Part shown: in pieces, positions 1 to 64,000 of the stretch | Position numbering within the stretch: position 1 is the first letter of the stretch | How the letters are laid out: every line of letters starts with the position of its first letter | Assembly: GCA_021162745.1 (NCBI GenBank) | Contig: JAGGYC010000051.1 | Location: forward strand, 1-64,000 | Source of the DNA: Desulfuromonas sp. | GTDB taxonomy: Bacteria > Desulfobacterota > Desulfuromonadia > Desulfuromonadales > Desulfuromonadaceae | Direction: 5' to 3' | Length of the DNA stretch: 64,000 nt | Made by a program: the position numbers and the translations under genes | Notes under the pieces: generated by a model | Databases searched by the model: none | Told to the model about the DNA's origin: nothing | The model's input: the letters and a program-made list of their open reading frames with translations, nothing else

Positions 1-1585
1 CTAGCAGACTGTCGGTCTTGACCAACCGCTGCGAATCATGACCAATGATTTTAATCATGGGAGTTAAAACTCGCAGGAATGTTCTGATTTTTACCCCTGC
101 GAATAATTTTACGAGGCTATAACTCAACAACCAAATAGTTCAGGAGGTTTATCCCGCCAGAACATGCAATCGTTTCAGATTCCAGGCTATGCAGACCAAA
201 TCCCACTCACCACGGACGGATTCCACCCCACGTAGCAGGAATTGTCGGAACCCCATGATGGCTTTGATAATACCGAAAACCGGTTCAACGGTGCTTTTTC
301 GTTTGGCGTAGATCGCTTTGCCTTCTTGGGTCTGTAAGCGATGCTTCATTTGGGTGACAGCATCAGCGCCCTCGGGCAAGGGATCAGGTTCAGCAAAACG
401 TTCTTTGATGCTTTGGTTGTGATGATCACGTTTGATGCTGATAAAAGGAAGGATGTTTTCTTTTTCACAGCTTGCTACATTGGCTTCGCTGTAATAGCCG
501 GTATCGGCCAAGAGACTATCCACTGTGCCGAGTTTCTCCGGCAATGCTTTTAACTCCTCAAGAACGGGAGTGATCTCAAGCTTGTCATTGGGGTTCTGGG
601 TGAGGTGTTCACTGACAATCAGCATGGTTTCTATATCGACACCGGCTTGAGCGTTGTAACACTGATCGAATCCGCCACTGGAGACGGGCATGATTCGTGA
701 TTCTTCGTCGGTGAGATTTACTTGATCTTTGTCTCTTGGGCCGGATACTGGAGGTTTAGGGGGTCTGCCTCCGGGTTTTTTACCCGTCTTCTGCTCTTTG
801 GCTTTGCGTTCGGCGAGTTTTTTCTCATACTCGGATTGTTCCTTGGTATGGCGTTCTGCGGCGCGACGTTCGATTTCGATTTTTGCTTTGGCAATAGCAC
901 TCAGGCGTTCTTCGCGACGATTTAGTTCTGCGGGGATGTCCACGCTGTCAGGAAGCTCGCTATGGTCGGTTTGTTCTGCTTGCTTTAACAGCTCTTCGAC
1001 TTCAGCCTTGAGCTGGGCTTCGAGCTTGCAGGCATGCTTCCAGCTCAGGGCGCGATGTTTGGAGGCATTGGCCTTGATCTTGGTGCCATCAAGACTGATT
1101 TTGCCCAACTTCAGACATCCCATCTGGTGGGCAATGAGAAGGATCTGGACAAAGAGTGGGGTCAGTTCGGGAAGAAACCGTTTGCGAAAGGTGGCGACGG
1201 TATCATGGTCGGGATGATCGTTTGCAGCGATGTAACGAAAGGCTACGGAATCATAGGTTGCTTGTTCCAATTTGCGGCTGGAGAACACCCCGGTTGCGTA
1301 GCCATAGAACAATAATGCCAGCAGCATCTCAGGGTGGTGGGCTTTGGAACCTCGCCCGGAATAGGCAGATTTGATTGGAGTCAGATCAAGTTGTCCGACG
1401 ATTTCTACAACGAAACGAGCCAGATGCCCTTCGGGAAGCCAGTCGCCTATTGAAGGTGGCAAAAGGAAGGGAGTGTTTCGATCGACTTGGCGGAATGTAT
1501 CGCTCATGTTTTTTCACTTTCGCAGGGATTTTCAATACCCGGCGATTTTAACATTTTTTGGGCGAAAAGTCCGACAAACTGCTAG
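1..1585 (-). mobile_element. IS1182-like insertion sequence, bounded by imperfect terminal inverted repeats
   Basis: Left end ctagcagactgtcggtctt at position 1. The right end (1566-1585) reverse-complements to ctagcagtttgtcggactt. The element encloses one transposase ORF. The left flank lies outside the window, so no target duplication can be verified. Confidence 0.8.
149..1507 (-). CDS. IS1182 family transposase (DUF772 N-terminal, DDE C-terminal)
   Basis: 452 aa; N-terminus FLLPPSIGDWLPEGHLARFVVEIV and C-terminal KRKSTVEPVFGIIKAIMGFRQFLLRG are typical of the IS1182 family. Confidence 0.92.
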   Translation of the reverse strand: MSDTFRQVDRNTPFLLPPSIGDWLPEGHLARFVVEIVGQLDLTPIKSAYSGRGSKAHHPEMLLALLFYGYATGVFSSRKLEQATYDSVAFRYIAANDHPDHDTVATFRKRFLPELTPLFVQILLIAHQMGCLKLGKISLDGTKIKANASKHRALSWKHACKLEAQLKAEVEELLKQAEQTDHSELPDSVDIPAELNRREERLSAIAKAKIEIERRAAERHTKEQSEYEKKLAERKAKEQKTGKKPGGRPPKPPVSGPRDKDQVNLTDEESRIMPVSSGGFDQCYNAQAGVDIETMLIVSEHLTQNPNDKLEITPVLEELKALPEKLGTVDSLLADTGYYSEANVASCEKENILPFISIKRDHHNQSIKERFAEPDPLPEGADAVTQMKHRLQTQEGKAIYAKRKSTVEPVFGIIKAIMGFRQFLLRGVESVRGEWDLVCIAWNLKRLHVLAG

Positions 1586-1683
1586 TGTAGAACACAGTTC
1601 TAAACATTGGAAAGACCCTGAGAGTTGAAGCGTTTACTGCAAGTGGCCCTTTAATTGCCGAATATTTCACACAGGTCTGAAGT

Positions 1684-3246
1684 ATGAAACTTCAAAAGCT
1701 TGTCATCATCAACCTACTGATTGTTTTTCTGGTTTGCGGTCTACTTGTCACCGGCATCCTGAAGTTCCATTCTCTCAATGTTTTCGACAAGATAGAAATG
1801 AACAACCTAGAGAAACAAGCGCATCAAGTTACCAGTATCGTCAAAAACGATATCGATCAGCTGCTCGATTTTGTTTCGGACTGGGGAGTATGGGATGACA
1901 GTTACTCTTTTATGCAACAAAAAAAAGAAGCCTATATTCAGGGGAATATGACTGAAGATGCCTTGGAAGATATTCGCACGATAGGGCTTCTTTATCTGGA
2001 TGACCAATTCCGTTATTACCACTCCTATACAAGTGAGGGAAAAACAAGCACCTATAAAGTATTGACCGAACAGATTCTGACAAAAAAAACTCTTTTCCTG
2101 GCGGCAATTGAGTCGGGATCACAAAAGGTACTTCTTTACAACGAGACACTTGATTGTTACTTCTGGTCTGTGATCCAGCCGATTATGACTTCCAAGAAAG
2201 ATCGCCTAAGTAACGGCTATCTGCTGTTTAGCCGCATCATTGACAAAACATATATAAACGAAATCAGCACAATTTTTGGATCGAAACTCAGCCTGCGTGA
2301 ATATTCCACCAAACTTAAATCAGACTGCAACGGCCAAAAAGGAGGGATTTGCTACCATGAACATGTCCATCTGCTGAACAAAGAAAAAGCCATATTACAT
2401 ATTTGTGTTAAAGACGTTTCTGACAACGGGCATGTTTGCTTAGAGGGGGAGATCGAGCGCTCCATGCACCTTCAAGTGTGGCAAATACTTACCCATACTC
2501 TGTTTATGATTGCCGTGGCCGGTTTTGTCGTTCTGCTATTGAATATGCTGATTCTTGATCGACTCATTGTGCGACCGACAAGGGTTCTGGCCAAAAGCTT
2601 TACCCATCTGGGCAAAACCGGAAGAATCAACATGCGCCTGTCTATTACCGGCCCTTTTGAAGTAAAGCAGCTGGCAAGCGCGGCCAACCATATGCTGGAG
2701 GAAATAGAGCAGCTGCACAGTAAACTTGAAGTACTATCTCGCACAGACGAGCTAACCGAGTTGTTTAACCGCAGGTATTTCAACGAAGTGTTCGACAAGG
2801 AGCTGCGCCGGGCCATGCGCAAACAACATCCCATCGCAATGATGATGTTGGATATTGATTATTTCAAGAAATACAATGACAGTTATGGTCACGGAGCCGG
2901 CGACGAGTGTCTGAAAAGGGTTGCGGCCATTTTGAAGGAACATGTTCAGCGTGCGACCGATATCGTCGCCAGATATGGTGGAGAGGAATTTATCATCCTG
3001 CTCAGCGACACCCCGCAAACGGAACTTGAGTTGCTCTGCCGAAAGATCATCGACTCCCTGCGCGACGCGCAAATCCTGCATGAATCCTCACCGGTGTCTA
3101 ATTTTGTCAGCCTGAGCATCGGTGCAGTGACAGCGATTCCAAAATCACTCGATGATAAAGAAAAATTGCTGCGCAAAGCGGACAAGCTGCTTTACCAAGC
3201 CAAAGACAGCGGCAGAAACCAGGTGATTCTAAACGATAAACTCTGA
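1684..3246 (+). CDS. membrane diguanylate cyclase: CHASE4-like sensor, HAMP, GGDEF
   Basis: N-terminal TM, periplasmic DWGVWDDSYSF (CHASE4-like), second TM plus HAMP, RYGGEEF active site with RATD I-site five residues upstream. Confidence 0.88.
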   Translation: MKLQKLVIINLLIVFLVCGLLVTGILKFHSLNVFDKIEMNNLEKQAHQVTSIVKNDIDQLLDFVSDWGVWDDSYSFMQQKKEAYIQGNMTEDALEDIRTIGLLYLDDQFRYYHSYTSEGKTSTYKVLTEQILTKKTLFLAAIESGSQKVLLYNETLDCYFWSVIQPIMTSKKDRLSNGYLLFSRIIDKTYINEISTIFGSKLSLREYSTKLKSDCNGQKGGICYHEHVHLLNKEKAILHICVKDVSDNGHVCLEGEIERSMHLQVWQILTHTLFMIAVAGFVVLLLNMLILDRLIVRPTRVLAKSFTHLGKTGRINMRLSITGPFEVKQLASAANHMLEEIEQLHSKLEVLSRTDELTELFNRRYFNEVFDKELRRAMRKQHPIAMMMLDIDYFKKYNDSYGHGAGDECLKRVAAILKEHVQRATDIVARYGGEEFIILLSDTPQTELELLCRKIIDSLRDAQILHESSPVSNFVSLSIGAVTAIPKSLDDKEKLLRKADKLLYQAKDSGRNQVILNDKL

Positions 3247-3268
3247 TCGAAACAATCTGACTTTATCA

Positions 3269-4105
3269 TCAAACAAAAACTTCCGTTCCCGGTGCTTCCT
3301 CACTGGCCGCAGCAAATCGCCGTAACCGCTCTTCAACCGCCGCACCATCCCAGGCAAAAGCCTGCTGGGGGCACAAGCGGGTACATTGATGACAACGGAT
3401 ACAGCGCTCTGTGACATAAGGCTCGTTGTCCCGCCAATCAATTGCCGCCACCGGACACGCCGTCACACAGGCTCCACAACCATCACACCTAGCCACAACG
3501 GGCTGATGCTCACCAAGCATCGTTTTAGCCTTATCCAGGCTCTTCTGCCACGACAGCTGTTCCTGCTCTGCAGAAAGATAATGGAACACCTCCTCCGCCA
3601 AAGGCTGGGGGAGTGCGGATTTCAACTTCTGCAACACCCCTTCAACCAGCAATGACACCTGCGCCAGGTCCGCAGCATCGGGATGTCCAGCCCCCAAAGG
3701 ATGTCGACTTTGCCATAATGAGGAATGCACCGCCAACACCTTGGCAGCACCAACGGTCTGCCACCCCTGCTGCGCCAATTGTTGCGCCATTTCGGGCAAT
3801 GCCACCCCACTGCACACCGCTCCCCAGGTAACAAAGGGGGCAGCATAATGACTCTGACCTTGCGGCAAGCTGCTTATGAATCGGCAAACCTGCGGCAGGA
3901 TATGATCCACATAAACCGGCGAGCCAAGCCATAGACAGCAAGGCCCCTCAAGCTGAGCAAAAGAATAATCCTCCGCTGACAGATCAATAATCAGCGGATC
4001 GATCCCCTGCGGTTTTAGATGGCGGACAATCACCTCTGCAACCTGTTTGGTGGTTCCCGCCGGCGACAAATAGGCCACGCAATGTGTCACGACAGATTCA
4101 GTCAT
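3269..4105 (-). CDS. EFR1-type ferredoxin: flavodoxin-like domain plus 2x[4Fe-4S]
   Basis: Flavodoxin-like N-terminus (YLSPAGTTKQVAEV), C-terminal CDGCGACVTACPVAAI and CIRCHQCTRLCPQQAF clusters; start chosen at 4105 with GAGGA upstream. Confidence 0.8.
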   Translation of the reverse strand: MTESVVTHCVAYLSPAGTTKQVAEVIVRHLKPQGIDPLIIDLSAEDYSFAQLEGPCCLWLGSPVYVDHILPQVCRFISSLPQGQSHYAAPFVTWGAVCSGVALPEMAQQLAQQGWQTVGAAKVLAVHSSLWQSRHPLGAGHPDAADLAQVSLLVEGVLQKLKSALPQPLAEEVFHYLSAEQEQLSWQKSLDKAKTMLGEHQPVVARCDGCGACVTACPVAAIDWRDNEPYVTERCIRCHQCTRLCPQQAFAWDGAAVEERLRRFAAASEEAPGTEVFV

Positions 4106-4230
4106 AATAATCCTCTTTAGCAATGTTTAGGAGAAGCGCGTCGCGATACCTTGCAATAAGCGTAAGTCAACAGCAGGTTTGCCCGTACCATTTGAATTAG
4201 TCAGTTTGTCAAGCCTGACCCGCCTGCGCT

Positions 4231-4316
4231 CACCTGCGCCAGGTCCGCTGCATTGGGATGTCCAGCCCCCAAAGGCTGCCGACTTTGCCATAATGAGGAA
4301 TGCACCGCCAATACCT
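4231..4316 (-). pseudogene. 86-bp duplicated fragment of the adjacent EFR1 gene
   Basis: 4231-4316 matches 3656-3741 at about 81/86 positions by direct reading; no ORF. Confidence 0.8.
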
Positions 4317-4417
4317 AAGCGTCAATTAAATTTATAGTAGTACAAACAAAAAAAGATGTTAATCTTGATATTCTGAATTGAAATTTTTTTATTCATTGAT
4401 ATGGCTTAGGGGGAAAT

Positions 4418-6652
4418 ATGAATATTCGAACAAAAATCACCGGTACGATCATAACACTGGTGCTGATTACTGCGTTATCTATTGTCGGTATTGCGACCGT
4501 AAAAAATAGAGCATTACGTTCCGATCTCGGAACAGTTATCGACGATTTAGCTTTCAATGAAGCCAAGAAACAAGCGCAAAGCGTCCATTTACTCTGTGAA
4601 GCAATGCGAGAATCTGTTGAACAAACAGTTGTAGCTCACCTTAATGTCAGCAACGATGTACTTGAACGATCAGGTGAATTGAATTTTGCTGATGAAATGG
4701 TTCCATGGGATGCCGTCAATCAGTTTTCTAAACAGAAAACCAGCATCCATTTACCAAAAATGATGTTCGGTGATCTATGGCCGGGGAAGAATAAGGATAT
4801 TAACCAGAAAACGCCGATCATTGATGATGTTATAGACTTGGTTGGCGGGACTTGTACCATATTCCAGCGCATGAATGATCAGGGCGACATGCTGCGTGTT
4901 GCCACCAATGTCGAAAAGCTGGATGGAACGCGTGCTATTGGCACATATATTCCGCGGACAAATCCCGATGGCTCAGAGAATAAGGTCATTGCGACAGTTC
5001 TTGGTGGTAGAACCTTTCGTGGTCGTGCATTTGTTGTAAACGCTTGGTATGTTACCGCCTATCAGCCTATTTGGGACACCGCTCATCAAAAAGTTGTCGG
5101 CATTCTGTATTTTGGTGAAAAACAAGAAAATGTCGATAGTTTACGCAAGGGGATACTTAACAGCACGGTTGGCAAAACAGGCTACGTATTTGTCCTTGGC
5201 GGTAAAGGGAAACAAAAAGGTAAATATATCATTTCGAAAGATGGTAAACGCGACGGTGAAAACATCCTCAACGCGACAGACGCGACCGGGAAAACGTTTA
5301 TCCAGTCAATCATTCAAAAAGCCACGTCACTTCCCTCTGCCAACGGCGGCGATATCCCTCTGACAAGAGAAGATTATAAGTGGAAAAACGCTGGTGACAG
5401 TGAAGCCAAAAAAAAATGTGTTGCTATTGCCTATTTTGAACCTTGGGACTGGGTCATTGGTGCCGGATATTACCAAAATGATTTCAGTGCCTCACACGCG
5501 GCGTTATCCGTTGCATCAAACAGCATGATTCGTTGGATTATCATTTTCGCCGTTACCATCGCGTTTGTAGCACTTATTATTGGTTATTTCCTTGCCAACC
5601 GTATCAGTGGACCGATAAAGCAAACATTATCTATGATCGAAAACCTTGGCCAAGGAAATTTGTCACAGCGCCTTAATTTTACTCAAGCTGACGAGGTCGG
5701 TCAGCTTGGAAAAGCAATGGACGCTTTTGCCGATAATTTGCAGGATGAAATCTTAACGGCTTTTGAAAAACTGGCCGAGGGTGATTTTACGTTTAAAGCT
5801 CAAGGTCTTATCAGTGAACCGTTACACAAAGCGAACAGCTCACTGAATGACACCATGACCCAGATCAACACCGCCGGCAATCAGATCACATCTGGAGCGA
5901 CTCAAGTTTCCGACTCAAGTCAGGCTCTGTCACAAGGGGCAACGGAGCAAGCCAGCTCACTGGAGCAGATCAACAGTTCCATGACTGAGGTTAGCTCACA
6001 AACCAAGCTTAACGCCGACAATGCCACGATGGCCAACACATTGGCGAAAGAGGCTTGCAACGTGGCTCAACAGGGAAACCAGCAGATGAAAAACATGATT
6101 GAGGCCATGGCTGAAATCAACCAAGCAAGTCAGGAAATTTCCAAGATCATCAAGGTAATTGATGAAATTGCGTTCCAAACCAACCTGTTGGCACTTAACG
6201 CCGCCGTAGAGGCCGCGCGTGCTGGACAACATGGTAAAGGGTTTGCTGTGGTTGCTGAAGAGGTACGCAATCTAGCCGCTCGCAGCGCCAAGGCTGCCAG
6301 CGAAACGGCAACGCTGATTGAAGGATCGGTACAAAAAGTTGAAAATGGTGCACAAATTGCCGATACAACCGGCGAAGCGTTGAATGAAATTTCCACAGGA
6401 ATTACCAAGGTCAGCGATTTAGTGGCAGAAATAGCCGAATCCTCTAATGAGCAGGCTAATGGGATTTCACAGATCAGTATTGGATTGAACCAGATTGACG
6501 ACGTAACGCAACAGAATACCTCAACGGCAGAACAGAGTGCCGCTGCCGCAGAAGAGCTTGCCAGTCAAGCGCATCAATTGCAAAGCATGTTGAACAGGTT
6601 TAGTCTGAGCAATAATCAATCACCCGACAGCATTGCACTGATTGAATTTTAA
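4418..6652 (+). CDS. methyl-accepting chemotaxis protein (Cache-type sensor, HAMP, MCP signalling domain)
   Basis: TM - Cache-like region - TM - HAMP - hairpin tip [44 protein letters not shown]. Confidence 0.95.
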
Positions 6653-6660
6653 TAAATGGC

Positions 6661-6690
6661 TGGCCACACTCACTTCAGTGAGTGTGGCCA
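6661..6690. terminator. perfect 13-bp hairpin after the MCP gene
   Basis: tggccacactcac-ttca-gtgagtgtggcca; weak T-tract, so termination is tentative. Confidence 0.55.
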
Positions 6691-6836
6691 CCTCAGCTGA
6701 TGTAATTTTCATCCCTTTTGTACTATAGTCATTAGGGTCAGACCTGCAAAGCTACAAGATAGACAACTTGATTGTGCAACTGCTCCATCCTTTTCACAAG
6801 GGCAATTTCTTTTGCAAACACCTCCGTAACAGACAG

Positions 6837-6877
6837 AAAAGGCCGGTGCATCAAATGATGCACAGGCCTTTTTGTTT
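6837..6877. terminator. bidirectional intrinsic terminator downstream of valS
   Basis: aaaaggccggtgcatcaaatgatgcacaggcctttttg. Confidence 0.75.
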
Positions 6878-6898
6878 CCGAGCTATGTCAATCAACGT

Positions 6899-9559
6899 CT
6901 ACTTCAACGCCACAATTTTCTCCAAACTCCCCTGCAACACCATCAACTTCTCCTGCGCCGCCGCCAACTTGCCCCGGTCCTTCTCCAGAACCGCCGCCGG
7001 TGCATTGGCGACAAACTTCTCGTTGGACAACTTCTTGCTGAACATATCCACGTCCTTCTGCGTCTTGGCGATCTCCTTGGTGAGGCGTTTTCCCTCCTCT
7101 TCCACGTTGATGAGACCGGCCAGCGGCAGTAGGATTTCAACATCACCGGAGACCTGCTTGGCGACCTGTTCCGGTTGTTCCAGACCAACACCGCAGGTTA
7201 GCTCTTCGATGCGCGCCAGGGACTTGATATAATCCTGGCCAGCAGTCATCACCGCACAGCTGGCGTCAGACTTGCAGTCGAACAGAGCGCTGATCCGCTT
7301 ACCGGGGGAGACATCCATCTCGCCACGGATGTTACGGATGGCGCGGATGACGTCCATCACCTGCTCCATCTGTGCTGAGGCCTCAGTGTCCTGCACCAGA
7401 CCTTCGCCCTGCGGGTAATCCGCGAGCATGATTGATGCCACCGGACGGATGCCGGGCAGCTTCTGCCAGATCTCCTCGGTAATGAACGGTGTCACCGGGT
7501 GCATCAGGCGCAGCAGACGCTCCAGCACCGTGTAAACAACGGTCTGGGCACTGAGCTTGGCGGCGGCATCGTCGCCATACAGCGCGCCTTTGATCAGCTC
7601 GATATACCAGTCACAGAACTCGTGCCAGGTAAAGGTGTAGAGGGCGTTGGCCGCTTCGTTGTAGCGGTACTCCTCCAGAGCCTTGTTGGTCTCTTTTTCC
7701 ACCGCGGCCAAACGAGTCATAATCCAGCGATCGGCCATGGACAGGTTGAGTTCGGTCCAGTTAACATTCTCGGTCGGCTCAAAACCTTCGAGGTTCATCA
7801 TCGCAAAGCGGCTGGCATTCCACAGCTTGTTACAGAAGTTGCGATAACCACCGATGCGGTCGGTGGACAGCTTGATGTCGCGACCTTGGGCAGCAAAGGC
7901 GGTAAGGGTAAAGCGGAAAGCGTCGGTACCGAACTCGTCGATGACGGTGAGCGGATCGATGACGTTACCCTTACTCTTACTCATCTTCTGCCCCTGGGCA
8001 TCGCGCACAAGGGCATGGATGTAGACATCCTTGAACGGCACCTCACCCATGAACTTAATCCCCATCATCATCATCCGCGCCACCCAGAAAAACAGGATGT
8101 CGAAGCCGGTAACCAAACAGGAGGTGGGATAGAATTTTTTCAGAACGGCGGTATTTCCCGGCCAGCCCATGGTTGAGAACGGCCACAGACCGGAAGAGAA
8201 CCAGGTGTCCAACACATCGGTTTCCTGATGGATGTTGGTGCTCTGACATTTGCTACAGCAGGTGGCATCTTCACGGGAGACGGTGATCTCGCCGCAGTCA
8301 TCACAGAACCAGGCCGGGATGCGGTGGCCCCACCAGATCTGGCGACTGATACACCAGTCCTGGATATTATACATCCACTCGTAGTAGGTCTTTTCCCAGT
8401 GCTGGGGCACGATGCGGGTCTGGCCGGTTTCCACCGCCTTGATCGCCTCTTTGGCCAGCGGCTGAACGTTGACATACCATTGCAAACTCATATACGGCTC
8501 GATGACGGTCTTGCAGCGATAGCACTCGCCGACGGCGTTGAGGTGCTCTTCGGTCTTTTCCAGCAGGCCGAGGGCGTCGAGATCAGCCACCACCTTGGCG
8601 CGTGCCTCGTAACGGTCAAGACCCTGATAGTCACCACCGTTTTCGTTGATGATGCCGGACTCGTCGAGGATGTTGATATTTTCCAGGTTGTGGCGCTTAC
8701 CCATCTCAAAGTCGTTGAAGTCATGAGCCGGGGTGATTTTGACTGCCCCGCTGCCGAACTCTTTATCGACATAGTCGTCGGCGATGATGGGAATCTCACG
8801 CCCGGTCAGGGGCAGCACCACCATCTTGCCGATCAGATCGGCGTAGCGCTCATCCTCGGGATGAACGGCGACGGCTGTATCACCGAGCATGGTTTCAGGG
8901 CGGGTGGTGGCCACCACCAGTTGTTGATCCGTCCCCTTGACCGGATAACGCAGATGCCACAGGTTACCCTTCTTGTCGTCGTGCTCCACTTCCAGATCGG
9001 ACAGGGCGGTGTGGCAGCGCGGACACCAGTTGATGAGGCGATTGGCACGATAGATCAGGCCATCTTCGTAGAGTTTGACGAACACCTCGCGCACGGCAGT
9101 ACTGAGGCCCTCGTCCATGGTGAAACGCTCACGCTCCCAGTCACAGGAGGCACCGAGGCGCTTGAGCTGATTGATAATCTGGCCGCCGGACTCTTCACGC
9201 CACTGCCAGACGCGCTCGATAAACCGCTCGCGACCGACATTATGACGATCCTTGCCTTCCGTAGCCAACTGCTTCTCCACCACGTTCTGGGTAGCAATAC
9301 CGGCATGGTCGGTGCCGGGCATCCACAACACTTCGTGGCCGGTCATCCGTTTCCAACGGGCAAGGATATCTTGCAGGGTGTTATTCAGGGCGTGGCCCAT
9401 GTGCAACACACCGGTGACGTTAGGTGGCGGAATGACAATGGAGTACGGAGGCTTGGTGGAATTTTCATCGGCGTGAAAATAGCCTTGCTGTTCCCAGGTT
9501 TGATACCATTTTGTTTCAAATTCGTGGGGCTCGTAGCCCTTTGCCAGTTCGTCTGCCAT
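6899..9559 (-). CDS. valS: valine--tRNA ligase
   Basis: Class I signatures PPPNVTGVLHMGHA and KMSKSKGNVIDPL; C-terminal coiled coil; start at MADELAKGYEPHEFE with AAGGA upstream. Confidence 0.98.
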   Translation of the reverse strand: MADELAKGYEPHEFETKWYQTWEQQGYFHADENSTKPPYSIVIPPPNVTGVLHMGHALNNTLQDILARWKRMTGHEVLWMPGTDHAGIATQNVVEKQLATEGKDRHNVGRERFIERVWQWREESGGQIINQLKRLGASCDWERERFTMDEGLSTAVREVFVKLYEDGLIYRANRLINWCPRCHTALSDLEVEHDDKKGNLWHLRYPVKGTDQQLVVATTRPETMLGDTAVAVHPEDERYADLIGKMVVLPLTGREIPIIADDYVDKEFGSGAVKITPAHDFNDFEMGKRHNLENINILDESGIINENGGDYQGLDRYEARAKVVADLDALGLLEKTEEHLNAVGECYRCKTVIEPYMSLQWYVNVQPLAKEAIKAVETGQTRIVPQHWEKTYYEWMYNIQDWCISRQIWWGHRIPAWFCDDCGEITVSREDATCCSKCQSTNIHQETDVLDTWFSSGLWPFSTMGWPGNTAVLKKFYPTSCLVTGFDILFFWVARMMMMGIKFMGEVPFKDVYIHALVRDAQGQKMSKSKGNVIDPLTVIDEFGTDAFRFTLTAFAAQGRDIKLSTDRIGGYRNFCNKLWNASRFAMMNLEGFEPTENVNWTELNLSMADRWIMTRLAAVEKETNKALEEYRYNEAANALYTFTWHEFCDWYIELIKGALYGDDAAAKLSAQTVVYTVLERLLRLMHPVTPFITEEIWQKLPGIRPVASIMLADYPQGEGLVQDTEASAQMEQVMDVIRAIRNIRGEMDVSPGKRISALFDCKSDASCAVMTAGQDYIKSLARIEELTCGVGLEQPEQVAKQVSGDVEILLPLAGLINVEEEGKRLTKEIAKTQKDVDMFSKKLSNEKFVANAPAAVLEKDRGKLAAAQEKLMVLQGSLEKIVALK

Positions 9560-9656
9560 GATGCTGTCATTCCTTAAAACAGAGCCTGTCGTCAACCATT
9601 CGTCAAACAACCGGCACCGGGTTTAAATTCAGTGTTAAATGTGTGCTTAAGACACG

Positions 9657-9687
9657 AAAAAAGGGGATTTTAGCAATCCCCTTTTTA
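9657..9687. terminator. bidirectional intrinsic terminator
   Basis: aaaaaaggggattttagcaatcccctttttat. Confidence 0.8.
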
Positions 9688-9732
9688 TCCGTCAATGCCC
9701 AGTCCATGGACTGGGTAAAATTTTATTGTCGG

Positions 9733-10857
9733 CTAAACCTGCTCTTTAATCTTCGACATCTCCTCGCGCACCATGCTTTCAGCCAGGTCGGGCACCACTT
9801 CCCACACCACCTGCTCAAGGATCGGAGCCGCCAGTTTTTCAATCACTTTACCGGCAATGCGCTCGACAATTTCATTGAGCTGTTCATCGCTGAGGTAGGC
9901 AACACGGGTTTCGACCCGCGCCGGAGTAGCCCCGTAAGCACCTTCGGCGACAATATCATTGGCCTGCAAATCGACGACACCGGCAGGAGCAGCGGTCTCA
10001 ACCACAGCTTCAGGTGCCGGTTCAGGCTCTGTCGAGGTAAAACTATCCAGTGGTGGCAAATCAACCATGGGTTCGGCAGCCACAGGTTCGCTGGTGGCGA
10101 ACGGATCAGCCACAGCAGGCTCCGTAGCTGCAACAGGATCGCTATCAAAAGAAAATTCGCTGATGGGCGGCAGATCGACACTGGTTGTATCATCCTGTTG
10201 CGGTGCAGCAAATGGATCAAGGCTGCTATCGGAGGTTTCTACCGGTTGCGACTCAAACTCAAAGGGTTCGGCAGCGACAGGGGTCTCGACCTCAGCAGGA
10301 GCATCAAAGCTAAATGGATCAGCGCTTGTTGCAGCGGCAGGCTCTGCTGCGGGAACTTCAATCGGAACCAAATCTGGAGCAGCGACATCTGTAGCAGGTT
10401 GGGCTGCAGCCACCTCTTCCAGTGCACCGAGGATATCGTTTTCGACCGGAGCCTGACTCGCTGCCGCTTGCCAGGTTTCAATAACCGGAGCATTGGCCAG
10501 CAGTTCGGCAACTTTATCAACCAGATCCTGCGAACGGAACGGCTTGGTGATCCAACCACTGGCACCGCAAGCCGTGGCCTTGGCCTCGTCGAACGGCTCA
10601 AAGGTTCCGGCCAACAACAACACAGGAACGTTACTCAAATCGGGTTGGTTGCGCACTGCTTCGCACAGTTCGTAACCATCTTTACCGGGCATAAACACGT
10701 CAGCCAAAATCAAGTCGGGGCGCTCATTTTGCGCCATGGCAAATGCATCATCGCCATTGTCGGCAGTCTTGAGCTGGTAGTCTTTATCTGCAAACGTAAT
10801 TTCGATCACCTTTTGAATGGTGACACTGTCATCAGCCAGCAACAACCTTTTGCTCAT
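9733..10857 (-). CDS. response regulator: receiver domain, long acidic/Pro/Ala-rich linker, conserved C-terminal helical segment
   Basis: Receiver LLADDSVTIQKVI...LILADVFMPGKDGYEL...TKPF; linker rich in P/A/E/D with repeated D/E-P-F; C-terminus LEQVVWEVVPDLAESMVREEMSKIKEQ. Confidence 0.85.
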   Translation of the reverse strand: MSKRLLLADDSVTIQKVIEITFADKDYQLKTADNGDDAFAMAQNERPDLILADVFMPGKDGYELCEAVRNQPDLSNVPVLLLAGTFEPFDEAKATACGASGWITKPFRSQDLVDKVAELLANAPVIETWQAAASQAPVENDILGALEEVAAAQPATDVAAPDLVPIEVPAAEPAAATSADPFSFDAPAEVETPVAAEPFEFESQPVETSDSSLDPFAAPQQDDTTSVDLPPISEFSFDSDPVAATEPAVADPFATSEPVAAEPMVDLPPLDSFTSTEPEPAPEAVVETAAPAGVVDLQANDIVAEGAYGATPARVETRVAYLSDEQLNEIVERIAGKVIEKLAAPILEQVVWEVVPDLAESMVREEMSKIKEQV

Positions 10858-11045
10858 TCTATGCCTCCTCAGCTTTTCTATATCAATAAAAAGCATGTGA
10901 TTTTGCGGTAGCCAGACTCCAATGTTGTCGCCATAGATGCAAACAACAATCAGTTTTTTCTCATTTTCAAGTGCAAAACGCTAGCATACAGGGGGGTATT
11001 ATGTCAAGAAAGGGATCGACCAAACTCCATCAAGTTATGCACACT

Positions 11046-11225
11046 TAGCCCGACTTTTTCACAAAGATCGTCGCGAGAAGTCGAGAAGCGCCGTGGATTC
11101 AAGGCACACGCAGGAAAACATTTGCAGGCATACTTGCAGTCTGTCGAAAATGTTTTTCAAGGGTAACGCAGTAGACATGGTACTTCTGGGCTTCGCAGCA
11201 GATTGCTTGTGAGAAATACGGGCTA
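11046..11225. mobile_element. candidate non-autonomous inverted-repeat element (MITE-like)
   Basis: Ends TAGCCCGacTTTtTCACAA and, reverse-complemented, TAGCCCGtaTTTcTCACAA; no coding capacity; about 180 bp. Confidence 0.55.
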
Positions 11226-12272
11226 GAGTGCCCCCCATGGACTGGGAAGAAAGATTTGCTGATACAATTTCATCGCATAGCGATCCGTCATGCCGGCGAG
11301 AAAATCAATAACACTGACCGACAGGGGATCATCATTGAGACGAACCCCGCCGTATCCCTCCATCACTTGAGGATTTTCCATAAAAAAATCGAACAGTTCC
11401 CTGAGTACCCGCCCCGCTTTTCTGAAATCGTCATGAACACTGGGTACCCGATAGACATGGGTAAATAACCAGTCACGCAGGGCAGTGGTCTGCTCCAACA
11501 CAGTCGGCGATAAAGCAATCTCCAGATGATCGTCGTGCTGTGAAGTGAGAATCAAATCCCAAACCATCGTATTGATTCGTTCAGAATGGCTGGCACCGAG
11601 GTGCTTGAGGAAATCGTCCGGCACCTCATTACATTGGATCACCCCCGAACGAATAGCATCATCCAGATCGTGATTAACATAGGCAATAATATCGGCAAAG
11701 CGGACAATCTGACCTTCGAGGGTTTTCGCTTTCTGACCACTGCAATGGGTATCAACGGAACCGGTCCCCTTGGAGTGACAGAGGATACCGTCGCGGACTT
11801 CAACGGTCAGGTTGAGACCCTGACCATTTTTCTCCAACCGTTCGACCACCCGTATGCTTTGCCGAACATGATGAAAACCGCCGTCTGCCAAGCTGTTGAG
11901 AACCCGCTCCCCGACATGGCCAAAAGGGGTATGGCCGAGATCGTGACCTAAAGTAATCGCCTCGGTAAGATCCTCGTTAAGCAGTAACGCCCTGGCGACA
12001 GTGCGGGCAATTTGTGACACCTCCAGGGTGTGGGTAAGACGGGTACGATAATGATCCCCTTCGGGGGATAAAAAGACCTGTGTTTTATGCTTTAAGCGTC
12101 GAAAAGATTTACAATGTAAAATGCGATCACGGTCATGCTGAAAACATGTTCGAAGCGGACACGGATCTTCTTCAACATCCCGACCGAGACTATTAACACT
12201 TAAACAAGCAAAAGTGGATAACGTATCTTTTTCTCGCTGCTCTATTATGCGACGTATAGTTTGTAAACTCAT
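11223..12272 (-). CDS. dgt: deoxyguanosinetriphosphate triphosphohydrolase-like protein (HD domain)
   Basis: HCKSFRRLKHKTQVFLSPEGDHYRTRLTHTLEVSQIARTVARAL, HDLGHTPFGHVGERVLN. Confidence 0.93.
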   Translation of the reverse strand: MSLQTIRRIIEQREKDTLSTFACLSVNSLGRDVEEDPCPLRTCFQHDRDRILHCKSFRRLKHKTQVFLSPEGDHYRTRLTHTLEVSQIARTVARALLLNEDLTEAITLGHDLGHTPFGHVGERVLNSLADGGFHHVRQSIRVVERLEKNGQGLNLTVEVRDGILCHSKGTGSVDTHCSGQKAKTLEGQIVRFADIIAYVNHDLDDAIRSGVIQCNEVPDDFLKHLGASHSERINTMVWDLILTSQHDDHLEIALSPTVLEQTTALRDWLFTHVYRVPSVHDDFRKAGRVLRELFDFFMENPQVMEGYGGVRLNDDPLSVSVIDFLAGMTDRYAMKLYQQIFLPSPWGAL

Positions 12273-12443
12273 AAATCAATCCAAATTATTTATTTTAATT
12301 GTGTAAACTAAGTTTCGATCATCAGAAATTGCATCAAATATGTATGACAACATAAAACTTACATTTTTTCATTTGATTTTGAATAACTTTAGAGTATTAC
12401 ATAATACAAGTTATATTAATTCATACAACTGGAGAAATAAATC

Positions 12444-12866
12444 ATGTCCAAATTATTAGAGATGGCCGTAGGAATTGTATCCGCCCATGCTTCAACCACA
12501 ACGATGACAAAAGAAGACCTCATTGCCGAACTCGCTGAAATCCATGCGACCTTGAAAACAATGGAGAGTGGCGACGTTCCTACGGGTGAAGAGGATAAGG
12601 AACAAGAGCCGGCGGTATCGATGAAAAAAGCCTTTGGCAAAGATAAAGTCTACTGCATGATCTGTGGCAAAGGGATGACCACCCTCGGTCGTCACCTGCG
12701 CATGATTCACCATATCACCCCACAAGAATACCGTAAGCAGTTCGGTATCCCCCGCACCCAGGCGCTGGCCTCTAAAGCCTATTCGGAGCAACGTAAGCAG
12801 ATGGCGATTGAGCGCGGTCTTGGTGAGAAGCTGGCGGCGGCTCGTGCGGCAAAGAAAAAAGTGTAA
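12444..12866 (+). CDS. MucR/Ros family transcriptional regulator
   Basis: Ros/MucR zinc finger CMICGKGMTTLGRHLRMIHH followed by ITPQEYRKQFGIP. Confidence 0.92.
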   Translation: MSKLLEMAVGIVSAHASTTTMTKEDLIAELAEIHATLKTMESGDVPTGEEDKEQEPAVSMKKAFGKDKVYCMICGKGMTTLGRHLRMIHHITPQEYRKQFGIPRTQALASKAYSEQRKQMAIERGLGEKLAAARAAKKKV

Positions 12867-12889
12867 CCAGAGTAAACTTATAGTTCAGT

Positions 12890-12932
12890 AATAAAAAAGG
12901 TGCTGCCTTCAAGCTGCACCTTTTTTATTACG
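12890..12932. terminator. intrinsic terminator of the mucR-like gene
   Basis: taataaaaaaggtgctgccttcaagctgcaccttttttatta. Confidence 0.85.
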
Positions 12933-12954
12933 ATTAAACGATCAGCTTTCATAG

Positions 12955-13342
12955 GTCTGGTTAGCGGAGCGTAACCCGACAACTGTGGATCCAAAACCAT
13001 TAAAACCAAGATCAAGTTCGCGGGTTTCGTCCCGCAGCCGACGTACTTTTTTGAAGGGCCACAAAAAAGTAAGCAAAAATGGCCTTTAAGATCGGCCATC
13101 CGGGGGGTCGCAAACCCACTTACGATGAGTCGTTTTCCGTTATGCTTCACCTTGGCGGCAAGTCGCCCTTTAGGTCGACTGAGTTTTCTCTTTTTACAAG
13201 CTACAGCATTGAATAACTTGATAGAGTATCGCCCTCTACTTTTTCCGTGGCATCGTTATGCAACATCTTGTGGGCGTTATACGGAATATTATCGCTTTTT
13301 CGATACCTCGTAGGTCGGGTTAGCGGAGCGTAACCCGACAAC
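12955..13342. repeat. composite intergenic repeat: two REP-like palindromes bracketing an inverted copy of the AAAAAGTA/GCGGG hairpin module
   Basis: ggttagcggagcgtaacccgacaac at 12955-12983 and 13310-13342; the core at about 13010-13090 is a minus-strand copy of the modules at 17.3, 36.6 and 47.4 kb. Confidence 0.8.
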
Positions 13343-13348
13343 TCTACA

Positions 13349-13735
13349 TTAAAAAATCGAAAATGGAACAATCAGTAACGGCTCGCCATCGGCATTGAGC
13401 ACTTCGACACGCCATACCCCTTTCCATTGAGAAAAAATCTGTTTTGATGACCAGGTTCTCCAACTGGAGGAACGCACCGGCAAGCGAACCCGTGCCAGTT
13501 CCTGATCTTCGTGATACCAGACATGGGTAACCCAGGTATCCTCAGTTGCGCCGATGATATGGACAAAACAGTACAGCTGATCGATACCGGCAGGAACCGT
13601 ATTAAGTGAATCCAGCGGCGCACGATTAACAATCTGAGTGGTAATCGTCGCCTCTTCAATTTCCAGTGCACAGGCTACGCCAGAACCGACAACCATCATG
13701 ACAAGCCCGAACAGGGCAATTTTCCATTTCGACAT
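13349..13735 (-). CDS. DUF2914 domain-containing exported protein
   Basis: Signal peptide MSKWKIALFGLVMMVVGSGVACA; DUF2914-like VTHVWYHEDQELARVRLPVRSSSWRTWSSKQI...GVWRVEVLNADG. Confidence 0.8.
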   Translation of the reverse strand: MSKWKIALFGLVMMVVGSGVACALEIEEATITTQIVNRAPLDSLNTVPAGIDQLYCFVHIIGATEDTWVTHVWYHEDQELARVRLPVRSSSWRTWSSKQIFSQWKGVWRVEVLNADGEPLLIVPFSIF

Positions 13736-13775
13736 AAAACCTCCCAAGTGTTGCGGCAACACATAAAGCAGATGC

Positions 13776-14957
13776 TCAGCGAGCAAGCAGTTGACCGAGA
13801 AAACTTTGCCCGGCAAGACCCGAAACGGCAAAATTTTCGGCCAGGGTGGCCGCCACATCGCTGAAACTGTCGCGGGTTCCCAGCGCAGTTGCCGCCGCCA
13901 GCTGCGGATGCCACGCCAACAGCGGCACGTATTCCCGGCTATGATCGGTACCGGCGGTGGTGGGATCGCAACCATGATCCGCCGTAATCAACAACAGATC
14001 ATCGTCATCCAAGCGGGGCAAAAATGTGCCGAGCCAGCCATCAAACTCCTGTAGCGCCATGGCAAATCCCGCCACATCACGACGATGTCCGTAGAGCATA
14101 TCATAATCGATCAGGTTGGCAAAAACCAGCCCACGCTCCAGTTGCTCAAAAGCGAGACGAATCTTGTCCATACCATCGGCGTTATCGCGACTGGGGTAAT
14201 GACTGCTGATCCCTCGACCACAGTAGATATCCTGAATTTTACCGACGGCGGTAACGTCAATCCCCTGTTCAGCCAACTGATCAAGTACCAGAGGTGGCGG
14301 CTGAATGGAAAAATCGTGACGATTAGCGGTGCGTTTGAAATCGGCGGCAGAAGTACCGATAAATGGCCGCGCAATCACCCGTCCCACCTGATATGGATCG
14401 AGCACCTGACGCATCTGTCGACACAGTTCATACAGCTGTTGCGGTGCCAATACCTGTTCATGGGCGGCGATCTGGAACACCGAATCGACGCTGGTATAGA
14501 CAATAGGACGACCAGTGGCCAGATGCTCCTCGCCAAGGCGGGCGATAATTTCGGTACCACTGGCCACCACATTACCCAATGGTTCAACACCGGCAATGGC
14601 AGTAAATGCGGCAATAATCTCTGCCGGGAATGCCTGCGGGTAGGTAGCAAACGGCTCTTCAAGCACCGCTCCGGCAATCTCCCAGTGACCGGTGGTGCTG
14701 TCTTTGCCGGCACTGAGCTCGGCCATCCGCCCCCAGGCCGCCTGCGGCTTTTCAGCGGCGGGAACTCCGGCCATTTCGACAATATTACCCAGGCCCAGCC
14801 GTTGCAGAGTGGACAGGCTCAGAGCGGCACCGTGCTCGGCAACATAACCGGCAACGTGCCCAAGGGTATTGGCACCACTGTCGCCGTAGCTGGCGGCATC
14901 GGGCAGGGATCCGCAGCCAACGCCATCGAGGACGATCAGCACCACCCGCTTAAACAT
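13776..14957 (-). CDS. deoB: phosphopentomutase
   Basis: VLIVLDGVGCGSLPDAASYGDSGANTLGHVA; YTSVDSVFQIAAHE; LITADHGCDPTT. Confidence 0.97.
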   Translation of the reverse strand: MFKRVVLIVLDGVGCGSLPDAASYGDSGANTLGHVAGYVAEHGAALSLSTLQRLGLGNIVEMAGVPAAEKPQAAWGRMAELSAGKDSTTGHWEIAGAVLEEPFATYPQAFPAEIIAAFTAIAGVEPLGNVVASGTEIIARLGEEHLATGRPIVYTSVDSVFQIAAHEQVLAPQQLYELCRQMRQVLDPYQVGRVIARPFIGTSAADFKRTANRHDFSIQPPPLVLDQLAEQGIDVTAVGKIQDIYCGRGISSHYPSRDNADGMDKIRLAFEQLERGLVFANLIDYDMLYGHRRDVAGFAMALQEFDGWLGTFLPRLDDDDLLLITADHGCDPTTAGTDHSREYVPLLAWHPQLAAATALGTRDSFSDVAATLAENFAVSGLAGQSFLGQLLAR

Positions 14958-15627
14958 GGCTCACCTGCGCGGCCAGCCACTGGTCAACAATCAGCGCCGT
15001 AGCGCTGCAACCGATGCGGGTAGCTCCAGCATCGACCATGGCCTGAAACGCCACATAATCGCGGATACCACCGGCGGCCTTGACACCGATACGGCCTGCG
15101 GCCACGCGCGATAGCAGGGCGACATCGTCCAGGGTTGCCCCGCTGGGGCCAAAACCGGTGGAGGTTTTGACGTAGGCCGCACCACTGGCCACCACCGCTG
15201 CGGTGATGGCGGTTTTCTGGACATCATTCAGGTAACAACATTCGATAATCACCTTGAGGGTGCGGCCATCACAGGCGCGGTTTATCTCGGCGATCTCATC
15301 CTGAATAGCAGCGATCTTACCTTCCTGTGCCCAACCAGCATGGATCACCATATCAATTTCAGCGGCACCAAGGGCGCAGACTTCGGCAGCGGCAGCGACC
15401 TTACAGGCACTGGTTTCATAACCGAGGGGAAAGCCGATCACCGTGCCGACAGCAACCTCGGAACCATGCAGCAGGTCGCCGACCAACGCCAGCTGAGATG
15501 GCGGCACACACACGGAGGCACAACCCAGCTCTACCGCTTCTTCGCACAGTTGTTCAAAATCAGCTGCGGTAGCGGTGGGTTTGAGCAGGGTATGGTCAAT
15601 CAAGCGTGCTGGGGAGTTCTCCAACAT
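14950..15627 (-). CDS. deoC: deoxyribose-phosphate aldolase
   Basis: IDHTLLKPTATAADFEQLCEEA; VIIECCYL; AAYVKTSTGFGPSGATLDDVALL; overlaps deoB by 8 bp. Confidence 0.97.
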   Translation of the reverse strand: MLENSPARLIDHTLLKPTATAADFEQLCEEAVELGCASVCVPPSQLALVGDLLHGSEVAVGTVIGFPLGYETSACKVAAAAEVCALGAAEIDMVIHAGWAQEGKIAAIQDEIAEINRACDGRTLKVIIECCYLNDVQKTAITAAVVASGAAYVKTSTGFGPSGATLDDVALLSRVAAGRIGVKAAGGIRDYVAFQAMVDAGATRIGCSATALIVDQWLAAQVSHV

Positions 15628-15647
15628 GATAAACCGATCCTTTCATA

Positions 15648-15676
15648 GCAAAAGCCCGCTAACGCGGGCTTTTGGG
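15648..15676. terminator. hairpin upstream of deoC
   Basis: caaaagcccgctaacgcgggcttttgg. Confidence 0.6.
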
Positions 15677-15709
15677 GCTATATAATTACCTGATTAGCAT
15701 CCATCTTTC

Positions 15710-15832
15710 ACTGGATTCCTTCTCCTTGGGGAGAAGGTGGCCGAAGGACGGATGAAGGGAGCTTTTGAATGTATCCATCTTGAAAAATCCCCCTCACCCC
15801 GACCCTCTCCCCAAGGAGAGGGAGATTTTTAT
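15710..15832. repeat. intergenic hairpin repeat (ccttctccttggggagaagg ... ccctctccccaaggagaggg)
   Basis: Two G/C-rich palindromes in tandem; a related arrangement occurs at 23876-23960. Confidence 0.6.
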
Positions 15833-15874
15833 AAACAGCGGAAGATCAGTGCTAATCTGTTTAAAACATAAATA

Positions 15875-17059
15875 TCAAGTGCGGTAATCGGCATTGATCT
15901 TGACATAGTCGTAGGTCAAGTCCGAGGTGTAATAGCTGGAACAGCCGTCGCCAAGATGGAGATCCACCGTGACACGGAACTCGGCCTGCTTCAGAACCTG
16001 AGTAGCCAGCTCTTCATCAGCGGCACCGGTGGTCAAACCATCACGCACCACCTGAATATCATCGAAGAAGATATCGATCCGATTGGGATCAACTTCCACA
16101 CCGGAGTAACCAACGGCAGCGATAATGCGCCCCCAGTTGGCATCTTCACCAAAAAAGGCGGTCTTCACCAGGCTGGAGGTAGCAACGCTGCGGGCAGCAA
16201 TTTTCGCCTGGTCATCATCTTCGGCACCACACAGATCAATCTGCACCAGCTTGGTTGCCCCCTCACCATCGCGAACAATCATCTTGGCCAACTCCAACAA
16301 CACATCAAGTACGGCAGCCGAAAACAACTCGGCCTCTTCGCTCTGCGGTTGAATCTCGACGTTACCGGCTTGGCCATTGGCCAGAACCAGTACCATGTCG
16401 TTGGTGGAGGTATCGCCATCGACGGTGATGGAATTAAACGAATCATCCACCGCCTCGCGCAGCACCGGCTGTAGCAACTCCGGCGCCACGGCGGCATCGG
16501 TCATCACAAAGCCGAGCATGGTTGCCATGTTGGGATGGATCATCCCCGCCCCTTTGGCCACGCCAAGAACGGTGCACGATTGCCCTTCAATCTCGAAAGT
16601 TCGACTGGCAGTTTTACTGAAGCTGTCAGTGGTCATGATGGCGTCGGCAACAGCCGCAGCCTGATCAGCAGCCAAGACACCACACAGGGTCGGGATGGCT
16701 GAGATCAATCGTTCGACGGGCAGCGGCACACCGATCACCCCAGTGGAAGCCACGGCCACCAGCGACGCGTCGATCTGCAACGCCGCAGCCAATTCGGCAC
16801 TGCTGGCCCGAGCATCGGCCAGCCCCTGCTCACCGGTACAGGCATTGGCGTTACCACTGTTGATCAGTACCGCCTGACATTGACCGGCGGCAATCCGCGG
16901 TTTCGTGACAATCAGCGGCGCAGCGATCACCTTATTTTTTGTAAAAACACCGGCGCAGTTGGCTGGAGTATCTGACACAATCAGCGCACAGTCGTTACGT
17001 CCCGGTGCCTTGATGGCCGCTTCGGCCACTGCAAACTTAAATCCCTTGACTTCAGTCAT
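15875..17059 (-). CDS. argJ: bifunctional glutamate N-acetyltransferase/amino-acid acetyltransferase
   Basis: INSGNANACTGEQGL; self-processing site region AKGAGMIHPNMATMLGF; NSITVDGDTSTND. Confidence 0.96.
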   Translation of the reverse strand: MTEVKGFKFAVAEAAIKAPGRNDCALIVSDTPANCAGVFTKNKVIAAPLIVTKPRIAAGQCQAVLINSGNANACTGEQGLADARASSAELAAALQIDASLVAVASTGVIGVPLPVERLISAIPTLCGVLAADQAAAVADAIMTTDSFSKTASRTFEIEGQSCTVLGVAKGAGMIHPNMATMLGFVMTDAAVAPELLQPVLREAVDDSFNSITVDGDTSTNDMVLVLANGQAGNVEIQPQSEEAELFSAAVLDVLLELAKMIVRDGEGATKLVQIDLCGAEDDDQAKIAARSVATSSLVKTAFFGEDANWGRIIAAVGYSGVEVDPNRIDIFFDDIQVVRDGLTTGAADEELATQVLKQAEFRVTVDLHLGDGCSSYYTSDLTYDYVKINADYRT

Positions 17060-17104
17060 GGTTGAACTCCCTGGTGGGCATTGCCCACCCTTGCTTATTA
17101 GTAT

Positions 17105-17330
17105 CATGATGGTCCATGATGAAATACCATCAATCAAATACGTGCGGGCCGCAAAAGATCAGGCCCGCCTCGCAGTTCGGGTGGTTACGCAATCCGCACA
17201 CTGAAACAGTTAACGCTACAGTTGGTTGCTTTGGTTCTAAAAGCCATTTTTGCGTACTTTTTGGGGCTTAGCAAAAAGTACGTCACCAGCGGGGCGAGTC
17301 CCGCGAACTTGATCTTTGGTTTCCAAGGTT
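17105..17330 (+). repeat. composite intergenic repeat, copy B
   Basis: ccatgatgaaataccatc...gcgggccgcaaaagatcaggcccgc...aaaagccatttttgcgtactttttggggcttagcaaaaagtacgtc...gcggggcgagtcccgcgaacttgatct. Confidence 0.85.
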
Positions 17331-17337
17331 CAGAAAT

Positions 17338-20028
17338 TTACTTTCCGCAACACTTCTTATATTTTTTACCGCTGCCACAGGGGCAGGGATCATTACGACC
17401 TACCTTGTCTTCATCGCGGGTAACAGGTTGCGCCGGTTTATCGGCCTCGTCACTGCGATTCATGGCAATCTTGCGCTTTTTCTGTTCCTCTTCCATCCGC
17501 TCAACATCGTCCTGTTGCACCAGCTGGATCGTAAACAGCTTCTGCAACACCTCCTGGCGGATACGTCCCATCATCGCCATGAAGAGGCTGTAAGCCTCGC
17601 GTTTATACTCCTCCTTGGGGTTCTGCTGGGCATAGCCGCGCAGGCCGATCCCCTCTTTGAGGTGGTCGATGGACAACAGATGATCTTTCCACTGACTGTC
17701 GATCTCCTGCAACAATAAGACCGTCATCAAATGTTCGAGCACCGCCGGGGTAAACTCGGTCTCTTTTTCACGCAGGCGGATAAACACCTGCTTTTTAAGC
17801 TGTTCATTCAACGCCTCAGTATCGCCCTTGCCATCGCTCTCAAAATCCGGCAGCTGGGGCTGAAAATTAAACTGAGCGATAAAATCATCGATCAGGCTGC
17901 TGATATTCCAGTCGGCCGGAGCCATTTTTTCCGGGCAAAAAGTGGCAACGATATCCTCCACCATCTCTTCGATGATGGCGTTATAAGTACCGAGGATATT
18001 CTCACCGGCCAGCACTTCACGACGCTGATCATAGATCACCTCGCGCTGACGATTCATGACATCGTCGTACTCGATGAGGTGCTTACGGATATCGAAGTTA
18101 TGGCCCTCCACCTTTTTCTGGGCATTTTCAATCGCCTTCGAAATAATGCCGTGCTCAATGGGCTCATTCTCGGGAATTTTCAATTTTTCCATGATAAATG
18201 CTACGCGGTGACTGCCGAAGATACGCAGCAGATCATCGTCGAGGGACATATAGAAGCGACTGGCTCCCGGATCGCCCTGACGACCACAACGACCACGCAA
18301 CTGATTATCAATGCGCCGTGATTCGTGGCGCTCGGTACCGAGGATATACATGCCACCGGCAGCCAAGACTTTTTCTCGTTCACCATCGCATTCGGCGCTG
18401 TATTGTGCCAGAAATTCGGCGTAGCGCTCATCCTCCGTATCACCGTTGACCAACGCCTTGGCCATCATCTCCGGATTACCACCGAGGACGATATCGGTAC
18501 CACGGCCCGCCATATTGGTGGCAATGGTGACCGCTCCGAGGCGACCGGCCTGAGCGACAATCTCTGCCTCTTTTTCGTGGTGCTTAGCGTTGAGAACGTT
18601 GTGAGGAACCCCGGCCTTTTTCAGCTGCTCGGCCAGACGTTCGGAATTTTCAATGGAGATGGTACCGACAAGGACCGGTTGCCCCTCTGCATGACAGTGA
18701 CGAATATCCTCGATCACCGCGTTAAACTTTTCCTGCTCGGACTTGTAGATCACATCGGGCTGATCGATACGCATATTGGGACGATTGGTCGGAATCACCA
18801 CCACGTCAAGCTTGTAGATTTCAGCAAATTCCGGTGCCTCGGTATCGGCAGTACCGGTCATCCCCGCCAGCTTGTCATACATACGGAAGTAGTTCTGGAA
18901 AGTGATGGTGGCCAGAGTCTGGTTTTCACTCTCAATCTTCACCCCTTCTTTGGCTTCCACGGCCTGATGTAGACCGTCACTCCAACGCCGCCCCGGCATC
19001 AGACGACCGGTGAACTCGTCGACGATCATTACCTCGCCCTCTTTGACGACGTAATCAACTTCATTTTTGAACAGGGCATGAGCCTTGAGAGCCTGGTTGA
19101 CGTGGTGCAACACCTCAATATGGCGTGGATCGTAGAGGTTTTCGATACTGAGAATCTTTTCTACCGCGCCAACACCCTGCTCAGTAAGAGTCGCTGATTT
19201 CGCTTTTTCATCGACGGTATAATCGCCGGTAAATTCGCGCGTGCTCTGGCCGATCTTGCCATCGCGATGCTCAAGCATCTCCCCTTTTTTCAAGCGCGGA
19301 ATGATGCCATTGACCTGATAGTACAGCTCACTGGATGCTTCACTGGGACCGGAGATGATCAACGGTGTCCGCGCTTCGTCGATCAGGATGGAGTCAACCT
19401 CATCGACAATGGCAAAATTAAGCTCACGCTGTACGTACTGACTGAGCTCAAATTTCATATTGTCGCGCAGATAGTCGAAACCGAATTCATTGTTGGTACC
19501 ATAGGTAATATCAGCGTCGTAAGCCGCCTTGCGCTCCTCTTCGGTGATACCATGGACAATGCAGCCGATACTCAGGCCGAGAAAGCGATGCAACTGGCCC
19601 ATCCAATCGGAGTCACGCTTGGCCAGATAATCGTTGACGGTAATGACATGGACCCCCTTGCCACCCAAGGCATTGAGGTAAGTGGGCAACGTTGCCACCA
19701 AGGTTTTACCTTCACCGGTTTTCATCTCGGCAATCTTACCGAAATGCAACACCATGCCACCGATCAACTGGACATCGAAATGGCGCATCTCCAACACCCG
19801 CCATGCCGCCTCGCGCACCACGGCAAAGGCTTCGGGCAGCAGTTCATCAAGGGTTTCCCCCTCGGCATAGCGCTGTTTGAACTCAGCGGTTTTGGCCTGC
19901 AAAGCCGCATCATCCAGCTCTTTCATCCCCTCTTCGAGGGCATTGATTTTATCAACCACTTTGCGCAGTCGTTTCAACTCACGGTCGTTCTGACTGCCAA
20001 ATATTTTCTTCGATATAGAACGGATCAT
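17338..20028 (-). CDS. secA: preprotein translocase subunit SecA
   Basis: [40 protein letters not shown]-terminal zinc motif [15 protein letters not shown]. Confidence 0.98.
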
Positions 20029-20264
20029 TCAACATCTCCGGTAATGTTTAGGACTCCCCCGTGACACATGATGACATGGAGGGAATGGATGTGGCGAACA
20101 GCCACTAAAAATGACTAGAAAATTTACCACAGTCGCGGTCCAGCGACAAGGACTAACCAGCGCTGTAAGCCGTAATCAAAAGAGCCAAAAACGACTTGTA
20201 AATGCGGAAACGGCCATCAATAATAAAGCTGTAGCAAGTAACGTAAATCATTTGAGGAGAAACG

Positions 20265-20846
20265 ATGTGTTTTCAAGGCCCCCTCTCACTACTGTTGCTG
20301 TGTTTCATCCTGTGCAGCACCCCAGCCTGTGCCAACGAGACAAACGTTGAACAAACCCGGCAGTCGGCACTGACAATCACCGTCGCTAACAGTTATGCAC
20401 CCGGCAACGACATCCGTTTTGTTCAGATCGGTCTCAGCCTGTTGTGGGATTACGATCAGGTCTGGCCGCATCGGGCTCCCGAACCACTGCTGTTTAAGGT
20501 TGAAACGGCTGTTGGCGTAGCATCGACACCCCATTGCCGCGCCATCGTTTCAGCTAACATGCTGGCCCACTATACCCTCGAGCGCTGGGGCAACAACCAC
20601 TTTCAACCCTATTTTCAGCCCTATGTCGAAGCGGGGATTGGGCTGATCTATGCCGATTTCCAGCTTGAAAAACAGGGCTTACGCATCAACTTTAATCCGC
20701 TCCTCGGCATCGGCACCGAAATCTATAGCGACACCGGTCAGCACTGGTTTGTCGGCGCTCGTCTTCATCATGTTTCCAACGCTGAACTCCATGACGATAA
20801 CCACGGCATCAACTCGCTGGTTCTACAACTGGGACACTTTTTCTAA
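20265..20846 (+). CDS. acyloxyacyl hydrolase / lipid A 3-O-deacylase (PagL family)
   Basis: Signal peptide, beta-barrel-like repeats, C-terminal RLHHVSNAELHDDNHGINSLVLQLGHFF matching the PagL HxSNA motif. Confidence 0.8.
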   Translation: MCFQGPLSLLLLCFILCSTPACANETNVEQTRQSALTITVANSYAPGNDIRFVQIGLSLLWDYDQVWPHRAPEPLLFKVETAVGVASTPHCRAIVSANMLAHYTLERWGNNHFQPYFQPYVEAGIGLIYADFQLEKQGLRINFNPLLGIGTEIYSDTGQHWFVGARLHHVSNAELHDDNHGINSLVLQLGHFF

Positions 20847-20908
20847 CCGTAACGACCGTCCGCCTTACAGTGGAAATCCATCCAAAATGAGCTATGCTGT
20901 AAGCCATA

Positions 20909-22156
20909 ATGATTACAGTAGAAAGCAGCATACTTCATCTTTTCGAATCCTACTCTCTCGCCCTGTTGCTCGGCGCACTGATGGGGCTGGAGCGGGAACG
21001 GAGCGATACCCGCATCGCCGGCTTGCGTACCTTTATCCTCGTCACCCTGTTTGGCAGTATCTGCGGTAATCTGGCCTTGGCCATCGATTCATCGTGGTTG
21101 ATCATTGCCGGATTGGCCACCATCGCCACCCAGGGGGTGATGGTACATGTGGTGCGGATGAAGGAGCAGATCAGCTCGGGGATGACCACCGCCATCGCCC
21201 TGCTGGTGGCTTATCTGGTCGGTGTTCTCCTCAGCCAGGGACAACGGATCACCCCCATCACCTTATGCCTGGCAACAACCATGGTGCTGTGCTTTAAGCC
21301 GCAGATGCATGCCTTTTCCCACCGTTTGGAAAAACGTGACCTCTACGCTATTTTTCAGTTCATTCTGGTGGCATTCATTATTCTGCCGGTGGTGCCAAAT
21401 CAGGGTTATGGCCCCTATCTGGCGCTCAATCCTTACAATATCTGGCTGATGGTGGTGTTGATCAGCGGTATTAATCTGGTCGGCTATATTATCCTCAAGC
21501 TGGTCGATCACCGCTGGGGAAGTCCGATGATCGGCATCCTCGGTGGCATTGTTTCCAGTACCGCCACCACTCTGACCTTCAGCCGTCAGTCGAGTGCCGT
21601 CGCCAACATCTCTCACACCGCCGCAGTGGTGGTTTCTTTGGCATCAACCATGGTACTGATACGAATCACCGCCTTTATCAGCCTGATTAATCCGCAATTG
21701 ATGGAGTATTTATGGTTGCCGATGAGTGGCATGTTTATCGGCGGACTGCTGCCCATTGTCTTTATCTGGCGCAAAGCCCGTAGCGAAAATGCCCCGCGCT
21801 TGGAAAGCAAAAACCCGGCAGAACTATCCCAGGCGCTGATTTTTGGGCTACTCTACGGCGGCGTGCTCTTGGCGGTCTCGGTGGCAAAAGATTTTTTTGG
21901 CAATGAGGGGGTCTATCTGGTGTCGTTGATCTCTGGCTTTACCGATGTCGATGCCATCACCTTGACCAACGCCCGCCTGTCGCTGATTGGCGAATTGGGC
22001 TCCGTTCAGGCGGCGACCAGTGTACTGATCGCCGTGCTGGCCAACCTGGTATTTAAACTGGGGATGGTGGCTGTTCTCGGCACGCGGCAGATGTTCAGGG
22101 GGACATTATTCTGTTTCAGCTGCCTGGCACTGCCGGCACTGCTGATTTTTGTTTAA
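20909..22156 (+). CDS. MgtC/SapB family membrane protein with DUF4010
   Basis: LALLLGALMGLERERSDTRIAGLRTFILVTLFGSICG; multiple TM; FTDVDAITLTNARL. Confidence 0.88.
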   Translation: MITVESSILHLFESYSLALLLGALMGLERERSDTRIAGLRTFILVTLFGSICGNLALAIDSSWLIIAGLATIATQGVMVHVVRMKEQISSGMTTAIALLVAYLVGVLLSQGQRITPITLCLATTMVLCFKPQMHAFSHRLEKRDLYAIFQFILVAFIILPVVPNQGYGPYLALNPYNIWLMVVLISGINLVGYIILKLVDHRWGSPMIGILGGIVSSTATTLTFSRQSSAVANISHTAAVVVSLASTMVLIRITAFISLINPQLMEYLWLPMSGMFIGGLLPIVFIWRKARSENAPRLESKNPAELSQALIFGLLYGGVLLAVSVAKDFFGNEGVYLVSLISGFTDVDAITLTNARLSLIGELGSVQAATSVLIAVLANLVFKLGMVAVLGTRQMFRGTLFCFSCLALPALLIFV

Positions 22157-22160
22157 TAAA

Positions 22161-22403
22161 TCAACCGATCATCAGTAAAGCCAGCCACGGCACCAGAATG
22201 AAGACGATGAATAGTATTTTGAAAAAGCCGAGATAACCATAAAGCACCACGGTAAAAGTCTCCCTCGGCATCGGAAACCAACGGCTATGAACCGTATATA
22301 TCCAGTTGCCGGCGAATACACACATCACAGCCGAAATGGTATAGAACGTTCCACAAATGATCGTACACCACATGAAAAATTGCTGTAGAGACTGTAGCTC
22401 CAT
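22161..22403 (-). CDS. small two-TM membrane protein (DUF6868-like)
   Basis: MELQSLQQFFMWCTIICGTFYTISAVMCVFAGNWIYTVHSRWFPMPRETFTVVLYGYLGFFKILFIVFILVPWLALLMIG. Confidence 0.65.
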   Translation of the reverse strand: MELQSLQQFFMWCTIICGTFYTISAVMCVFAGNWIYTVHSRWFPMPRETFTVVLYGYLGFFKILFIVFILVPWLALLMIG

Positions 22404-22528
22404 ATCCCCCTCCCGAACTTGAAATGCTATTTCCAACAGTATCGACCTGAGAAGTATACCACCGACACGCCCTTCCTTCACCCTGGAGCCAATTATGTAC
22501 TGAGCCCCGTTTCAGCAAAGACTAAATA

Positions 22529-22566
22529 GAAAAAAGGCCAGTTCCCCACAGGGTACTGGCCTTTCA
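22529..22566. terminator. intrinsic terminator downstream of the M24 peptidase
   Basis: aaaaaaggccagttccccacagggtactggcctttc. Confidence 0.55.
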
Positions 22567-22589
22567 TACAACAATTCACTATTTCGGCG

Positions 22590-22634
22590 CTGCTTGAAGT
22601 ACTGCTTGAAGTACTGCTTGAAGTACTGCTTAAA
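22590..22634. repeat. 12-bp tandem repeat (tgcttgaagtac)n
   Basis: ctgcttgaagtactgcttgaagtactgcttgaagtactgctta, just 3' of the peptidase stop. Confidence 0.85.
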
Positions 22635-22636
22635 AC

Positions 22637-23827
22637 CTACAAGATAACCAGTTCCTCACTGGAATAGGTGAGAGACTCCACTCCATTGGCAGTGACAGCA
22701 TAGGTGTTCTCAATGCCGACAGCACCCAGTTCGGGATAGACCAGCTTGGGCTCGAAAGCGAAAGTCATGTTTTCTTCCAACCGGTAGTCGTTAAAGCCAC
22801 GGGCAATAAACGGAAATTCATCCAGCTCGGTACCGACACCATGGCCAATAAATGACACCTGCGCCCCGGCGGCACCCATGAAGGCGTCCTTATGGCCCAT
22901 GTCGCAGGCCAACTGGTAGCAACTGTCGTACAACTCCCCCCAGCTGGCTCCGGGCTTGGCCATCTCAGTCATATGCTGCAATACCTTGCGCATATCCTCG
23001 TAGCCTTTGGTCAATTTGTCCGGCAAGCCGCCAATACAGAAGGTGCGAGTCTGATCGCACAGATAACCATCGGCGGCACCGAGGAAATCGACGATGATCG
23101 GTTCCTGCTCACCAATCACCTTGCTACCGGCACCCTGCCCTACGGCGGGGGTCACACCGGGTCCGCCCAAGGGGGTATCACAAAAGGCCGGGGTTGAACT
23201 GGCGGAGCCGGAGAAGACGTGGCCACAATAGAATTCGGAGTTAAAAACACGCATCCGAGTAATCCCCTGATGGCCACTGAGACGGGCGGCATATTCCAGT
23301 TCAGCCTCCACTTGCAGATCGGTCATGCCGACGCGGATAATCTGGCGCGCTTTCTGATAGATCGCCTCTTCCTGATCAGCCGCCTTGCGCATCAGCGTCA
23401 GCTCGTAATCCGACTTGATCATCCGCACCAGACGCAACAGCGGCGTTACATCATGGATCGTCGCGTCGCCAAAGGGTTTGCTGAAACGTCGATACACCGC
23501 TACCGGCACCACATCGAGCTCCATCCCCATCTGCTGCGACATGGCGATGCCGTGATCAGCCAACACCGTCGGCAGATCGCGCGGGCTCTTCAGGGCAACA
23601 ATCTGTTCCAGCTGTGATTCGGCCTGAGCGCGGGCCAGATCTTTGCGTACGCAATAAACCGGCTTGCCCTCACAGGGGATCAGCAACACCCCCTGTTGAA
23701 TGGAACCGGTAAAATAGAACAGGTCAGCATTCTGCACCAACAACGCCAACTCCATCCCTTTTTCAACCATCAGCTTTTGCAAAGCCTGATAACGATTTAC
23801 CAACTCGGTTTGCGGAGTTATCTGCAC
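22637..23827 (-). CDS. M24 family metallopeptidase (Xaa-Pro aminopeptidase-like)
   Basis: Creatinase-like N-terminus and pita-bread domain: FSGSASSTPAFC, IIVDFLGAADGYLCDQTRTFCIG, FIGHGVGTELDEFPFIARG. Confidence 0.9.
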   Translation of the reverse strand: MQITPQTELVNRYQALQKLMVEKGMELALLVQNADLFYFTGSIQQGVLLIPCEGKPVYCVRKDLARAQAESQLEQIVALKSPRDLPTVLADHGIAMSQQMGMELDVVPVAVYRRFSKPFGDATIHDVTPLLRLVRMIKSDYELTLMRKAADQEEAIYQKARQIIRVGMTDLQVEAELEYAARLSGHQGITRMRVFNSEFYCGHVFSGSASSTPAFCDTPLGGPGVTPAVGQGAGSKVIGEQEPIIVDFLGAADGYLCDQTRTFCIGGLPDKLTKGYEDMRKVLQHMTEMAKPGASWGELYDSCYQLACDMGHKDAFMGAAGAQVSFIGHGVGTELDEFPFIARGFNDYRLEENMTFAFEPKLVYPELGAVGIENTYAVTANGVESLTYSSEELVIL

Positions 23828-24066
23828 AATATCTTCCTTATTTGTAACTTCGGAGCAACTGAAAGCTAAGACCTTCCCCCCACCCTAGCCCTCCCCCACA
23901 AATCGGGGGGAGGGAATTTTAGCTCCTTCCCCGCTTGATGGGGAATAGGTTGGGATGGGGGTGATCGCGAAGCGATGTGTTGGTACTTATATTCATTCAC
24001 AGGTTACGCAAATAGATCGTATTTTAATCTGCGCAAATTCTGCGGATACAAGTTTTTACAAAACAA

Positions 24067-25728
24067 TCAGGCGGTTTCAACCTCTGCATCTTCAAGGTTC
24101 AAATCTGCAATCGCCATTTCGCGCAATTTGAATTTCTGGATCTTGCCGCTGGCAGTCATCGGATATTCATCGACAAACTTGACGTAGCGCGGAATCTTGT
24201 AATTGGCAATTCGACCATTGCAGAAGGATTTAACCTCCTCTTCACTGAGGCTGCTGCCATCCTTGACCTTGATTGCCGCCATCACCTGCTCGCCAAACTT
24301 GCGATCAGGAACACCATAGACCTGAACATCGGAGACCAGCGGATGGGTGTAGAGGAACTCTTCGATCTCGCGCGGGTAGATGTTTTCACCACCTCGGATA
24401 ATCATGTTTTTGATGCGACCGGTGATTTTGCAGTAACCGTTTTCATCCATCACCGCCAAGTCACCGGAATGCAGCCAGCCCTCGTCATCAATAGCAGCGG
24501 CGGTCGCGTCCGGCATCTTGTAATAGCCCTTCATCACCAGATAACCGCGACTGCAGAGTTCGCCCTGCTTACCGGCCGGCAGGGTAGCACCGGTTTCGAT
24601 ATCGATTACTTTCACCTCAACATCGGGCAAAGCGCGGCCAACAGTGGCCACCCGCAATTCAACGGGATCATCGGTACGGGTCTGGGTGATCACCGGCGAC
24701 GCTTCGGTCTGACCGTAAGCGATGGTGATCTCGGAAATATTCATATCACGAATCACTCGCTTCATCACCTCAATGGGACAGGGCGAACCGGCCATGATAC
24801 CGGTACGTAAGCTGGTGAGATCGTACTGATCAAAACCGGGGAACTCCAACTCGGCGATAAACATGGTCGGCACACCGTGCAGGGCGGTACATTTTTCGGC
24901 AGCAACGGTTTTCAAAACGGCTTCGGGGGTAAAGGTTTCCACCGGCACCATGGTTGAACCATGAGTGACACAGGCCAACACACCGAGCACACAGCCGAAG
25001 CAATGGAAAAACGGCACCGGAATACACAGGCGATCCTGCTCGGTAAAGCGCATGCATTCACCGATATTGAAGCCGTTATTGACAATATTGTGGTGGGTGA
25101 GCATCACCCCTTTAGGGAAGCCGGTGGTTCCCGAGGTATATTGCATATTGATGACTTCGTTCTCATCCAGTGTCGCTTTTACTGCTGCCAGTTCGTCATC
25201 CGAGACCTGATCCGCCATGGCTTCAATGGCACTGAAACTGGACATCCCTTCAGGAGCCGTATCGCCAATGTAAACCACATTTTTCAAAAAGGGCAGTTCG
25301 GCGCAGTTCAACTCATCAATCACCGAACTTTTCAATTCGGGAACGACATCGTAGGTGGTTTCGATATAATCAGTGTCCTTGAAACCATCAACCAGAAAGA
25401 GCATTTTTGAATCGGATTGCTTCAATACGTAGTCCAGCTCAGTCGATTTATAACTGGTATTGACGGTTACCAGCACCGCACCGATTTTAGCCGTGGCAAA
25501 CTGTAGAACCACCCATTCAGGAACATTGGTGGCCCAGACGGCAAGGTTGTCGCCTTTTTTCACGCCCATGGCCAACAGCCCTTTGGCAACCCGATCACAC
25601 AGGGCATCAAACTGCTGATAGCTATAACGTAAGTTACGGTCGGGATAAACCAGGGCGTCGTTCTCAGAGAAACGTCGTGCCATCTCCTCAAGGATACCGC
25701 CAACGGTAAAGTGCAGTGCTTCGGCCAT
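24067..25728 (-). CDS. AMP-binding acyl-CoA synthetase
   Basis: [96 protein letters not shown]. Confidence 0.95.
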
Positions 25729-25916
25729 AGAATAAATCCTTCCAGAATATGCCGTGTTTAGCCAGGGCAAACTTTAGTTTATTTTCACTAACCTGCTGAT
25801 AGTTAAAGAGTTTTTTGAATAACATAGGGGGTATGTTCAGTCAAACTAAAAAAAGTAATTCTGAACACACTTGATGATTCGACTATTGGGCGACAAACAG
25901 TAGAGCATAAAGGAGG

Positions 25917-26933
25917 CTAGTGCCGTTGTTTAGCGGCCACCATTCGCCGACATGAATTGACAATGGCCGAGGGGACATTGCGGCTTTTGGCCAGGGTACG
26001 GACATCTTTCTCATTCATCGTCGATAGAAAACGCATCGCTTTGGCGAGGGGGGTACGCGGATGACACACCAAGGCATGGCGAATTGCATAGCTCTTCAGC
26101 CATTCGCGGTTGAGCAGTACAATGCGAATAATCTCGTCGCTGGTACTGCGATTCTGGGTCAAAAACAGCACTTCACCCTCGGTAATCCGCGGGTTTTTCA
26201 GTACCGCACCACTGACCAGTTTATTGCTGTCCTTGACAAGGATGGTTCGCCATTCCTTATCACCGGTCATAGCCATTTTTATTTTTTCAGAGATATCCAG
26301 TTCAAGAACAATCTTCTGCTTGCTGATATTCTGAGTTTCTTCAAAATCAGCGGAGAAATCGATCAACTCTTCATCTAATTCCTCCTCACGATCGCTCTGC
26401 GCGTTTTCAGTATCAGCAAAATCGACCACCGGTTGACGAATCTGCTGTATCATCTCATCGCTGGCCTGCGGATTGTTCAATACCGCCGCGCACACCTGTG
26501 GCGGAAATGTGCGGCTAAAGGTCGCATCACAAAAGTAACTGAGGATTTCGTAATTGCAGTGACTGAAGACATGGATCCAGGTGGCATTATCGACGGCAGG
26601 ATTGTTACGTAGCAGTATTAATGTACCCAATTCGTTGATCCGTGCCCGCGCCAGAAAATCGAGCAGCCGCGGGTGGTGATCTGCGCTCTTGAGGATGGGG
26701 CGCAGAGCATTGTTGGAGCTTTGGCGTAAAGTATCAAGAATTGCCGTTTTCAGAGCGGCATCGCCTTGAGCATAGAGCAAAAACTGCGCATAAACCCGAT
26801 CAACCTCCGACATCGGCAATGTTCCCCGAGCGGCCTTCATTTTCTGAGCAGCGGAGGTCTGAGGAGAAAGGATCTGAGCGACTTCAGGGGAAATCTGAAG
26901 TCGCTCAGCAGCATTTGAAGACGTTTTTTGCAA
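25917..26933 (-). CDS. conserved hypothetical, predicted HEAT-like/all-helical protein
   Basis: 338 aa soluble helical protein with an acidic central segment (SDREEELDEELIDFSADFEETQ); adjacent to the EF-G paralogue on the same strand. Confidence 0.7.
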   Translation of the reverse strand: MQKTSSNAAERLQISPEVAQILSPQTSAAQKMKAARGTLPMSEVDRVYAQFLLYAQGDAALKTAILDTLRQSSNNALRPILKSADHHPRLLDFLARARINELGTLILLRNNPAVDNATWIHVFSHCNYEILSYFCDATFSRTFPPQVCAAVLNNPQASDEMIQQIRQPVVDFADTENAQSDREEELDEELIDFSADFEETQNISKQKIVLELDISEKIKMAMTGDKEWRTILVKDSNKLVSGAVLKNPRITEGEVLFLTQNRSTSDEIIRIVLLNREWLKSYAIRHALVCHPRTPLAKAMRFLSTMNEKDVRTLAKSRNVPSAIVNSCRRMVAAKQRH

Positions 26934-26944
26934 AGATTACGATC

Positions 26945-29017
26945 CTATTCGTTACGTTCGGATAAAATTTTAGCCATCAGATTCGATGGCACCTCTTCAT
27001 AATGGGAAAATTCCATGGTAAACAAGCCACGATCCGATGTCATGGAGCGCAGCTCCGGAGCATAACGCAACACCTCCGCCATCGGCACCTGGGCAGTGAT
27101 CACCTGGCTGGCCGCTTGCGGTTCAACCCCTTGCACTTTACCACGGCGTGAATTCATGTCGCCGATCACATCGCCGACATAATCATCAGGGACCTGAATT
27201 TCCATCTTCATCATCGGTTCGAGCAGCACCGGCTTGGCTTGTTCCATCCCCTTTTTAAAACCCATGGAACCGGCGATTTTAAACGCCATCTCTGAAGAGT
27301 CCACCGAATGATGGGAACCATCAAACAGTGTCACCTTGATATCAACCACCGGGAAACCGCCAAGGATACCCTTTTGCATCGCTTCTTCGGCCCCCTTACC
27401 AACAGCCGGGATATATTGGCGTGGCACAACACCACCGACGATCTTATCAACAAACTCATAGCCACCCCCCGAAGGCAATGGTTCGATCTCCAACCAGACA
27501 TCACCATATTGGCCACGACCGCCCGATTGTTTTTTATACTTGCTCTGCAACTTGGCAGACCCTTTAATTGTTTCGCGATACGGAACTTTGGGCAACTGCA
27601 ATTCCACATCGACGTCGTACTTGCGTTTGAGTTTTTCTACTGCAACCTCGATATGGACTTGCCCCATGCCGGACAGAATCAAATCGTGGGTCTGTTCATC
27701 ACGAGTGATCTTCAAGGTGGGATCCTCTTCGATCAATCGCTGCAAGCCGGTGTAAATTTTATCTTCATCATTCTTGCTGCATGCTTTGAGAGCAAATGAG
27801 ATCACCGGCTTCAGTTGCAGCAAACTTTCGTAGACAACAGGATCGGAGGCACTGCACAAGGTATCGCCGGTGGTCGTCTGCTTTAATTTAGCCACGGCGA
27901 CAATATCGCCGGCCACCGCTTTGTCGATGGGAACCTGCTTTTTGCCTTCCAGTTGATACAGTTGACCGATGCGCTCAGTTTCATCTTTGCTGGAGTTATA
28001 AACGGAGGAGTCTGAGTTAAGCACTCCGGAGTAGACACGAAACAGGGTCAGCTTACCGGTAAAGGGATCGCTGTTGGTTTTAAACACCATGGCCGAGAAC
28101 GGCTCATCTTCTCTGGGTTTACGCTCAACAATATCGTCCTTACCGGGCAGGGTGCCGATCTGCATCCCCTTGTCCAGCGGCGACGGCAAACAGTGAACCA
28201 CATAATCAAGCAGCTGGCGGACACCAATGTTGGCGGTAGCGCTACCACATAACACCGGCGTAAAGACACCGGTCAAGGTGCCCTCACGTAAACCATGTAA
28301 AATTTCTTCGCGCGACAGATCTTCCTCTTCGAGGTATTTTTCCATCAACTCGTCATCGGCATCGGCAACGGCTTCGAGCAACACCGTACGCAAACGCTGC
28401 GCTTCATCCTGATATTCTTCAGGGATCTCCCCTTCGGTGTAGGTCCCCTTTTCGTCAAACTGGAACAGGCGGGCTTTCATAGTGACCAGATCAATGATGC
28501 CGCGAAAATCTTTTTCCTCGCCGATAGGCATATTCACCAAAACACCACGGCTGCCCAACGTTTTTTCCATGTCGTCGACAGCGCGAAGGAAATCGGCGCG
28601 TTCGCGATCCATTTTATTGACAAAGGCGATGAGCGGAACTTCAAATTCCTGGCTCCAGCCCCATATTTTTTGAGTTTGTGCCTTCACGCCGGAGATGGCG
28701 GAGACAATCAGTACGGCACCACCGAGAATGCGCAGGCCGTTGCGGGTATCATGAAGAAAATTGGAATAACCAGGGGTATCAACAAGGTGCAGGCTGTGTT
28801 GCTTCCACTCACAGTTGTTAAGGCTGGAACTAATGGTGATCTGACGTTTAATCTCTTCGGGTTCAAAATCCATACTGGAGCTACCGTCATCAACTTTACC
28901 GAGACGGTCGGTCATGCCGGTATTAAACAACATGGCCTCAACAAGGGAGGTCTTACCCGCCCCTCCATGAGCAACAATTCCCAGATTTCTCAAGTTCGCA
29001 GTGTCGTACTTTCCCAT
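26945..29017 (-). CDS. elongation factor G paralogue (EF-G2 type)
   Basis: P-loop AHGGAGKTSLVEAML, switch II DTPGYSNF, FVNKMDRERADF, EF-G domains IV/V (GRGQYGDVWLEIEPL; MEFSHYEEVP). Confidence 0.92.
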   Translation of the reverse strand: MGKYDTANLRNLGIVAHGGAGKTSLVEAMLFNTGMTDRLGKVDDGSSSMDFEPEEIKRQITISSSLNNCEWKQHSLHLVDTPGYSNFLHDTRNGLRILGGAVLIVSAISGVKAQTQKIWGWSQEFEVPLIAFVNKMDRERADFLRAVDDMEKTLGSRGVLVNMPIGEEKDFRGIIDLVTMKARLFQFDEKGTYTEGEIPEEYQDEAQRLRTVLLEAVADADDELMEKYLEEEDLSREEILHGLREGTLTGVFTPVLCGSATANIGVRQLLDYVVHCLPSPLDKGMQIGTLPGKDDIVERKPREDEPFSAMVFKTNSDPFTGKLTLFRVYSGVLNSDSSVYNSSKDETERIGQLYQLEGKKQVPIDKAVAGDIVAVAKLKQTTTGDTLCSASDPVVYESLLQLKPVISFALKACSKNDEDKIYTGLQRLIEEDPTLKITRDEQTHDLILSGMGQVHIEVAVEKLKRKYDVDVELQLPKVPYRETIKGSAKLQSKYKKQSGGRGQYGDVWLEIEPLPSGGGYEFVDKIVGGVVPRQYIPAVGKGAEEAMQKGILGGFPVVDIKVTLFDGSHHSVDSSEMAFKIAGSMGFKKGMEQAKPVLLEPMMKMEIQVPDDYVGDVIGDMNSRRGKVQGVEPQAASQVITAQVPMAEVLRYAPELRSMTSDRGLFTMEFSHYEEVPSNLMAKILSERNE

Positions 29018-29129
29018 GACTACCCCTTTCATAACATTAGTTGAAGGACTACATCACAATGTTTCCGGAACAGAACCAACAGCTTGAGTTTACACCCTAT
29101 TGAATAAATTGAAATTATTTGACGCCGAA

Positions 29130-29909
29130 TCAGGCCGGCACCTCTGCCTTGTTCAGTTGATAGATAAGCAACAGCCCATCCAAGGTCAACAACGGGTCAA
29201 CGCTATCTATGGTCTCCGAGGCCTGGGCGATCTGTTCTGCAAGCCCGCCGGTGGCCACCACCAGCGGTTCAGTACTCACTTCCTGCTTCATCCTTTTTAC
29301 GATACCATCGACCAGCCCGGCATAACCAAACAATAATCCAGCCTGCATGCTGTTAACGGTATTCTTGGCCACCACCAGTGGTGGTTGACAAATCTCGACC
29401 CGTGGTAACTTACTGGCCTGTTCATGCAATGCGTCAGCTGAAATACCCAACCCCGGGGCGATGGCTCCACCCTGATATTCGCCTTGATCACAAATATAAT
29501 CAAAGGTGGTCGCCGTACCAAAATCAACCACAATCAGACTGCGCTGAAACTTCTTAAATGCGGCAACACCATTGACAATCCGGTCGGCTCCCACTTCATG
29601 GGGATTATCGTATTTGATCGGCATGCCGGTTTTCAAACCGGGTCCAACAATATAGGGGGATACATTGAAGTACTTGCGACACATGCGACTTAACGCATCA
29701 AGCAGTGGCGGCACCACACAGGAAACAATCACTGCGGAGATTCCAGACATATCAAAATCCGAAAAGGTCAGCAAGTCATTCAGCAGCATGCCGTACTCAT
29801 CGTCCGTACGCGATATATCAGTACGAACCCGCCAACTGTGCAGCAGGGTCTGTTCTTCATACAGACCGAGGACGGTATTGGTGTTTCCTACATCGATAAC
29901 CAGTAACAT
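29130..29909 (-). CDS. coaX: type III pantothenate kinase
   Basis: [64 protein letters not shown]. Confidence 0.97.
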
Positions 29910-29967
29910 GGTGAAGAGAACTCCTTAAAAAATAAAACGGCTGCGTAAATAACGAACCGTGTAAAAT

Positions 29968-30954
29968 TCAATTCAACGGCGTCACATCGCCGGCATAGAT
30001 CTCCTGACGACCTCCGCCCTGCAGATCGAGTAGCAGGGCGCCATCCTCGGCCAGTCCGGCGACATCACCGACAAAAATCTGGCCACCGCAATCGACCTCA
30101 ACCGTGCGCCCAAGCAGTTCAAATAGCGCTTCCCAAGCCAGACGGATCGGCACAAAGCCCTGACGCAAAAACAGCTGATAAAGCTCATCGAGTTGACGCA
30201 ACAACTGTTGGGCAAACTCTAATCGACACACCGGCTGACCGGTGTGCAACAGTAACGAGGTCGCCGGATAACGCAGATCGTCGGGAAACTGATCGGCGGT
30301 CATATTGAGGTTAACGCCAATCCCCAGCACCACATGGTGGACACCCTCCATCTCAGCACTGAGTTCATTGAGCAATCCGGCAATCTTACGACCATCGAGG
30401 AGAATGTCGTTGGGCCATTTAACGGTCACCTTGACACCGGTGACCTGTTCAATGGTTCGCGCCACCGCCACGGCCGACAAAAAAGTTAACTGGGCCGCCT
30501 GGGTCGGCAACATCCGCGGACGCAACACAATCGAAGTGTAGAGATTAACCCCGGCAGGCGAGCTCCAGCGCCGCCCCATCCGCCCACGTCCGGCACTCTG
30601 GCTGTCGGCGATCACCACCGTCCCTTCCAGCGCCCCATGCTCAGCCAATTCCTGAGCACGAACGTTGGTTGAATCTGTTTCGGTAAAGTACTCAACGCGC
30701 TGACCGATACAACGGGTATCCAATCCGGCTTGTACCGCCGCAGGCAATAACAGATCCGGCTGAGACAACAGGTGATAACCACGGGAGGGAACCGCCTCAA
30801 TGGTGTAGCCGAGTTCGCGCAATTGGCTGATATGCTTCCAGATTGCTGCACGACTGACCCCGAGGCGCTGACTGATGTCCTCACCCGACAAAAATACATC
30901 TCCCGCCCCCAGAAACAGGGCCAATATCTGTTCGCGCAAGCTGGTTTCAGCCAT
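29968..30954 (-). CDS. birA: biotin--[acetyl-CoA-carboxylase] ligase with N-terminal HTH
   Basis: SRAAIWKHISQLRELGYTIEAVPSRGYHL; QSAGRGRMGRRWSSPAGVNLYTS; VKWPNDILLDGRKIAG. Confidence 0.96.
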   Translation of the reverse strand: MAETSLREQILALFLGAGDVFLSGEDISQRLGVSRAAIWKHISQLRELGYTIEAVPSRGYHLLSQPDLLLPAAVQAGLDTRCIGQRVEYFTETDSTNVRAQELAEHGALEGTVVIADSQSAGRGRMGRRWSSPAGVNLYTSIVLRPRMLPTQAAQLTFLSAVAVARTIEQVTGVKVTVKWPNDILLDGRKIAGLLNELSAEMEGVHHVVLGIGVNLNMTADQFPDDLRYPATSLLLHTGQPVCRLEFAQQLLRQLDELYQLFLRQGFVPIRLAWEALFELLGRTVEVDCGGQIFVGDVAGLAEDGALLLDLQGGGRQEIYAGDVTPLN

Positions 30955-30964
30955 GCGATCTCCT

Positions 30965-31789
30965 TTATTGAAACAACATCGAGATATCGACAGCTCGACT
31001 GGAATGGGTCAGAGCACCAACCGAGATCAGGTTCACTCCGGTTTTAGCAATATCATTCACCGTCTCCAGATTGACGCCACCCGAGCCTTCGGCCACGGCA
31101 CGACCATCAATCAACTCAACGGCCTGACGCATGGTCTCAAGATCCATGTTATCGAGCATGATGATATCCGCACCGGCGTCCAACGCCTCCTGGACATCAG
31201 CCATATTCTCTGTCTCCACCTCAATTTTCAATGTATGGGGAGCACGCTTCTTCGCCCCGGCGACGGCGGCAGTGATCCCGCCTGCCGCAGCAATATGATT
31301 TTCCTTGATCAACACCCCGTCATACAGAGAGGTGCGATGGTTCTGACCACCGCCCATGCGCACCGAGTACTTATCCAGAACCCGCAGTCCAGGCATCGTC
31401 TTGCGGGTATCGACAATCACCGCCCCGGTTCCGGCAACAGCGGCAACAAATAGCGAGGTATGGCTGGCGATACCACTCATGCGTTGAATCAGGTTGAGGG
31501 CCACGCGTTCCCCCTGTAGCAGCATGTGAGCATCGCCTTTGATCCAGGCCAGAACGTCGCCGCGCTTAATCGGCTCGCCATCCTCTTTGAGTGCTTCGAA
31601 AGCCACCGTCGGGTCCAGCTGAGCAAAAACACGCCGGGCAACATCGATGCCGGCGAGAATAAAATCCTCTTTGGCCACCAATTGAGCACGGGCGGGTGTC
31701 GCCACCGGTACCGTTGAAAGTGTGGTGATATCTCCAGAACCGATATCTTCCTGCAGGGCGGATTGAATTATACGATCAATTTCAAACAC
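30965..31789 (-). CDS. nadC: carboxylating nicotinate-nucleotide diphosphorylase
   Basis: QEDIGSGDITT; LIQRMSGIASHTSLFV; DTRKTMPGLRVLDKYSVRMGGGQNHRTSLYDGVLIKENHI. Confidence 0.97.
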   Translation of the reverse strand: MFEIDRIIQSALQEDIGSGDITTLSTVPVATPARAQLVAKEDFILAGIDVARRVFAQLDPTVAFEALKEDGEPIKRGDVLAWIKGDAHMLLQGERVALNLIQRMSGIASHTSLFVAAVAGTGAVIVDTRKTMPGLRVLDKYSVRMGGGQNHRTSLYDGVLIKENHIAAAGGITAAVAGAKKRAPHTLKIEVETENMADVQEALDAGADIIMLDNMDLETMRQAVELIDGRAVAEGSGGVNLETVNDIAKTGVNLISVGALTHSSRAVDISMLFQ

Positions 31790-32114
31790 GGTTTAAGTCT
31801 CCATAACATATTGATAATGCTGTTTTCATATCATATTTATCGTTGATCAGGCAATCGGAAAACCGCCGACAATGACAAACGTAAAACGGATGAACATTGC
31901 CGTAGAATATGATAAATATGAAATCTTGATAAGTATGACAATCTAGCAACAACAGATAAGTTGGCTCTGCAAAAAAATCATTCTGCATGACATCGCGTTT
32001 TTCGAGGACAAAAAAATCCATCGTGGATGTCGATTTCTCGAAAAAACCGCTGCACCGCCACAGGTGCGGACTTTATTGCGACGCCATCAAGTATAACTTC
32101 CACAGGAGAATACG

Positions 32115-33077
32115 GTGAAACAAAAAAAATCTATCCACACATGGCTGACATTATTCGCCATGATCATCGTCCTGCCCATTGCCAGCGGCTGCGTGAGTAA
32201 AAACGCCTACCAGCAACAACTCGACCAGAGTAATTCACTACGTGCCGATCTGTTCGAAACCAGCCGTAAACTTGCCGACCTGCAGATCGAACAACAGAAT
32301 CTGCAACAACAGTTGGCAGAAAGTCTGGATCAAAACAATACTTTGAACCAACAAAATATTGAAGCGCTGGCAGAGATCGACCGCCAGGCCAATATCTATA
32401 TGGCGCGCAAACAGCAGACGATCGAGCAGATCAGCCAGTTACAACAACAGCAACAGACCCTGCAAAAGGAACAACAACTCCAGCAACAACGCTATCAAGA
32501 GCTTGAGAGCAACAAAGAGCAACTTGAACAGGTGAGCAGTGAGCAGTCCGGGGAGATCTCCTCTTTACAGCAAGAACTGGAACATGAGCGGATTGCCCGC
32601 CAAGCCCGCCTGGCTAAACTTTCTAAAACCTATAATACCCTGGTCGCCAGCCTCGAAGAGGAGATTCAGCGCGGCGAGGTAACCATCAGCCAACTCAAGG
32701 GCAAGCTGTCCGTTAACCTGGTCGAAAAGATTCTGTTTGCCTCCGGCTCTGCGGATCTGACTTCGGCCGGCACAAAGGTGATCCAGCAGGTCGGTAATGT
32801 ATTAAAACAGGTGGACGATAAAAATATCCGCGTCGAAGGACATACGGACAACCTGCGCATCAGTAAGAGTTTACAGGGCAAATTCCCCAGCAACTGGGAG
32901 TTATCCGCCGCTCGTGCCGCCAATGTTGTCCGCTTCTTGCAACGTGAAGTGGGCATAGCAGGAACAAAACTGGAGATCGGTGCTTACGGTCCCTTCCGTC
33001 CGGTTGCCGACAACGCCAGCGTCGAAGGTCGAGCCCAAAACCGCCGCATCCAGATCGTGTTGGTTCCCAACACTTAA
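32115..33077 (+). CDS. OmpA-family envelope protein, lipoprotein-like N-terminus with long Gln-rich coiled coil
   Basis: IASGCVSKNAY lipobox-like; Q-rich coiled coil; C-terminal OmpA domain EGHTDNLRISKSLQGKFPSNWELSAARAANVVRFL. Confidence 0.9.
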   Translation: MKQKKSIHTWLTLFAMIIVLPIASGCVSKNAYQQQLDQSNSLRADLFETSRKLADLQIEQQNLQQQLAESLDQNNTLNQQNIEALAEIDRQANIYMARKQQTIEQISQLQQQQQTLQKEQQLQQQRYQELESNKEQLEQVSSEQSGEISSLQQELEHERIARQARLAKLSKTYNTLVASLEEEIQRGEVTISQLKGKLSVNLVEKILFASGSADLTSAGTKVIQQVGNVLKQVDDKNIRVEGHTDNLRISKSLQGKFPSNWELSAARAANVVRFLQREVGIAGTKLEIGAYGPFRPVADNASVEGRAQNRRIQIVLVPNT

Positions 33078-33094
33078 AGATGGCTACACCATCA

Positions 33095-33745
33095 TCAGGG
33101 GTTCAGTTCCCGCCAGACCTTCAACCACGATTTTTCCAGGTTGAGTCCGGCAACACTGTGTTCCGGGCGGGGCTGGGCGACAAAACGGATCACATCCAGC
33201 TGACAGTGTTCAACGGCGGCAAGGGACTGTTTAATCGGGGCATTCAGACTCAGTTCGACCGCCCCGTCATGGAAGAAACCCAGCGCTTCTCCACGCCGAT
33301 AGAAGATCATCGCCACCTTAGATTCGACATGGAGTCGCAGACAACCACTGAATCCCGTCGCCTCAAGATAACTCAACAGGCGATCGACATCGACCAGGGT
33401 CATGGCTTGATGTTCGAACTCCACCTTCCCTTCACAGGTTTTACGTATCAGAGCAGCCAAACGTTGATCCAGTCGATAGATCGCCAACTGACAGGGTTCC
33501 CCCTGGATCATACGAAAAATCTGCTCAACAGCCTGCTCGCCCGCCAAGTGGTCGGAACCGGTCATCCACAATGCCGCCGATATTTTACCCTCTTCGTAGC
33601 AGATAATCCCATGGCTGATTTCACCATCGAAAGACAAATAGCCACTAAAGCTGTTGCTGCACAACTTGAGCAGAGCGTCGGGCATTTTCAAACGCGAGGG
33701 GTCAAGATTCTCCTTGACGGTCTTACCGCGGGGCAACACGAACAT
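33095..33745 (-). CDS. DUF4388-like protein of unknown function
   Basis: Two repeats of the type GYLSFDGEISHGIICYEEGKISAALW and GCLRLHVESKVAMIFYRRGEALGFF. Confidence 0.6.
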   Translation of the reverse strand: MFVLPRGKTVKENLDPSRLKMPDALLKLCSNSFSGYLSFDGEISHGIICYEEGKISAALWMTGSDHLAGEQAVEQIFRMIQGEPCQLAIYRLDQRLAALIRKTCEGKVEFEHQAMTLVDVDRLLSYLEATGFSGCLRLHVESKVAMIFYRRGEALGFFHDGAVELSLNAPIKQSLAAVEHCQLDVIRFVAQPRPEHSVAGLNLEKSWLKVWRELNP

Positions 33746-33800
33746 AGTTTCACCTCAATAATGAAATAAGTCTCTTGGATTTCAGCATCCACCACGGTCG

Positions 33801-35729
33801 TTACATTGTCAAGTCGTGCTGCAATGTCTCCCACTGCTGGTACAACTGCTCAAGAATCTCGCTGATCTCGATATGTTGTTTCGACATGGCCGAAAAACGC
33901 TCGCTATCCTGATAAAGCTCCGGATCGGCCATCTCCTGTTCAAAATCGGCCTGTTGCTGCTCTGTTTTCTCAATCTGACCTTCAAGCTGCTGTAGCTGCT
34001 TTTCCAATTTACGCTGAAGCCGCTGCTCCTCTTTGCGTCGTGCATGTTCCTGTTTACGCTGTTCTTTGTCATTACTCCCCGCGCTGACAATCTTGTTTGC
34101 AATATGTTCAACCCGCTGCTCGGCATGATCGCTACAGCCCTCGGCCTGTTTACTGCGCAAGAAATCAGCATAGTTGCCGGGATGGGATTCGATATGCCCC
34201 TTGCCGACATCGATGATCCGGCTGGCCAAAGCATCAACAAAATAACGATCATGAGAAACAAACACCAGGGTTCCCGTGTAGCTTTTCAAGGCTTGCAGCA
34301 ACACGTCCTTGGACTGCAAGTCGAGATGGTTGGTCGGCTCATCCAAAAGCATCAGATTGGCCGGCCGCAACAGCAAGATCGCCAGCGCCAACCGATTGCG
34401 TTCACCACCGGACAAAACCGACACACGCTTGTGAACATCGTCGCCGCTGAACAAAAAGGTGCCGAGCACATCACGCAACTTAGGCACCATCGCCACCGGC
34501 GAGCCTGCCGTAATCTCCTCCAGCACCGTGCGCTTCGGATTGAGAATCTGGGCTTGGTCCTGAGCGAAATAGGCCAGCTCAAGATTATGGCCTTCCTTGC
34601 GCTCACCATCGCTTGGCTGTTCGATCCCCGCCAGCAACCGCATCAAAGTCGATTTACCGGCGCCGTTGGCACCGACCAGGGCAATGCGCTCTTCGCGATT
34701 GACCGTCAGATCCACGCCACTGAGCACCTGATGCTCACCATAACGTTGACCGGCCTGGTTCAATTCCAGCAGTTCCTTGCCGCCGCGCGACGGCTGCGGG
34801 AAGGTGAAGGCAATTTTTTTGCGCTGCGGCGGGATCTGTATCCGCTCAATCTTCTCCAACTGGCGAACTCGACTTTGCACCTGACTGGCTTTATTGGCCT
34901 GATAACGAAAACGGCTGATGAAGGCCTCAATCCGTTCAATCTCTTCATCCTGACGCTGTTTCTCGGCGCGCAACGCCGCCACGCGCCGATCCCGCTCTTT
35001 AAGATACAAGGTGTAGTTGCCGGGATATTCGGTGAGATCACCATTCCAGACCTCGACAATCCGCTGCACGACTTGGTCCATAAAATAGCGATCGTGCGAA
35101 ACCAGCACCACGGAAAACGGATAGTTACTCAGATAGTTTTCCAGCCAGTCGCGAGCAGGCAGGTCGAGGTGGTTGGTCGGCTCATCCAGTAGCAACAGAT
35201 TGGGCCGTTGCAACAGCAAGCGTGCCAGGGCAATCCGCATCTGCCAACCACCGGAGAACTGTTCACAGGGTTTCTGCCAATCCTCCTCGCTGAAACCGAG
35301 GCCATGTAGCACCCGGGCAATATCGGCCTCCAGGGTAAAACCGCCACGCAAACTATAAAGATCCTGTAGATGCGCATAGCGCTCCAGATCCTTTTCATCG
35401 GCACTTGCTGAAATCTTACCTTCCAACTGTTCAATCTCTTCCGCCATGTCCAGCAACTCAGAACAGGCACTACGCACCTCTTCAAACAGACTGCTGCCCT
35501 GATAACTGAGACCATCCTGCGGCAGGTAACCAAAGGTAGTGCCACGGGCGACAATCACATCGCCCTTGTCGCAGGTGTTTAACCCACACAACAGTTTAAG
35601 CAGGGTTGACTTTCCGGCACCGTTTTCACCGCACAAACCGACACGTGCACCGGGACGAATATGCCAATTAACATTGTTGAAAATTTTACGGCCGGAAAAA
35701 TCGACCTCGACATTTTTTAATTGCAACAT
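33801..35729 (-). CDS. ABC-F family ATP-binding cassette protein
   Basis: Two ABC domains (GENGAGKSTLLKLL; GANGAGKSTLMRLL), LSGGERNRLALA, LLDEPTNHLDL x2, no TM segments, C-terminal coiled coil. Confidence 0.94.
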   Translation of the reverse strand: MLQLKNVEVDFSGRKIFNNVNWHIRPGARVGLCGENGAGKSTLLKLLCGLNTCDKGDVIVARGTTFGYLPQDGLSYQGSSLFEEVRSACSELLDMAEEIEQLEGKISASADEKDLERYAHLQDLYSLRGGFTLEADIARVLHGLGFSEEDWQKPCEQFSGGWQMRIALARLLLQRPNLLLLDEPTNHLDLPARDWLENYLSNYPFSVVLVSHDRYFMDQVVQRIVEVWNGDLTEYPGNYTLYLKERDRRVAALRAEKQRQDEEIERIEAFISRFRYQANKASQVQSRVRQLEKIERIQIPPQRKKIAFTFPQPSRGGKELLELNQAGQRYGEHQVLSGVDLTVNREERIALVGANGAGKSTLMRLLAGIEQPSDGERKEGHNLELAYFAQDQAQILNPKRTVLEEITAGSPVAMVPKLRDVLGTFLFSGDDVHKRVSVLSGGERNRLALAILLLRPANLMLLDEPTNHLDLQSKDVLLQALKSYTGTLVFVSHDRYFVDALASRIIDVGKGHIESHPGNYADFLRSKQAEGCSDHAEQRVEHIANKIVSAGSNDKEQRKQEHARRKEEQRLQRKLEKQLQQLEGQIEKTEQQQADFEQEMADPELYQDSERFSAMSKQHIEISEILEQLYQQWETLQHDLTM

Positions 35730-35777
35730 GACTGATGAAACTTTCGATTAAGTAAACTATTGAATAACGAACAAATA

Positions 35778-35917
35778 TCGTAACTATCAGCATAACGGTA
35801 AATACTCTGGCGACGCCCATGGAAAGGGTATCTACCGCCCGGATGGCGGCAGTTAAGTGCCCATGGATGGGCTTGACGTCCCTTGGAATGGGCGTTGCCA
35901 GAGTATCGGGCTGAATA
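35778..35917. repeat. structured dispersed repeat, copy 1
   Basis: tactctggcgacgcccat...ccgcccggatggcgg...gcccatggatgggc...atgggcgttgccagagta; homologous to 44960-45102. Confidence 0.85.
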
Positions 35918-35928
35918 TTCAGTATGGG

Positions 35929-36339
35929 TCATTCTCGCACCCGGCCCCGCAACTGCTTAGTCTTGCCGCGTTGGGTTTTACGATCCACCCGCTTCTTCCG
36001 CGCATTTTTGGACGGTTTGGTCGCCGTTCGTTTTTTTTCCGTTTTGGTGGCTCGTTGCAACAGCTGTTGCAAACGTTGATAAGCATCGGCTCGATTCAAC
36101 TCCTGGCTGCGATACTGTTGCGCCTTGATGGTCACCACACCATGTTGACTGATACGATGATCCGCAGTTTGCAACAAACGCTGCTTAATCTGTTCAGGCA
36201 ACGAGGAGCGATGAATATCGAATGTTAAAACAACCGCCGTGGACACCTTGTTGACATTCTGCCCACCTGAACCCTGGGCACGAATAGCACGCCACTGCAA
36301 CTGACTGTCATCGATAACAATTTGAGATGTAATACGCAT
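35929..36339 (-). CDS. arfB: alternative ribosome-rescue peptidyl-tRNA hydrolase ArfB
   Basis: RAQGSGGQNVNKVSTAVVLTFDIHRSSLP GGQ domain plus basic C-terminal tail. Confidence 0.92.
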   Translation of the reverse strand: MRITSQIVIDDSQLQWRAIRAQGSGGQNVNKVSTAVVLTFDIHRSSLPEQIKQRLLQTADHRISQHGVVTIKAQQYRSQELNRADAYQRLQQLLQRATKTEKKRTATKPSKNARKKRVDRKTQRGKTKQLRGRVRE

Positions 36340-36452
36340 GAGAACCAGCCTTTAAGCAGTTTTCTTGTCAAAACAGTAGAGCAGTAACAAGCAGTCAACC
36401 CACACAATACGAGGAAGGCGTCACAAGCAGTTCATCGCTAAATAGATACCCC

Positions 36453-36715
36453 GCTCATGATGAAATATCATCTATCAAGTTACGCGGGCCGCAAGGGATC
36501 AGGCCCGTCCTCGCAGCTCGGTCTGCTACGCAGTGCGCACCCTGAAACCGTTGTATGCCACGATTGGTTTCTTTTGTTTAAAAAGCCATTTTTGCTTACT
36601 TTTTGGGGCTTGGCAAAAAGCACGTCGCCGGCGGGGCGAGTCCCGCGAACTTGACCTTGGTTTTAAGAGCTTTTAGATCAACGGTTGTCGGGTTACGCTC
36701 CGCTAACCCGACCTA
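36453..36715 (+). repeat. composite intergenic repeat, copy C
   Basis: Same module order as 17105-17330, followed by REP-like gttgtcgggttacgctccgctaacccgacct at 36684-36714. Confidence 0.85.
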
Positions 36716-36919
36716 AATCATTGCATTCGGCAGCGACAAACGGGAAACACAGTGTAAAACAGCACAGATTCACAGCCCGTAAGTATCTACAATCATACAA
36801 ATACGACCCGACATCGGCTTAAATACGCCGCGATGTCGAATGAAATCCCCGTCGCGACGAGCTAGGCTGTATCCAAAAGAAAGACACACAGTTTCTCTCA
36901 CCCCGAAAGGAGCCTCATC

Positions 36920-37378
36920 ATGCGTCATCATACTTTATTTCTGTTAGCGACCGTCGTACTCGTCAGCAGCTTCACCTCAACCTCATTCGCCAAAGATCGT
37001 GATCGTGATAATCGCCACGACAAAAAAATTCATATTGTCGAGCAGATCGTGCAGGATCGCCATCATGGCAACAACTACCGTTCGGACCATCACCATCAGA
37101 AACAACTGAAAATAGCCAAACAACAACGTCGAATAGCAAAGCAACAGCGCAAGATCATCAAGCAGCAGCGTAAAATTGCCAAGCTGCAGCAGCGTCGCCA
37201 TCAACAGCGACTGGCCCGTCATTACTATAATGACTCAAACTATCGCCAACGGGAACACCGTGATTACAGGCGCTGGGCTACCAATAACCACAACCCGCTA
37301 CGCCACAGCTATCCACAAGTGGTGATCCCGGTTCCGCTTCCACCACTGCCGCGCATCGTACTCCACTTTCCCTGGTAG
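36920..37378 (+). CDS. exported basic protein with KQQRKIAKQQ-type heptad repeats
   Basis: Signal peptide MRHHTLFLLATVVLVSSFTSTSFAKD; IAKQQRRIAKQQRKIIKQQRKIAKLQQRRHQQR; Pro-rich hydrophobic C-terminus; preceded by an RBS (aaaggagcc). Confidence 0.7.
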   Translation: MRHHTLFLLATVVLVSSFTSTSFAKDRDRDNRHDKKIHIVEQIVQDRHHGNNYRSDHHHQKQLKIAKQQRRIAKQQRKIIKQQRKIAKLQQRRHQQRLARHYYNDSNYRQREHRDYRRWATNNHNPLRHSYPQVVIPVPLPPLPRIVLHFPW

Positions 37379-38368
37379 TCAATAATACAATGCCACTGGC
37401 GGCTCCTGAAGAGCCGCCAGTTGTTCGCGTAACTGCAACAGATGCTCCCCCCAGTAGTGCATGGTATTAAACCACGGGAAGTGGATAGGAAAAGTCGGAT
37501 CTTCCCAACGCTCGGCCAACCAGGCACTGTAATGGAGCATACGCAATGAACGCAGGGCCTCAATCAAGCGCAACTGCGTCACCGGAAACTCATAAAATTC
37601 ACTGTAGCCCGCCTCCAACTCTGCCAATTGTGCCGTCTGTCGAGCACGATCCCCCGACAACATCATCCACAAATCCTGAATCGCCGGTGCCATGCGCGCG
37701 TCATCAAAATCAACAAAATGGGGAGCATTATCGCGCCAGAGGATATTACCGGTATGGCAGTCACCGTGAGTACGGATCATTTTAAGATCAGGCACAGCAG
37801 TCATGATCTCATCGATCCCCTGTAGCAGATCGTGGGTGATCACCCGATACGACTCCTGGTATTCAACAGGAATGAAGCGTTCGCGCAGCAGTTCGACACT
37901 CTCATAGCCGAAACTGCGGCTATCCAACGTCGGTCGATGCTCAAAGTTACGTTGGGCGCCAATGCGATGAATCCGCCCCATCAACCGTCCCAGGATCAAC
38001 AGATTGTCCAGGTTGTCCAGTTCCGGCGCATGTCCCCCCTGGCGCGGATAGAGGGCAAAACGAAACTTACCGTAGTGAAACAGGCTTTGGACATCACCGT
38101 TTACCCAGGGGGCGACCACCGGCAATTCATGGTCAACCAACTCAAAACAAAACTGATGTTCTTCGAGAATCTGCGCATCGCTCCAACGCTGTGGGCGGTA
38201 AAATTTAGCGATAAGCGGTTGTTGCTCATCGATTCCCACCTGATAAACGCGATTCTCATAGCTGTTGAGGGCAAAGGTACGGCAGTCACATAAAAAACCC
38301 TGGCTCTCCACGGCATCCATAATAAAACCGGGAGTCAGAGTGTCGAAGGGGTGTTGATCTGCTGTCAT
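37379..38368 (-). CDS. srkA: stress response serine/threonine kinase (SrkA/YihE family)
   Basis: ALNSYENRVYQVGIDE; IAKFYRPQRWSDAQILEEHQF; RTHGDCHTGNILW; HFVDFDDARMAPAIQDLWM. Confidence 0.93.
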   Translation of the reverse strand: MTADQHPFDTLTPGFIMDAVESQGFLCDCRTFALNSYENRVYQVGIDEQQPLIAKFYRPQRWSDAQILEEHQFCFELVDHELPVVAPWVNGDVQSLFHYGKFRFALYPRQGGHAPELDNLDNLLILGRLMGRIHRIGAQRNFEHRPTLDSRSFGYESVELLRERFIPVEYQESYRVITHDLLQGIDEIMTAVPDLKMIRTHGDCHTGNILWRDNAPHFVDFDDARMAPAIQDLWMMLSGDRARQTAQLAELEAGYSEFYEFPVTQLRLIEALRSLRMLHYSAWLAERWEDPTFPIHFPWFNTMHYWGEHLLQLREQLAALQEPPVALYY

Positions 38369-38550
38369 AGTGGTAACGGATTCCCATTGTTTTAAGCAAA
38401 AAATAATGCGTTATAGTAACATGAATAACCAGATTACCCAGCCCTCTAAAACACGTAACCGAGAAGATCATTGACACTACCAGTCAACGGACTCTAATCT
38501 GGCAATATATCAACGGATTAACGGCATTAATCCTCACTCCTGGAGAGATA

Positions 38551-39387
38551 ATGGATTTTTCCCAACTGCTCGACGCTGAAAAACTGATACCACGTATTCT
38601 TGATCTGCTGTTTCTTTACGGACCGAAACTACTGGCAGCCATCGCCATCTTTATCCTCGGTCGCTGGCTGGCCAAACTGGTGCGCAGCACGGTTCAGCGC
38701 ATTCTTAAAAAGAGCAAGGTCGATGAACTGCTGATCTCATTCGTTGGCAGTCTCAGCTACATGGCAATGCTGGCCATGGTCATTATTGCCGCTCTTAACC
38801 AGTTGGGGATTCAAACCACCTCGTTTGTCGCTATCGTCGGTGCCGCCGGTCTGGCCATCGGTCTAGCGTTACAGGGTGCGCTGTCCAACTTTGCCGCCGG
38901 GGTGTTGATGATCATCTTCCGCCCCTTCCAGAACGACGACTACATTGAGGGGGGAGGGGTTTCCGGCGTTGTCAAACATATCCAGATTTTCACCACCGAG
39001 CTGCTGACCCCGGACAACAAACTGGTGATTATTCCCAACTCCAACATGATGAGTGGCAACATCATCAACTACTCGGCCAACAAAACACGGCGTCTCGATC
39101 TGGTGATCGGCGTTGGTTACGATGATGACCTGAGTAAAGTCAAACAGGTTTTGCAGGACATTATCGACAATGAACCACGCTGCCTGAAAAAACCGCAGCC
39201 TACTATCGCCGTTTCCGAGTTGGCCGACAGTTGCGTTAACCTGGTGGTCAGGCCGTGGATTAAAACCGAGGATTACTGGGATCTCTATTTTCATCTAACC
39301 GAAACCATCAAGCTCCGTTTTGATGACGAAGAGATCAGCATCCCCTACCCGCAACATGATGTTCACATGATTAAAGCTGCAGAATAA
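38551..39387 (+). CDS. small-conductance mechanosensitive channel (MscS family)
   Basis: SFVAIVGAAGLAIGLALQGALSNFAAGVLMIIFRPFQNDDYIE; IIPNSNMMSGNIINYS. Confidence 0.96.
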   Translation: MDFSQLLDAEKLIPRILDLLFLYGPKLLAAIAIFILGRWLAKLVRSTVQRILKKSKVDELLISFVGSLSYMAMLAMVIIAALNQLGIQTTSFVAIVGAAGLAIGLALQGALSNFAAGVLMIIFRPFQNDDYIEGGGVSGVVKHIQIFTTELLTPDNKLVIIPNSNMMSGNIINYSANKTRRLDLVIGVGYDDDLSKVKQVLQDIIDNEPRCLKKPQPTIAVSELADSCVNLVVRPWIKTEDYWDLYFHLTETIKLRFDDEEISIPYPQHDVHMIKAAE

Positions 39388-39390
39388 AAA

Positions 39391-39421
39391 CAACATCGGC
39401 CCGCCAATTCGGCGGGCCGAT
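39391..39421. terminator. bidirectional hairpin between convergent genes
   Basis: atcggcccgccaattcggcgggccgat. Confidence 0.65.
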
Positions 39422-39482
39422 CTCTTATCATCATTCGATATGCAGGGCGACGAGCAATGGCCGCCCCAGCTGACCGCCGAGC

Positions 39483-40277
39483 TTAATCACCCTCCTCTTT
39501 CGGACTGTAATGCCGCTTTAGCCAATGGCTCAGACCATCGAGACCGGGAAACAACACCCGCTCGGTAATATTGGCCTGATCCAGCTTGTCCCGCACTTCC
39601 CATTTAAGCGCCGCCGGAATCACAATCTTTTGCCACAGTTGCGGGTGAACATCCAGCCATTGATCCACCGGACAGCAGACATCGGGCATGATGGAGAACA
39701 TGCCATACTGATTGACAATGCGGTCATCAATGGAGGGCGGTTCGACAAACAACAGATAGTTTTCCTCACCGAGCTGAGGCAATTCATTCAGAGAACTGAC
39801 ACACTCACTGAGCATCCCGATGGTGAACACATTGGCTCCCTCTTCGTCGAGCTTTTGCCGAAGAGCCTGCGGCAATTTCTGGTGAGCGAGCAGATAATTA
39901 ACCGACCAGATCACGCCATCACAATCAAATTGCTCAATATCGGCCGTGGCAAAATGGAGGGCAACATACGGTGAATAGGTCCAATCCATCAGTCGGGTCG
40001 GCAAACCGTGATGTTGGGCCAGGGCCAGCCAGTGCCACACCGAATCGCGCTCAACCATACTGCGATGGGCATATTTCTTAAAATTGCGAAGCAGATGCCG
40101 CTCCAGATTGCTGTAATCGCCACCCAGCCGCATCAGGGTCGTCGCCAGGGGATAGGACACATCGGACAAACCACGAAACGCCAACCGCGAGCGGAAACGT
40201 CCGATCTGACCATCCCAGGACTCGGCAAACAGCAGGTTCTGAAGATCGCCCCAATTCTGTGCATAAACCGTCGGCAT
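39483..40277 (-). CDS. FRG domain-containing protein
   Basis: LAFRGLSDVSYPLATTLMR...LALAQHHGLPTRLMDWTYSPYVALHFAT typical FRG motif. Confidence 0.9.
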   Translation of the reverse strand: MPTVYAQNWGDLQNLLFAESWDGQIGRFRSRLAFRGLSDVSYPLATTLMRLGGDYSNLERHLLRNFKKYAHRSMVERDSVWHWLALAQHHGLPTRLMDWTYSPYVALHFATADIEQFDCDGVIWSVNYLLAHQKLPQALRQKLDEEGANVFTIGMLSECVSSLNELPQLGEENYLLFVEPPSIDDRIVNQYGMFSIMPDVCCPVDQWLDVHPQLWQKIVIPAALKWEVRDKLDQANITERVLFPGLDGLSHWLKRHYSPKEEGD

Positions 40278-40491
40278 CGTCACCTCCTCGCGTGTGGTTA
40301 CCATAACAGTTTAACAGCTTATTTCAGATGTGATAAGAATTGGATTGCAATGGAAAAAATGGAGTGGGCGTTGCTTGGATGAGCGAAAATCGGGAATCCC
40401 TTTCATTTTGACCACTCAAGGCAATTAGTCTACACTCACCAGCAGCCCCATTTTGTCGGGCTCATTGCGTTAATCACATAGGAGAAAAACG

Positions 40492-41328
40492 ATGACTATC
40501 CGATTGACAATTCTTTGTGAAAATTCAGTAGGTCGCCCCTTTGGTCTTCTTGGCGAACACGGTTTCGCCTGCTATGTGGAAACGCCAGATGGCAATTACC
40601 TTTTCGACACGGGCCAGGGTCAGACTCTGGTCTGTAACGCCCGTTATCTGGATAAAGACCTGTCAAACATTAAGGCTTTGCTCCTTAGCCACGGACACTA
40701 TGATCATACCGGTGGCCTACCGCAGGTTCTGGAAGGTTGCGACGATTTAGATGTCTACGCTCATCCGGATATTTTTGCTAATCGTTATTGGGAGATTGAA
40801 GGGAAACGGCACTATCTTGGTATCCCCTATCGACGGGAATATCTTGAATGTCTTGGGGCAAATTTTCAGTTACACAGAGAGCTGGTCGAAATTGGTCCGG
40901 GAGTTTTTTTGACTGGTGAGATCCCACGCAACAGTGCTTTTGAAAAAGGTGATATTCAACAATGGGCAGTTACCGAGACAGGTGAGATTCAGAAGCCGGA
41001 TCCATTGTTGGATGATCTGTCTATGGTGATTGCATCGTCGAAGGGGTTAATTATCGTTCTTGGCTGTGCCCACGCTGGACTGGTTAATATTATTGAATAT
41101 GTTACGCAGAAGTTTGCTGGCGAGAAAATTTATGCTGTGGTCGGTGGAACACACCTTGGGTTTTCCAGTGATGATCAATTTGAAGAAACCCTCAAAGTAT
41201 TAGATCAATATCAAATTGAAAAAATTGGTGTTTCCCACTGTACTGGGTTGCCTAAGGCAGCGCAGCTCGCTTCCCGACTTAAAGAGAGGTTTTTCTTTGG
41301 AAATGCAGGGACAGTTCTTAAGGTTTGA
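40492..41328 (+). CDS. MBL-fold metallohydrolase
   Basis: FDTGQGQTL; LLSHGHYDHTGGL; VLGCAHAGLVNI; GVSHCTG. Confidence 0.92.
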   Translation: MTIRLTILCENSVGRPFGLLGEHGFACYVETPDGNYLFDTGQGQTLVCNARYLDKDLSNIKALLLSHGHYDHTGGLPQVLEGCDDLDVYAHPDIFANRYWEIEGKRHYLGIPYRREYLECLGANFQLHRELVEIGPGVFLTGEIPRNSAFEKGDIQQWAVTETGEIQKPDPLLDDLSMVIASSKGLIIVLGCAHAGLVNIIEYVTQKFAGEKIYAVVGGTHLGFSSDDQFEETLKVLDQYQIEKIGVSHCTGLPKAAQLASRLKERFFFGNAGTVLKV

Positions 41329-41447
41329 TACGGAAACGTACGACTTAATCTGATCCTGACTTTTCACCGATCAGGGCGATTCTGAATGTTTTTACTCGAA
41401 AGAAAGGGGCTAACTTGACAAACTGACTATCCCCGCGACCCACTGCA

Positions 41448-41483
41448 ATAAAAAAAGGCCGGAAGCGATGCTTCCGGCCCATA
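41448..41483. terminator. intrinsic terminator
   Basis: aaaaaaaggccggaagcgatgcttccggccc; lies between the MBL-fold (+) and DUF815 (-) genes. Confidence 0.7.
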
Positions 41484-41512
41484 TCGTTAACGATCTCTTT
41501 AAGCTTGTCTGT

Positions 41513-42406
41513 TTAACCCTGTTGCTGCTTGAGCAGGTAACGTCCCACCCAGTTCTTGGCAAACTGAAACGCCGTCCGCCCGCAGCGTTTACTCTTATCG
41601 CGCGACCACTCAATGGCCTCACATTCCAGATCTGCGCACCATGGGATGTCTACATTACGTTCGCGGGAAAAGCGCTCGACACACAAGCGTACGGCATCGA
41701 TATAGCGTTCCTGGGTAAAGACATGGAATGGAATCCACAGACCAAAGCGATCCGACAGCGAAACCTTTTCCTCCATCGCCTCGCTCTGCTGCAACTCCCC
41801 TTTGACATATTTACCACCGAGGTGATCACTCTCGTATTCGGGTAACAAGTAGCGGCGGTTCGAGGTAACATAGATCAGCACATTTTCCGGTGCCGAGTAA
41901 ACGGAACCGTCCAGAGCACTTTTCAGCATTTTGTAGCTGAGTTCCCCAACTTCAAAGGTCAAATCATCGCACAGCAGGATAAAACGATAGGGCTCGTTTT
42001 CAACGGCGGCAAAGATCTCGGACAGGTAGATCAGATCCTCTTTCTCCACTTGGATAATCCGCATGCCCTGATCGGCAAACTCGTTGAGCAGCGCCTTGAC
42101 AATGGAGGACTTACCAGTGCCGCGTGAGCCCCACAGCAGCGAATTATTAGCTGGCAGACCGGCAATAAACTGCTTTGTGTTGTTGATCATAATCTCTTTT
42201 TGCTCTTCCACTCCCAGCAATTCTTCCAGCCGGGTCGTGTCGGTCACCTTGACCGGCTCAAGAAAACCGGAGAAGGAATGACGCCGCCAGTTGGCCGCAT
42301 GACAGCACGCCCAATCCACGGCATTGACCGGTTTGGGAAGCAATTGCTCAACGGAACTGAGGACACGCTCAAGCTGTTCAATAACCTCGGGCTTTAAATT
42401 CATCAT
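41513..42406 (-). CDS. DUF815-family ATPase
   Basis: LLWGSRGTGKSSIVKALLNEFADQGMRIIQVEKEDL; FILLCDDLTFEVGELSYKMLKSALDGS; YVTSNRRYLLPEY. Confidence 0.92.
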   Translation of the reverse strand: MMNLKPEVIEQLERVLSSVEQLLPKPVNAVDWACCHAANWRRHSFSGFLEPVKVTDTTRLEELLGVEEQKEIMINNTKQFIAGLPANNSLLWGSRGTGKSSIVKALLNEFADQGMRIIQVEKEDLIYLSEIFAAVENEPYRFILLCDDLTFEVGELSYKMLKSALDGSVYSAPENVLIYVTSNRRYLLPEYESDHLGGKYVKGELQQSEAMEEKVSLSDRFGLWIPFHVFTQERYIDAVRLCVERFSRERNVDIPWCADLECEAIEWSRDKSKRCGRTAFQFAKNWVGRYLLKQQQG

Positions 42407-42629
42407 TTTACTCTCTCTTTACAACATTCGCATGAAATGCTAGGAGCCTGTCGGGATAATTTAATTAGTCGCCTTGTATACGTGACCTGTCACCAACTGT
42501 CAAATGTAAAAGGACTCACCAAAACAGGGTTATGAAAAAAATAACCTCAAAACTCCAACCACTAACGCCGGTTGGTTATTTAAAGGGAGTGCCGCTGACA
42601 CAGAGAAGTAGAACAAAGCTCGGCAAAAA

Positions 42630-43796
42630 TCAAACATCAGGTATAAACCGGGCGACGGCCCGAGGAATATCATCCAGCCGAACATTGCCGAACGCCAGCC
42701 GCAAATAGCCCTCCAGTCCGGGACCAAACACTTCGCCAGGCAGACAGATCACATTGGCTTCATCAGCCAGTCTGCGCGCCGCCTGACGCCCCATCAACTG
42801 CGGCCAGGGATGGCGCACCCAGGCAAAGAAGGCGCCACTGGCACACAGGGTAAACGGATTGCCCGGTTTACAAAACAGTTGTCGAAACAGATCATGACGC
42901 TGCTGCATCATCTGCGCATTGTCATTCACCCAATCATCGAGGTGGTCACAACCGTAGGCGACGGCATGCTGGGTGATTCGGGGCTGACACACCACCATGC
43001 TATCCTGCACCTTTAACGCCTGTTGAATCAGTTCCTCACCAGCAACCAGCGCCCCGGCACGGTAGCCGGTCAAGGCAAAGGTTTTACCGAAGGAGGCGAT
43101 ATGAATGAAATTTTGCGGCCACTCCGGCTTGGCAAACAAGCCATGAGGCGGTTGATCCGTGGGGAGAAAGGCGTTGTAGGTTTCATCGAGGATCAAAGCG
43201 ATGTTGTGGGCGCTGGCCAACTGATATAACTCGTCGATCAACGCCGGAGGCAAGATCGCCCCGGTCGGATTGCTCGGTGTCACCAGCAGGATCGCCCGGG
43301 TTTTGGCCGTAATCGCTCGCTCAATAGCCTGCGGATCGGGCAAGCCACCATGTTCGTCAAACGCCACATAACGCGGCACAATCCCCAGGGCGTCCATCCC
43401 CATGGGATGATCGAAATAGGCCGGCAGTTGCACCACCACCTCGTCACCGGACTGGCACAGGGTCATCATCGCCAACCAAAATGCCTGACTGGCACCAATG
43501 GTCAGGCAGATCTTCCCGGCGGCGGGTGCCGCACCATAGCGACGTTGATACCAGCGACTGACACTACTGCGCACCTCGGTCAAGCCCTCATCAGGCGAAT
43601 AGATGGCTACGGCGGGATCGACCATCCGTTGTTGCAGATGGCTGATCAACGACGGATGGGGTGGATAATCTGGGATAGCCTGACACAGGTCGACCAGCGG
43701 TTTTCCCGCTGGAAACTGACGCCCGGCAATCCAGCTTTTTACTTCGGTGATCGGCGGATAGGTCACCTCCTGCAATCGTGATGAGAGCTTCATCAC
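42630..43796 (-). CDS. pyridoxal phosphate-dependent aminotransferase, class I/II
   Basis: TIGASQAFWLAMMTLCQSGDEVV; VTPSNPTGAI; SFGKTFALTGYRAGALVA. Confidence 0.93.
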   Translation of the reverse strand: MMKLSSRLQEVTYPPITEVKSWIAGRQFPAGKPLVDLCQAIPDYPPHPSLISHLQQRMVDPAVAIYSPDEGLTEVRSSVSRWYQRRYGAAPAAGKICLTIGASQAFWLAMMTLCQSGDEVVVQLPAYFDHPMGMDALGIVPRYVAFDEHGGLPDPQAIERAITAKTRAILLVTPSNPTGAILPPALIDELYQLASAHNIALILDETYNAFLPTDQPPHGLFAKPEWPQNFIHIASFGKTFALTGYRAGALVAGEELIQQALKVQDSMVVCQPRITQHAVAYGCDHLDDWVNDNAQMMQQRHDLFRQLFCKPGNPFTLCASGAFFAWVRHPWPQLMGRQAARRLADEANVICLPGEVFGPGLEGYLRLAFGNVRLDDIPRAVARFIPDV

Positions 43797-44938
43797 TTCA
43801 CCGCTGACAACTGGATAAACTCGGTCAACAACCGACAGACACTGACCAGATCGTCAACGCGGATAAATTCATCAACGGAATGCACCTGCTGCATGCCGGT
43901 AGCCAGATTGGCGATTTCAATCCCCTGCTGATTAAACACGTTGGCATCGCTGCCGCCACCAGATTTCCCCACCTCCAGGCGCTGATCGAGATCCGCTGCC
44001 GCCTGACGCAGACGCTGCAATACCACCGCTTCAGGAGCGACATTCATCAGCGGGTAATCCGCCATCACCTCCAGCTGTACTTTAGCCCGGATACGTTGAC
44101 CGCGGATCTCCACCTCACTCGCCTCAACCGCATCGTGTAGACACTGTTGCATATGTTCGGTCTGACGCTGTAGGCGCTCGGCATCAAAGCTGCGGGCCTC
44201 CCCCATCATTTGCACCATGCGTGGGATGATATTGGTCGCCTGACCGCCGTTTATCACACCGATGTTGGCGGTGGTCTCACCATCAATGCGACCCAGCTTC
44301 ATCTGCGCAATAGCCTGGGCAGCCACCTGAATAGCAGAGATGCCATGTTCCGGATCCAGCCCGGCATGGGCTTCCAGCCCCTCGACAACAAAACGTAACT
44401 TGTTGGCACAGGGTGCTTTACGGGCCACCATTCCCACTCCCGACGTGTCCAGCACCAAACCACGGCGAGCCTTCAAACTCGTATAATCAAGATGCTTTGC
44501 ACCCAGCAATCCCACCTCTTCACAAACGGTGACCACCACCTCCAGCGGTGGATAAGGGAGATCATTTTCATGCAGAGTCTCAATCGCTTCAATGATCTGG
44601 GCGATACCCGACTTATCGTCGGCACCAAGGATTGTCGCCCCGGCGCTACGGAACACGCCATCGTTGAGAATCGGTTCAACCCCTTGCGCGGGTGAAACCG
44701 TATCCATATGAGCAGACAGCAACAGCACTTCGCTTCCGCCGTCCCGGCTAGGAAAACGAGCTATAATATTCCCCGATTCAGAGCCAATCTTCGCTCCGCA
44801 CGCGTCCACCACAACGTCGGCACCAAGAGCCTTGAAACGTTGCTGTAAATATCGGGAAATTTCCCCTTCATGGAAGGAGGGACTGGCAATCGCTGCCAAT
44901 CGGGAGAATTCGACACACAAACGATCAATATTAATCAT
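43793..44938 (-). CDS. M20-family peptidase (PepT-like)
   Basis: LLLSAHMDTVSP; ILGADDKSGIAQIIEAIE; VVTVCEEVGLLGAKHLD; 4-bp overlap with the downstream aminotransferase. Confidence 0.92.
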   Translation of the reverse strand: MINIDRLCVEFSRLAAIASPSFHEGEISRYLQQRFKALGADVVVDACGAKIGSESGNIIARFPSRDGGSEVLLLSAHMDTVSPAQGVEPILNDGVFRSAGATILGADDKSGIAQIIEAIETLHENDLPYPPLEVVVTVCEEVGLLGAKHLDYTSLKARRGLVLDTSGVGMVARKAPCANKLRFVVEGLEAHAGLDPEHGISAIQVAAQAIAQMKLGRIDGETTANIGVINGGQATNIIPRMVQMMGEARSFDAERLQRQTEHMQQCLHDAVEASEVEIRGQRIRAKVQLEVMADYPLMNVAPEAVVLQRLRQAAADLDQRLEVGKSGGGSDANVFNQQGIEIANLATGMQQVHSVDEFIRVDDLVSVCRLLTEFIQLSAVK

Positions 44939-44959
44939 ACAATTCTTTCCTCAATTTTT

Positions 44960-45102
44960 TCGTAACTATTCAGCATAACCGTAGATGCGCTGGGGACGCC
45001 CATGGAAAGGGTATCTGCCGCCCGAATGGCGGCAGTTAAGTGCCCATGGATGGGCTTGACACGTCCCTTGGAATGGGCGTCGCCAGCGTATCGGGCTGAA
45101 TA
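44960..45102. repeat. structured dispersed repeat, copy 2
   Basis: Homologous to 35778-35917 over the whole length; flanked by tattcagc ... gctgaata inverted ends. Confidence 0.85.
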
Positions 45103-45242
45103 ATTACATTTTTTCATTCATAGTTCCGCCATCGCATAGCAGGCACCGGTCAAGCCCAACAGCCTGCTGGACAATATCGCGAAAAAGCTGATATGATGAG
45201 CGGATTAGCCCAGTTTCGATCGTCGTCAATACACATCAAAAG

Positions 45243-46619
45243 ATGGATGTTCACTCTATGTCTCACCATCGCCACAACCGCTACCGGTCCACAACCACAA
45301 CCCGCCGCCAACGCAAGCAGAATACGATGTTATTCCTGATTCTGGCAAGTGCTGCGCTAGTCATTTTCTTTCTTGTTCGCACCAGCGAGCCCGACCGCAT
45401 CGCTTCACAGCCCGACTCAGCCATTCCTGCCCCAACGGCTTTTCGCGAACCTGCACCGGAACAGGTGATACAGATTCAGCGCGAAACCATCTGTCAGGCC
45501 GTTCAGCCCGGTGACACCATCACCGCCATCCTCGGTCACTATTTTTCCCCTTCCGAGATTCTGGTGATCGCCCGCGAAAGTCAAAACGTATTCCCACTCT
45601 GCAACCTGTGCGCCGGGCACCCGTACCGGATTGAGATTGAAAACGAAAACTTTGTCAGTTTTTATTACGATATCAACCGGGAAGACCAGTTGATCATCCA
45701 CCAGGAGCAGGGGGAATTTTCTATTGAGCGTCAGCCAATCCCCTATACGGTTGAGGTGGAAGCCATTGGCGGCGTTATCAACTCCAGCCTGTTTAGCACC
45801 GTTGCGAGGCTTGGCGAGTCTTCGGAGTTGGCTGCAGAATTGATGAACATTTTTGCTTGGGATATCGACTTTATCCGCGACATTCGCCAAGGCGACTACT
45901 TTACCGCGCTGGTAGAAAAACGCTACCGCGACGGCAATCTAGCCGGGTACGGCAACCTGCTGGCTGCTGAATTCAACAATAACAATCAAAGCTTTTTTGC
46001 TTTCCACTTCGACAATGGCGTCAGCGACAGCGGCTATTTCAATGAGGACGGCAAGAGTCTGCGCAAAGCGTTTTTAAAGGCTCCACTGTCCTACACCCGC
46101 ATCTCATCGGGCTACACCAAGCGCCGCTTTCATCCGGTGCTCAACAGGTGGAAGCCTCACTTGGCCATCGACTACGCCGCACCTACCGGCACCCCGATCA
46201 AGGCCGTAGCCGATGGCACCATCACCCAAAAGAGTTACGACAAAAACAACGGCAACAAGATCCGTCTGCGTCACCCCAACAACTATGAAACCACCTATAT
46301 TCACATGTGCAAATTTGCCCGCGGCATGAAAAAAGGAAAACGGGTACATCAGGGAGATGTTATCGGCTATGTCGGCATGACCGGCCTTGCCACGGGTCCC
46401 CATCTCGACTTCCGCGTATTCCACAACGGCAAAGCGATCAATCCGCTGAAAATCAAGTCGACCCCGTCAAAACCGGTGTCGACAGCCAACAGGGACACTT
46501 TTTTGGCTTTGACCAAACAATTACAACAACAGCTAACTGAAGCCAAGCTGCAACTGGCACGACACCCAGAAAGCGATCAGGAAAACCATGCGGAAAGCAA
46601 TGGCGCCGCCACGCTATGA
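45243..46619 (+). CDS. M23 family peptidoglycan metalloendopeptidase
   Basis: RISSGYTKRRFHPVLNRWKPHLAIDYAAPTGTPIKAVADGTI; GNKIRLRHPNNYETTYIHM; GLATGPHLDFRVF. Confidence 0.94.
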   Translation: MDVHSMSHHRHNRYRSTTTTRRQRKQNTMLFLILASAALVIFFLVRTSEPDRIASQPDSAIPAPTAFREPAPEQVIQIQRETICQAVQPGDTITAILGHYFSPSEILVIARESQNVFPLCNLCAGHPYRIEIENENFVSFYYDINREDQLIIHQEQGEFSIERQPIPYTVEVEAIGGVINSSLFSTVARLGESSELAAELMNIFAWDIDFIRDIRQGDYFTALVEKRYRDGNLAGYGNLLAAEFNNNNQSFFAFHFDNGVSDSGYFNEDGKSLRKAFLKAPLSYTRISSGYTKRRFHPVLNRWKPHLAIDYAAPTGTPIKAVADGTITQKSYDKNNGNKIRLRHPNNYETTYIHMCKFARGMKKGKRVHQGDVIGYVGMTGLATGPHLDFRVFHNGKAINPLKIKSTPSKPVSTANRDTFLALTKQLQQQLTEAKLQLARHPESDQENHAESNGAATL

Positions 46620-47194
46620 ATTATCTGCTTCACTGCCTGATCAGTCCAGAGTGTGAGCAGATCCGCATCGGCAATCTGATCGGCGACTTTGTTAAAGGAC
46701 CGCTGCCCGATCCACCCCCAACCGCCATCGTTCAGGGCCTGCGTCTGCACCGCCGGTTGGATCGCTTTTGCGAGGACAATCGCTGCTTCCAGCGCAGCAA
46801 GCAATGTCTCGATCCCCGCTTTGGCCGCTATCGCGGCATCATGGTCGATTTGTTTTACGACCACTTTACCGCCATCCACTGGTCACGCTATCACGGCCAG
46901 CCCCTCGAACAGTTTGCCGACGAGCTCTATACCAACCTGCAACACCACCACGATCTGCTGCCACCATCCTTTCAAGCGATCCTGCCGAGGATGATCGAAC
47001 GCAACTGGCTGGTGTCCTACCGCCATATCGACACCATTGAGCGGGCACTGCACTCAATTTCACAACGCCTTCGCCGTCCCAATGAACTGGCCCAAGGTAT
47101 TGAACAATTGAGCTGCCACTACCACGAACTGGAACAGGACTGCCACCAGTTTATCCTCCAGGCACAGCAGTTTCTTGCGCACAATCAACCGTAG
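46616..47194 (+). CDS. ACP phosphodiesterase (AcpH/DUF479 family)
   Basis: MNYLLHCLISPECEQIRIGNLIGDFVKG...LHRRLDRFCEDNRCFQRSKQ...YRGIMVDLFYDHFTAIHW; ATGA overlap with the upstream gene. Confidence 0.9.
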   Translation: MNYLLHCLISPECEQIRIGNLIGDFVKGPLPDPPPTAIVQGLRLHRRLDRFCEDNRCFQRSKQCLDPRFGRYRGIMVDLFYDHFTAIHWSRYHGQPLEQFADELYTNLQHHHDLLPPSFQAILPRMIERNWLVSYRHIDTIERALHSISQRLRRPNELAQGIEQLSCHYHELEQDCHQFILQAQQFLAHNQP

Positions 47195-47221
47195 AACGGC
47201 CAGGGTCAACGATCAAAGAGC

Positions 47222-47508
47222 TGTAGGGTTACGCTTCGCTAACCCGACCTTGTATGTTCATGATGAAATACCATCTGACAAAAACAAGCGGGCCGCAAAA
47301 GATCAGGCCCGCCTCGCAGTTCGGATGGATACGCAGTCCTGACCTTGAAACCGTTATGCGCCACGGTTGGTCACTTTGGTTCCAAAAGCCATTTTTGCTT
47401 ACTTTTTGGGGCTTGGCAAAAAGTACGTCGCCTGCGGGGCGAGACCCGCGAACTTGATCTGATTTGAAAAGAATCGTTGTCGGGTTACACTCCGCTAACC
47501 CGACCTAC
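47222..47508 (+). repeat. composite intergenic repeat, copy D, bracketed by two REP-like palindromes
   Basis: ggttacgcttcgctaacccgacct at 47226-47250 and gttgtcgggttacactccgctaacccgacctac at 47477-47508; middle module as in copies B and C. Confidence 0.85.
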
Positions 47509-47572
47509 GAGACTACAGTAGGTCGGGCATTTTCCGACGAGGTATTGGTAAAGGAAAGAGCGGTTCAATTGT

Positions 47573-48748
47573 TTATTCAGGCATGGATGTCTTCTTTATC
47601 GCCAGCCGTGTCATGATCGGCCCGATCAGCTCAAACACCACCGTCGATCCGATAACGATCGATAACACCTGTGAACGATATTGGGGGAACTTGTTGGACG
47701 CCACCAGGGCCATGCCGATGGCCACCCCGGCTTGGGGCAGCAGCGCCGCACCAATCCAGTGTTGGATCTGTTTATCAATTCCGCACAACCGGCTCCCAAA
47801 CCAAGCTCCAATGACCTTGCCCATGGCCCGTAGCAGCAAATAGGATACACCGACAAGGCCGATCTCCTTCAAAGCCATGGGATCGAGGGTCGCTCCGGCC
47901 AGAACAAAAAACAGCACCAGTATCGGGCTTTCAACATCCTCAATAGCATGAAACGGATACTCATGATGATGCGCGCGGTTGGCCACCACTGCCCCCATCA
48001 CCATAGAAGCAATCAGAAACGACACATCCAACCATAGTGCCAGCCCACCGCACAAAAAGACCAGCCCCAACGCTTCGGTCAACATAGGTTGCCCCGGCTT
48101 AAGCCGACCGGTCAAAAACGCCGCAGGCAGGCCGATAGCAACACCGAGCAGCGCCGCGCCACCAATCTCCCACAGCGCCGTAAGCATCAGCTCACCATAG
48201 CCGATGCTACCTCCGGTCAGCGGCATCGCCACGGCAAGGCCAATGCTGAACAAAATCAGCCCCCAGGCATCATCCAGCGCGACAATACCCGTCAACAGGT
48301 TCACAAATGGCCCCTCGGCCTTCATCTCACTTATCACATCCATGGTTGCCGCAGGTGCCGTCGCCGCAGCGACACAACCGAGGATGATCGCCAGAGCCGG
48401 ATCAACACCGCACAGAAGCAAGCCAACAGTAATCACCACCACATCGCCTGACGCCTCCACCAGAGAGACCAATACGATTTGACGGGCCTGCTGTTTCATC
48501 GCCTCCGACGTCAACCGCCCACCCAGCAGAAACCCCACCAGCACCAGGGCAACATCAGCCACCAGTTCAAAGCGATCAATGAAGAACAAGGGAATCAGGT
48601 CGAAAAAGGCAGGACCGATCAACAGACCAAACAACAACATCAAGGTCACACGCGGCAAACGGGTGCGACGACCAAGAAAATCGGTGGCAATACCGAGCAG
48701 AAAAATCGCTCCCAGATTAATAAGAATCAGCGCCGGTGACATCATCAT
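47573..48748 (-). CDS. cation:proton antiporter (CPA2/KefB-like membrane domain)
   Basis: About 11 TM; LLFGLLIGPAFFDLIP; GCVAAATAPAATMDVI; GIVALDDAWGLILFSI; GAALLPQAGVAIGMALVA. Confidence 0.9.
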   Translation of the reverse strand: MMMSPALILINLGAIFLLGIATDFLGRRTRLPRVTLMLLFGLLIGPAFFDLIPLFFIDRFELVADVALVLVGFLLGGRLTSEAMKQQARQIVLVSLVEASGDVVVITVGLLLCGVDPALAIILGCVAAATAPAATMDVISEMKAEGPFVNLLTGIVALDDAWGLILFSIGLAVAMPLTGGSIGYGELMLTALWEIGGAALLGVAIGLPAAFLTGRLKPGQPMLTEALGLVFLCGGLALWLDVSFLIASMVMGAVVANRAHHHEYPFHAIEDVESPILVLFFVLAGATLDPMALKEIGLVGVSYLLLRAMGKVIGAWFGSRLCGIDKQIQHWIGAALLPQAGVAIGMALVASNKFPQYRSQVLSIVIGSTVVFELIGPIMTRLAIKKTSMPE

Positions 48749-50220
48749 AAGCGATCCTTACCGGAACCATGCCGACGACGCTGGCGCAAAATCTTCAAAT
48801 GCAGCTGCTGTGCCACCTCCTTGAACATCTCCCCCAGACTGGGATGAGCCTGGCAACACCGCATCAAATCCTCTACGTTACCGCCAAGGGTCAACAGAGC
48901 ACCAGCCTGATTGATCAACTCAGACGCTTGGGGACCAAGAATCGCCACCCCGAGCAGACGACCACTGTCCGCAGCTGCGATCAGCTCGACAGAGCCATCC
49001 GCATCACCGTAACAGTGCGCGCGGCCATTGATCAAAAATGGCACCTTGCTGCTGACAAATTCCAGTCCCTGTTGCGTTAATTCATCGCCACTATGCCCCA
49101 CCACCGCCAACTCGGGGTGGGTGTAGATCACTTTGGGCATCAGGTGATAATCGATGGTCGCTCGATGCCCCTTCAGCCGCTCAACAAATACCTGTGCTTC
49201 AAAACCAGCTTTATGGGCCAGCATCGGCCCGCCGATCATATCTCCCAGGGCATAGATTCCTGCCACAGCAGTCTGGAAATCATCATCCACCTCCAGTCGG
49301 CCATCATCATTAGTGGTCAGTCCAACCCGATCCAGACCAAGGTTATCGACATTGGGCTGCCGACCAACCGCCACCAGAATCTGATCACACACCACTTCCT
49401 GTGAGCCTGCCGCTGAATCAAGCAGTTGAACCTTGAGCCGGTCACCACTGTGCACCACCTTTTCAACACGGGTCTCCAACCTGAAACGGAACCCCTGCCC
49501 CTCCAGCAATTGTTGTAATGCCCCGGCCAGCGCCGGTTCGGCGAACGGCACAATCTGATCCAGCTGCTCCACCACAGTCACCTGAGCACCGAGGCGCTGC
49601 CACACCGAACCGATCTCCAGACCGATGGCACCGGCTCCCACCACCAGTAGGTGTTCCGGCACCTGCGCCAAGGACAAGGCATGACCGGCATGGAGTATCT
49701 GCTGCCCATCCACCGGCAACGCCGGAACACCACGGGGACAACTGCCCGTAGCCAGCAACAGCCGCTGTGCCGTCAGGGTGAGAACACCCTGCGGCGTCAC
49801 CACCTCAACCCGATGTCCCGCCGCCGTCGACGGCGGCGGAGGCAGAGACGGCGGCAACAGGGAACCCCGCCCAACCTGATGATGAATATGGTGCATTTGA
49901 AACAAAAACTTCACCCCGCCACCCAAGCGGTCAACAATCTGCTGCTTGCGCGTCATCATCCGGGCCAGATTCAAGGTCGGTGCCGCCAGTTCAATCCCAT
50001 GTTCTTCCAGCCCCTGTCGACTTTGAACAAACAGGCCACTGGAGCTGAGCAGCGCCTTGCTGGGGATGCAGCCTTCATTCATGCACACACCACCGGGCAA
50101 TGGCCGTTCATCCACCACCGCCACCGTCATCCCCTGCTGTGCAGCATACACCGCCGCCTGATAGCCACCTGGCCCCGCTCCCAGCACCAGTAAATCATAG
50201 ATCGTTTCAGCCATGGTCAA
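48745..50220 (-). CDS. lpdA: dihydrolipoyl dehydrogenase
   Basis: LVLGAGPGGYQAAVYAAQQG; GGVCMNEGCIPSKALL; VGAGAIGLEIGSVWQRLGAQVTVVE; YALGDMIGGPMLAHKA. Confidence 0.94.
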   Translation of the reverse strand: MTMAETIYDLLVLGAGPGGYQAAVYAAQQGMTVAVVDERPLPGGVCMNEGCIPSKALLSSSGLFVQSRQGLEEHGIELAAPTLNLARMMTRKQQIVDRLGGGVKFLFQMHHIHHQVGRGSLLPPSLPPPPSTAAGHRVEVVTPQGVLTLTAQRLLLATGSCPRGVPALPVDGQQILHAGHALSLAQVPEHLLVVGAGAIGLEIGSVWQRLGAQVTVVEQLDQIVPFAEPALAGALQQLLEGQGFRFRLETRVEKVVHSGDRLKVQLLDSAAGSQEVVCDQILVAVGRQPNVDNLGLDRVGLTTNDDGRLEVDDDFQTAVAGIYALGDMIGGPMLAHKAGFEAQVFVERLKGHRATIDYHLMPKVIYTHPELAVVGHSGDELTQQGLEFVSSKVPFLINGRAHCYGDADGSVELIAAADSGRLLGVAILGPQASELINQAGALLTLGGNVEDLMRCCQAHPSLGEMFKEVAQQLHLKILRQRRRHGSGKDRL

Positions 50221-50389
50221 CCTCCAATTGGAGTGTGGAAACCCGCAGTGTCAGAGATATGGGTCCCCCGATTTACCTTAATGGCTACAGTTGTGCTAAT
50301 ACCTACAGTATCCTTTCTATTCAAGCGCTGAAAAGCCAACTGTCAAGGTCAAGTCACTGGCCATGTCTTGGAACAGACGCCATTCGAGA

Positions 50390-50426
50390 CAAAAAAACTC
50401 CTGAGCGTATCACGCTCAGGAGTAGA
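50390..50426. terminator. hairpin terminator
   Basis: aaaaaaactcctgagcgtatcacgctcaggagt. Confidence 0.6.
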
Positions 50427-50478
50427 TAAATCGGAACAAGGACCAAGTTAGATCAAAAAATATCTTCAGCAATCAACG

Positions 50479-52854
50479 TCACAAATTTTTGCCGTTCTCC
50501 AGCAACTCACGAATCGCCTTGTCTGGAACAGGGGCACTAAACAGATAGCCCTGAATCTCATCACAGTCTTTACTCTTGAGAAAAGCCAGTTGCCCCAGCG
50601 TTTCCACCCCTTCGGCAATAACATTCAGATCCAGGCTATTCCCCATATCAATGATTGCCGTGGCAATGGCAGCATCTTTATCGTTCTTTTCAATGTCACG
50701 GATAAATGACTTGTCGATCTTAAGGGTGTTAACCGAAAAACGTTTAAGGTGAGCCAGCGAGGAATAACCGGTACCAAAATCATCAATCGAGATATGCACC
50801 CCCTGCTCACGCAGTTGATTCAGTACATTGACGGCATACTCCGGGTTCTGCATAATGACGGTTTCTGTCACCTCTAGTTCGAGCAACACCGGGTCAACAC
50901 CGGTTTCATCGAGAATTTTCATAACCTGTTTAACCAAGTCACGCTGCTGCAGTTGATGACCAGAAAGATTGACGGCGACTCGTACCGGTGGCAAGCCCTC
51001 TTTTTGCCATGCCTTACTCTGCTCACAGGCGCGCCGCAGCACCCACTCTCCAATCGGTAAAATCAACCCGGTTTCCTCGGCTAACGAAATAAACTCTCCC
51101 GGCAACACCAGCCCCAACTCGCTATGATGCCAACGTATCAGGGCCTCAACTGCCGTCACTTCGCCACTGGCAATATTTACCTTGGGCTGATAATAAAGCT
51201 CAAATTCGTCATATTCCAGCGCCTTGCGTAGACCATTTTCCATAATCAACCGTTTACCCGCTTCTTGATCCATACTCGATTGATAAAATTGGAAACCGTT
51301 GCGTCCTTGAGCCTTTGCACAATACATGGCGATATCAGCACGTTTGAGCAGATCTTCCGGTTTCGCTCCGTCTTTCGGGAACATCGTGACACCCATACTC
51401 GAAGTGATATACAACTCATGGCCGTCAATAAACAACGGCTCAGCCAGCACCTTGATAATCTTTTCAGCAATTTTTTCAACAATCGACACACCATCGACAT
51501 TTACCAGCATCACAACAAATTCATCGCCACCGATACGACCGACAACATCCTCTTCGCGCACTGCTGAACGCAAGCGCTTGCCCATGGTACACAACAGCTG
51601 GTCACCAACAGCGTGTCCTAGCGTGTCATTGATAATTTTGAACCGATCGAGATCAAGGAATAAAAAAGCCAGTTGGTTTTGTGTCCGTTTTGACATCAGC
51701 TTGGCCTGTTCGACCCGTTCCATAAAACAAACGCGATTAGGCAGCCCTGTCAGCATGTCGTGATGCGCCATGTGGCGCAAACATTCTTCTGCCTGTTTGC
51801 GCTCGGTAATATCGCGGCATATGCCCCACAATACCGGCTGTTGCGTCAATTGCCCCCCACAGGTAATGCTCCCTTCAACCTGGACAATATTACCCTGCTT
51901 AGCCTGGAACATCACTTCGCTTGGTTCTACCGCTTCACCATCGAGCAACTTGGCAAACTTGGTTTGACACTGCTTCAGATTCTCATCGTCCAGCAATTGA
52001 TCAATGGTGACCGATTCCTGTTGTGGATCATAGCCTGTAGCTGTTCTCCACGCCTGATTGGCGTACAACACCTCCCCCTGCGGGGTAAAACTGAAGATAA
52101 GATCATTGGCGCTCTCTAGAAAGCTTGTCAAACGCTCCTCACTGGCTATGGCCTCAGAAGATTCGCGCCGAATGATCTTCATCAAAAAAGTAGAGATGAT
52201 CGCTACGGTGCCATTAAGAAAACTGACCCACAACCACATCATAAACAGAAACAACGGGTCACTATGACTAGCAACAACGGTAAACGGCATCTGGACAGTA
52301 GACAGCAGGTGATAATATTCCGCCAACAGCACAGCACCGTAGCACAGCCCACCGAGAACACCGATTACCCACACATCGAGGCGTTTTTCCAGTAACACCG
52401 ACGCTTCAATGGTAATGATCATATATACGGGCCAAAACCAACTGGCCACACCACCACTAAAATGAATGAGACCGGTGATCACCAGAATATCCAGCAGAAT
52501 ATGGATGTGGTCGATATAGGGAATGGTTTGAAGACGAGGATAGAATAAGTGAAATATCAGGTTGTATCCGCTGACACACAGCAATGCAATGAACAGAAAA
52601 GCCATCTGGGCGGATGACAGAAAAAATCCATAGGAACTATTGAGAAAAGAGAGTCCCGCCGCCAAGCAGTACAGAGAAATAATCCCCAGCAACTGCCAGC
52701 GTGCTTTAACAATCAGTTGAGTTCGCCCCTGACGGGTAAAGAAATGGCGCGATGTTTTTCCAACTTTACCACCGCTATCCGCCAGTTTGTGACGCGGCAA
52801 TTCAATCTGATTTGTCGATGAAAATTTAACCTCATTTGTCATAACACCATCCAC
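50479..52854 (-). CDS. membrane PAS-GGDEF-EAL c-di-GMP protein
   Basis: Six or so N-terminal TM segments, PAS, REED I-site then RIGGDEF, EAL motif TAVEALIRWHHSELG, ETGLILPIGEWVL. Confidence 0.95.
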   Translation of the reverse strand: MDGVMTNEVKFSSTNQIELPRHKLADSGGKVGKTSRHFFTRQGRTQLIVKARWQLLGIISLYCLAAGLSFLNSSYGFFLSSAQMAFLFIALLCVSGYNLIFHLFYPRLQTIPYIDHIHILLDILVITGLIHFSGGVASWFWPVYMIITIEASVLLEKRLDVWVIGVLGGLCYGAVLLAEYYHLLSTVQMPFTVVASHSDPLFLFMMWLWVSFLNGTVAIISTFLMKIIRRESSEAIASEERLTSFLESANDLIFSFTPQGEVLYANQAWRTATGYDPQQESVTIDQLLDDENLKQCQTKFAKLLDGEAVEPSEVMFQAKQGNIVQVEGSITCGGQLTQQPVLWGICRDITERKQAEECLRHMAHHDMLTGLPNRVCFMERVEQAKLMSKRTQNQLAFLFLDLDRFKIINDTLGHAVGDQLLCTMGKRLRSAVREEDVVGRIGGDEFVVMLVNVDGVSIVEKIAEKIIKVLAEPLFIDGHELYITSSMGVTMFPKDGAKPEDLLKRADIAMYCAKAQGRNGFQFYQSSMDQEAGKRLIMENGLRKALEYDEFELYYQPKVNIASGEVTAVEALIRWHHSELGLVLPGEFISLAEETGLILPIGEWVLRRACEQSKAWQKEGLPPVRVAVNLSGHQLQQRDLVKQVMKILDETGVDPVLLELEVTETVIMQNPEYAVNVLNQLREQGVHISIDDFGTGYSSLAHLKRFSVNTLKIDKSFIRDIEKNDKDAAIATAIIDMGNSLDLNVIAEGVETLGQLAFLKSKDCDEIQGYLFSAPVPDKAIRELLENGKNL

Positions 52855-52888
52855 CTGTTTGTGTTTCTACTTTTATTTTACAAATTAA

Positions 52889-53023
52889 TTAATCATCTTT
52901 CTGCAAAAAGTATTCCACACAATTGAGGATGGGTGATGGATGAAAAATGGCATTAAAGACCGGCAACAAACAGGCGATTGCAGCCCCGTTTAGCAACCTG
53001 CTGAACAAGGGATAGTTCAGCAT
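52889..53023 (-). CDS. possible 44-aa hydrophobic small protein
   Basis: MLNYPLFSRLLNGAAIACLLPVFNAIFHPSPILNCVEYFLQKDD; directly 3' of the lipoprotein ORF, with ggagcgac upstream of ATG. Confidence 0.35.
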   Translation of the reverse strand: MLNYPLFSRLLNGAAIACLLPVFNAIFHPSPILNCVEYFLQKDD

Positions 53024-53036
53024 TGTCGCTCCTTCA

Positions 53037-53216
53037 CTAACCAACAGCCAGGTTCTTGGCCGATGACATACCGAGATCTTCAGGAACAAGCAAGTACTGG
53101 TCGATGGCACACTCCTCAAGGGCCTCGGCATCGCTTTTCAACGAGTCGAGGAAGGCACAACCACTCAAACCACCACACATCAGAACCACAAGCAAAAGTA
53201 TGACTAATTTTCCCAT
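53037..53216 (-). CDS. small lipoprotein
   Basis: MGKLVILLLVVLMCGGLSGCAFLDSLK: signal peptide with LSGC lipobox; RBS ggaaag upstream. Confidence 0.7.
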   Translation of the reverse strand: MGKLVILLLVVLMCGGLSGCAFLDSLKSDAEALEECAIDQYLLVPEDLGMSSAKNLAVG

Positions 53217-53288
53217 GGTGTTTCCTTTCCGATAAATAAGATCTAATTGTTTACATTCTACCCAGATACACAAACAGAACAAGGGAGA

Positions 53289-54173
53289 TCATAGTGACAA
53301 CAGTTCACGATCGGTGCAAAAATTATGCTGGAGACCGGTCAACGGGTCAGTAAACTCAACCCGCTTCGCCAACAACTGTAACGGTTTGCTGAAATCATCC
53401 GGCTGTTCTGGCAATAACTGTGGATAGTAACGGTCATTGACAATGCCGAAACCCAGCCCACTCATATGAATACGCAATTGATGGGTTTTTCCGGTGATGG
53501 GGTGAAGCTCGAACAGACCACGCGAACCGGAATACGCCAACAACGTGATCTGCGAATGAGCGTTGACCTCTCCATCCACCACCTGACGGCAAAACCATGG
53601 CTCTGATTGCTTAATACGGTTCTTCACTGTCCACTGGCTTTGCTGGGGACGTTCTGGGCAATGGCCGAGAGCAAGGTAGGTTTTATATATCTGCCCACTG
53701 CTGAACAGCTGGTTATACCGGGCCCGCGAACCGGATTTCTGGCCAAACATCACCAGCCCGGCGGTAAAGCGATCGATACGATGGAGCGGAACCAGTTGAT
53801 CATTACCGGTGGTAGCCCGCAAACGGTAGAGCAGATTTTCGGTGACATAGCGGCCACCGGGAGTCACCGGCAGAAAATGGGGTTTGTCGGCCACAAGCAG
53901 TTCCTCATCCTCGTAGAGGATGGTTTCGGTAAACGGGATGTGCGGTTCGTCGATCACTTCGCGGAAATAACACAGCAGACTTTGTGGCACATAAGGGCTA
54001 GCCTCAGATAGTGGCCGACCATCACCATCGGTCACTTTACCCGCAGCCAAGCGCTGAACCCAGCACTGGCGGCCAACACGCGGAAAGTGGCTGTCGAGAA
54101 AATCGAGCAGCGTTGGATACGGCGGTTGCGCTTGAGGCAACACCAGCTTTGATGGATAGTTGGAAATGGCCAT
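53289..54173 (-). CDS. RluA-family pseudouridine synthase
   Basis: VPLHRIDRFTAGLVMFGQKSGSRARYNQLF; ITGKTHQLRIHMSGLGFGIVNDRYY. Confidence 0.92.
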   Translation of the reverse strand: MAISNYPSKLVLPQAQPPYPTLLDFLDSHFPRVGRQCWVQRLAAGKVTDGDGRPLSEASPYVPQSLLCYFREVIDEPHIPFTETILYEDEELLVADKPHFLPVTPGGRYVTENLLYRLRATTGNDQLVPLHRIDRFTAGLVMFGQKSGSRARYNQLFSSGQIYKTYLALGHCPERPQQSQWTVKNRIKQSEPWFCRQVVDGEVNAHSQITLLAYSGSRGLFELHPITGKTHQLRIHMSGLGFGIVNDRYYPQLLPEQPDDFSKPLQLLAKRVEFTDPLTGLQHNFCTDRELLSL

Positions 54174-54289
54174 ATCTGCTTCACTGTCAGTCAGGCTCCC
54201 TGCGAGGTGTAAATGCAGGGAGCAAAGATGATGAGATAGGGTAAAATCTTCCCCCCCATTCTCGCGCCCGTTCTCTTCGTTCACTCAAG

Positions 54290-54438
54290 ACGCAGAGATC
54301 GCGGAGAAAAGCAAAACTCGAAATTCAGGGTTAAGCCCTAAATCCAAAAAACAAGATTTTGATCTTGATCTTCCCTGCGCGCTCAGCGTTCTCAGCGCGA
54401 AACTTCTTTTAATCTTCTTTGCGTCTTGGCGCGGAAAA
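54290..54438. repeat. intergenic acgcagagatcgcggag / cgctcagcgttctcagcgcg repeat
   Basis: Repeated GCG-AGA / CTC-AGCG-type words on both sides; intergenic only. Confidence 0.45.
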
Positions 54439-54439
54439 A

Positions 54440-55738
54440 TTAGCCCAAGGCCTGTTGCAGATCAGCTAGTATATCATCGATATGTTCAACACCGATGGAC
54501 AGGCGGATTAATTCAGGACTGATCCCGCCAGCCGCCTGCTGCTCTGTCGTCAACTGCGAATGGGTGGTTGAGGTCGGATGGATCGCTAAGCTCTTGGCAT
54601 CGCCGACATTAGCCACATGAGAAAACAACTCCAGGTTCTCAATAAAATTGCGACCGGCATCTTCGCCCCCCTTGATACCGAACACCACCATCGCGCCAAA
54701 ACCATTTTTCAAATACTTTTGCGCTTTGGCGTAGGAGGTATCACCTTCAAGACCCGGATAACACACCCATTCCACCCGGGGATGATCCTTGAGATGGCGG
54801 GCCACGGCCAGGGCATTGGCGCAGTGCCGCTCCATACGCAACGGCAGAGTCTCAATGCCATGCAGGAACATCCACGAATTGTCCGGCGAGATACAAGCGC
54901 CCAGATTGCGCAGGGGCACCAGTCTCATGCGCATAATATAGGCCAGCGGATTAAGGTCGCCCAGATCGATAGCGTAACGGATGCCATGATAACTGGGATC
55001 GGGCTCGCAGAGCAACGGGTGTTTACCGGTTGTCCAGTCAAAGGTTCCGGCATCGACGACAATACCGCCAATGCCGACACCATGGCCACCGAGCCATTTG
55101 GTCAGCGAGTGGATGACGATATCGGCACCATGCTCAATGGGACGCAGCAGAAACGGGGTGGCAAAGGTGCTGTCGACAATCAACGGCAAACCGTTGTCAT
55201 GAGCAATGGTGGCCAACGCTTCGATATCGGCCACATCCAGCATGGGGTTGCCGATCACCTCGGTAAACAACGCCTTGGTTTTTTCGTTAATCGCAGCAGC
55301 AAAGTTTTGCGGATCGGTCGGATCGACAAAGATCACCTTAATGCCCAACTGCGGCAGAATATCGTTAAATTGGGTATAGCTACCGCCATAGAGATGGCTG
55401 GAAGCAACGATTTCATCACCAACCTGGGCCAAGTTGATAATACTGTAGAAGATGGCACTGGTCCCCGAGGCTACCGCCAGCGCGGCCGCACCGCCTTCCA
55501 GAGCAGCAACACGCTGTTCAAGGACATCGGTGGTCGGATTCATCAAGCGGGTGTAGATATTGCCCAGTTCCTTGAGGGCAAACAGATTGGCGGCATGCTC
55601 GGTATTTTTGAACTGAAATGAGCTGGTACGGTAAACGGGAACGGCACAACTGCCCGTAGTGGGATCCGGGCTGTAACCGGCGTGAAGAACCTGGGTTTCA
55701 ATGTGTGTGCTTATGGGGGTACTTATGGGCTTGCTCAT
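54440..55738 (-). CDS. O-acetylhomoserine aminocarboxypropyltransferase / Cys-Met metabolism PLP enzyme (MetY type)
   Basis: [76 protein letters not shown]. Confidence 0.94.
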
Positions 55739-55770
55739 GACAAAGTCCTCTCTTGGGGGAAATATTAAAT

Positions 55771-55912
55771 CAAGAGAGGCTGCGAGCAGATGACAAGAGT
55801 CGTCAACTTTCCCCTTGCGGGGCGCATCGCTGCTTTCGAAACTCGAAAAGCAGCTGGCACCTTGGTTGTCAGGTTGCCGGGCGCTTGATACAAATCCTCA
55901 CGCCTCTCTTAA
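55771..55912 (-). promoter_or_regulatory. putative SAM-responsive riboswitch, S-box superfamily (SAM-I/SAM-IV-like)
   Basis: Minus strand: P1 AAGAGAGGC...GCCTCTCTT enclosing CCCGGCAACCtgacaaccaaGGTGCCA core; located directly upstream of the metY-like gene. Confidence 0.6.
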
Positions 55913-56053
55913 TGCTTGTCGACAAGCATAAACACCTGACCATTATTGTCAAGATTATTTTTTCCGCCACGATCTTTTTTTTGTTGTGCATGCAGCCCGG
56001 CAGAAGATGTTGTTAAAACTCGACAGAATGTGATAAATTAAAACTTTGTTCTA

Positions 56054-57100
56054 ATGGATGACACTGCCTTCAAAAGAGACATCTTTATGGGTTCCGACCA
56101 ATCCTTAAATGAAAAAAATATCCAGATTTGTGAACGATGCACTGAGCTGCTCGAAGATGCCAGAGCTCTTGAAGAATTTATTGGCCGGACCAACGAACAG
56201 CTACTTAAGTCTGAGATGTCAAACATGGAACTGGAACAGATATTTTCTTCTTGCGTTGATCCAATGCTGGTGGTTCGCGAGGATGGTATTATCGTCCGCG
56301 CCAATAGACAGATGCTACAGCATCTCAATCACTCCCTTAACGAGGTGATTGGCCGACACTGTTCAGAGCTACTCAGTGCAGAAGAATGCCCTCTGTCCCG
56401 CAACAAAAGAGAAACAGTGCAGACCGATATTGAACTGGTCAACAGCAAAGGCGAAACAACCAGCTTTATCATGACCACCTCGCCGCTGGTGACCCTCGAT
56501 GGCAGCCCCGGCACCCTTGCTCAATATAAAGAGATCACCGACCGCAAACAGGCCGAGCGAGCACTCGCTGAAGCCCATGAGACCCTGAAGCGAATCGCCA
56601 GAATAGATGGCCTGACTCAAATCCCCAACCGCCGCACTTTTGACGAAACGCTGAACAGCAAATGGCAACACTTGACCCGTCTGCAACAACCCCTGTCGAT
56701 TATTCTATGCGACATCGACTTCTTTAAAAAATACAACGACAGCTACGGTCATCAACAAGGCGACAACTGTCTCGTCAGAGTGGCTCAAGCCCTGGCCAGT
56801 GCCGTACCGGAATCTGGCGGTCTGGCCGCACGCTACGGTGGCGAAGAGTTTATCTTCCTGCTGCCTGAAACCCCGCTGAACGATGCCATCGCCATTGCCG
56901 AAACAGCACGCCAAAAAGTCGAACAACTCACCATTGAACATAGAACCTCCGACATCTGTCCCATTGTGACATTGAGCCTTGGCGTCTCCAGCGTTATCCC
57001 CAGTGCCGACACCAGCAGTCTTGAGCTGATCAAAGCTGCCGATGCTGTCCTTTACACCTCTAAAGAGAATGGCCGTAACCGGGTAACTGCCGCGGAATAA
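56054..57100 (+). CDS. PAS-GGDEF diguanylate cyclase (cytosolic)
   Basis: PAS region EQIFSSCVDPMLVVREDGIIVRANRQMLQHL; RYGGEEFIFLLPETPL; no RxxD I-site upstream. Confidence 0.92.
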   Translation: MDDTAFKRDIFMGSDQSLNEKNIQICERCTELLEDARALEEFIGRTNEQLLKSEMSNMELEQIFSSCVDPMLVVREDGIIVRANRQMLQHLNHSLNEVIGRHCSELLSAEECPLSRNKRETVQTDIELVNSKGETTSFIMTTSPLVTLDGSPGTLAQYKEITDRKQAERALAEAHETLKRIARIDGLTQIPNRRTFDETLNSKWQHLTRLQQPLSIILCDIDFFKKYNDSYGHQQGDNCLVRVAQALASAVPESGGLAARYGGEEFIFLLPETPLNDAIAIAETARQKVEQLTIEHRTSDICPIVTLSLGVSSVIPSADTSSLELIKAADAVLYTSKENGRNRVTAAE

Positions 57101-57211
57101 GGCGCAAACCTGCCAACGTCAACATCTCTGCTGATCCCTTAATAAGAACACCGCATCACTCGTCCACGTACACTTTCAACCACGGCCAGTACACTTCCCC
57201 ACGCGAGCACA

Positions 57212-57301
57212 TTCCCGTAAAATGGGAACACCAATGAACCGGTTTTCATTTAATTAAATCAACCATGTAAAAATCTACACACTTTGTCCCAACTTGGAAC
57301 A
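57212..57301 (+). promoter_or_regulatory. two dyad sites (candidate enhancer-binding-protein sites)
   Basis: ttcccgtaaaatgggaa at 57212-57228 and tgtcccaacttggaaca at 57285-57301. Confidence 0.4.
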
Positions 57302-57391
57302 ACCTCCCCGCAAAACCGCCTCTACACCCAGGACAACGACACCACCACAATCCCCCCCATAAACAGCCAGTTAGACTGTACACATCACGGT

Positions 57392-57407
57392 TGGCCTACT
57401 CCTTGCC
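57392..57407 (+). promoter_or_regulatory. candidate sigma-54 (-24/-12) promoter
   Basis: TGGcctactccTTGCc: GG-N10-GC spacing, TGG-N8-TTGC. Confidence 0.55.
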
Positions 57408-57493
57408 TTTATACATAGATGGAATTCCCTAAAAAGAACACAAGTATAACTTAAACCAGATGGCAGTTAACCAATACTTTGCGGGAGGTACTC

Positions 57494-58831
57494 ATGGTAG
57501 AAAAAAAAATCAACCAGATGATCAACAAAGCACAAGGCGCTGTAGCCGAATTCAAGAAGCTCAATCAAGAGCAGACCGATGCTATTTGCGAGGCCATTGC
57601 CAAAGTTATTGAAGAGAAAAAAGAGGTACTGGCCGAAATGGCCGTTGAAGAGACCGGGATGGGCAACGTGCCTGACAAGACCATCAAGAACTACTTCGGT
57701 TCTGCTGTGGTATGGAACGACATGAAGGGCGTTAAGACCGTCGGCATCGTCAAAGACGAAAACGACATCATCGAAATCGCCGAGCCGTTTGGCGTTGTCG
57801 CCGCCGTCACCCCGACCACCAATCCGACATCAACCGTTTGCTTTAAAGTACTGTCAGCTCTCAAAGGTTGCAACGCTGTCGTCTTCGGTTTCCACCCCCG
57901 CGCCCAAAAATGTTGTGAAACAACAGCGCAGCTGTGCCTCGACGCAGCCCTGGCCGCCGGTGGCCCTGCCAACTGCATCCAATGGATCACCGAGCCTTCC
58001 ATCGACGCCACCAACGCCCTGATGACAAACCCCGGTGTTGACGTTATCCTCGCAACCGGTGGTAGCGCGATGGTTAAAGCAGCTTATAGCTCCGGTAATC
58101 CCGCTTACGGCGTTGGCGCAGGCGGTTGCCCGGTTTATGTCGCCAGCGATGCCGACATCGATCAAGCCATGGAAGACGTTATTCTGTCTAAGACTTTCGA
58201 CAACGGTGTTGTCTGTGCTTCCGAACAAAACCTGATCTTTGACGATGCTGCCGTGGCAGAAAAAGCCGTCGCCAAATTACAAAAAATCGGTGCATATCTG
58301 GTTAACGCAGAAGAAAAAAACAAGCTCGAAAAGCTTTACTTCGACGGTTGCCACGTTGTTTCCGGCGCAGTCGTGGGTCAGTCGGCAATTAAGATTGCTG
58401 AAATGGCAGATTTCACTGTTCCCGAAGCTACCCGCGCACTATTGGTCGGCCCATTGAAAGACACTCAAGAAATTGAACCGATGAGCCGCGAAAAACTGTC
58501 ACCAAGCCTCGGTTACTTTGTTGTCGAAGGTAAGGACGCTGCTATCGATCTTTGTGCTGAACTGCTCAGCAACGGTGGTGCAGGCCACACCGCAGGTATC
58601 CACTCTGCCAGCGAAGAGCTGTGCCTTGAGTTCACCCAGCGTGTTGACGCTAACCGCATTACCTTCAACTCTCCAACCAGCCACGGTGCCATCGGTGGTC
58701 TGTACAACATATTGATCCCTTCTTTGACCTTGGGTTGTGGTTCTCATGGTAACAACATCACCACGGACAACATCAGCTTCCGTAACCTGATCAACATCAA
58801 GCGTGCTGCGCGACGTGTTGTACAAGGCTAA
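57494..58831 (+). CDS. CoA-acylating aldehyde dehydrogenase (acetaldehyde/sulfoacetaldehyde type)
   Basis: EPFGVVAAVTPTTNPTSTVCFKVL; GAGGCPVYVASDADIDQAMEDVILSKTFDNGVVCASEQN (catalytic Cys); RBS gggaggt before ATG 57494. Confidence 0.92.
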   Translation: MVEKKINQMINKAQGAVAEFKKLNQEQTDAICEAIAKVIEEKKEVLAEMAVEETGMGNVPDKTIKNYFGSAVVWNDMKGVKTVGIVKDENDIIEIAEPFGVVAAVTPTTNPTSTVCFKVLSALKGCNAVVFGFHPRAQKCCETTAQLCLDAALAAGGPANCIQWITEPSIDATNALMTNPGVDVILATGGSAMVKAAYSSGNPAYGVGAGGCPVYVASDADIDQAMEDVILSKTFDNGVVCASEQNLIFDDAAVAEKAVAKLQKIGAYLVNAEEKNKLEKLYFDGCHVVSGAVVGQSAIKIAEMADFTVPEATRALLVGPLKDTQEIEPMSREKLSPSLGYFVVEGKDAAIDLCAELLSNGGAGHTAGIHSASEELCLEFTQRVDANRITFNSPTSHGAIGGLYNILIPSLTLGCGSHGNNITTDNISFRNLINIKRAARRVVQG

Positions 58832-58865
58832 ATAAACGCTCAATGTAATCGCACTATGCACAAAC

Positions 58866-58905
58866 AAAATGGGCAGCGGATTTTTTGCGCTGCCCATTTT
58901 ATTAT
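58866..58905. terminator. intrinsic terminator of the aldehyde dehydrogenase
   Basis: aaaatgggcagcggattttttgcgctgcccatttta. Confidence 0.85.
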
Positions 58906-58999
58906 CCGTTCTTTATATTTATTCCCCCCGCAGCCGACAGCAGAGAAAAACTTGCTATGCTTATAAGGTATCTTTTGGTCTTCCACCAACAAGGAACCT

Positions 59000-59596
59000 A
59001 TGCAACGCAACCTGTGGCTCTTCATATTTTCAGCCGTTCTGCTGTGGTCAGCCATCTACCCCCATAGTTACCTGATCTGGACATTAGAGGTTTCACCAGC
59101 CCTGTTCGCCCTGCTGATTCTGGCCGTGAGCCGCCGCCGCTTCCCTTTGACACCTTTGGTCTACCAGCTCATCCTCGTTCATGCAGTAATACTGATGATC
59201 GGCGGTCACTACACCTATGCTGAGGTGCCACTGTTCGAGCAACTCAGTGAGCGCAACAATTTCGACAAATTAGCCCACTTTGGCCAGGGCTTTGTCCCCG
59301 CTCTGGTGACGCGGGAAATCCTGCTGCGACTCAAGGTGATCACTTCACAACGCTGGTGCGCTTTTATCGTCGTGTCGATCTGTCTGGCCATCAGCGCCTT
59401 CTATGAACTGATTGAGTGGCAGCTGGCAGTGCTGTCCGAGGAGGCCGCGGAGGACTTTCTCAGTCTGCAGGGTTATGTCTGGGATACCCAGGCGGATATG
59501 GCCTGCGCACTGGTCGGGGCAATATGCGGGCTATTGTGGCTGAGTCGTCTCCATGATCTTCAGTTACGGAAACTGATGAATCGCCCCCTGAACTGA
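59000..59596 (+). CDS. DUF2238 (YjdF-like) membrane protein
   Basis: GGHYTYAEVPLFEQLSERNNFDKLAHFGQGFVPALVTREILLR; YELIEWQLAVLSEEAAEDFLSLQGYVWDTQADM. Confidence 0.9.
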   Translation: MQRNLWLFIFSAVLLWSAIYPHSYLIWTLEVSPALFALLILAVSRRRFPLTPLVYQLILVHAVILMIGGHYTYAEVPLFEQLSERNNFDKLAHFGQGFVPALVTREILLRLKVITSQRWCAFIVVSICLAISAFYELIEWQLAVLSEEAAEDFLSLQGYVWDTQADMACALVGAICGLLWLSRLHDLQLRKLMNRPLN

Positions 59597-59684
59597 CATT
59601 GATTGCTATTTCCCCCGTACAACAGACAAACAATTTATCGTACCTCATCCGATCCTTCCATACTCAATCAAAGGCAACCCTGCC

Positions 59685-60162
59685 TCAAAACAGATCATAA
59701 TGCTCCTGCAACAACGCCTTGAGCTGCCGGTAATCGGTCTTACCGGTGCCCAGCACCGGAATGGCCTCATTGGGTATCACCTTGCGAATATTGTGCAACG
59801 GCGACAAGCCGGTGGTGCGCACCAGCACCACCCGCGCTTCGGGACAAGCGTTCAGCAACCGTTCAACGGCACTGCTGCCGCATAACGATTCATACTGACT
59901 ACGATCGATGCGACCGACCGGATAGACCAACAGGTTATCCCCCTATTTTAGACTGTTCGCCATCTCCAGCAGGCCTGCCCAACAGCTTGACGACCAGCGT
60001 CCTGTGCTCCCTGCTGCTGATTGAGATCAGGGCCGGGTGATTGGGTAAAAACAGAATTCCCTGCCGTCCGCCATTTTTAATATCGTCGATACCATCCACA
60101 TCAATCCGATATCGTAACCGCAACAACCCTTGTAATAGCCACACTGCAATCGACTTAAACAC
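59685..60162 (-). pseudogene. remnant of a bifunctional phospholipid acyltransferase/acyl-ACP synthetase (Aas-like)
   Basis: N-terminal acyltransferase piece GRQGILFLPNHPALI, then frame change, acyltransferase piece NLLVYPVGRIDRSQYESLCGSSAVERLL..ARVVLVRTTGL joined to AMP-ligase C-terminus IPVLGTGKTDYRQLKALLQEHY; overlaps the lplT 3' end. Confidence 0.8.
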
Positions 60163-61429
60163 ACCACGCCTCCTTGGTCAAAAGAGCAACAAACACCGCA
60201 CCAGCCATCAACGACAGACCGCCACAAATTATCATGGCAACGGTCGGTATCACAGCCGCATCGAGCAAGGAGAACAATTGCCCTGACAACAGAATGCCGG
60301 TAAAGGCACCGAAATTGGACACGGAGATCACCTTGCCCCGCTCATGGGCCGCCGGTCGCACCTGAATAAAACTGGACTGGGGGATGATGAATACCCCACC
60401 GCAGCAACCACTGACCGCCAAGGCGATAAACAACAGCGGCAGTTGCAATGATTCAGACAACTGTGGCACCAGACCACAAGCCACCAGACCCAACCCCATA
60501 CCGATCGCCGATGGTGCAATCACATGGGTCCAGTGATCCACATTAGTCAACTTGGCAGCCAAAAATGAGCCACCGCAGATGCCAACCATCAGCGACACAA
60601 TCAGCAAACTGGTCAACGTCGAGCTGTAGTGTAATTGCTGAATACCGAGGGTGTTGATGATCAACACCACCAGCGACGCCATGAAATAAAAGAAGGCATC
60701 ACCGAGCAAAGCCAGGAACAGCGGCGGATCTTGGCGTAGTTGCCATAAATCCCTGGCCGAATGCCACGGCCCCAGCCACGGAAACGGTGCCGTGGTCCCC
60801 TGAGCCGGTCGTTTAGCGACACCAAAGCTGCACAATACACCGATCAACGCCACCACCATCACGCCGGTAGCGACAATCCAGCGTCCCTGTTCATAGCTGT
60901 TACAGGCGTCACCCCGGTCGAGGGCAAATCCGGCACAGGCAATCCCCATCAGAATGGCTAATGTCGTGACCAGTTTGAGCACCGCATTGGCCTTGGTGAC
61001 ATATTCGTAGGGATAGAGTTCTGGGATCGAGCCGTTGATGGCAGGTCCAAACAGGGTGGATTGCAGCGCCATGATAAACACCATGGCCAGAATACCGTTC
61101 CAGTGAAGAGTCAGCATCCCCCAGGCCCCGACCGACATTGCCAGCAGTTCGAGAAATTTCGCCCCGATCACCACCTGTTTTTTACTGTAACGATCCGCCA
61201 GCCAACCGGCCCCGGCGGAAAACAGGATAAACGGCAAAGCAAACAACACCGTGGCCGTCCCCTGCAACTGGGTCAAACCGGCACAGACCGCCAGCAACAG
61301 GGCGGACTGCTTAAAAAAATTGTCGTTGAAGGCACCGAAAAAATAGGTGGCGGCCATGGCGATAAACTTGCTGCGGCCATGACGAATCTGCGCCTGTATC
61401 TGTGGATCAAACTGCATTACTTCCTCCAT
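60155..61429 (-). CDS. lplT: MFS lysophospholipid transporter (LplT-like)
   Basis: 12-TM MFS; FNDNFFKQSALLLAV; FILFSAGAGWLADRYSKKQVVIGAKFLELLAM; GPAINGSIPELYPYEYVTKANAVLKL. Confidence 0.88.
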   Translation of the reverse strand: MEEVMQFDPQIQAQIRHGRSKFIAMAATYFFGAFNDNFFKQSALLLAVCAGLTQLQGTATVLFALPFILFSAGAGWLADRYSKKQVVIGAKFLELLAMSVGAWGMLTLHWNGILAMVFIMALQSTLFGPAINGSIPELYPYEYVTKANAVLKLVTTLAILMGIACAGFALDRGDACNSYEQGRWIVATGVMVVALIGVLCSFGVAKRPAQGTTAPFPWLGPWHSARDLWQLRQDPPLFLALLGDAFFYFMASLVVLIINTLGIQQLHYSSTLTSLLIVSLMVGICGGSFLAAKLTNVDHWTHVIAPSAIGMGLGLVACGLVPQLSESLQLPLLFIALAVSGCCGGVFIIPQSSFIQVRPAAHERGKVISVSNFGAFTGILLSGQLFSLLDAAVIPTVAMIICGGLSLMAGAVFVALLTKEAWCV

Positions 61430-61674
61430 GAATCAGAAGTAACTGCCAGCCGATCCATAGTAGGGCAAAATCGGCGGCGTTCTGATAGAGCGTTTATCAT
61501 CAACAAGATGTTGCATAACGATACCACCGCAACAATGAGAACATCACCCACACAATCAAATATTCCTGACGCCTACGCAACAAAAAAGAGGAACTCAGTC
61601 GGCCTCAAGGCCCGACTGGCCACCAAACCCACGCATAACGGAAACAGACTCATCGTATGTTCAAACAGAAATTC

Positions 61675-61772
61675 ACGCGAAGCGGGTTTTGGGCGATTTC
61701 TTTGCCCACTTTCTTTGGGGCCAATAAAGAAAGCGGGTCGGCTGCGGGCCGAGTCCCGCGAACTTGATCTAG
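61675..61772 (+). repeat. composite intergenic repeat, partial copy E
   Basis: cccactttctttggggccaataaagaaagcgggtcggctgcgggccgagtcccgcgaacttgatct, same modular logic as copies A-D. Confidence 0.65.
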
Positions 61773-61884
61773 AATTTGATCCTCAAGTCGCTTCGCGATT
61801 CGAAGCATTTATCACGGTGATCTGATTAATCAATTGCGTCAGCAACAAACAGCAAAGAACAAAAAACCATCAAAGCATAAAAAA

Positions 61885-61919
61885 AGCCCTGTCCGTAAAA
61901 CGGATAGGGCTTTTTCAGC
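61885..61919. terminator. intrinsic terminator downstream of ppiC
   Basis: aaaaaaagccctgtccgtaaaacggatagggcttttt. Confidence 0.85.
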
Positions 61920-61941
61920 AAACATCTATACCAGCAGCAAC

Positions 61942-62223
61942 CTAAGAGCGCTTGGTCACCTCAATCAGGTGATAACCGAACTGGGTCTTGACCGGACCGA
62001 GAACCTTACCGACCTCGCCGCTAAACACCACTTCGTCAAACTCTTTGACCATCTGACCAGGAGCAAACTCACCAAGCGCACCGCCCTGCTTACCGGAGGG
62101 GCACTGGGAGAATTTTTTGGCGCAGGCTGCAAAATCGGTGGCACCGGCTTCGATCTGGGATTTCAACTCTTCACATTTTTCTTCACTTGCCACCAGGATG
62201 TGGCGGGCACTTGCTATAGCCAT
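61942..62223 (-). CDS. ppiC: parvulin-type peptidyl-prolyl cis-trans isomerase
   Basis: MAIASARHILVASEEKCEELKSQI...CPSGKQGGALGEFAPGQMVKEFDEVVF...VKTQFGYHLIEVTKRS. Confidence 0.95.
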   Translation of the reverse strand: MAIASARHILVASEEKCEELKSQIEAGATDFAACAKKFSQCPSGKQGGALGEFAPGQMVKEFDEVVFSGEVGKVLGPVKTQFGYHLIEVTKRS

Positions 62224-62314
62224 GATTAAACTCCTTAGAAATCGTTTGAATGTATGAATCTGCGGACAAACAGCGTGCAGTGTAGCGCCAAGCGCTGAAT
62301 TTACCAAGAAAAAA

Positions 62315-63982
62315 TCACCGACGTCGTTTCACACCGCGTTGCGCCGGAGCCTGAAGCGGGTCATCAGGCCAGGGATGCTTGGGATAACGCCCTTTCAACT
62401 CTTTTTTGACCTCATCATAGGTGGTGGCCCAAAAGTTGGCCAGATCGGCGGTCAGTTGGATCGGTCGTTGGGCAGGCGACAACAATTGTAACAACAGTGC
62501 CACACGGCCATGACCGATCCGCGGCCCCTGCTGCCAACCAAACAGTTCCTGGAGTTTAACGGCTAATTTCGGCTGCTGCGGATCGCTGTAATCGATGCGG
62601 ATCTGCGAACCGCTGGGTACGGCAATTTTTTGCGGCGCCAACTGATCCAGCCGTTGCTGCTGCGACCATGTCAACAGACTGCGTAGCGGATCGAGGAGAT
62701 CGATTTTTTTCAGTTTGTCCATCGTCGTCACGCCACTCAGCCACGGTGCCAGCCATTGATCAAGACCATCAAGCAGATCGGCATCAGCCAGGGATGGCCA
62801 GTCAGACTCTAAATCGTGGCCTGCGACAAAACGGGCGCGCTGCAACCAACTGCGACTGTCTTTGCTCCAGTTCAGCCCCTCCAACCCCTGACGTTGCAGC
62901 TGTTCGATCAACAACGGCAAAGCGTTTTCCGCCCGCAACGTCGCCGGTCGCGCGGCAACGATCAACGCCCCAAAGCGTCGGCAGTCACGGGCGATGACCC
63001 GCTGCGAAGCGCTATCCCACACTGTTTCAGTTTGCCACGGCATCTGATCAGCAAACAGCTCCAGCAACTGTTCGCTGCTGATCTGCGACGCCTGATGGAT
63101 CATCGCCAGACTATCGTGACCATGTTCCACTTCGGCGGCCACCAGCCACGGCGATGGGATGAGATGTGACCGGCGCGATAACTGGGCACCGCGCCCACCA
63201 CGCAACAGGTACTCTCCCGAACCATTGGATCGCTGCTTGGCAACGCGATCGGGAAAAGCAACCAGCAACAGCCGACCAACATGCTCACTGTCCAACAGCG
63301 GTGCGATGGAGAGAGAATGGCCGAGTTGCCGACATAGCGCCTGATAATTTTTCAGCGCCGTTTGCATCGCTGGTGACGTCATCTTCTGCCGGCGATGAGG
63401 CAGCCAGGCCTCCAACCGGTCGAGGAGATCACTGTCCGTTGCACGCCCCTCGCGATGCTGAGATGAGAACAACTGCGACGAATCGAGGATCACCGCCAGT
63501 TGGCAGGCCAGTGTTTTTTTGTCATCACTGTTAGCGGCCACCACCATCCGAGCCAGACGGGGATGCAGCGGCAGACGGGCCATCTTGGCTCCGATCGCCG
63601 TCAAACGCCGCTTACCATCGATGGCTCCCAGTTGTTGCAACAACCGAAAGGCGGCGTCAAGATGGGCCCGAGGAGGCACATCGAGCCAGCTCAGGGCTGC
63701 GGCGTCGTTAATCCCCCACGCCACCAGTTCCAACGCCAATGAGCTGAGATCGGTGCGGCGAATTTCCGGCACACTGTAATCAAGCAGCCCCTGTTGCCGG
63801 TTTTCGCTCCACAACCGATAGCAACGACCGGCGGCAAGGCGGCCGGCACGACCGGCACGCTGAGTAGCGCTAGCTCGGGAGATCGGTCGGGTCAACAGCC
63901 GATCCATGCCGCTGGCGGCATCAAAGGTCAATTGTCGCTCCAGACCGCTATCGATCACAGTACCGACACCATCAATGGTCAA
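62315..63982 (-). CDS. hrpB: ATP-dependent helicase HrpB, C-terminal part (gene runs off the window)
   Basis: SRASATQRAGRAGRLAAGRCYRLWSE; C-terminal HrpB domain QLTADLANFWATTYDEVKKELKGRYPKHPWPDDP. Confidence 0.93.
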   Translation of the reverse strand: MTIDGVGTVIDSGLERQLTFDAASGMDRLLTRPISRASATQRAGRAGRLAAGRCYRLWSENRQQGLLDYSVPEIRRTDLSSLALELVAWGINDAAALSWLDVPPRAHLDAAFRLLQQLGAIDGKRRLTAIGAKMARLPLHPRLARMVVAANSDDKKTLACQLAVILDSSQLFSSQHREGRATDSDLLDRLEAWLPHRRQKMTSPAMQTALKNYQALCRQLGHSLSIAPLLDSEHVGRLLLVAFPDRVAKQRSNGSGEYLLRGGRGAQLSRRSHLIPSPWLVAAEVEHGHDSLAMIHQASQISSEQLLELFADQMPWQTETVWDSASQRVIARDCRRFGALIVAARPATLRAENALPLLIEQLQRQGLEGLNWSKDSRSWLQRARFVAGHDLESDWPSLADADLLDGLDQWLAPWLSGVTTMDKLKKIDLLDPLRSLLTWSQQQRLDQLAPQKIAVPSGSQIRIDYSDPQQPKLAVKLQELFGWQQGPRIGHGRVALLLQLLSPAQRPIQLTADLANFWATTYDEVKKELKGRYPKHPWPDDPLQAPAQRGVKRRR

Positions 63983-64000
63983 ACTGGTTTCGGCGATATT

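Follow-up and report, generated by a model that had tools for sequence, protein, structure and literature searches.

The 143-146 bp repeat that occurs twice in the window, i.e. the whole stretch of 64,000 nucleotides of Desulfuromonas sp. analyzed here, is a MITE with IS66-type ends. Its interior is read as a structured-RNA cassette that putatively binds CsrA, and we give this combined reading a probability of about one half. The features of the two window copies and of related elements are summarized in Table 1.

The repeat is short, non-coding and multicopy. The two copies noted by the initial annotation (35778-35917 and 44960-45102) are indeed near-identical (92%), but both had been delimited too short, and a search of all 163 contigs of the genome (2.9 Mb) raised their number from two to approximately 30, which fall into several subfamilies. 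The terminal inverted repeats (TIRs) are 13 bp long (GTAACTATTCAGC / GCTGAATAGTTAC), and perfect target duplications of 7-8 bp flank most full-length copies in the source genome. The 13-mer end occurs 59 times in this genome at up to one mismatch, versus five times for the reversed control. Loci from many genomes yielded 55 distinct end-paired elements with target duplications (up to one mismatch), mostly 143-147 bp in length. Because of the TIRs and the 8-bp target duplications the repeat is classified as a MITE, and of the options left open earlier the mobile unit is thereby confirmed. The GTAG tag of REP-type DNA hairpins was not evident by eye. Mini-derivatives of 42-69 bp retain both TIRs and the 8-bp target duplications with little else, the form that deletion of the hairpin interior would leave. 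Locus L070 (G000:C43:2971-3135, 165 bp) has the same TIRs around a very different C-rich/G-rich palindromic interior; several cargoes therefore share these ends.

Table 1. Features of the two MITE copies in the window and of related loci.
Feature	Position	Strand	Remarks
MITE copy 1	35780..35922	GGA strand = +	limits approximate; ends decayed; target duplication not recognisable
Copy 1 left TIR	35780..35791	+	GTAACTATCAGC, one T lost vs consensus
Copy 1 right TIR	35910..35922	+	GCTGAATATTCAG, decayed
Copy 1 outer stem, 5' arm	35802..35820	+	pairs with 35888-35906
Copy 1 outer stem, 3' arm	35888..35906	+	
Copy 1 inner stem AAGGG	35824..35828	+	pairs with CCCTT 35880-35884
Copy 1 hairpin 1	35832..35852	+	loop CGGAT, GGA 35841-35843
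Copy 1 hairpin 2	35855..35874	+	loop ATGGAT, GGA 35865-35867
Alternative pairing	about 35829-35833 with 35865-35869 (copy 1)		A1 columns 32-36 with 69-73
Copy 1 neighbours	33801-35729; 35929-36339	-; -	ABC-F gene; RF-1-domain gene
MITE copy 2	44962..45107	GGA strand = +	
Copy 2 target-site duplication, left	44954..44961		ATTTTTTC
Copy 2 target-site duplication, right	45108..45115		ATTTTTTC
Copy 2 left TIR	44962..44974	+	GTAACTATTCAGC, perfect
Copy 2 right TIR	45095..45107	+	GCTGAATAATTAC, one mismatch
Copy 2 RNA core	44999..45077	+	
Copy 2 hairpin 1	45015..45035	+	loop CGAAT not CGGAT; GGA lost
Copy 2 hairpin 2	45038..45057	+	loop ATGGAT, GGA 45048-45050
Copy 2 neighbours	43793-44938; 45243-46619	-; +	M20 peptidase gene; M23 peptidase gene
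IS66 partner L238			relative; 1717 bp; 483-aa transposase
IS66 partner L243			relative; 1723 bp
Mini-derivatives	L121:507-563, L121:915-960, L173:2261-2302, L175:7709-7777, L183:5401-5454, L219:497-550		

Elements of the IS66 family have ends beginning with GTAA and generate 8-bp target duplications (ISfinder). The MITE ends likewise begin with GTAA and are accompanied by 8-bp duplications, in the source genome as well as in relatives, and two elements with an IS66 transposase (PF03050) and perfect duplications, L238 and L243, carry the identical 13-bp end in relatives. Because of these shared ends, IS66-type transposases are the most likely agents of mobilization and would move the MITEs in trans. 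No IS66 transposase gene was found in the 163 contigs of the source assembly, from which multicopy elements may be missing. Unlike the MITE, the 15 IS66 loci examined gave no match to the model of the RNA core (R1), so that the interior is regarded as cargo; for these loci an origin of the RNA as a leftover of the transposase leader is rejected. A known transposon end, named in the initial annotation as an explanation that would refute its reading, accounts for the ends and leaves the interior unexplained. The same RNA core is also found between unrelated ends (about CTGGATATCCACTTCGCTCA) in genome G116 and one other MAG. Loci L245-L248 and L172 represent a second MITE type with ends near this sequence and the same core, with duplications that look 8-9 bp long but are imperfect. 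Some copies of the core have no recognizable ends, and across the order IS66-type ends are found on most vehicles.

Model R1 matched 46 of the 277 genomes of the class, all of them within the Desulfuromonadales, and gave a single weak match beyond the class (395 genomes of the phylum). In a genome of the same genus the RNA core occurs as tandem pairs approximately 125-130 bp apart (G004:C35:8-251, G004:C233:2396-2633). Five loci bearing the element (L159, L163, L164, L187 and L195) lie on contigs labelled Chloroflexi (C2.bin.19); the label is probably wrong, because at least L164 has a typical Desulfuromonadales subfamily and ends.

In the interior, two hairpins are enclosed by an inner stem of five pairs and, beyond an internal loop, by an outer stem of some 20 pairs. 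The outer stem (tactctggcgacgcccat/atgggcgttgccagagta) and both hairpins described at the outset occur in the minimum-energy folds of both window copies; the inner stem aaggg/ccctt had been overlooked. In copy 1 a GGA/GGA internal loop separates outer and inner stem. The folds are unusually stable, with RNA z-scores of -5.0 (copy 1) and -8.1 (copy 2), and none of 200 shuffled sequences was as stable. The hairpin loops read ANGGAY and NGGAY, hairpin 1 usually having a stem of eight pairs capped by a 5-nt loop (NGGAT), and the second GGA follows 21 nt after the first. RNAalifold proposed with weak support an alternative pairing, UAUCU-GGAUG, that would hide the second GGA; by pairing with the GGAUG of hairpin 2, the conserved UAUCU/UGUCU would form a possible switch.

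Both the compensatory T-A to G-C change in the outer stem (A1 columns 9/120) and the 2-nt indel between the copies (TTGACGTCCC / TTGACACGTCCC) proved to be real. Covariation across more copies, named initially as the check on a structural reading, gives overwhelming support. Among 40 copies, two-sided changes affect 20 of 39 pairs (145 cells), a value matched by none of 500 shuffles and far above that of slid controls; among 34 sequences that represent diverged clusters, they affect 25 of 36 pairs (222 cells; 0/500 shuffles), with a score of 0.506 versus approximately 0.1 when slid, and all four helices covary. Stem sequences are swapped wholesale while complementarity persists: L024 and L025 share an identical core of 77 bp and have completely different outer stems. 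Between cluster consensuses the hairpin-loop GGAs show pairwise identities of 0.98 and 0.96, versus 0.43 for the outer stem, while the GGAs of the internal loop are not conserved (0.43-0.54). Selection on structure rather than on coding, as first suggested from two copies, is thereby supported. A coding sequence is rejected, as the 2-nt indel throws the minus-strand frames out of register and variation tracks base pairs.

Compensatory change could also arise in a plain MITE with a functionless interior, in which complementarity of the stems is maintained at the DNA level by palindrome correction, i.e. template switching during replication. Since template switching can yield compensatory changes in palindromes, the G-U excess and the conservation of the loops are the stronger evidence. 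A palindrome kept as DNA should give equal numbers of G-U and A-C states. At the level of cluster consensuses, for which the test rests on sequence clusters and not on formal tree correction, the GGA strand shows G-U:A-C = 56:11 (p = 2e-8), and with broader clusters 29:7 (p = 3e-4), which points to the GGA strand as the strand under RNA selection and disagrees with the equality expected of strand-blind template switching. Nor would template switching hold unpaired GGA loops at 96-98% identity, and the same interior is present within elements with unrelated ends. What speaks for palindrome correction is the certain MITE anatomy, the common deletion derivatives, the frequent complementary double changes within clusters (18 double vs 40 G-U and 28 A-C) and the near-symmetrical decay of single copies, recent within-cluster changes showing little strand preference (40:28, p = 0.18). 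This small excess fits weakly constrained decay of single insertions with constraint on founding copies: the majority of single copies resemble insertions in nearly neutral decay, and selection becomes visible on the copies that founded lineages. On balance a functionless interior is considered unlikely. RNA-level selection very probably acts on the GGA strand, and the interior is likely to act as RNA, its fold coming into effect when the GGA strand is transcribed.

For the partner of this folded RNA, CsrA is proposed from the sequence at about even odds. CsrA/RsmE recognizes ANGGAN loops, and the dimer bridges sites 10-63 nt apart (PMC7652899); the GGA loops of the repeat fit this motif, and their spacing of 21 nt lies within the bridging range. 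One CsrA dimer would bridge both GGA hairpins, as in the hairpins of CsrB/RsmZ. Like CsrB, RsmY and RsmZ the repeat presents GGA-loop hairpins on one RNA at a spacing suited to a CsrA dimer, but it has only two conserved ones, placed inside a long stem, and it is multicopy and mobile. To our knowledge, Gammaproteobacteria are the only group in which RNAs that titrate CsrA are well established. The stem of hairpin 1 counts against CsrA, because with its eight pairs it exceeds the stems of SELEX ligands, which typically have up to four pairs (PMC7652899); the loss of one GGA in copy 2 also counts against it.

The source genome encodes csrA followed by fliW (G000:C62:64619), the same order as in Geobacter. 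There CsrA controls biofilm formation and electron transfer, and CsrB-like RNAs are only computationally predicted (PMC11934962). At L089:2300-2885, downstream of csrA-fliW, two ORFs resemble by eye a nucleotidyltransferase/HEPN-type pair. Across the class csrA was detected in 28 of 46 element carriers versus 55 of 231 non-carriers (p = 2e-6), and within the order in 28 of 46 versus 39 of 90 (p = 0.07); being significant class-wide and not within the order, this co-occurrence is weakly suggestive. csrA is present in all 11 assemblies that have five or more copies and are at least 95% complete. It was not detected in 18 of the 46 element-bearing assemblies, and of the near-complete carriers several that have one or two copies are without it.

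The closest Rfam relative is TwoAYGGAY (RF01731), which shares clan CL00106 with CsrB. A 2010 list included it as a probable RNA of no stated function, from human gut, gammaproteobacteria and Clostridiales (PMC2864571), and it was predicted in 2014 to bind CsrA (PMC4333381). The Rfam search, a check likewise named in the initial annotation, had a divided outcome: the window is without a TwoAYGGAY match at the gathering threshold, and copy 2 (L003) is not among the matches even at E <= 10, while a related copy in the order, L105, scores 50.9 bits against a cut-off of 43. As L105 is the sole match above 43 bits, support above the cut-off comes from one locus, which is situated close to the end of a contig, in a palindrome of unusual length that may be an assembly artefact. 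A further dozen or so copies score 26-37 bits, below the cut-off, exactly over the element and on the same strand. Both RNAs have an outer stem around two hairpins with A-N-GGA-Y loops, on the same strand and in the same order of parts; the two AYGGAY hairpins are present in the repeat as a relaxed match, since the loop of hairpin 1 mostly has 5 nt. Of the Rfam model, the repeat largely lacks both the long stem of hairpin 2 and the single-stranded stretch at the 3' side, and RF01731 is not listed as MITE cargo.

A functional RNA with a partner other than CsrA, such as a processing site for RNase III/RNase E, an mRNA-stabilizing hairpin or an RNA controlling transposition, appears rather improbable. 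Double-strand processing would fit the very long stems, Coxiella offers a precedent for transcribed MITEs (PMC5896051), and RNA-level selection is well supported where csrA co-occurrence within the order is weak; such roles, though, need no pair of conserved GGA loops, and a model of the CsrB clan matches.

Regulation of neighbouring genes by copies acting in cis, within leaders or between the genes of an operon, is very improbable. Many copies do occupy the space directly between a stop codon and the gene that follows, and the Rfam type label of TwoAYGGAY is Cis-reg. In an exploratory survey with a simple ORF finder, which called both neighbours of 94 copies, however, the GGA strand was antisense to co-directional neighbours in 41 cases and sense in 20 (p = 0.01), and each of the two window copies lies antisense to its left-hand gene. 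This excess speaks against copies generally acting in cis within mRNAs; it would fit purging of sense insertions that disturb host mRNAs, or separate transcription of the GGA strand.

Under the CsrA reading, transcribed copies would be CsrA ligands, acting in trans as decoys or, in the rarer mRNAs that carry the GGA strand in sense orientation, as sites; a role as decoys is put forward tentatively. It is also possible, with the odds against it, that IS66-type MITEs together with at least one other MITE type spread a putative CsrA-binding RNA module through the genomes of Desulfuromonadales. If CsrA is bound, mobile cassettes of CsrA-binding RNA are present by the dozen in these bacteria, and a lineage that also has FliW would gain a large reservoir, mobile and dispersed, of decoys or sites for CsrA. 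Dispersal of a regulatory RNA module by transposons would then be a route for rewiring the RNA network of a global regulator. The many copies per genome and the very strong covariation make the CsrA hypothesis easy to test.

Among bacterial MITEs, the transcripts of QMITE form stable stem-loops, and copies of it gave rise to sRNAs (PMC5896051); Chunjie, which has TIRs and direct repeats, likewise comes in different sizes (PMC10969869). Both resemble the present element as bacterial MITEs whose transcripts form stable stem-loops, but their lengths differ and CsrA is unmentioned in both papers. Chunjie was compared by its published description, and R1 had no match outside the Desulfuromonadales in the class search. 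MITEs and CsrA-clan-like RNAs are each known; in the open-access literature no paper was found that links MITEs with CsrA-type hairpins, describes the present element or reports a MITE-dispersed CsrA-clan-like RNA in Desulfuromonadales. In other bacterial MITEs the lineage-level comparison of G-U and A-C states could separate RNA selection from palindrome maintenance. The one Rfam family that matches the window at its gathering cut-off lies away from the repeat: a SAM-I-IV riboswitch at 55795-55920 on the minus strand, with 46.1 bits against a cut-off of 41.1.
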